From positions 1-23,802 of IMG/VR virus record IMGVR_UViG_3300010885_020208: DNA of 23,802 nt; one strand, 5' to 3'. The position numbers and the translations under genes were made by a program. Position 1 is the first letter of the stretch, and each line of letters begins with the position of its first letter. Shown here piece after piece: positions 1 to 23,802 of this stretch. The notes below the pieces were generated by a model. It was not told the origin of the DNA and ran no database searches. It saw nothing but the letters and a program-made list of their open reading frames with translations. This stretch comes from a virus.

Positions 1-1
1 A

Positions 2-70
2 TTTATTCAAGGCAAAAATGCTAAGAATATGTGGGTTGAAGATGCACGTCGTTTAGGAAGACCGATTTGA
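2..70 (+). CDS. C-terminal end of an upstream gene (partial)
   Basis: An open frame enters from the left edge and ends at the TGA at 68-70. Only about 22 residues are visible, ending in RRLGRPI, too few to name a family. The stop codon overlaps the TTG start of the next gene (TTGA), so the two are probably translationally coupled and share an operon. Confidence 0.5.
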   Translation, partial: FIQGKNAKNMWVEDARRLGRPI

Positions 71-1122
71 CCGTTTTCTTAATTGATCTCGAAGCAGTAG
101 ATACCAGGTACACGGGTCAGTGGAAGACTCATGTACCTGAGTTATTACGAAAGGCAGGACACGATGTTCAAGTTATCTCTGGCCCTGAAGACATTCCTTC
201 AGCCACTACTCCTGGGGCTTTCCTTAATTTTGGTGGCACCAATATATATAAGTCTGCTCAAGTTGAAAAAATGGGCAGGCTATTTTGTGCCGGAGCAGTT
301 AGCCCTGGTGATCACTTTATTTTTACTGATGCTTGGCACCCTGGCATCATAAATCTAAAGTATATGAGTGAATTGTTGAAGATTCCCGTAACAACACACG
401 GACTATGGCACGCTGGCAGTTATGATCCACAAGACTTCTTAGGTCGCTTAATAGGAGACGCTCCTTGGGTACGCCACGCTGAAAAGAGTTATTTCTTTGC
501 GTTTGATCATAACTACTTTGCCACAGACTTTCACATTAAGATGTTTGCTAAAAACTTATTTGACGCAGAAGACAATGGACAAAATCCTTACGTAACGCAG
601 ACTGGATGGCCTATGGAATATATGGAAGCAGAACTAGCGCCATATAAGAATTTAAAGAAACGTGACTTAATATTATTCCCACATAGAATTGCTCCTGAAA
701 AACAAGTGGATATTTTTAAAGATTTAGCTACACGTTTACCACAATATGAATTTATAGTATGTCAAGAGCAGGAACTTACTAAACACGAATATCATACTTT
801 ATTAGGCGAAGCTAAGATTGTTTTTAGTGCTAACTTACAAGAAACATTGGGCATTAGCTGTTATGAAGGAGCATTATTAGATGCTATTCCTTTAGTTCCA
901 GATAGATTAAGTTATACAGAAATGTATCACAATCACTTTAAGTATCCTAGTGTATGGACTGAAAGCTATGAACTATATGATACATATCGCCCAGACTTGT
1001 GTAAAGTTATTATGGAAGATATAGAAACTTATGATAATCGTATTCCATATATTCAAAAGCAAGCTAATAGTCTTACAAAGTATTTCTTCACAGCAACTAA
1101 TTTATTAGCAAATATTAAATAA
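67..1122 (+). CDS. GT-B fold glycosyltransferase (GT4-like)
   Basis: Protein of 351 residues, likely a nucleotide-sugar glycosyltransferase. The N-terminal half begins with a beta strand (VFLIDLEAV) and a helix as in the acceptor domain of GT-B enzymes. The C-terminal half has the donor-domain pattern: ILFPHRIAPEKQ near 215, a PQYEFIVC strand near 238, then a block near 265-285 (SANLQETLGISCYEGALLDA) matching the E-x7-E region of GT4 enzymes. The start is TTG at 67, with AGGAAG at 55-60; the next in-frame ATG would remove the N-terminal strand. Its 3' end overlaps the opposite-strand gene by 8 bp. It probably belongs with the sugar genes at 4000-8725, although a convergent gene and other operons lie between. 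The acceptor cannot be told from sequence. Confidence 0.72.
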   Translation: MTVFLIDLEAVDTRYTGQWKTHVPELLRKAGHDVQVISGPEDIPSATTPGAFLNFGGTNIYKSAQVEKMGRLFCAGAVSPGDHFIFTDAWHPGIINLKYMSELLKIPVTTHGLWHAGSYDPQDFLGRLIGDAPWVRHAEKSYFFAFDHNYFATDFHIKMFAKNLFDAEDNGQNPYVTQTGWPMEYMEAELAPYKNLKKRDLILFPHRIAPEKQVDIFKDLATRLPQYEFIVCQEQELTKHEYHTLLGEAKIVFSANLQETLGISCYEGALLDAIPLVPDRLSYTEMYHNHFKYPSVWTESYELYDTYRPDLCKVIMEDIETYDNRIPYIQKQANSLTKYFFTATNLLANIK

Positions 1123-1756
1123 GAGGTTGGCTTCTAGTTTCTAATATAGAAATTGGATCAATTGGCTCATACTTGTAAATGTTATTTTCAATATGTTTCC
1201 AATCTGCTTCATCCTTAATATCTGGAACTGTTGCATCTAGTTTTAAAATATAATCGGGATTGACTAAAATATTGATGTTTGGAAATTCTTCGTATAACCC
1301 TTGATATCCTAGTGATCTATTGCGTATACAAATTTCCCATACTGTGCCAAATACATAGATATTTTTTATTTCAGGGTGTAACGAAAAATAATGCTTTAAT
1401 TCCCAAATACGTGTCATAGCTATTTGATGTTTCTTTTTATTTTTATAATATAGTATAGCAGGATCAGTTTGTTCTTCTGGAAAATCTCTTTGGTCATATA
1501 TTTTATGAATATGTGCCAAATCTTCCAAAGCATGACTTTTTGATTCGGTAATCATTTTATTATAGTTTGTAAACCAAACAATTTTTTGCCGCTCATTAGG
1601 ACAATTATACGAAGCCAAAATATAAGACTTAACATTATCTGGCGCTGTGTCCAAAAATTTAGTAACTCTTTCGTAAAATTCTTTATATGTTGGCGAATCG
1701 GTACTTGGTTTGTAGCAATCAACAAGAATAACTATACTAGGTTCATCAATAATCAT
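1115..1756 (-). CDS. Hypothetical protein, 213 aa
   Basis: I do not recognise this protein. It is soluble, rich in Lys, Tyr and Asn, starts with a hydrophobic strand (SIVILVDCYKP) and has a second strand near 130 (NIYVFGTVWEICI), suggesting an alpha/beta fold. No signal peptide or membrane segment is seen. It is the only minus-strand gene in the first 17 kb and converges on the glycosyltransferase with an 8-bp overlap. An AATAAATA box on the minus strand ends 7 nt before its ATG, so it may be a separate late transcript. The isolated orientation suggests it moved in independently of its neighbours. Confidence 0.6.
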   Translation of the reverse strand: MIIDEPSIVILVDCYKPSTDSPTYKEFYERVTKFLDTAPDNVKSYILASYNCPNERQKIVWFTNYNKMITESKSHALEDLAHIHKIYDQRDFPEEQTDPAILYYKNKKKHQIAMTRIWELKHYFSLHPEIKNIYVFGTVWEICIRNRSLGYQGLYEEFPNINILVNPDYILKLDATVPDIKDEADWKHIENNIYKYEPIDPISILETRSQPLI

Positions 1757-1763
1757 AGTACGA

Positions 1764-1771
1764 TATTTATT
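1764..1771 (-). promoter_or_regulatory. Candidate T4-type late promoter box (AATAAATA)
   Basis: Read on the minus strand, AATAAATA ends 7 nt before the ATG of the 213-aa gene. It matches the NATAAATA late-promoter core of T4-like phages, at the same close spacing seen before several other genes here. A transcript would have almost no leader. Confidence 0.45.
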
Positions 1772-1819
1772 AGTACAGTTATTACAATCAAAAATTATTA
1801 AAAATATTATCCAAAGACA

Positions 1820-1848
1820 TTGACTTATGAGCCTAAATAAGCTATACT
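1820..1848 (+). promoter_or_regulatory. Sigma-70 type promoter for the folE operon
   Basis: TTGACT at 1820-1825 and TATACT at 1843-1848 are 17 bp apart. Transcription would start near 1855, just at the AAAGGAA ribosome-binding site (1854-1860) of folE, giving a leader of about 13 nt. Confidence 0.8.
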
Positions 1849-1867
1849 AATACAAAGGAATATTTAC

Positions 1868-2659
1868 ATGACATCATTTACAACTGAAGATCGTATGAAC
1901 GCAAATAAACTAGTAGAAGAAGCTCCATTCCACCCTGGGTATGAAGATGCTATAATTAAACCAGAAGAAGGTCGTCCATTAAGCGAAGTTATTCGTAAAA
2001 CTATGAAGTCAGCTAACAAACGATTTTGGGCTGGTGATAACATTAGTGATTTTGTTACAGAAAATGATAAAAAGAAATTGATTGACGAAGCAACACAAGC
2101 ATTTGAAAAGGTGTTAGATAGTTTGCTTATTGATCGTGAAAACGATCCTAACAGTCACGGTACTGCTCGACGATTGGCCAAGATGTATTTTAATGAAACC
2201 ATGGCTGGCCGATATGAATCTGCTCCGGATTGTACTGCCTTCCCAAATGATAGCGAGGATAGATATGAAGGAATGTTGGTTGTACGCAGTGAGTTGCGTA
2301 GTATGTGTAGTCATCACCATCAGCCTGTCGCGGGTGTTGCCTACATTGGTATCATTGCCGCCCAAAAACTCATTGGCTTGTCAAAATACACTCGTATTGC
2401 ACAATGGTGTGCGAGGAGAGGAACTCTTCAAGAAGAATTGTGTAACGATATTGCCAAAGAAATAATGCGAGCAACAGGTAGTAATGATGTAGGCGTTTAC
2501 ATTCAAGCTACACACGGTTGCTGTGAAAATCGTGGCATTATGGCGCATAGCTCTTTAACTCAAACTACAGTATTACGTGGCGCATTTAATACAGACGCTG
2601 GTACTAAGAAAGAGTTTATGGATAATATTAAACTACAACAGGACTTTGCCCCAAGATGA
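1868..2659 (+). CDS. folE: GTP cyclohydrolase I
   Basis: Converts GTP to 7,8-dihydroneopterin triphosphate, the first step of folate and 7-deazaguanine (queuosine/preQ0) synthesis. Hallmarks are clear: CSHH at 147-150 (zinc Cys147 and His150, catalytic His149), GLSK at 170-173, and HGC at 216-218 followed by ENRG (catalytic His216, zinc Cys218), with a family-typical tail TTVLRGAF. At 263 residues it is longer than the E. coli enzyme (about 222), the extra length being N-terminal. ATG at 1868 follows AAAGGAA. With queD at 3425 and queE at 9253 it forms most of the route to preQ0, so a role in tRNA or DNA 7-deazaguanine modification is more likely than folate synthesis. The stop overlaps the next start (ATGA). 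Confidence 0.95.
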   Translation: MTSFTTEDRMNANKLVEEAPFHPGYEDAIIKPEEGRPLSEVIRKTMKSANKRFWAGDNISDFVTENDKKKLIDEATQAFEKVLDSLLIDRENDPNSHGTARRLAKMYFNETMAGRYESAPDCTAFPNDSEDRYEGMLVVRSELRSMCSHHHQPVAGVAYIGIIAAQKLIGLSKYTRIAQWCARRGTLQEELCNDIAKEIMRATGSNDVGVYIQATHGCCENRGIMAHSSLTQTTVLRGAFNTDAGTKKEFMDNIKLQQDFAPR

Positions 2660-2823
2660 ATGTAGATCCTAGATGCTGTGGTTCAGGTACTTGTATTATC
2701 AGTGCGGAAGGCGAGTGCTGGTGTGGGCAAAAATGGGACGGCGAAAAAATGTGCCAACCTTACTATATCAACGAAGCTGGTCTAAAAGTTAATGCTATAA
2801 CCAGAGACCTTATTAATGACTAA
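2656..2823 (+). CDS. Small cysteine-rich protein, 55 aa
   Basis: An ATGA overlap with the folE stop gives ATG at 2656 and an ORF to TAA at 2821-2823. The protein has six cysteines at 7, 8, 13, 21, 23 and 33 in a compact block (CCGSGTC, then CWCG, then MC), suggesting a metal-binding or disulfide-stabilised mini-domain, followed by a charged helix. No signal peptide is seen, so zinc binding in the cytoplasm is the likelier reading. Translational coupling to folE on one side and to a further small gene on the other (8-bp overlap) supports it being real. Function unknown. Confidence 0.7.
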   Translation: MNVDPRCCGSGTCIISAEGECWCGQKWDGEKMCQPYYINEAGLKVNAITRDLIND

Positions 2824-2959
2824 AAGATTTAGGCTTTGGTTAGCTCGTAGGATCTTAGGCAAACATTGCCCTTGCTATCAAATGGGATATCATCATATGG
2901 TAGACTTTCAACAGCGCAGCCTTGATGCCATAGCCAAGCACAAAGCAAGGAAAGAATGA
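2816..2959 (+). CDS. Small basic protein, 47 aa
   Basis: ATG at 2816 overlaps the end of the cysteine-rich gene by 8 bp, and the TGA at 2957-2959 overlaps the ATG of the HIT gene at 2956. The product is strongly basic (MTKRFRLWLARRILGK at the N-terminus, KHKARKE at the end) with a CPC motif at 18-20 and paired His at 26-27. It could bind nucleic acid or a membrane surface, but nothing identifies a family. Overlaps on both sides make it a plausible operon member. Confidence 0.55.
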   Translation: MTKRFRLWLARRILGKHCPCYQMGYHHMVDFQQRSLDAIAKHKARKE

Positions 2960-3342
2960 AAGAACAAATATTTACAAATTTAACTGACGATATAGATTTT
3001 AGTAAAGATGCTCCGTGGACTAATCTTATAGAAGAAGACTATCACGTTAAAGTATTTGAGGATATGTATCCTTGTACTCCAGGACATTTATTGTTTGTTC
3101 CAAAATATAATACTATAAGTGTGTTAACTGATGCTTTTGAAGACGCAGTTCGTTGGGGACAAAGTATGGTTGACAACGGCGAGTGCGAGGGATTTAACAT
3201 TGGACTTAATTATGGTGAAGTTGCTGGGCAAACGGTTAAGTGGCCGCACGTTCATCTTATCCCACGTAGAACAGGCGATGTGGAAGATCCTGTTGGTGGA
3301 GTAAGAAATGTTATTCCTGGAATGGGCAATTATAAAAAATAA
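2956..3342 (+). CDS. HIT-family nucleotide-binding protein
   Basis: A 128-residue protein with the histidine-triad fold: CTPGHLLFVPK at 40-50 (substrate-binding strand), NIGLNYGEVAGQTV at 81-94, then WPHVHLIPRR at 96-105. HIT enzymes hydrolyse or transfer nucleoside phosphates through the middle His of H-x-H-x-H. Here the second and third His (98 and 100) are kept but the first is Trp96. His98 would be the nucleophile, so activity remains possible. It closes the folE operon, linked by an ATGA overlap. Its substrate is not predictable. Confidence 0.85.
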   Translation: MKEQIFTNLTDDIDFSKDAPWTNLIEEDYHVKVFEDMYPCTPGHLLFVPKYNTISVLTDAFEDAVRWGQSMVDNGECEGFNIGLNYGEVAGQTVKWPHVHLIPRRTGDVEDPVGGVRNVIPGMGNYKK

Positions 3343-3376
3343 ATAGTATTACAGCGGCCTTAGGCATCATTCCCGC

Positions 3377-3405
3377 TTTACAAATTCTGCTGCCTATGCT
3401 ATAAT
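3377..3405 (+). promoter_or_regulatory. Sigma-70 type promoter for queD
   Basis: TTTACA at 3377-3382 and TATAAT at 3400-3405 are 17 bp apart. The start of transcription near 3412 coincides with the TAGGAG ribosome-binding site (3412-3417), leaving a 13-nt leader before ATG 3425, the same arrangement as folE. Confidence 0.78.
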
Positions 3406-3424
3406 CTAACATAGGAGAATTATA

Positions 3425-3937
3425 ATGGCACAAGAGAAATACTTACCAAGGGCGTACAAATACACAAGTACAAAAGAATATCACGATGCGTTTCCATGCG
3501 CTTACAGACAATGGCGAGCAGACAGTCATTGTAATCTAATTCACGGCTATTCATTTAGCATGAAGTTTTATTTTGGCACAGATGATTTGGATGTTCGAAA
3601 CTGGGCTGCTGATTATGGCGGATTAAAAGAACTTAAATCCGTATTAGAAGATCAATTTGACCATACACTAATTGTAGCACAAGATGATCCAGAAATGGCA
3701 ACATACAAACTGCTAGAAGAAAAGAAAATGGCAAAAGTTGTAGTACTACCTAAGTTAGGTTGTGAAGGGTTATCAGAAATGCTTTACAAATATGTAAATG
3801 GCGTTTATATTCCTGATAACTGGGGGCCAGGCGAAGCAGAACGCTTATGGTGCTACAAAGTAGAAGTTCGTGAAACCCAAAGCAATATGGCATATCGTGA
3901 AGGACATCGCGAATGGAACGAGGACTTATTCGCATAG
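3425..3937 (+). CDS. queD: QueD-like 6-carboxytetrahydropterin synthase / PTPS family
   Basis: In the queuosine pathway QueD turns the FolE product into 6-carboxy-5,6,7,8-tetrahydropterin. The 170-residue protein has the family pattern: DSHCNLIHGYSF at 33-44 with the presumed catalytic Cys36, DYGGLKELK at 63-71, FDHTL at 78-82 and VRETQSNMAYREG at 148-160 carrying the conserved Glu150. Two of the three usual zinc histidines appear as Tyr: the AAH position reads CAY (Tyr27), and HGH reads HGY (Tyr42). His40 remains, and His35 may substitute. This may be a divergent phage subfamily. folE upstream and queE downstream support a 7-deazaguanine role. ATG 3425 follows TAGGAG. Confidence 0.85.
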   Translation: MAQEKYLPRAYKYTSTKEYHDAFPCAYRQWRADSHCNLIHGYSFSMKFYFGTDDLDVRNWAADYGGLKELKSVLEDQFDHTLIVAQDDPEMATYKLLEEKKMAKVVVLPKLGCEGLSEMLYKYVNGVYIPDNWGPGEAERLWCYKVEVRETQSNMAYREGHREWNEDLFA

Positions 3938-3953
3938 CCTAAAAATTATTAAG

Positions 3954-4006
3954 TGCTCATATTATCAAGTAAATAGTAGTATCGTGTTTAAAGGATAATA
4001 TGAGCA
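3954..4006 (+). promoter_or_regulatory. 13-bp hairpin burying the start codon of the 4000 gene
   Basis: Bases 3954-3966 and 3994-4006 are perfect reverse complements (TGCTCATATTATC and its partner), separated by 27 nt. The right arm covers the start codon ATG 4000-4002 and half of the AAAGGAT ribosome-binding site (3990-3996). Read-through transcripts from queD would fold this way and hide the start. The loop holds AGTAAATA (3968-3975), one base off the late box; a transcript started there would lack the left arm. The structure is seen in the sequence; the switch is inference. Confidence 0.65.
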
Positions 4007-4836
4007 AAGCTAAAAAACCCACAGCTAACGAATACAAAATAGCAGTACTACTGCCCACTCGAGGCAGAACTACAGCATTAAAACTCAGCATTATTAGTTT
4101 ATTCAATCGTGTTCTCGATATGGATAACGTACAGATCGTCTTAGGTTTTGATAACGACGATAATGTAGGATTTAATTTCTTTACAGAGGAAATCCAACCT
4201 TGGATGGATAGTAAAGGAATCAACTATATTGTATCGCAGTTTGATCCTATGACCTATACTGGATTGAATCGCTACTACAACGGACTTGCTACACTAGCAT
4301 CTGCCGATTGGTTGTTTGTTTGGAATGATGATGCCCTAATGGAAACTACCGGATGGGACAGAATTATTGACAAACATACCGGCGAATTCAAATTACTTAA
4401 AATTCACGTTCACAGAGAACATCCATATTCCATTTTCCCCATCATACCTAAAGAATGGTTTGATTTGTTTGGATACTTGTCGCGTCATCAAATGACTGAT
4501 GCAGAAGTTAGTCAGATGGCATATATGATGGATCTAATGGAAATTGTAGAAATTTATGCCACACACGACAGAGCTGACTTAACTGGCAGTAACAAAGATG
4601 ACACTTACAAAAATCGCGAACTGTTGGAAGGTAATCCCCATAACCCACGTGACTTCCATCACGCAAGTTATGTTAGTGCTAGATTAGCCGACTGTGCTAC
4701 TATTGTTGCATATTTGAAATCTCAAGGCAAAGATACTAGCTTTTGGGATAATGTTGTAGCTGGCAAACAAGACCCTTGGGTTAAGATGCGGGCTAACGAC
4801 ATCAACAAACAAATGACAATATCGGCACCTATCTAA
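4000..4836 (+). CDS. GT-A fold glycosyltransferase (GT2-like)
   Basis: A 278-residue protein with the nucleotide-sugar binding start of GT2 enzymes, YKIAVLLPTRGR at 12-23, a QIVLGFDNDD strand at 45-54, and a DxD-like metal site in WNDDA at 108-112 after the LFVWNDD strand. The remainder is rich in His and aromatic residues and has no membrane segment, so it is a soluble transferase. It heads a six-gene sugar operon; its TAA overlaps the next ATG (TAATG). The start codon lies inside a stable hairpin, so translation is probably controlled. Acceptor and sugar are unknown. Confidence 0.72.
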   Translation: MSKAKKPTANEYKIAVLLPTRGRTTALKLSIISLFNRVLDMDNVQIVLGFDNDDNVGFNFFTEEIQPWMDSKGINYIVSQFDPMTYTGLNRYYNGLATLASADWLFVWNDDALMETTGWDRIIDKHTGEFKLLKIHVHREHPYSIFPIIPKEWFDLFGYLSRHQMTDAEVSQMAYMMDLMEIVEIYATHDRADLTGSNKDDTYKNRELLEGNPHNPRDFHHASYVSARLADCATIVAYLKSQGKDTSFWDNVVAGKQDPWVKMRANDINKQMTISAPI

Positions 4837-6059
4837 TGAGTAAGATTACTGAAAGTACACTTATTGATAAATGTTTAATTACAGGCAAACCAGTAACTAA
4901 AATTCTTGACTTTGGTCAACACGCTTATGCTGATACATTTATTGCCGAACACCAAGTTAATTTATCTGAACCAGTATTTCCATTACAAGTTTATTTGAAT
5001 CCAGAGTCAGGTTCCATCCAACTTGGTTACAGTAGTAACGCAGAAGATCGTTATAACTTGTACAGTTACTCGTACACATCAAGTAATTCTAAAACAAGTC
5101 GTGACCACTGGGACGAGTATGCCAATACTATTAAACGTCTCTACAATACTAAAGGCTTAGTAGTGGAGATTGGTAGCAATGATGGATATCTTATTAATCA
5201 TTTTAATCAACCTAGCACCAAAGCTATTGGTGTAGATACTAGTGCTGATATGTGTGAAATAGCAAAAGCACGTGGAGTGGAAACTATTAACGCATTGTTT
5301 GGCACAGATGTTGGTGCCGCGTTAGAAGTAGCACACGGCCCTGCTAGTGTTATTATGGCTAACAATGTTTTCAATCACGCAAATGATCCTGTGGGGTTTG
5401 CAAAAGCCGTAGCTGACTTGTTAGCACCAGATGGTGTATTTGTATTTGAAGTGCCTTATTGGGGTTGGATGGTTACTAATGGTAAGTTTCCTGATATGAC
5501 ATACCACGAACATCCTACATACTTTACTATTAAAATGGCACAAAATGTATTAGCTAAAGCTGGATTATCTATTGCTAGTTATGAGTTAGTTAACTATCAC
5601 GGACAAAGTTTACGTGTTGTAGCACATCACAACAATGTATTAACTAATCAAGTAGCAGACTCTATTGCTCAAGAAACAGCCAAAGGATTATTTGATCCTG
5701 CGTTTTACGATGAACTACAGTTACAGTTAATCAAACAACGTAACGAATGGTTAAAGAAGTTTTATGATATTGTTACTAACGAACCAGATGCTGTTATTAT
5801 TGGGGTAGGTGCTGCCGCCAAAGCAAACACTTGGCTTAACTGGCACGGACTTAACAAAACGCATTTACATTGTATTACTGATTCTTCAGAGTTTAAGCAA
5901 GGTAAGTATACACCTTTAAGTCGTATTCCTATTCGTGGCGATGATGAATTTGCTCAACACACTAATCCTTATGCTTTGGTATTAAGCTGGAATATTGGCG
6001 AACCACTAAAGAACGCATTACTTAAAATTAACCCTAACACAAAGTTTATATCACAATGA
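4836..6059 (+). CDS. Nucleotide-sugar C-methyltransferase family protein
   Basis: A 407-residue SAM-dependent methyltransferase with the three-part plan of sugar C-3 methyltransferases: an N-terminal region (1-95) corresponding to the zinc-binding domain, a Rossmann methyltransferase core with VVEIGSNDGYL at 109-119 and FEVPYW near 204, and a C-terminal domain from about 300 (AVIIGVGAAAKANTWLN). The catalytic-region motif YHEH is at 223-226. The N-terminal domain keeps only one early cysteine (Cys13), so the usual four-Cys zinc site is not evident. Such enzymes methylate keto-sugar nucleotides for deoxysugars in O-antigens or antibiotics. Linked by overlaps to the glycosyltransferase and cupin genes. 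Confidence 0.82.
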   Translation: MSKITESTLIDKCLITGKPVTKILDFGQHAYADTFIAEHQVNLSEPVFPLQVYLNPESGSIQLGYSSNAEDRYNLYSYSYTSSNSKTSRDHWDEYANTIKRLYNTKGLVVEIGSNDGYLINHFNQPSTKAIGVDTSADMCEIAKARGVETINALFGTDVGAALEVAHGPASVIMANNVFNHANDPVGFAKAVADLLAPDGVFVFEVPYWGWMVTNGKFPDMTYHEHPTYFTIKMAQNVLAKAGLSIASYELVNYHGQSLRVVAHHNNVLTNQVADSIAQETAKGLFDPAFYDELQLQLIKQRNEWLKKFYDIVTNEPDAVIIGVGAAAKANTWLNWHGLNKTHLHCITDSSEFKQGKYTPLSRIPIRGDDEFAQHTNPYALVLSWNIGEPLKNALLKINPNTKFISQ

Positions 6060-6466
6060 AACATTACAACATTTATAACAACAAAGAACCTAAATTAGGT
6101 CAGTTTACAGATGACCGCGGAAGCATTACAGATATCTTCCATTTAGTAGATATGAACTCTGGTTGCCTTATTACTAATACACCAGGTGCTATTCGTGCTA
6201 ATCACTATCACAAGCTGACTACACAGTATACATATATCCTAACAGGTTCTATTGATTACTATTCTAAACCTGTTGATAGCGAAGAGCCAGCTAATGTTAT
6301 TACAGCAGGCCCAGGCGAGTTTATTATCTCCGAGCCTAATGAAATACACGCTTGGCGTACAGGCCCAGAAGGTTGTACTCTTATTGCGTTTGCTCAAGGT
6401 CCACGCGGTGGCGAGGATTATGAGTCAGATACTATCCGTGTAGAGTCAATTATCCCTAATGTCTAA
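6056..6466 (+). CDS. Cupin sugar-modifying protein (WxcM/FdtA/RmlC-like)
   Basis: A 136-residue single cupin domain. DDRGSITDIF at 19-28, GAIRANHYHK at 44-53 and PNEIHAW at 94-100 fit the sugar epimerase/ketoisomerase cupins acting on dTDP- or similar sugars, with His50, His52 and His98 at the active-site positions. Start overlaps the methyltransferase stop (ATGA) and its end overlaps the SDR gene by 8 bp. In this operon it would isomerise or epimerise a keto-sugar nucleotide. Epimerase and ketoisomerase cannot be separated by sequence alone. Confidence 0.75.
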   Translation: MKHYNIYNNKEPKLGQFTDDRGSITDIFHLVDMNSGCLITNTPGAIRANHYHKLTTQYTYILTGSIDYYSKPVDSEEPANVITAGPGEFIISEPNEIHAWRTGPEGCTLIAFAQGPRGGEDYESDTIRVESIIPNV

Positions 6467-7055
6467 AAAAGTAGTCATCTTCGGAGCCCACGGTGGAATA
6501 GGTCAAGCTACAGCAGAACAGTTTTTGCGAGCTGGCTATGTTGTCATTCCTGTGCCCAGTGATAGATGTAACTTTTTGGATATTGAGAGTATTGATACCG
6601 TATCAGATATATTAACTGAAGTCAATCCTGATGTTGTTGTAAATTGTGTTGGACACTTTGATAACGGCAACAACGAACCACACCATGCTACATTTGATAT
6701 TAACGTGGGATCAAATTGGTCCATCATTAAACATTACATTGACAATACACCTAAAACCCCTGTTAAGATTATCATGGTAGGAAGTAGTGCGTACAAGTCA
6801 GGTCGCAAGGCTTACATTTTGTACGCGGCCAGTAAAGCAGCACTATATAATGTATGGCAAGGTGCTTGCGACTACTTTACAGACAGTAATGTTACTGTAG
6901 GTCTAATAAATCCAGTAAGAACACGTACCCCAATGATAGATATGACAACTCCGGCCTTTTGTTTAGAGCCCGTAGATGTAGCATTAGAAATATTAAGTAT
7001 GGCGTCAACTGAGAGTAATCAACTTGTTGATATGAAATATCCAGAGGAGAATTAA
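6459..7055 (+). CDS. Short-chain dehydrogenase/reductase
   Basis: A 198-residue classical SDR. The cofactor loop is GAHGGIG at 9-15, the catalytic Ser is in MVGSSAYK (Ser109/110), and the YxxxK pair is Tyr122 and Lys126 in YAASKAAL. The tail NPVRTRTPM (after about 150) is the usual substrate-side loop. It lacks the C-terminal part of extended SDRs and is a little shorter than typical (about 250). It probably reduces a keto-sugar made by the neighbouring enzymes. It overlaps the cupin gene by 8 bp and directly abuts the dehydrogenase gene. Confidence 0.8.
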   Translation: MSKKVVIFGAHGGIGQATAEQFLRAGYVVIPVPSDRCNFLDIESIDTVSDILTEVNPDVVVNCVGHFDNGNNEPHHATFDINVGSNWSIIKHYIDNTPKTPVKIIMVGSSAYKSGRKAYILYAASKAALYNVWQGACDYFTDSNVTVGLINPVRTRTPMIDMTTPAFCLEPVDVALEILSMASTESNQLVDMKYPEEN

Positions 7056-7829
7056 ATGAAGATTGGTTTAATAGGCAAAGGCACAGTAGGTAAGGCAGTT
7101 TACGAAGGTTTAAATCATTTGGGTCACCAAATGAGTTTCTTTGATCCAGCATACGAAGGATCTACATTACAAGATGTATTAGATACTGATTGCGTATTTT
7201 TGTGCGTTCCAACTAACCAAGCACCAAATGGTGATTGCGATACAAGTATTGTAGAAAAGGTAGTTGCCGAATTAGACCAAGTTGGTTACAAAGGACTAGT
7301 AGCAGTTAAGAGTACTGTAGTCCCAGGCACAAGTGATAGATTAAGTGCTAAACATCCTAACTTGCGTATTTGTTCCGTTCCAGAATTCCTCCGTGCCAAA
7401 ACAGCATTAGCTGATTTTATGTATAATCATGATTTGCTTATTATTGGTAGCAACCGTGAAGAAGATTATGATATGATCAAAGAGATTCACGGCAACTTGC
7501 CACAGAACGTAGCTTGTGTTAAGCCAGCAGAAGCAGAAGTTGTAAAATACTTTAATAACGTAAACCACTCTGTACAAATTATCTTCTCCAATATTGCTTA
7601 TGACGTATGTCGAGCTCTTGGTGTGGACTATAATAATGTTTACAATGCTATTATTAAGCGTGATTGCTTTAACCCAGCATACTTAATGTGTAACGAAAAC
7701 TTGCGTGGCTTTGGCGGACATTGTTTGCCTAAGGATACATCCGCTTGGGCTAACTTGGTTAAGAAGTTAGGATTAAACTATACAATGATTGATGCTGTAC
7801 AAGAAGATAATAAAGGTTTGTCTAAATGA
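7056..7829 (+). CDS. UDP-glucose/GDP-mannose 6-dehydrogenase family, short form
   Basis: The enzyme family oxidises the sugar C6 of nucleotide sugars to a uronic acid using NAD+. This 257-residue protein has the Rossmann start MKIGLIGKGTVG, the CVPTN loop at 50-54, STVVPGT at 86-92, VPEFLRAKTALADF at 108-121, Lys164 in the central-helix motif, and the catalytic site GFGGHCLPKD at 218-227 with Cys223. Usual members have 390-450 residues; this one stops soon after the catalytic Cys and lacks the C-terminal nucleotide-sugar-binding domain. No frameshift remnant follows; the next ATG overlaps its stop (ATGA). GAGGAG lies just upstream of ATG 7056. Activity may need another protein, or the substrate may differ. 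Confidence 0.82.
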   Translation: MKIGLIGKGTVGKAVYEGLNHLGHQMSFFDPAYEGSTLQDVLDTDCVFLCVPTNQAPNGDCDTSIVEKVVAELDQVGYKGLVAVKSTVVPGTSDRLSAKHPNLRICSVPEFLRAKTALADFMYNHDLLIIGSNREEDYDMIKEIHGNLPQNVACVKPAEAEVVKYFNNVNHSVQIIFSNIAYDVCRALGVDYNNVYNAIIKRDCFNPAYLMCNENLRGFGGHCLPKDTSAWANLVKKLGLNYTMIDAVQEDNKGLSK

Positions 7830-8725
7830 GTAAAATTTTAGTCACAGGTGCTAGCGGCTTATTAGGCACAGAATTTTGCCGTCAACTTAAAGAAGCTGGG
7901 CACGAAGTTTGGGCTGTGGACAATCACAGTCGCAGTACAACTATTCCACCTTGCGATAAATGGGTTAAGATGGATTTGTTAAACAACAATTCATTTACTG
8001 GGTATGTTGATTTACCTACAGACTTTGATTACATTTATCACTATGGTGCTATCAACGGTACAACAAACTTTTACAAAATGCCTAACAAGGTATTGACTAA
8101 TAACTTTATCTCTGATATTAACATTTTTGAGTTTGCACGCAAACAAACTAATTTGAAGCGTATTGTATATGCTTCAAGCAGTGAAATAGTATCCGATGAT
8201 CCTACTAGTCCATTAGCAGAAAATACAGATGTCTTAATCAAAGATATTCATAATGCTCGTTGGAGTTATCGTTTGGCTAAGATTACTTCCGAGAACTATT
8301 TGGCTAACTCCGAGTTACCATATGTTATGATTCGTTACTTTAATGTATACGGTGAGAACTCAAAACAAGGGCACTTCTTAGGTGACCAAATTAATAAGAT
8401 TAAAAACGGTACATTCTCTGTAATTGGTGGACAAGAAACTCGTTCATTCTGTCACGTAAGTGATGCTATCCGTGCCAGTATCTATGTAGCTGAAAATGTT
8501 AACCGCGAAGTAGTTAATGTAGGCAATGATCGTGAAATCTCAATTGGTGATGCTGTTAAGGTGATTGCTAATGTTATGGGTCATCCAGACGCAGTATTTG
8601 AACAGTTACCAAGTATGCCAGGTTCGGTTGCTAACCGTCGTCCAGATATTACCAAACTACGTTCAATTATGCCCGACTATAGTCCAATGTCATTTGAAGA
8701 AGGTATTCGACAAATCTTAGCCTAA
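7826..8725 (+). CDS. NAD-dependent epimerase/dehydratase (extended SDR)
   Basis: A 299-residue extended SDR acting on nucleotide sugars. It has TGASGLLG at 7-14, the catalytic serines in YASSSE at 115-120, and the Tyr148/Lys152 pair in WSYRLAK. RYFNVYGENS (near 170) and a GGQETRSFCHVSDAI block (about 202-216) are typical of sugar-nucleotide epimerases and dehydratases. Full length for the family. It ends the sugar operon; a sigma-70 promoter for the next operon begins 5 bp after its stop. Confidence 0.85.
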   Translation: MSKILVTGASGLLGTEFCRQLKEAGHEVWAVDNHSRSTTIPPCDKWVKMDLLNNNSFTGYVDLPTDFDYIYHYGAINGTTNFYKMPNKVLTNNFISDINIFEFARKQTNLKRIVYASSSEIVSDDPTSPLAENTDVLIKDIHNARWSYRLAKITSENYLANSELPYVMIRYFNVYGENSKQGHFLGDQINKIKNGTFSVIGGQETRSFCHVSDAIRASIYVAENVNREVVNVGNDREISIGDAVKVIANVMGHPDAVFEQLPSMPGSVANRRPDITKLRSIMPDYSPMSFEEGIRQILA

Positions 8726-8729
8726 TTGC

Positions 8730-8758
8730 TTGACAACCTAAATACAAGTATGTATAAT
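8730..8758 (+). promoter_or_regulatory. Consensus sigma-70 promoter, leaderless layout
   Basis: TTGACA at 8730-8735 and TATAAT at 8753-8758, spacing 17 bp: a full-consensus promoter. The next ATG starts at 8765, six bases after the -10 box, so the transcript would begin on or next to the start codon, with no room for a ribosome-binding site. Confidence 0.85.
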
Positions 8759-8764
8759 ACTTGT

Positions 8765-9256
8765 ATGGACCATACTAACTTAACCTACAAAGACGTAGAA
8801 TGTTTATCCCAAGACATTTTACGTCAAATGACCCAAGATAGCTGGATGCCTGACTACATTGTAGGAATTACACGTGGTGGGTTACTTCCAGCTGTTCTTA
8901 TATCCCAATATTTAAATGTACCAATGGAAACACTTAAAGTATCCTTGCGGGATGATAGCCGAGAACAAGAACATAATCTTTGGATGCCTGAAGATGCCGC
9001 TAAAGGTAAAAACATTCTTATTGTAGATGATATTAATGATAGTGGTGCTACATTAAACTGGATTAAAGAAGATTGGTCGGATAGCGTTGCTTCAGCTGAT
9101 TGGGATAATATTTGGAATACTAATGTTCGTGTTGCTGTATTGATAAACAATGGGCCGAGTAAATTTAAACGTATTGATTATTCAGCATTAGAAATTAACA
9201 AACTTGAAGACCCTCGATGGGTTAATTTTCCTTATGAGGGGTGGTGGAAGAAATGA
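8765..9256 (+). CDS. Type I phosphoribosyltransferase
   Basis: A 163-residue protein that would transfer phosphoribose from PRPP to a base, or bind PRPP. The PRPP loop is ILIVDDINDSGAT at 84-96, and the upstream GITRGGLLP at 34-42 is the usual glycine-rich loop. Closest in style to hypoxanthine/xanthine phosphoribosyltransferases. The first ATG within the strong promoter context, 8765, is preferred over an upstream in-frame TTG at 8726 because that would overlap the -35 box. It is the first gene of an operon with queE (ATGA overlap at 9253), which hints at purine or 7-deazaguanine base salvage. Confidence 0.82.
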   Translation: MDHTNLTYKDVECLSQDILRQMTQDSWMPDYIVGITRGGLLPAVLISQYLNVPMETLKVSLRDDSREQEHNLWMPEDAAKGKNILIVDDINDSGATLNWIKEDWSDSVASADWDNIWNTNVRVAVLINNGPSKFKRIDYSALEINKLEDPRWVNFPYEGWWKK

Positions 9257-10101
9257 GTAAATTAAAGATTGCTGAATTATTTTATAGTTTGCAGGGTGAG
9301 GGCAGATACATGGGAGTCCCGAGTGTGTTCTTACGTACATTTGGCTGTAACTTTAAATGTGCTGGTTTTGGAATGCCCAGAGGTCAACTAAGTACAGAAT
9401 CTGACGCAGTAAGCCCAGACGGATTTACAGCATACGAAGAGCTTCCGTTAGTAAGCACAGGTTGCGACAGTTATGCTAGTTGGGATCCACGCTTTAAAGA
9501 TTTAAGTCCTTTGTTAGAAACAGATTTAATTGCCGAACGTATTGTAGAAATGCTTCCGTACAAACAATGGACGCACGAACATTTAGTTATTACAGGTGGC
9601 GAACCGTTGCTAGGTTGGCAACGTGCTTACCCTGATTTGCTTAATCATCCTGATATGAAACTGTTACGTGAAATTACATTTGAAACTAATGGTACACAAA
9701 AGTTAACTCCAGAATTTAAACAGTTCTTGATTAACTGGCAGTTGGATGGTGTAGGTAAGCCTAGACAAGTTACATTCTCCGTAAGTGCTAAATTAAGTTG
9801 TTCAGGCGAATTACGTGAAGAAGCTATCAAGCCAGAAGTTGTTTGTGACTATCAGGATGTAGGCTACACTTATTTAAAATTTGTAATTGCCACAGAAGAA
9901 GATGCTGAAGAAGCATTAGCTGTAGCACAAATTTATCACAACGCAGGATTTAGAGGTCCTATATACTTAATGCCAGTTGGCGGAGTGGAAAGCGTATACT
10001 CACTAAATAATCGTCGTGTAGCAGAACTTGCTATGGCAAATGGTTTACGTTATAGTGATAGATTACAAGTTCCGTTGTTTAAAAACGCTTGGGGTACATA
10101 A
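9253..10101 (+). CDS. queE: 7-carboxy-7-deazaguanine synthase (radical SAM)
   Basis: QueE rearranges 6-carboxytetrahydropterin to 7-carboxy-7-deazaguanine with a 4Fe-4S cluster and SAM. The 282-residue protein begins with the family signature ELFYSLQGEGRYMG at 8-21, then FGCNFKC (Cys32, Cys36) and GCDSYASW at 70-77 (Cys71). The insert between Cys36 and Cys71 is long compared with cellular QueE but is seen in phage-type versions. ITGGEPLLGW at 113-122 is the SAM-binding GGEP motif, and TFETNGT follows. ATG 9253 overlapping the preceding stop is preferred over an in-frame GTG at 9241. With folE and queD it supplies CDG; queC is not present here. Confidence 0.92.
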   Translation: MSKLKIAELFYSLQGEGRYMGVPSVFLRTFGCNFKCAGFGMPRGQLSTESDAVSPDGFTAYEELPLVSTGCDSYASWDPRFKDLSPLLETDLIAERIVEMLPYKQWTHEHLVITGGEPLLGWQRAYPDLLNHPDMKLLREITFETNGTQKLTPEFKQFLINWQLDGVGKPRQVTFSVSAKLSCSGELREEAIKPEVVCDYQDVGYTYLKFVIATEEDAEEALAVAQIYHNAGFRGPIYLMPVGGVESVYSLNNRRVAELAMANGLRYSDRLQVPLFKNAWGT

Positions 10102-10102
10102 T

Positions 10103-10474
10103 ATGTTAGAAGCATTAAAAGGATTATTTAAAAAGAAAAAGATTGCTGCTGTAGCTAAGGAGCAAACTAAATCGGCTAAACAGATTGCTACAGAAAAGGG
10201 AGAACCATACTTTGAGATTTTAAGTATGGATATCGATCCTAACGACATTAACGCAGGTGCGTTTGAATTTGACTGGAACGATAAAATGATTGCTGACCTT
10301 ATCCGCCACGGTTATCAAATGGATCAACGTGATACTGACGCAGATATTATTGATCGTTGGTTCACTGCTGTATGTCGCAACGTAGTATTAGAAACTGCTG
10401 AACAGTATGAAGCAATGAGTACTCGTGTTGTTAAAAGTAGAGATATCGGCGACGGAAGAACTGAAGTTAGTTAA
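10103..10474 (+). CDS. Conserved-type phage hypothetical protein, 123 aa
   Basis: Begins MLEALKGLFKKKK and is rich in Lys for 30 residues, then has a compact acidic domain (PYFEILSMDIDPND, then FEFDWNDKMIADLIRHGYQ, then DADIIDRWFTAVCRNVV). The FEFDWN...DIIDRWF arrangement resembles a small protein I recall from T4-like aquatic phages, of unknown role; this is memory, not a search. ATG 10103 lies 1 nt after the queE stop and is chosen over an upstream in-frame ATG inside queE at 10028. Its TAA overlaps the next ATG. Confidence 0.7.
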   Translation: MLEALKGLFKKKKIAAVAKEQTKSAKQIATEKGEPYFEILSMDIDPNDINAGAFEFDWNDKMIADLIRHGYQMDQRDTDADIIDRWFTAVCRNVVLETAEQYEAMSTRVVKSRDIGDGRTEVS

Positions 10475-11643
10475 TGAGCAAAGATTTTTCAGATAATAAA
10501 TCAATTTGTGCTTATCCTTGGATGGCAGCTTGTATTAATCCCAACGGACTAGTTAGGCCTTGTTGTTTCTGGAGATCAAATGGCGATTCGCTAACACTCT
10601 ATAATAGTAATCTTACAAATAATCCTACACACTCACCTGCGTGGGATAAGATTAGAGAAGATATGATAGCTGGCATAGCGGTAAAGAGTTGTTCATGGTG
10701 TTATAAGATGGATGCCGCTAATAGTTACAGTGGTAGAACAAACAGTTTAAAATGGCTCAAACCGGATGACTATACGATTTTTAATGATGTTAAGGCAGCT
10801 CCGTTAGATTATCTTGAAGTAACACTCAGTAATTTATGTAATTTAGCTTGTGTTGGTTGTTTTGACGGGCTTTCTACTAAATGGAGCACCGAAAATATAA
10901 AGGCAGGTAGGCCGGGGGCAAAACTAATTAATAATAATTATGATTGGACTAAATGGGATCTTTCTACGCTAAGGAAACTTAAAATTCTTGGCGGGGAACC
11001 GTTTATGGAACAAGATAGATTTGGAGATTTGTTAGAACACGTAGATTTAGCTAAATTAACCTTAGTTATTTTTACCAACGGAACTGTTTTACCCGACGAA
11101 AGATTAAAATTGTTAATAGAAAAAAGTAAAAAAGTAGAATTTTATGTAAGTTTGGACGGTCTAGGATCTGTCAATGATTGGGTACGCTGGCCAGGAAAAT
11201 TTAACGAAGTTGTGGACAACATGAAAATTTATCAATCCTGGTGGAGCAATTATCCTAATGTTGAGTTGATAAATTCTAGCGTAATTAATATTTTTAATAT
11301 TCTTACTATAGATAGTTATTTTGATTTTATGACCGCTACGTTTCCAAATTGGAGACAGCAGTTTAATTGGGTGGATAGTCCAGACTGGCAAGATATAAAA
11401 AACTTGCCCGAGGAAGTTAAATCTATACTAATCAATAATTATAGTTCTAAAACTGCTGACAATCTTCGCACTTTTTGGAAAAAAGATAAGGATTTTTATA
11501 AGGTATCGTCTGAATATTTAAAACTATCTAGAAATGTTGATTGGGAAATAATTAAGAATAAAACTCTTTACTTAGCAGAAGAACGCAAATTAAGTATTAG
11601 AGAAATGCTACCTGAATTTAAAAATATTATGGATAATCACTAA
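10474..11643 (+). CDS. Radical SAM protein with N-terminal twitch/SPASM-like cysteines
   Basis: A 389-residue radical SAM enzyme. The cluster motif is C-x3-C-x2-C at Cys122, Cys126 and Cys129 (LCNLACVGCF), followed by LGGEPFM at 172-178 and VSLDG near 225. Before the core, the first 80 residues carry extra cysteines (12, 20, 30, 31, 73, 76) in a CAYPW...PNG..RPCC pattern that looks like an auxiliary iron-sulfur (twitch/SPASM) domain placed at the N-terminus rather than the usual C-terminus. Such proteins often modify peptides, but the substrate is unknown. It is joined by TAATG overlaps to the gene on each side, so it may work with the SGNH-like protein that follows. Confidence 0.82.
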   Translation: MSKDFSDNKSICAYPWMAACINPNGLVRPCCFWRSNGDSLTLYNSNLTNNPTHSPAWDKIREDMIAGIAVKSCSWCYKMDAANSYSGRTNSLKWLKPDDYTIFNDVKAAPLDYLEVTLSNLCNLACVGCFDGLSTKWSTENIKAGRPGAKLINNNYDWTKWDLSTLRKLKILGGEPFMEQDRFGDLLEHVDLAKLTLVIFTNGTVLPDERLKLLIEKSKKVEFYVSLDGLGSVNDWVRWPGKFNEVVDNMKIYQSWWSNYPNVELINSSVINIFNILTIDSYFDFMTATFPNWRQQFNWVDSPDWQDIKNLPEEVKSILINNYSSKTADNLRTFWKKDKDFYKVSSEYLKLSRNVDWEIIKNKTLYLAEERKLSIREMLPEFKNIMDNH

Positions 11644-12185
11644 TGTTATTATATGTAAACGGCGATGGACACGCTTCTGCCGCTGAAGCAATCAATCAAT
11701 ACAAAACTGCTGGCGAGGATCCTAACTTAACTTATATGGGCAAGTTACCACATCCAGAAAATGTAGCTATCAGTTGGGGAAAGATGTTAAGTTTAGCACT
11801 TAGAGCCGGACTACTCTGCGAAGCTGGCACAGACAATACTATTGATACTATTATTGCTTCCACTAAAAAATATATAGAAGAAAAAGGCACAGATTCGTTA
11901 GTAATTATTCAGTGGCCAGATACAACTGATAACGAAGATAAACTTTGGGCGTTTCATAAAGAATTAGATGTCCAAAATGTTAAACATATATTTTTTAATA
12001 GTAGTGTCCCAGTTACTAAGCAATACGATTGGGGAACAAACTATATTATCGAAACTTATAAATCCAAACTTGAATCGGCTAATATTGAAACTGTATCACC
12101 CAATTCTGATTATTTTGGTAAAGATGGACATTCGGTTTGGAACCGTTTTTTAATAAACTACGTCATAACCCACAAATTCATTTGA
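11643..12185 (+). CDS. SGNH-hydrolase-like phage protein, 180 aa
   Basis: The start MLLYVNGDGHASAAEA looks like Block I of SGNH/GDSL hydrolases (usually GDSH or GDS), but the nucleophile position is Gly9. The C-terminal KDGHSVWNRFL at 160-170 resembles the Asp-His block (Asp161, His163). VIIQWPDTTDNEDKLWAFHKEL in the middle and IFFNSS near 116 fit an alpha/beta fold. Similar short proteins occur in T4-like phages next to glycosyl and radical SAM genes, from memory. If the family call is right, this copy may be catalytically dead or use Ser12 instead. The overlap with the radical SAM gene (TAATG) suggests joint function. Confidence 0.6.
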   Translation: MLLYVNGDGHASAAEAINQYKTAGEDPNLTYMGKLPHPENVAISWGKMLSLALRAGLLCEAGTDNTIDTIIASTKKYIEEKGTDSLVIIQWPDTTDNEDKLWAFHKELDVQNVKHIFFNSSVPVTKQYDWGTNYIIETYKSKLESANIETVSPNSDYFGKDGHSVWNRFLINYVITHKFI

Positions 12186-12210
12186 CATTTAATATAAAAT
12201 CTGCTATACT
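12182..12210 (+). promoter_or_regulatory. Consensus sigma-70 promoter, leaderless layout
   Basis: TTGACA at 12182-12187 and TATACT at 12205-12210 are 17 bp apart. ATG 12217 begins six bases after the -10 box, as with the promoter at 8730. The -35 box overlaps the stop of the preceding gene. Confidence 0.85.
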
Positions 12211-12216
12211 GTTTGT

Positions 12217-13218
12217 ATGAAATATGTTCTTATAGACACAGCAAATCTTTTCTTCCGTGCTAGACACGGAGCCTTCCGAGCCGCAGACACTTGGGAAAAG
12301 GTAGGATTTGCTCTACACGTCACATTAATGGCTGCTAACAAAATGGCTAAACGTTTTGAAGCGGATCATGTCGTGTTTGCGTTAGAAGGGCGCAGTTGGC
12401 GTAAGGACTTTTATAAGCCATACAAAGCTAATCGTACTGTAGCTAGACAAGCCCTTACAGAAGTTGAAGCAGAAGAAGATAAAATGTTCTGGGAAACGTA
12501 TGATTCCTTGACTAAATACTTGTCTGAGAAAACAAACTGTAGTGTTATCCGTTGCCCCACAGCAGAAGGTGATGATATTATAGCACGTTGGATCGCATTA
12601 CATCCACATGATGAACACGTTATTATCTCTAGTGATACTGACTTCATTCAACTATTAGCACAAAACGTCAAACAATACAACGGAATTACAGACGAGTTAC
12701 ATACTATAGAAGGAATCTTTGATGCAAAAGGTAAACCAGTTATTGACAAAAAAAGCAAGGAGCCTAAGACTATTCCTAATCCGCAATGGCTTCTCTTCGA
12801 GAAGTGTATGCGCGGCGACTCAAGTGATAATGTCTTCTCGGCATTCCCTGGCGTTCGGACGAAAGGCACTAAGAACAAAGTCGGCTTACAAGAAGCGTTC
12901 GAAGATCGTGAGAAACAAGGCTATAACTGGAACAATATGATGTTACAGCGTTGGACTGATCCGGATGGCGTTGAACATCGTGTCTTAGATGATTACTCAC
13001 GCAATGTAACACTAGTAGATTTAACAGCACAACCAGAAGATATTAAACAAGTAGTTGACGCTACAATACGTGAGCAAATTAGTCACAAGGATGTAGGACA
13101 AGTTGGCGTAAGATTCTTACAGTTTTGCGGCAAGTATGAATTGAATAAATGTAGTGAGTCAGCTGACGCATTTGGTCGATGGATGAATAAAACTTATAAG
13201 GGTGTTTTAAATGGCTAA
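12217..13218 (+). CDS. 5'-3' exonuclease / RNase H (FEN family)
   Basis: A 333-residue structure-specific nuclease like T4 RNase H or the polymerase I exonuclease domain, which removes RNA primers during replication. Metal-binding acids are in place: Asp7 (LIDTANLFFR), Glu117, Asp119 and Asp120 (AEGDD), Asp140 and Asp142 (SSDTDFIQLL), Asp201 and Asp204 (RGDSSDN). The arch-side WRKDFYKPYKANR at 61-73 and the helix-hairpin-helix start FPGVRTKGTKN at 210-220 are present. No ribosome-binding site precedes ATG 12217; the promoter suggests a leaderless message. It leads an operon running to 14425. Confidence 0.9.
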   Translation: MKYVLIDTANLFFRARHGAFRAADTWEKVGFALHVTLMAANKMAKRFEADHVVFALEGRSWRKDFYKPYKANRTVARQALTEVEAEEDKMFWETYDSLTKYLSEKTNCSVIRCPTAEGDDIIARWIALHPHDEHVIISSDTDFIQLLAQNVKQYNGITDELHTIEGIFDAKGKPVIDKKSKEPKTIPNPQWLLFEKCMRGDSSDNVFSAFPGVRTKGTKNKVGLQEAFEDREKQGYNWNNMMLQRWTDPDGVEHRVLDDYSRNVTLVDLTAQPEDIKQVVDATIREQISHKDVGQVGVRFLQFCGKYELNKCSESADAFGRWMNKTYKGVLNG

Positions 13219-13399
13219 GGATATGTTTTGGACCACTGTAACATTTGCTATTATTATTGGTATATTAATACTAGCATTTTGGCCGGCGGATAAAACTCAA
13301 GTTGTAGTAAAATATGACTGTAAACAGCTAATAGGTGGGTGGCACCCCGATGTACCAGTAGCAGTACAAGAAGAATGCAAAAAAAGGAGCGGTAAATGA
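13211..13399 (+). CDS. Small single-pass membrane protein, 62 aa
   Basis: One hydrophobic segment at about residues 6-24 (FWTTVTFAIIIGILILAFW) after a Lys-Asp start, then a polar tail with Cys37 and Cys56. There is no clear cleavage site, so the segment is probably a membrane anchor. ATG 13211 overlaps the exonuclease end by 8 bp and its TGA overlaps the next ATG, so it is a genuine operon member. Function unknown; small inner-membrane proteins of this kind are common in phage early operons. Confidence 0.68.
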   Translation: MAKDMFWTTVTFAIIIGILILAFWPADKTQVVVKYDCKQLIGGWHPDVPVAVQEECKKRSGK

Positions 13400-13848
13400 G
13401 TTTAGTAGCTAAACCTGTAATAGATAAGCAATTTTGGATCTTACAAGAAGATAATGTAAAAATTGGCAATGTTGAAGCGTGTGCTGGCGGTTATCAAGTT
13501 AAAATCAATAATCAAATAGTAGCACAATACAAAACTATCAAGTTAGTTGAACGTAACATCAATGTTACATTTGAACCAGCTATTAAAGTAGAAAAGAAAA
13601 AAGCCGTAGAGAATTCTGTACACGGGTATCCAGCATCAAGTCGCATATACAATCCTATGTGGGACGTTCCGCAAAAGTTACCTGTGTTTACAAAAACTAA
13701 AAAGAGTCGTAGCTGGTATGCCGCTGGATGGTATACTGTTCGTAAAGGACGCCACTGGGCCGCTATGTTAAACCCTAAATTAATTGTATTACAACGATAT
13801 CCTTACAAAGGACCATTTCACACACCAGAGGAAGCAGAACCAAAATGA
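13396..13848 (+). CDS. Conserved T4-like phage hypothetical protein, 150 aa
   Basis: Starts KPVIDKQFWILQED and carries GGYQVKIN, VHGYPASSRIYNPMWDVPQKLPVFTKTKKSRSW-type blocks (split: VHGYPAS at 75-81, NPMWDVPQKLPVFTK at 86-100) and ends ..RYPYKGPFHTPEE. The layout VHGYP...WDVQ.KLP.FTK.KKS.S matches, from memory, a protein found widely in T4-like marine phages with no known function. No membrane segment. ATGA overlaps at both ends place it firmly between the membrane protein and the MazG-like gene. Confidence 0.7.
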   Translation: MSLVAKPVIDKQFWILQEDNVKIGNVEACAGGYQVKINNQIVAQYKTIKLVERNINVTFEPAIKVEKKKAVENSVHGYPASSRIYNPMWDVPQKLPVFTKTKKSRSWYAAGWYTVRKGRHWAAMLNPKLIVLQRYPYKGPFHTPEEAEPK

Positions 13849-14219
13849 CAAACCCATTCCGCGACAGCGACAAATTTATGACAGCCTGTGAGCAAACAAT
13901 CTCAGGTATGAACGACGAGCAGTTTAAGTTATACTGTGATTTAATTACAGAAGAATACGACGAACTGCGTGTTGCTATTGCTAACAAGGATCCAGTAGAA
14001 ACTTTAGACGCACTAACAGACATTTTAGTTGTTACTATTGGCGCTATGAATTCTATGGGCGCAGATGGTGAAGGCGCTTGGCGAGAAGTAATGGCTACTA
14101 ACTTTGCTAAGATTGATCGACAGTTAGGTAAAGTTCGTCGCCGTGACGATGGTAAGATTCTTAAACCAGAAGGTTGGGAGCCACCTAAGTTACAAAATTA
14201 TCTAAAACGCGAACATTAA
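13845..14219 (+). CDS. MazG-like NTP pyrophosphohydrolase
   Basis: A 124-residue all-alpha nucleotide pyrophosphatase of the MazG/PRA-PH type. The metal-binding EEYDEL is at 36-41 and the second acidic pair at Asp55 and Asp59 (DALTDILVV). The C-terminal KIDRQLGKVRRRDDGKILKPEGWEPP is typical of phage-encoded members, often annotated phosphoribosyl-ATP pyrophosphohydrolase-like. Phage MazG proteins are thought to adjust host nucleotide pools, including (p)ppGpp, but the substrate here is unknown. It overlaps its neighbours by 4 bp upstream and 1 bp downstream. Confidence 0.85.
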   Translation: MTNPFRDSDKFMTACEQTISGMNDEQFKLYCDLITEEYDELRVAIANKDPVETLDALTDILVVTIGAMNSMGADGEGAWREVMATNFAKIDRQLGKVRRRDDGKILKPEGWEPPKLQNYLKREH

Positions 14220-14425
14220 TGATTCATTTACAAAAATTTCTCGAGCGTGTTAGGGGCGGGGAAGCTCGTGGGGGTAAGGACTTTATTATGCCCATGAGTG
14301 AAGCAAAGGGCATGCATGCCGACTTAACCGAGCTATTACTAGAGCTTAGACAGCTAAAAGAAGCTAAATTAGCCCAAAAAGAAGAGATTGTTGAAGTAAA
14401 AATTGGGGGCGGCGGGTTCAAATAA
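14219..14425 (+). CDS. Small phage protein, 68 aa
   Basis: A charged, mostly helical protein: MIHLQKFLERVRGGEARGGKDFIMPMSEAKGMHADLTELLLELRQL-type (written in parts: GGKDFIMPMSEAK at 18-30, then a likely coiled coil ADLTELLLELRQLKEAK at 34-50) with a glycine-rich end GGGGFK. From memory a protein with DFxMPxSxAKxLHADITxLL occurs beside small operon genes in T4-like phages. Start TAATG with the MazG-like stop. Function unknown. Confidence 0.62.
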   Translation: MIHLQKFLERVRGGEARGGKDFIMPMSEAKGMHADLTELLLELRQLKEAKLAQKEEIVEVKIGGGGFK

Positions 14426-14448
14426 ATGAAATATGTATGTATATTATA

Positions 14449-14456
14449 CATAAATA
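14449..14456 (+). promoter_or_regulatory. Candidate T4-type late promoter box (CATAAATA)
   Basis: CATAAATA ends 7 nt before ATG 14464, the same spacing as the box for the minus-strand gene at 1756. There is no ribosome-binding site between, so the message would be near-leaderless. Confidence 0.5.
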
Positions 14457-14463
14457 ATATACT

Positions 14464-14751
14464 ATGTCCCGTCCAAAACCTACGATCTTAGCCGAGCTTA
14501 CTAACAAAGTCACATACAAAACTGAACAAGTTTTAGCTTCAGAAGGAGTATGGGCTGTTTACTTTGACAGTAAACCTGTCAATCTTAAAACATCTAATAT
14601 GTTAGTACAGTATCCTGGTCCTAAATATAAGAAGGTTAACTTCTCTAATCCAGGTCATGCTATCAACTTAGCAAAAAAACTTAATGTACAATTTAAGACA
14701 GATAAGTTTAGTGTAGTGTTACTCAAACAAGGCGAACAAGTTTATCCGTAA
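14464..14751 (+). CDS. Conserved T4-like phage hypothetical protein, 95 aa
   Basis: A basic protein starting MSRPKPTILAELTNK with VWAVYFDSKPVNLKT at 29-43 and KKVNFSNPGHAINLAKKLN at 56-74. The same order of blocks (RPKP, EQVL, VWAV...KP.NLR, YPGPKYKKV.F.N.GHA.NLA) appears, from memory, in a small protein of unknown role in T4-like aquatic phages. No membrane segment or known catalytic motif. It begins a unit after a 38-bp gap that holds the CATAAATA box. Confidence 0.66.
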   Translation: MSRPKPTILAELTNKVTYKTEQVLASEGVWAVYFDSKPVNLKTSNMLVQYPGPKYKKVNFSNPGHAINLAKKLNVQFKTDKFSVVLLKQGEQVYP

Positions 14752-14760
14752 GATAATCTT

Positions 14761-15132
14761 ATGTCTCGCAACAAACTTAAACTTACTGAAGAACTTGTAG
14801 CTCAACTTCCCGAGGAAAAACGTATTAGCGTGGAATCCGCTAGAGTGTCGTGGTGGTTTAATCTTAGGCCTAATGGTGGATTGAGATTAACAGCATTAGG
14901 TTGGTATGCGTTAACAGATACTTTAGATTTAGAATTTTACGAATATAAAATAAAAGATCCCATTAGTTTTAATCAACATACAATACTAGCATTAGATCGA
15001 AAACTAAAAATGCCTTACTATATTGTAGCCACAAAAGGAATGCCAAAAGCTATTATTTTCTTTGGTAGTAAAGAAGCTGTTTTAGCCAATCTTTACGGTA
15101 ACTTAGAAAAGTTCCTTGACAATTATAGCTAA
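14761..15132 (+). CDS. Conserved phage hypothetical protein, 123 aa
   Basis: Contains WWFNLRPNGGLRLTALGWYAL at 31-51 (residues in family-like order: RPNGGLRLT at 36-44), DLEFYEYKI at 55-63, LALDRKLKMPYYI near 76 and IIFFGSKEAVLANLYG at 98-113. This combination looks like a small phage protein seen in T4-like genomes, function unknown. It follows the previous gene after 9 bp. Its last codons contain the -35 box of the nuclease promoter, so the 3' end has a second role. Confidence 0.65.
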   Translation: MSRNKLKLTEELVAQLPEEKRISVESARVSWWFNLRPNGGLRLTALGWYALTDTLDLEFYEYKIKDPISFNQHTILALDRKLKMPYYIVATKGMPKAIIFFGSKEAVLANLYGNLEKFLDNYS

Positions 15133-15144
15133 CGGTGTTATACT
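15116..15144 (+). promoter_or_regulatory. Sigma-70 promoter, leaderless layout, before the nuclease gene
   Basis: TTGACA at 15116-15121 and TATACT at 15139-15144 are 17 bp apart; ATG 15152 begins seven bases after the -10 box. The promoter could also supply the tRNA that lies inside the 3' end of this gene. Confidence 0.82.
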
Positions 15145-15151
15145 AAAATTT

Positions 15152-15841
15152 ATGAATTGCCAATACTGTAACCGTCTTGCCAAAAGTACTAATTCTAATG
15201 TTCAACACGAAATTAGGTGTCATCAAAATCCTAACCGCATTAAATTAGTACCCACCTACGGTATGTTAGGGAAAAAAGGCGCTAATCAATATACTTACGG
15301 CGCTATAATGTCTGCCACAACTCGTAAAAAAATAAGCGACGCATCTATTATACAAAATAAAACACAATGGTTAGATCCAGTTATTAAAGCAAAACATAGA
15401 GAATCAATGAAACGGATAGCCAGAGAAAAGCCAGAATCGTATTCTGCGTCAAATCGTGGCAGAACTAAACAGATTATAGTAGATAATATAAAGCTACAGG
15501 GACAATGGGAAGTTGATTTTTATCTATGGGCTAAAGAGGAAGGACTTAACCCTATTAAACCAAGCACAGGATTTAGTTATACTTGGAACGGTGAACGAAC
15601 ATACTACCCTGATTTTTATATAAAATCGTTAGATTTATATATAGAAGTTAAAGGATACGAAACAGATAGGGATCGCTCAAAATGGTCGCAATTCCCTAAA
15701 AATCTGTGTATAATTAAAGAACAAGAAATAAAACAAATTAGAGAAAATAGTTTTAGGGCCGTTAGCTTAATGGTAAAGCGGAGAACTCATAATTCTAGGA
15801 GTGCTAGTTCAATTCTAGCACGGCCCACCAGAACTAAATAG
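15152..15841 (+). CDS. Homing-type nuclease: zinc finger, NUMOD3-like and PD-(D/E)XK domains
   Basis: A 229-residue predicted DNA endonuclease. A small zinc finger at the start has Cys3 and Cys6 with His19, Cys23 or His24. Residues 50-68 (YGAIMSATTRKKISDAS) resemble the NUMOD3 DNA-binding motif of homing nucleases. The catalytic fold is PD-(D/E)XK: Glu120, PD at 153-154, and E-V-K at 165-167. ATG 15152 is preferred over an in-frame TTG at 15116, which is the -35 box itself. Residues 202-229 are encoded by the CAT tRNA gene and 11 further bases, so the natural end may have been lost when the ORF met the tRNA. Such genes are mobile and often sit beside tRNA genes in phages. Confidence 0.75.
   Translation: MNCQYCNRLAKSTNSNVQHEIRCHQNPNRIKLVPTYGMLGKKGANQYTYGAIMSATTRKKISDASIIQNKTQWLDPVIKAKHRESMKRIAREKPESYSASNRGRTKQIIVDNIKLQGQWEVDFYLWAKEEGLNPIKPSTGFSYTWNGERTYYPDFYIKSLDLYIEVKGYETDRDRSKWSQFPKNLCIIKEQEIKQIRENSFRAVSLMVKRRTHNSRSASSILARPTRTK
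15756..15830 (+). tRNA. tRNA with anticodon CAT (Met or Ile2)
   Basis: A complete 75-nt cloverleaf with encoded CCA. The acceptor GGGCCGT pairs perfectly with ACGGCCC, the T arm is GCTAG/CTAGC around TTCAATT, the D arm is GCTT/AAGC, and the anticodon loop is CTCATAA. One mismatch closes the anticodon stem. CAT could be elongator Met or, with lysidine at C34, Ile for AUA codons; the TA after the acceptor and the D arm recall Ile2. It lies on the same strand inside the 3' end of the nuclease ORF. Confidence 0.93.
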
Positions 15842-15845
15842 CTTT

Positions 15846-15983
15846 ATGGAACAGAACAAAAAACCTGTGGAACAATATTATTACTCTGAAGAGGAGTGGA
15901 GTCGTTTAGGATGTGGTCCGTTACCTAAGGAGCGTGACCGTAGTCGATTAGTTGAGGAAACTCAACAAAAGAAATTGTTGTAG
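15846..15983 (+). CDS. Small acidic-basic protein, 45 aa
   Basis: ATG 15846 to TAG 15983 encodes MEQNKKPVEQYYYSEEEW followed by SRLGCGPLPKERDRSRLVEE and QQKKLL; soluble, charged, one cysteine. ACTAAATA at 15833-15840, a variant of the late box, ends five bases before the ATG, a spacing used elsewhere here. It ends just before the tmRNA acceptor piece. Codon use looks like its neighbours. No known family. Confidence 0.5.
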   Translation: MEQNKKPVEQYYYSEEEWSRLGCGPLPKERDRSRLVEETQQKKLL

Positions 15984-16051
15984 CCTTTAAATAGGCAATG
16001 TTGTAAAGTAAGGCGTTGCGGACGAGGGTTCAAATCCCTCCTGGTCCACCA
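15984..16051 (+). ncRNA. ssrA: Permuted tmRNA, acceptor piece (3' half)
   Basis: The piece ends in a T arm GAGGG/CCCTC around TTCAAAT (16024-16040), acceptor strand CTGGTCC (16041-16047), discriminator A and encoded CCA (16049-16051). It has no tRNA 5' half; TTGCGGACG before the T arm matches the tmRNA-type TTCGGACG. CTGGTCC pairs with GGGCCAG at 16132, 81 bp downstream, giving G3-U70, the alanine identity pair. So this is the 3' part of a two-piece tmRNA. The 5' limit is not fixed; the bases after the stop at 15983 form a small GCCT/AGGC hairpin. Confidence 0.88.
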
Positions 16052-16064
16052 AAAGGAGATTAGT

Positions 16065-16130
16065 ATGGATAATGAAGCTGTATTGCTTAGTGCATTTGTC
16101 CTAATAGGCGTAGTCCTAGTCTTTTTTTGA
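16065..16130 (+). CDS. Membrane micro-ORF in the tmRNA intervening segment, 21 aa
   Basis: ATG 16065, six bases after a strong AAGGAG (16053-16058), opens a 21-residue peptide MDNEAVLLSAF followed by VLIGVVLVFF, ending at TGA 16128-16130, one base before the tmRNA coding piece. The peptide is an acidic start plus one hydrophobic segment long enough to span or insert in a membrane. It fills nearly the whole stretch that must be removed from the permuted precursor. Whether it is translated before processing is unknown; a good ribosome-binding site argues against chance, the short length argues for caution. Confidence 0.45.
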   Translation: MDNEAVLLSAFVLIGVVLVFF

Positions 16131-16131
16131 T

Positions 16132-16345
16132 GGGCCAGATTATGGATTCGACGGGGCGAGATAGGATAACGACTCAACAGGACACAGAGAGTCCTTAAAA
16201 GTAAATTAATGTAAATGCAAAAACATCTACAGGCGAAGTAACTGTTTCAGCTAAGAACATCAAGTTCCGCACTTTAGCAGCCAAAGGCCAATCTTTAGCA
16301 GTTTAATCACTGCTTTGCGGAGTTATCCGTCGAAACAGAAAATAA
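16132..16345 (+). ncRNA. ssrA: Permuted tmRNA, coding piece (5' half)
   Basis: Begins GGGCCAGATTATGGATTCGACGG, in parts GGGCCAG then TTATGGATTCGACGG, the near-universal tmRNA 5' sequence. A short GACTC/GAGTC stem (16171-16193) stands where PK1 lies. GGATAAC (16164-16170) pairs with GTTATCC (16322-16328). The tag probably resumes at GCA 16217 and runs 29 codons to TAA 16304, ending SLAV; the stop sits in the loop of a GCAGT/ACTGC hairpin (16298-16313), exactly as in E. coli. The tag is long, and ends in LAV, not LAA. The 3' limit is set just before the terminator. Confidence 0.9.
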
Positions 16346-16347
16346 CA

Positions 16348-16373
16348 GAACCCGCTTCGGCGGGTTTCTTTTT
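16348..16373 (+). terminator. Rho-independent terminator after tmRNA
   Basis: A 7-bp stem AACCCGC/GCGGGTT with a TTCG tetraloop (16356-16359), followed by TTTCTTTTT. It ends the tmRNA transcript and separates it from the porin gene. Confidence 0.93.
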
Positions 16374-16478
16374 ATCCAAAATAATTGAATTGTTGCGGTG
16401 CTTTTACTACAAAATTTGCTGATCTACTGTTAGCCCACTAAATATTTGTCTGTAGTACTTTATAAAGGAAACAATAGA

Positions 16479-17216
16479 ATGAAAAAATTATTATTAGCAT
16501 TGTTTGCGATTGCAGGAATTACTTCTGCTCACGCACAAGTAACAGGCAATTTAGGATTGGCAACAGACTATCGCTTCCGCGGTATCAGCCAAACTCAAAA
16601 TGGCCCAGCGGTACAAGGCGGTGTTGACTACACTCACTCAAGCGGTTTGTATATTGGTAACTGGAACAGTAGTGTATCTAGCCAACTTTACACAAACGGC
16701 GCAGGTGTTGAGTCAGATGTCTATGCTGGTTTCAAGAAAGATATTTACAAGGGTCTAACAATTGATGTTGGTTCTTATAACTATTTTTATCCTAACGCTA
16801 CCAATGGTAAAAATCCTAACTTCAACACACAAGAATTGTATGCTGGTTTAGGTTATGGTCCTGTTGCTCTTAAGTACAGTCGTTCTACTAGTAATTACTT
16901 TGGTGTGAATAATAGTGCGGGCACACAATACTATCAAGCAGATGTTAAGCAAAGTTTTGCGCCTGTTTCAGCTAAACTCAAAGATTTGAGTTTTGTTGCT
17001 CACTATGGTCGTACAGCAGTTGCTAATCATGGTAACGCAAGTTACAATGACATCAACGTAGGTGCTGTTTACACATTGCCTAAGGCTTGGGATATTGGTG
17101 TTCGTTATTATACAAACACAAGTATGACTACTCAGAATCAACGTGCTAGTACCGTAAATGGTCAGCAGTTGTACAAAGATGCTTGGGTAGCTACACTAAC
17201 CAAAACATTTGAATAA
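16479..17216 (+). CDS. TorF-like outer-membrane porin
   Basis: A 245-residue secreted beta-barrel protein. Residues 1-19 are a classic signal peptide (MKKLLLALFAIAGITSAHA) with cleavage before Gln20. The mature start VTGNLGLATDYRFRGISQT is the hallmark of the Gcw_chp/TorF porin family, and the rest alternates polar and hydrophobic residues with many Tyr, Gly and Asn, as in outer-membrane strands, ending KTFE with Phe next to last. AAAGGAA (16464-16470) supports ATG 16479 over an in-frame GTG upstream. Such porins are chromosomal in proteobacteria; a phage copy could replace host porins or change permeability or receptor display during infection. Terminators flank it on both sides, so it is its own transcription unit. 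Confidence 0.85.
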   Translation: MKKLLLALFAIAGITSAHAQVTGNLGLATDYRFRGISQTQNGPAVQGGVDYTHSSGLYIGNWNSSVSSQLYTNGAGVESDVYAGFKKDIYKGLTIDVGSYNYFYPNATNGKNPNFNTQELYAGLGYGPVALKYSRSTSNYFGVNNSAGTQYYQADVKQSFAPVSAKLKDLSFVAHYGRTAVANHGNASYNDINVGAVYTLPKAWDIGVRYYTNTSMTTQNQRASTVNGQQLYKDAWVATLTKTFE

Positions 17217-17231
17217 TTTTTTATTCTATGT

Positions 17232-17258
17232 AAAAAAAGGACCTTCGGGTCCTTTTTT
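17232..17258. terminator. Bidirectional terminator
   Basis: AAAAAAGGACC, TTCG loop, GGTCCTTTTTT: a 5-bp GC-rich stem extended by A/T pairs, with T-runs on both strands. It ends the porin transcript from the left and the minus-strand operon (PP-loop gene ending at 17264) from the right. Confidence 0.93.
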
Positions 17259-17263
17259 ATTGA

Positions 17264-18178
17264 CTAGTTTTTGTCGTTAGTGCCTGGAGCAGATCCCAAT
17301 ACGTCGGCCATCTTTTCGTTCCAAGTAATACGACTTACAGTAGTGCCAAATCTATCAATAAGATCATCGCTATACAGCTTTATATTAAAAACATCAGGTT
17401 TCAATCCTTCCCAACCATAGCTACGCAACCTACGTTCAAGATTGCCAAATCCTAGTGCTTCAAAAAGGTCTTGTTTTAGTTTAGGTATTTTTAATGATTT
17501 ACCATCATGTATCTGTTTATCATAAACCTCTAAATGCTTTTTAACAAATTTCATGTTTGACTCAAGGCTATAGTTAAGCATTCCACCAATGCCCTCGATG
17601 TTATTATCTGCTAAAAACTTACTATAGCAAGCAAATGGATGCCGTTGGGGGCTTAAAATAAGTTTGTCGTGCCAGGGCCAAGTATAATCGCCACCTATAA
17701 TAGGAAAACTAGAACATTGTTCAAATAACCAAAAGTGTGTTGCTACGTGTGGAGTTGCAAGTTTGTATGGTTCCAAATATGGAATATGATCACCATTAGT
17801 AAAAAATTTATCTACGTGGAGATCTATTATTACGTGTTCAACAGTATTTTCTCTACAAAACTTTTCACTATAATACAAATCATGGGTATTAATCGCACAC
17901 CCATTAACTAATAATCTCATAGTTATGGCTCGAACAGGAATGTTGTTACGTACACAATGAATTAGTATAATTTCGCTATCAGATCCACCACTATACAAGA
18001 CTTCAATTACACGACCCGTTGCTTCAGCTAAATGCATATTAAAAATATCAGTAATGTTATCAGCATTGCTAGTAGATACATCCAATAATTCTAAATGGAA
18101 TAAGTGTTCTTTTGTTTCTTCGTTGATATCAAATGTTATTTTTTGATAATTGTTGTACCCGCTATACCAAGTAGCCAT
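17264..18178 (-). CDS. PP-loop ATP pyrophosphatase / asparagine-synthase-like protein
   Basis: A 304-residue protein whose N-terminal region leads to the ATP-binding PP-loop SGGSDSE at 63-69 (in EVLYSGGSDSEIIL), followed by a strand VRAITMRL. This is the adenylating fold shared by asparagine synthase, QueC, ThiI and others, which activate a carbonyl with ATP. It lacks the C-terminal zinc Cys set of QueC and is longer, so I do not call it QueC even though folE, queD and queE are nearby. It could be an amidating or thiolating enzyme. It is last in a minus-strand operon after a desaturase. Confidence 0.7.
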   Translation of the reverse strand: MATWYSGYNNYQKITFDINEETKEHLFHLELLDVSTSNADNITDIFNMHLAEATGRVIEVLYSGGSDSEIILIHCVRNNIPVRAITMRLLVNGCAINTHDLYYSEKFCRENTVEHVIIDLHVDKFFTNGDHIPYLEPYKLATPHVATHFWLFEQCSSFPIIGGDYTWPWHDKLILSPQRHPFACYSKFLADNNIEGIGGMLNYSLESNMKFVKKHLEVYDKQIHDGKSLKIPKLKQDLFEALGFGNLERRLRSYGWEGLKPDVFNIKLYSDDLIDRFGTTVSRITWNEKMADVLGSAPGTNDKN

Positions 18179-18181
18179 AGT

Positions 18182-18970
18182 TTACTTAACGCTTACTAAC
18201 TTAATAAAGTAATATGTAGGGTCTAATTCCCACCAGCGACGACCATAGTTAGGTTCGCCTGGTCTGCCGTGATGATTATTATGCCACGCTTCGCCCAATA
18301 TTAAAAAGAACAGCCAAGGAGAATTTACAGAGTCATCCTTGGTATTATAATTTCTGTAACCTATTTGACGATAGTGGTTAAAGCTAGTATTAATACCAAA
18401 GGTATGTAATCCTATAAATGCAGGAAACACTAACAAATACAAGCATAGGTCTACATTGATTAATGATACTATGCCATATGTTATCCATAGAATTTTATGA
18501 TAGTGTCTGTGTATAAAAGCGCAATAGGGATCACGCAATAAATCTATTGTATAGCGTGGACTTAAATTATCTTCTAGAGTAAACATCCAACCAATGTAAC
18601 TGTGAAAGAATCCGTGGCGCGGACTATGTGGATCTCGATCTTTGTCTGCGTGTAAATGATGATATCCTCTGTGAACTGTTGCCCAGAAGATAGGACTTTC
18701 TTGTCCAGCCAGTGCTCCAAAGTATAATATAATTTTTCTAACTAACGGGTGTACCTTATATCCTTTGTGGCAAATTAATCTATGATAACCGGCACTAACC
18801 CCTATCATAACTAAACATACATAACCAACAATACTAGCTATCCACCACCAACTAGGAGCAGACCCTATAATGATATTGTATAAGGCATAAATGCCAAGAA
18901 TTTGGATAGGCACAATGCCTGCCCACAGATTAGTCTGCTTAACAAAGTTTTTTAATATATTAGTTTTCAT
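18182..18970 (-). CDS. Membrane fatty-acid desaturase (delta-9 type) 1
   Basis: A 262-residue integral-membrane di-iron desaturase. Three His boxes are intact: HRLICH at 63-68, HRGYHH at 100-105 and HNNHH at 230-234, with HADKDRDPHSP after the second box, typical of acyl-CoA or acyl-lipid delta-9 desaturases. Hydrophobic segments lie near 17-36, 41-60, 80-90 and 160-195. It would put a double bond in membrane acyl chains using O2 and electrons from a host ferredoxin or cytochrome. It overlaps the GNAT-like gene by 11 bp and is followed 3 bp later by the PP-loop gene. A second, clearly different desaturase lies just across the divergent promoters. Confidence 0.9.
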   Translation of the reverse strand: MKTNILKNFVKQTNLWAGIVPIQILGIYALYNIIIGSAPSWWWIASIVGYVCLVMIGVSAGYHRLICHKGYKVHPLVRKIILYFGALAGQESPIFWATVHRGYHHLHADKDRDPHSPRHGFFHSYIGWMFTLEDNLSPRYTIDLLRDPYCAFIHRHYHKILWITYGIVSLINVDLCLYLLVFPAFIGLHTFGINTSFNHYRQIGYRNYNTKDDSVNSPWLFFLILGEAWHNNHHGRPGEPNYGRRWWELDPTYYFIKLVSVK

Positions 18971-19526
18971 TGATTGTGTCGTTGGTATACTCTACGACAT
19001 ACTGTAATGTACTATTTAGCTCATGCTGACCTATAGGCTTAAACTCACGATAAATGTCAGGCCAATGCTTACTTAATGATGTGCTTTTGTTTTCACTGGA
19101 TCTAGTAAACCAATCATAAATTGTTTTGTTGTATTCGTTAAAGGTAATCCAAAGTTTTTTATAGTATTTGGCTTGTTTCATCATTATAGGCAAGATGTCA
19201 TTACCTATAATGTACTGTGTACGATATTTTGGTGATATAAAAATACGTGTTATCATTAGTGCTATATCTTCAGTATGTTTATTCCAGCCGGCACTAGCAA
19301 CATATTCATCATTTTCATCAGTAATAACAAAATAAGAACCGTTGCCTGTTTGATATCTGCCTTGACGTAAGATGTAAAATAAGTTACCTGGATTATCACA
19401 ATAATCATAGCAGTAATTTTTAGCAAGTTGTTCGCTTTCAAACATACTTGACTTAATGCCGTTTTTTAAAATATTAACTACGTGAGTATTGGTTAAATCG
19501 TGAATTTCGTAAGTGTTATATAGCAT
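18960..19526 (-). CDS. GNAT-like acetyltransferase, 188 aa
   Basis: The middle section reads like a GNAT fold: SYFVITDENDEYVASAGW near 64-81 (beta hairpin), ALMITRIFISPKYRTQ near 88-103 (strand then the start of the acyl-CoA pyrophosphate loop), and LWITFNEYNKTIYDWF near 124-139. The canonical Q/RxxGxG/A loop is degenerate (YRTQYIIGN), so the family call is tentative. Possible target: a protein, a lipid or a small molecule. It is the first gene of the minus-strand unit; a perfect TATAAATA box lies 8 bp upstream of its ATG, with AGGAT between. Confidence 0.5.
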   Translation of the reverse strand: MLYNTYEIHDLTNTHVVNILKNGIKSSMFESEQLAKNYCYDYCDNPGNLFYILRQGRYQTGNGSYFVITDENDEYVASAGWNKHTEDIALMITRIFISPKYRTQYIIGNDILPIMMKQAKYYKKLWITFNEYNKTIYDWFTRSSENKSTSLSKHWPDIYREFKPIGQHELNSTLQYVVEYTNDTINEN

Positions 19527-19534
19527 AGATCCTA

Positions 19535-19542
19535 TATTTATA
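19535..19542 (-). promoter_or_regulatory. T4-type late promoter box (TATAAATA), minus strand
   Basis: A perfect TATAAATA on the minus strand ends 8 nt before the ATG of the GNAT-like gene. With its plus-strand twin at 19559 it forms a divergent pair, the two cores 16 bp apart. Confidence 0.65.
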
Positions 19543-19558
19543 ACTACGTGATACTATG

Positions 19559-19566
19559 TATAAATA
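19559..19566 (+). promoter_or_regulatory. T4-type late promoter box (TATAAATA), plus strand
   Basis: A perfect TATAAATA 12 nt before ATG 19579, which has no visible ribosome-binding site. A transcript would have a leader of only a few bases. Confidence 0.65.
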
Positions 19567-19578
19567 TATGATAACCAT

Positions 19579-20388
19579 ATGTTAAAATATCTTGACCCAG
19601 ATAAATGGGACATCTCTTCTGGCAACAAAGTTAGATCCATATTGCTTATTGCTAATTTGGTATGCTTCTACTGGCTTTTTACTTCGTTTAACTGGTTTGG
19701 ATTTGCTGTAGGATTTGTTCTATATATTTTTATTGCTAAAATTGGTAGCGACATAGGTACACATAGATACTTTTGTCATAAAAGTTTTGTAGCTAAACCT
19801 TGGGTTGAGCGTATGTTCTTTATTGCGGCGGCTATGGTTCCGTTTGGTAGTCCTATACATTGGGTTGGTGTACATAGACTACATCATGAAAAGTCAGATG
19901 AGCCAGGCGACCCGCATAGTCCACATCATACAGGCTTTTGGAAAGTATGGACATTCCAACTAGGAACACATTGGAATATTAGTACAAAATATGTAAAAGA
20001 TTTAATACGTGATAAACGCCATGTATTCTTGTTTAAAAACTATTTTAAAATTTACTTTTTATATGTAGGAATTACTGTATTAATTGCTATATTCTTTGGG
20101 TGGGAATGGATAGTTTACTTGTGGGCGTTGCCTACTACCTTAGTATTACACACTTCTTCAGCAATTAACACTATCTGCCACAAATACGGTTATCAAACTT
20201 ATAAAACAGGAGAAGCAAGTACTAATAATATTTGGTTAAATTTTTTAGTTTGGGGCAATGCTATGCACAATAACCACCACGGCAAACCTCGAGCATACTC
20301 ACAAGCAGGAGAAAAATGGTACGAATTTGATTGGTGGGGGTGTTTAATTAACCGTATTTTAATGGTTAAACCTGCTAATATAGAATAA
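19579..20388 (+). CDS. Membrane fatty-acid desaturase (delta-9 type) 2
   Basis: A 269-residue desaturase with the same three His boxes as its divergent neighbour: HRYFCH at 62-67, HRLHH at 99-103 and HNNHH at 230-234, and the EPGDPHSPHH stretch after box two. Hydrophobic stretches are near 20-38, 41-58, 78-95 and 158-195. The sequences differ widely outside the boxes, so this is an ancient paralog or a separate acquisition, not a recent duplication. Two desaturases may act on different chain positions or lipid classes. ATG 19579 is preceded by a late box but no ribosome-binding site. Confidence 0.9.
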   Translation: MLKYLDPDKWDISSGNKVRSILLIANLVCFYWLFTSFNWFGFAVGFVLYIFIAKIGSDIGTHRYFCHKSFVAKPWVERMFFIAAAMVPFGSPIHWVGVHRLHHEKSDEPGDPHSPHHTGFWKVWTFQLGTHWNISTKYVKDLIRDKRHVFLFKNYFKIYFLYVGITVLIAIFFGWEWIVYLWALPTTLVLHTSSAINTICHKYGYQTYKTGEASTNNIWLNFLVWGNAMHNNHHGKPRAYSQAGEKWYEFDWWGCLINRILMVKPANIE

Positions 20389-20391
20389 ATA
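20384..20391 (+). promoter_or_regulatory. Candidate late promoter box (AATAAATA)
   Basis: AATAAATA spans the stop codon of the second desaturase and lies 23 nt before ATG 20415. Unlike the other boxes it is followed by a normal AAGGAG ribosome-binding site, so the transcript would have a short conventional leader. Confidence 0.4.
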
Positions 20392-20414
20392 ATAACATCA
20401 TAAGGAGATTCACA

Positions 20415-20663
20415 ATGGCAATTACAACTACAGTACAATTTGCTCAAATATGTACATTAGCAGAACATGAAGCAATTAACGCTCAGATAGCTATATTAGT
20501 ATCGCAGGGCGTAACCGACGGAACAAAAGTTATGCCTGAAGGATCTACGCCAATGGGGCCAGGTATACGAACATGGACCACAGTTGAGGCTGCCGATGGC
20601 TGGGTTACATTTGTTCAAACTGTACAAAGTGTTCCACCAACTCAGGCCTTTGTCAGTCAATAA
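20415..20663 (+). CDS. Small hypothetical protein, 82 aa
   Basis: MAITTTVQFAQICTLAEHEAI at the start, then Gly, Thr and Pro-rich sequence ending with WVTFVQTVQSVPPTQAFVSQ; low charge, beta-rich, no signal peptide. It could be a small virion or assembly protein, which would suit a late promoter, but nothing identifies it. A strong AAGGAG (20402-20407) supports ATG 20415. The dioxygenase-like genes follow at 20668. Confidence 0.62.
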   Translation: MAITTTVQFAQICTLAEHEAINAQIAILVSQGVTDGTKVMPEGSTPMGPGIRTWTTVEAADGWVTFVQTVQSVPPTQAFVSQ

Positions 20664-20667
20664 ATGA

Positions 20668-21216
20668 ATGAGTAATTATTTTACGCAGTTACCTATTAAG
20701 ATAGATATGTTAGATCCGTTAAAAATGGAGCTAACACCCAAAAGGTCTTTTAATAACAAAAATTTTTATTCTGCTATCAATAATACAGTATATAATAATT
20801 ATTTGGCTGCTCTTTTTAGAGAATTAAACCCTAGAGATATTTTGTATTGTGAGTTCCCAAGTGCTTGGCCTCACATAGATCACGATAATTCTAAATGTGG
20901 AATAAATCATTACTACGTTACACAAAATGTTGAAACAGTATATTATGAGCCAGGACCAAATGGTGCCACTCCTTTTCATGGTATTGACGAGGGATCAGCT
21001 TGCTTTTATAAAAAAGAAGAATTAGTTGAAACTGATAAATTTTGTGCTGAATCAGATAGTGTGTGGCTGTTGGATGTGACTAAAATTCATAGTTTAGAAT
21101 TTCCTGTGCCAGGACAAGGGTTATTAAGAACTTTTGTTAAATGGAGACTTGACATACCATATGATGAAGTCTACGGATTACTATTTGAAAAAATCATACC
21201 CAGACTTAATAAATGA
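20668..21216 (+). CDS. Fe(II)/2OG dioxygenase-like protein, copy 1
   Basis: A 182-residue protein with a plausible Fe(II)/2-oxoglutarate triad: H-x-D at His69 and Asp71 (PHIDHDNSK), distal His141 (IHSLEF) and Arg154 (LLRTFVKWR) for 2OG. This resembles aspartyl/prolyl-hydroxylase-type jelly-roll oxygenases. It is a tandem paralog of the next gene: both begin with N-x-Y-F-T-Q-x-P-I, share ELTP.R, LNPRD, DHD.SKC.INHYY.TQN and CAE..SVWLL. Substrate unknown; it might hydroxylate a sugar, lipid or protein. The stop overlaps the next start (ATGA). Confidence 0.68.
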   Translation: MSNYFTQLPIKIDMLDPLKMELTPKRSFNNKNFYSAINNTVYNNYLAALFRELNPRDILYCEFPSAWPHIDHDNSKCGINHYYVTQNVETVYYEPGPNGATPFHGIDEGSACFYKKEELVETDKFCAESDSVWLLDVTKIHSLEFPVPGQGLLRTFVKWRLDIPYDEVYGLLFEKIIPRLNK

Positions 21217-21779
21217 ATGATTATTTTACACAAATTCCTATACAGATAAAGACCTTTGATATATCAAAATCTGAGCTGACTCCAAGAAGAAAATTTCAAA
21301 AAACTGAAAATAGTAATAGTAATGAGTTGGCCCCAGCCTATTACTCGTCAATTAATAATATAGAATATGCAAATTATTTAAACACCATATTCAAAGAATT
21401 AAATCCAAGAGATGTTTTTTATTGTCAATTTTCAGGATCAGCTCCTCATTTTGATCACGATGACTCAAAGTGTGCTATAAATCATTATTACATAACACAA
21501 AATGCAACTACCTTGTTTCACGAACCAAAAGACAATGCTGTACCTTTTTGCGGTGTCGGTGAAAAAACAGCAAACTATTATCATCCAAATGATATTATAG
21601 AAGCTGATAGTTTTTGTGCAGAACCAAATAGTGTATGGTTATTAAATGTAGCAAAAGTACACAGTTTAAAATTTCCTGGAGAGCATGGGCCATTGCGCAG
21701 TTTTATTAAATGGCGTTTTGATAGTTCTTATGAAGAAATTTACCAACGACTTTTTAACGAAATACTGCCAAAATTATGA
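21213..21779 (+). CDS. Fe(II)/2OG dioxygenase-like protein, copy 2
   Basis: Tandem paralog of the preceding gene, 188 residues, with the proposed ligands His79, Asp81 (PHFDHDDSK), His150 (KVHSLKF) and Arg162 (LRSFIKWR). It carries a short insert at about 31-42 (TENSNSNELAPA) relative to copy 1. The conserved blocks are intact in both, so both are probably functional and have diverged rather than one decaying. It overlaps copy 1 and the aldolase gene (ATGA at 21776), so all three are co-translated. Confidence 0.68.
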   Translation: MNDYFTQIPIQIKTFDISKSELTPRRKFQKTENSNSNELAPAYYSSINNIEYANYLNTIFKELNPRDVFYCQFSGSAPHFDHDDSKCAINHYYITQNATTLFHEPKDNAVPFCGVGEKTANYYHPNDIIEADSFCAEPNSVWLLNVAKVHSLKFPGEHGPLRSFIKWRFDSSYEEIYQRLFNEILPKL

Positions 21780-22483
21780 ACGTTGAATCACAAACTCGAA
21801 TAGAGTTGGCAGCAGCTTATCGGTTGGTTCATAAATTTAAGTGGGATGATGTAATTTTCACTCATCTATCAGCCAAGATACCAGATACAGAACATTTTTT
21901 AATAAATCAATATGGACTAAGATTTGATGAGATTACAGCCTCAAACTTAGTCAAAGTTGATTTACATGGCAACGTCATAGAAGGCGGCATTATTAATCCA
22001 GCCGGCTTTGTTATTCATAGTGCTATACATGAAGCTAGACCTGATGTACATTGTATAATTCACACCCATACTAAAGAAGGCATAGCAGTAAGTGCCGACA
22101 GTAGAGGACTACTACCTATTAGCCAACAATCAGCGATAGTGCTAAAAAATTTAGCATATCATGATTATCAAGGGATCGTAGTTGACGATAAAGAAAAAGA
22201 AGATTTAAAAAGAAACTTAGGCAAAAAGAATTTTCTAATACTTCGAAATCACGGATTATTAACTGCCCATGAATCTATACCTTCAGCATTTAGAGCTATG
22301 TATCACTTGCAAAGAGCTTGCGAAATGCAAGTTTTATGTAATACTAATCATATAAATTTAATTCCGCAAGAAGTTATGGATAATTTTCAAAATAGATCTG
22401 ATGGGTTTACTAATTCAACTCCCACACAAAATATGCTATGGGAAGCATTACTAAGAACACTTGATGATTCTTATAAATTATAA
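21776..22483 (+). CDS. Class II aldolase/adducin family protein
   Basis: A 235-residue protein with the class II aldolase fold (fuculose-phosphate aldolase, RhaD, AraD family). Zinc ligands are His96 and His98 (CIIHTHT) and His159 (LRNHGLLT); NPAGFVIHSAIHEARPD at 74-90 is the segment before them. The catalytic Glu of true aldolases (SSE motif) is replaced here by AGF, as in adducin-like proteins that may have another activity. Located in an operon with two dioxygenase-like genes, it could cleave or epimerise a sugar phosphate or a hydroxylated product of those enzymes. Confidence 0.82.
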   Translation: MNVESQTRIELAAAYRLVHKFKWDDVIFTHLSAKIPDTEHFLINQYGLRFDEITASNLVKVDLHGNVIEGGIINPAGFVIHSAIHEARPDVHCIIHTHTKEGIAVSADSRGLLPISQQSAIVLKNLAYHDYQGIVVDDKEKEDLKRNLGKKNFLILRNHGLLTAHESIPSAFRAMYHLQRACEMQVLCNTNHINLIPQEVMDNFQNRSDGFTNSTPTQNMLWEALLRTLDDSYKL

Positions 22484-23029
22484 TCACTTATCTATCAAAT
22501 GTATAATTTCTTGAGTAAATCCAATAGTACACGATACTCGAGGAATAGTTGTAACTGATTCTCCAATTACTTGATGTGGTTCATTAACTTTAAATATCAC
22601 TGGTTCATTTAAAAAAAATGAATCTACGTGGGTACAAGTGACTGGATCAATATACCAGTAATTGATGCCATCAGGTTGTTGACGTTTTACCGGCGGATAA
22701 TCAGACTTGTAAAATCTAGTTTCTGTATTTTCGCAGTTTAATACTGGTAAATTAATTCTAGCATTAGAATTTTTATCAGCGTCTATATGTATTAAAGAAC
22801 TACGATTTTCAGAAACAAAAAACGCTGCAAAATGAATTGTCAGTCCCATAGGTTTAAATAATTCTTGAAGTTCTGGAACTTTTTCAAATAAATCATTACG
22901 ATCAGCATACCGCCACATATTAACAGAAGTATTAGCCAAATAGCTTGTGTTGCTTTCGAGCAAATACCATTTTAATTTTTCAGTTACTGGTTGCCACGGT
23001 AAATCTGACAAGTATTTGTAGTATTTCAT
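22484..23029 (-). CDS. Fe(II)/2OG dioxygenase-like protein, third type
   Basis: A 181-residue protein in a different subfamily from the tandem pair. H-x-D is His81/Asp83 (LIHIDADKN), followed by ARINLPVLNCENTETRFY at 90-107, a second His152 in NEPHQV and Arg164 (IPRVSC) as likely 2OG anchor. The pattern is typical of phage-encoded oxygenases of unknown substrate. ATG at 23029 is chosen over an upstream TTG at 23047 because a TATAAATA box ends five bases before it. It abuts the aldolase gene tail-to-tail with no terminator between. Confidence 0.7.
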   Translation of the reverse strand: MKYYKYLSDLPWQPVTEKLKWYLLESNTSYLANTSVNMWRYADRNDLFEKVPELQELFKPMGLTIHFAAFFVSENRSSLIHIDADKNSNARINLPVLNCENTETRFYKSDYPPVKRQQPDGINYWYIDPVTCTHVDSFFLNEPVIFKVNEPHQVIGESVTTIPRVSCTIGFTQEIIHLIDK

Positions 23030-23034
23030 AAGAA

Positions 23035-23042
23035 TATTTATA
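23035..23042 (-). promoter_or_regulatory. T4-type late promoter box (TATAAATA), minus strand
   Basis: A perfect TATAAATA five bases before the minus-strand ATG at 23029. A plus-strand TATAAATA lies at 23063-23070, inside the spacer of the next promoter, making a second divergent pair. Confidence 0.6.
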
Positions 23043-23053
23043 ATCAAAAAAGG

Positions 23054-23082
23054 TTGACAAAGTATAAATAACGTAGTATAAT
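23054..23082 (+). promoter_or_regulatory. Consensus sigma-70 promoter for a short RNA
   Basis: TTGACA at 23054-23059 and TATAAT at 23077-23082, spacing 17 bp, full consensus. Its spacer holds a TATAAATA box (23063-23070), so early and late polymerases may both use this site. Confidence 0.85.
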
Positions 23083-23091
23083 AATACTATT

Positions 23092-23175
23092 ATGTTGAAC
23101 TATTTAAACTATCAAACAATTAATTCCTCAGTCATCTGGGGGTTATGCGAACTATTGGGTAGGGGTTCTGAGTAA
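23092..23175 (+). CDS. Possible leader peptide, 27 aa
   Basis: ATG 23092, nine bases after the -10 box, opens MLNYLNYQTINSS then VIWGLCELLGRGSE to TAA 23175. There is no ribosome-binding site, as in the leaderless genes elsewhere here. A terminator follows 25 bp later, so an attenuation role is possible. It may equally be a chance ORF in a non-coding RNA. Confidence 0.3.
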   Translation: MLNYLNYQTINSSVIWGLCELLGRGSE

Positions 23176-23200
23176 TAGTATTTTTGTTAATTTTACACAG

Positions 23201-23232
23201 AGCCCTGGAATTAGACACTCCAGGGCTTTTTT
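23201..23232 (+). terminator. Rho-independent terminator
   Basis: A 9-bp stem AGCCCTGGA/TCCAGGGCT with a 9-nt loop, followed by six T. It ends the short RNA, 20 bp before the next gene at 23252. Confidence 0.92.
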
Positions 23233-23251
23233 ATTGAAGAAAGGAAAACAT

Positions 23252-23422
23252 ATGACAATTGATTATAGTAATTTAAACGATCGTGTTGTGAAGCAAGCCT
23301 GGGAAGTTAGTAACTTAACACTAACTGAAGAAATGAAGACCAGATTGTTTCAAAATAAGATTCAACGTGCTAAAGAAATGATCGAGGCAAGAGACATTGT
23401 GTATTATCAGATCGAAGACTAA
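23252..23422 (+). CDS. Small hypothetical protein, 56 aa
   Basis: MTIDYSNLNDRVVKQAWEVSN then a helical, charged body (LTEEMKTRLFQNKIQRAK) and an acidic end YYQIED. Mostly helical, no membrane segment; perhaps a small regulator, but no family is recognised. ATG 23252 is chosen over an in-frame TTG at 23234 because AAGGAAAA (23241-23248) sits directly before it. It stands alone between a terminator and the tRNA promoter, so its message must read through or begin within the terminator region. Confidence 0.6.
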   Translation: MTIDYSNLNDRVVKQAWEVSNLTLTEEMKTRLFQNKIQRAKEMIEARDIVYYQIED

Positions 23423-23436
23423 GGTACAAACAGTGG

Positions 23437-23466
23437 TTGACAGGGAACGAGGTCCTGTGTTACACT
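23437..23466 (+). promoter_or_regulatory. Promoter of the tRNA cluster
   Basis: TTGACA at 23437-23442 and TACACT at 23461-23466 with 18-bp spacing and a TG one base before the -10 box (extended -10). It drives the tRNA-Tyr, Trp, Ala group. Confidence 0.7.
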
Positions 23467-23530
23467 ATAAAATAACACAAACGGGCGGGCACTAGGATGA
23501 AATCCCTTTTGTGGGAGGAAAAATTAGTGT

Positions 23531-23566
23531 ATAGTAAAGCATATTCTAACAAGTGTGCTTTACTAT
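23531..23566 (+). other. 11-bp hairpin just before tRNA-Tyr
   Basis: ATAGTAAAGCA (23531-23541) and TGCTTTACTAT (23556-23566) are perfect reverse complements around a 14-nt loop, ending two bases before the tRNA-Tyr 5' end. No T-run follows, so it is not a terminator; a processing signal for RNase III or RNase P access is more likely. The leader from 23467 to here also holds GGGCGGGC and AGGATGAAATCCC-type inverted bases of unknown role. Confidence 0.5.
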
Positions 23567-23568
23567 GT

Positions 23569-23654
23569 GGGTCGGTGGGTGAGTGGCTAAAACCAGGAGA
23601 CTGTAAATCTCCCTCCTTATGGATACGAAAGTTCGAATCTTTCCTGGCCCACCA
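23569..23654 (+). tRNA. tRNA-Tyr (GTA)
   Basis: 86-nt tRNA with a long variable arm, as in bacterial Tyr. Acceptor GGGTCGG pairs with CTGGCCC (two G-U pairs), anticodon stem GGAGA/TCTCC, loop CTGTAAA (anticodon GTA), T arm GAAAG/CTTTC around TTCGAAT, encoded CCA. Confidence 0.95.
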
Positions 23655-23661
23655 TAATTAT

Positions 23662-23735
23662 TCCTTGGTGATGTAATGGTAGCATAGCGGTCTCCAAAAC
23701 CGTTCGTTGCAGTTCGAGTCTGTACCGGGGAGCCA
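23662..23735 (+). tRNA. tRNA-Trp (CCA)
   Basis: 74-nt cloverleaf: acceptor TCCTTGG/CCGGGGA with G-U pairs, anticodon stem GCGGT/ACCGT (one wobble), loop CTCCAAA (anticodon CCA), T loop TTCGAGT, discriminator G and encoded CCA. G73 is a Trp identity base in bacteria. Confidence 0.93.
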
Positions 23736-23740
23736 GTAGT

Positions 23741-23802
23741 GGGGGTGTAGCTCAGTTGGGAGAGCGCCAGCTTTGCAAGCTGGATGTCGTCGGTTCGATC
23801 CC
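23741..23802 (+). tRNA. tRNA-Ala (TGC), cut off at the right edge
   Basis: Acceptor GGGGGTG, D arm GCTC/GAGC, anticodon stem CCAGC/GCTGG with loop TTTGCAA (anticodon TGC), and a T loop TTCGATC. The window ends inside the T arm, so the acceptor 3' strand and CCA are not visible. Confidence 0.93.

Follow-up and report, generated by a model that had tools for sequence, protein, structure and literature searches.

Permuted tmRNA genes, in which the 3' piece of the molecule is encoded ahead of the 5' piece, are processed in bacteria by RNase P and tRNA 3' nucleases, as is established. The window analysed here, the whole 23,802-base contig of an IMG/VR virus record, contains such a gene with a short open reading frame in the intervening segment (the spacer), and the same processing is assumed for it. 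The permuted tmRNAs of Betaproteobacteria (RF01850, RF04321) share with the window the order of the pieces, the acceptor and T arms, the tag reading frame, and a hairpin-type spacer that starts with NAAG and has a CTT-rich arm at its end. However, the spacers of Burkholderiales are mostly 25-43 nt long and have no ORF, whereas the window has a spacer of 80 nt with a gene in it and a 29-residue tag ending in LAV.

Two-piece tmRNA is already known in phages. A study of 2022 (PMC9004378) contains 53 two-piece molecules among 133 distinct phage tmRNAs, 50 of the 53 from marine or aquatic phages, and reports a two-piece ssrA of the alphaproteobacterial type in the cultured Methylophilales phage Melnitz. 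This contradicts the first-pass annotation, which knew phage tmRNAs in the one-piece form only and thereby implied that a permuted phage gene would be novel; the new part is the protein-coding gene in the spacer. Melnitz and the other aquatic phages of that study resemble the window in encoding a permuted tmRNA, and Melnitz (MZ577097.1; positions 1488-1940 of our locus L502) also has a spacer ORF led by a Shine-Dalgarno site, MFKWLSKTRLVVITRDYFRERNRKADAKIPKYLSGTRSVYD, which reads into the 5' piece and lies within the published ssrA. This ORF carries no annotation in the record region examined, and PMC9004378 is silent on it. Hairpin-only spacers are seen in the permuted tmRNAs of Pelagibacter phage Mosig and of Alcaligenes phage vB_Af_QDWS595; the gene of the latter (OK149171.2; positions 941-1317 of locus L649) is without annotation in the GenBank region examined.

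Other genes nested in tmRNA have been described. A catalogue (PMC11915505) that lists 11,946 permuted sequences along with 79 tmRNAs of bacteriophages includes a group I intron of tmRNA that carries a homing endonuclease gene; it also includes a single permuted tmRNA whose intervening sequence contains another gene, but there it is a tRNA gene. Neither in that catalogue nor in a search of the openly accessible journal literature did we see a protein-coding gene described in the spacer of a permuted tmRNA. The window had no match among 50,697 phage records (megablast) or among plasmids, and a distant blastn search with the tmRNA region returned only tRNA- or terminator-sized pieces. A tblastn search of isolates with the spacer peptides yielded nothing beyond Melnitz with its own peptide.

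The permuted tmRNA gene and its surroundings

ARAGORN and Rfam agree on a single tmRNA gene in the window, permuted and spanning about 15999-16345 on the plus strand, as are all elements of the locus described below. The permuted tmRNA called by ARAGORN covers 15959-16397; the program assigns 16013-16051 to the 3' tRNA domain and 16132-16159 to the 5' tRNA domain. The Rfam model tmRNA_permuted (RF04321) matches 15999-16285 with 78.7 bits (E 7.8e-14), over its gathering score of 47. Among the three older clade models beta_tmRNA (RF01850) is the nearest, but its 65.8 bits (E 1.1e-19) are below the gathering score of 84, and the gene is not counted as a member of that family. Thus the covariance-model and ARAGORN runs proposed in the first-pass annotation bear out its main claim, a host-type permuted two-piece tmRNA on a phage genome.

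The 3' piece (15999-16051; ARAGORN, RF04321) consists of a pairing segment, the T arm (stem-loop GAGGG-TTCAAAT-CCCTC), the acceptor strand CTGGTCC (16041-16047) and an encoded CCA (16049-16051). The 5' tRNA-like domain (16132-16159) contains GGGCCAG (16132-16138) and TTCGAC, and the RNase P cut is predicted between 16131 and 16132. The placement of the T arm, acceptor strand and CCA ahead of a 5' sequence starting at 16132, as first annotated, coincides with the piece boundaries of ARAGORN, and the proposed seven-pair acceptor stem with a G3-U70 pair is present. We infer that the processed molecule would be a two-piece tmRNA charged with alanine. The resume codon is GCA at 16217, and the tag AKTSTGEVTVSAKNIKFRTLAAKGQSLAV of 29 residues is encoded at 16217-16306. 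Its TAA stop codon is in the loop of a GCAGT/ACTGC hairpin (16298-16313), and an intrinsic terminator follows (16348-16373; terminator-like hairpin part 16348-16367), both as annotated earlier. What that description overlooked is the protein-coding ORF between the two pieces. No sigma-70-like promoter was observed in 15500-16500. A match to the Rfam OrzO-P model at 16289-16371 was below threshold and was taken as chance.

The tags of the window and of the phage contigs L160 and L029 end in LAV and not in LAA. Among 165 distinct phage tags, 128 end in LAA and five in LAV; the latter form one group with the common core VS-[AG]-KN-[ILV]-KF, and thus the changed ClpXP-type end may be under selection.

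The same layout was sought in other phages, as the first-pass annotation had suggested, and it was found in many IMG/VR contigs. Independent contigs, L160 (317 kb) and the pair L124 and L197 (12 and 289 kb), have both this layout and homologous spacer sequence, so an assembly chimera, named earlier as a refuting outcome, is unlikely. A chimera or a fragment of host chromosome would fit the lack of a terminase match in the window and the host-like porin gene near the tmRNA. However, the source is a virus record, the window encodes phage exonuclease, MazG and QueE families, and among 14 large related contigs with the same layout 11 have a terminase, which leaves this explanation with a practically negligible probability.

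Directly after the terminator of the tmRNA gene there is a gene for an outer-membrane porin of the TorF family (16479-17216; TIGR02001, Pfam Gcw_chp), an unusual phage cargo. Two fatty-acid desaturase-like genes reside on this one phage contig, at 18182-18970 on the minus strand and at 19579-20388 on the plus strand. FolE-, QueD- and QueE-like genes are located at 1868-2659, 3425-3937 and 9241-10101, suggesting a 7-deazaguanine pathway for modification of DNA or RNA. The tRNA genes at 15756-15830 and 23569-23802 have the CAT anticodon (Met or Ile2) and the specificities Tyr and Trp, and a fourth is truncated at the end of the window. A free-standing small gene (15846-15983) lies just ahead of the tmRNA, after the CAT tRNA; it encodes the 45-residue protein MEQNKKPVEQYYYSEEEWSRLGCGPLPKERDRSRLVEETQQKKLL, which is homologous to ORFs inside the tmRNA spacers of two other contigs, L218 and L284.

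Probable small genes in the spacers

The spacer of the window occupies 16052-16131, as delimited by the ARAGORN piece boundaries. It follows the plan AAAGGAG ATTAGT ATG ... TGA T / GGG, where the slash is the predicted RNase P site: a Shine-Dalgarno site (16052-16058) stands directly after CCA, the ATG is at 16065, and the ORF (16065-16130) has 21 sense codons and the stop codon TGA (16128-16130) one base ahead of the cleavage site. The ribosome-binding site and start just after CCA and the open frame behind them mark this ORF as a candidate gene. Its predicted product MDNEAVLLSAFVLIGVVLVFF looks like one hydrophobic helix. Homologs are found in L124 and L160, and L197 has the peptide plan and the tag of L124. 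The ORF of L124 is of the window type, but its tag is different (ANDEQFALAA), while L160 has a tag of the window type, which suggests that spacer genes are exchanged independently of the tmRNA body. The same plan with an unrelated ORF of 39 residues is present in L002, the permuted relative that was examined first. The family of the window itself is only modestly constrained, with pN/pS of 0.44 in three sequences only. The window spacer aligns at both of its ends with L157 and L129, members of the largest family (23 sequences, pN/pS 0.24), and the coding case therefore partly rests on this larger related family.

The Shine-Dalgarno site is also the 5' arm of a spacer hairpin, as seen from the predicted fold and arm pairing, and the 3' arm, beginning CUAGUCUUUUUU, overlaps the last codons (approximately 16116-16128). 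The arms of the window spacer are joined by 12 predicted pairs (-10.2 kcal/mol); the fold of the whole spacer is only moderately better than that of shuffled sequences (z -1.8). Across phages, the mean duplex energy of a spacer's own arms is -8.4 kcal/mol; it is -5.0 when arms of different families are combined (mismatched) and -2.8 when the arms are shuffled. Own-arm pairing was under the mismatched mean in 52 of 54 families. The predicted hairpin would thus hold the Shine-Dalgarno site against the final codons of the reading frame, and since the latter are part of the 3' arm, TGA-ending products mostly end in FF, LL, SL or FL. This hairpin base, with no insert, is also present in the spacers of Burkholderiales, so the nested genes seem to be located in an ancestral hairpin.

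The first pattern scan of IMG/VR gave 81 distinct permuted spacers of at least 15 nt, unselected for spacer content. About 65 of them are hairpin-only, and in about 15 a Shine-Dalgarno-led ORF starts 9-14 nt after CCA; like all frequencies obtained by sampling with a sequence pattern, these are rough. As hairpin-only spacers are common in this sample and are also present in Mosig and QDWS595, the nested gene is optional. ORFs of at least 18 residues led by a Shine-Dalgarno site were observed in 19 of the 81 spacers, compared to about 4 of 81 expected by chance from shuffled spacers.

Larger samples came from scans for the plan itself, with patterns that fix the Shine-Dalgarno site, the ATG and the spacer end and leave the reading frame free. 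Four ranges of rising ORF length gave 82, at least 120, 85 and at least 120 contigs. A scan of a longer range gave 14 contigs, most of them real, with ORFs of 65-73 residues in spacers of 220-249 nt; no spacer above about 185 nt was present among the previously collected loci, and these long ones appeared only by direct scanning. Pattern matches that are not tmRNA, for example L134, L138, L169, L206 and L625, were dropped, leaving 194 distinct spacers verified as tmRNA. In 156 of the 194 the Shine-Dalgarno-led frame is open to at most 14 nt from the spacer end; for the frames shifted by +1 and +2 the numbers are 0 and 20.

The verified spacers encode about 58 peptide families, a count that varies with the clustering thresholds. 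All 22 testable families have pN/pS below 1, and in 20 of these the Shine-Dalgarno-led frame has the lowest value of the three. The family-weighted mean is 0.22 in this frame and 0.97 and 1.56 in the shifted ones. Judged by these substitution patterns, the spacer ORFs evolve under purifying selection at the protein level across many phages. The ORFs of L623 and L624 match the Pfam family DUF2061 (E 3.5e-20 and 3.7e-21), and that of L622 matches PGDYG (E 3.4e-6, above its cut-off); these matches sit inside spacers of 220 and 248 nt. In L623, a 320-kb contig, and in L624, a DUF2061 membrane protein is coded wholly within a 220-nt tmRNA spacer. The short peptides mostly have no family match in Pfam and PHROGs, with weak zinc-ribbon-like hits only. 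By a simple hydropathy rule, about a third of the families look like a single membrane helix. Free-standing members were found for at least 11 spacer-ORF families; nearly all share the strand of the tmRNA gene, and most lie just ahead of it.

The ORFs end in three ways. In 27 families the stop is the TGA that a single base separates from the RNase P site, in 16 the frame runs into the 5' piece, and in 15 it ends earlier in the spacer, mostly 12 nt before the RNase P site. The ratio of TGA ends to run-through, 27:16, is higher than the 1:2 expected for random frames (p 7e-5). Among individual spacers, 57 of the 194 have an ORF that is open into the 5' piece, and cleavage by RNase P would leave such an ORF without a stop codon. 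The tails beyond the cleavage site, about 3 to 30 residues, are conserved neither in length nor in sequence and look unselected. Within some families the type of end switches.

Bacterial controls were 55 permuted tmRNAs (15 from Burkholderiales, 28 alphaproteobacterial, 12 cyanobacterial), with spacers mostly of 5-48 nt and one of 239 nt. None of the 55 has a Shine-Dalgarno-led ORF of at least 10 residues, and another nine alphaproteobacterial tmRNAs, selected because their model matches were long, showed no ORF starting next to CCA. Over 257 Gb of genome sequence from bacteria and archaea the same DNA pattern had nine matches, none of them a tmRNA. Within the samples examined, the nested spacer gene appears to be phage-specific.

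Possible mechanism and alternative explanations

With high confidence, we interpret the locus as a phage permuted tmRNA whose spacer became the site of a small protein-coding gene. The order of elements seen in the sequence is the 3' piece with CCA, the Shine-Dalgarno site, ATG, the small ORF, its stop codon, and the 5' piece with the tag frame. In a single transcript, RNase P would cut where the 5' piece begins and tRNA 3'-end nucleases would cut behind CCA, yielding a two-piece, alanine-charged tmRNA and a freed mini-mRNA. In ribosome rescue during infection, a use proposed in the first-pass annotation, the tmRNA would work with SmpB of the host; no match to SmpB (PF01668) was found in the 14 large related phage contigs, which are possibly incomplete, and hence host SmpB would be needed. 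The small protein may be translated from the precursor or from the freed spacer, and its output would be coupled to that of tmRNA and held down by the hairpin. Different phages would fill this exchangeable slot with unrelated small genes, many of them also free-standing beside tmRNA.

A simpler view is that this is an ordinary phage permuted tmRNA, in which the AT-rich hairpin sequence of the spacer happens to be open in one frame. Indeed, many phage spacers have no ORF, and shuffling alone produces a few ORFs of the required length. However, this view is already contradicted by the frame-specific purifying selection in all testable families and by the Pfam matches, and the free-standing homologs and the absence of such ORFs from the bacterial sample speak against it as well; we consider it very improbable. 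A different role would be that of a leader peptide regulating tmRNA maturation, where the act of translation outweighs the product: ribosomes would unfold the hairpin and mask the RNase P site. The pairing of the Shine-Dalgarno site with the last codons and the frequent stop one base from the RNase P site are consistent with this. But about 58 unrelated families with constraint at the amino-acid level suggest that the proteins themselves matter, and so do the free-standing homologs and products of up to about 73 residues, including DUF2061. As the main function a leader peptide seems unlikely, but the two roles could coexist.

The run-through class allows one more possibility. E. coli ArfA is the precedent for a feedback sensor of this kind: cleavage by RNase P would create a nonstop mRNA, the product of which is tagged by the same tmRNA. 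The ORFs open across the cleavage site and their unconserved tails would agree with this. However, most families stop inside the spacer, and the type of end changes within some of them, so that such a sensor is improbable. Returning to the nested protein-coding gene, one could extend it by supposing that for aquatic phages the excised spacer is an exchangeable slot for small host-takeover proteins, coupled to tmRNA maturation, and that in the stopless class the product is tagged and removed by the tmRNA of the same locus, which would then be a switch sensing its own capacity for ribosome rescue; we offer this extension tentatively and hold it to be doubtful.

In animal mitochondrial transcripts tRNAs punctuate the mRNAs, and the processing enzymes free the mRNA between tRNA-like elements. 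The phage locus would be alike in that tRNA-processing enzymes release an mRNA between tRNA-like elements. In the window, however, the flanking elements are the halves of one two-piece RNA, and the processing is assumed.

The intervening segment of a two-piece tmRNA is usually regarded as waste. If the proteins are real, a large number of small phage genes have gone unnoticed so far, because gene callers tend to skip very short ORFs and ORFs inside annotated RNA genes. The nested gene would then provide a bacterial-virus case of tRNA-processing enzymes separating an mRNA from flanking structured RNAs, and ribosome rescue would be linked with the output of a small protein.
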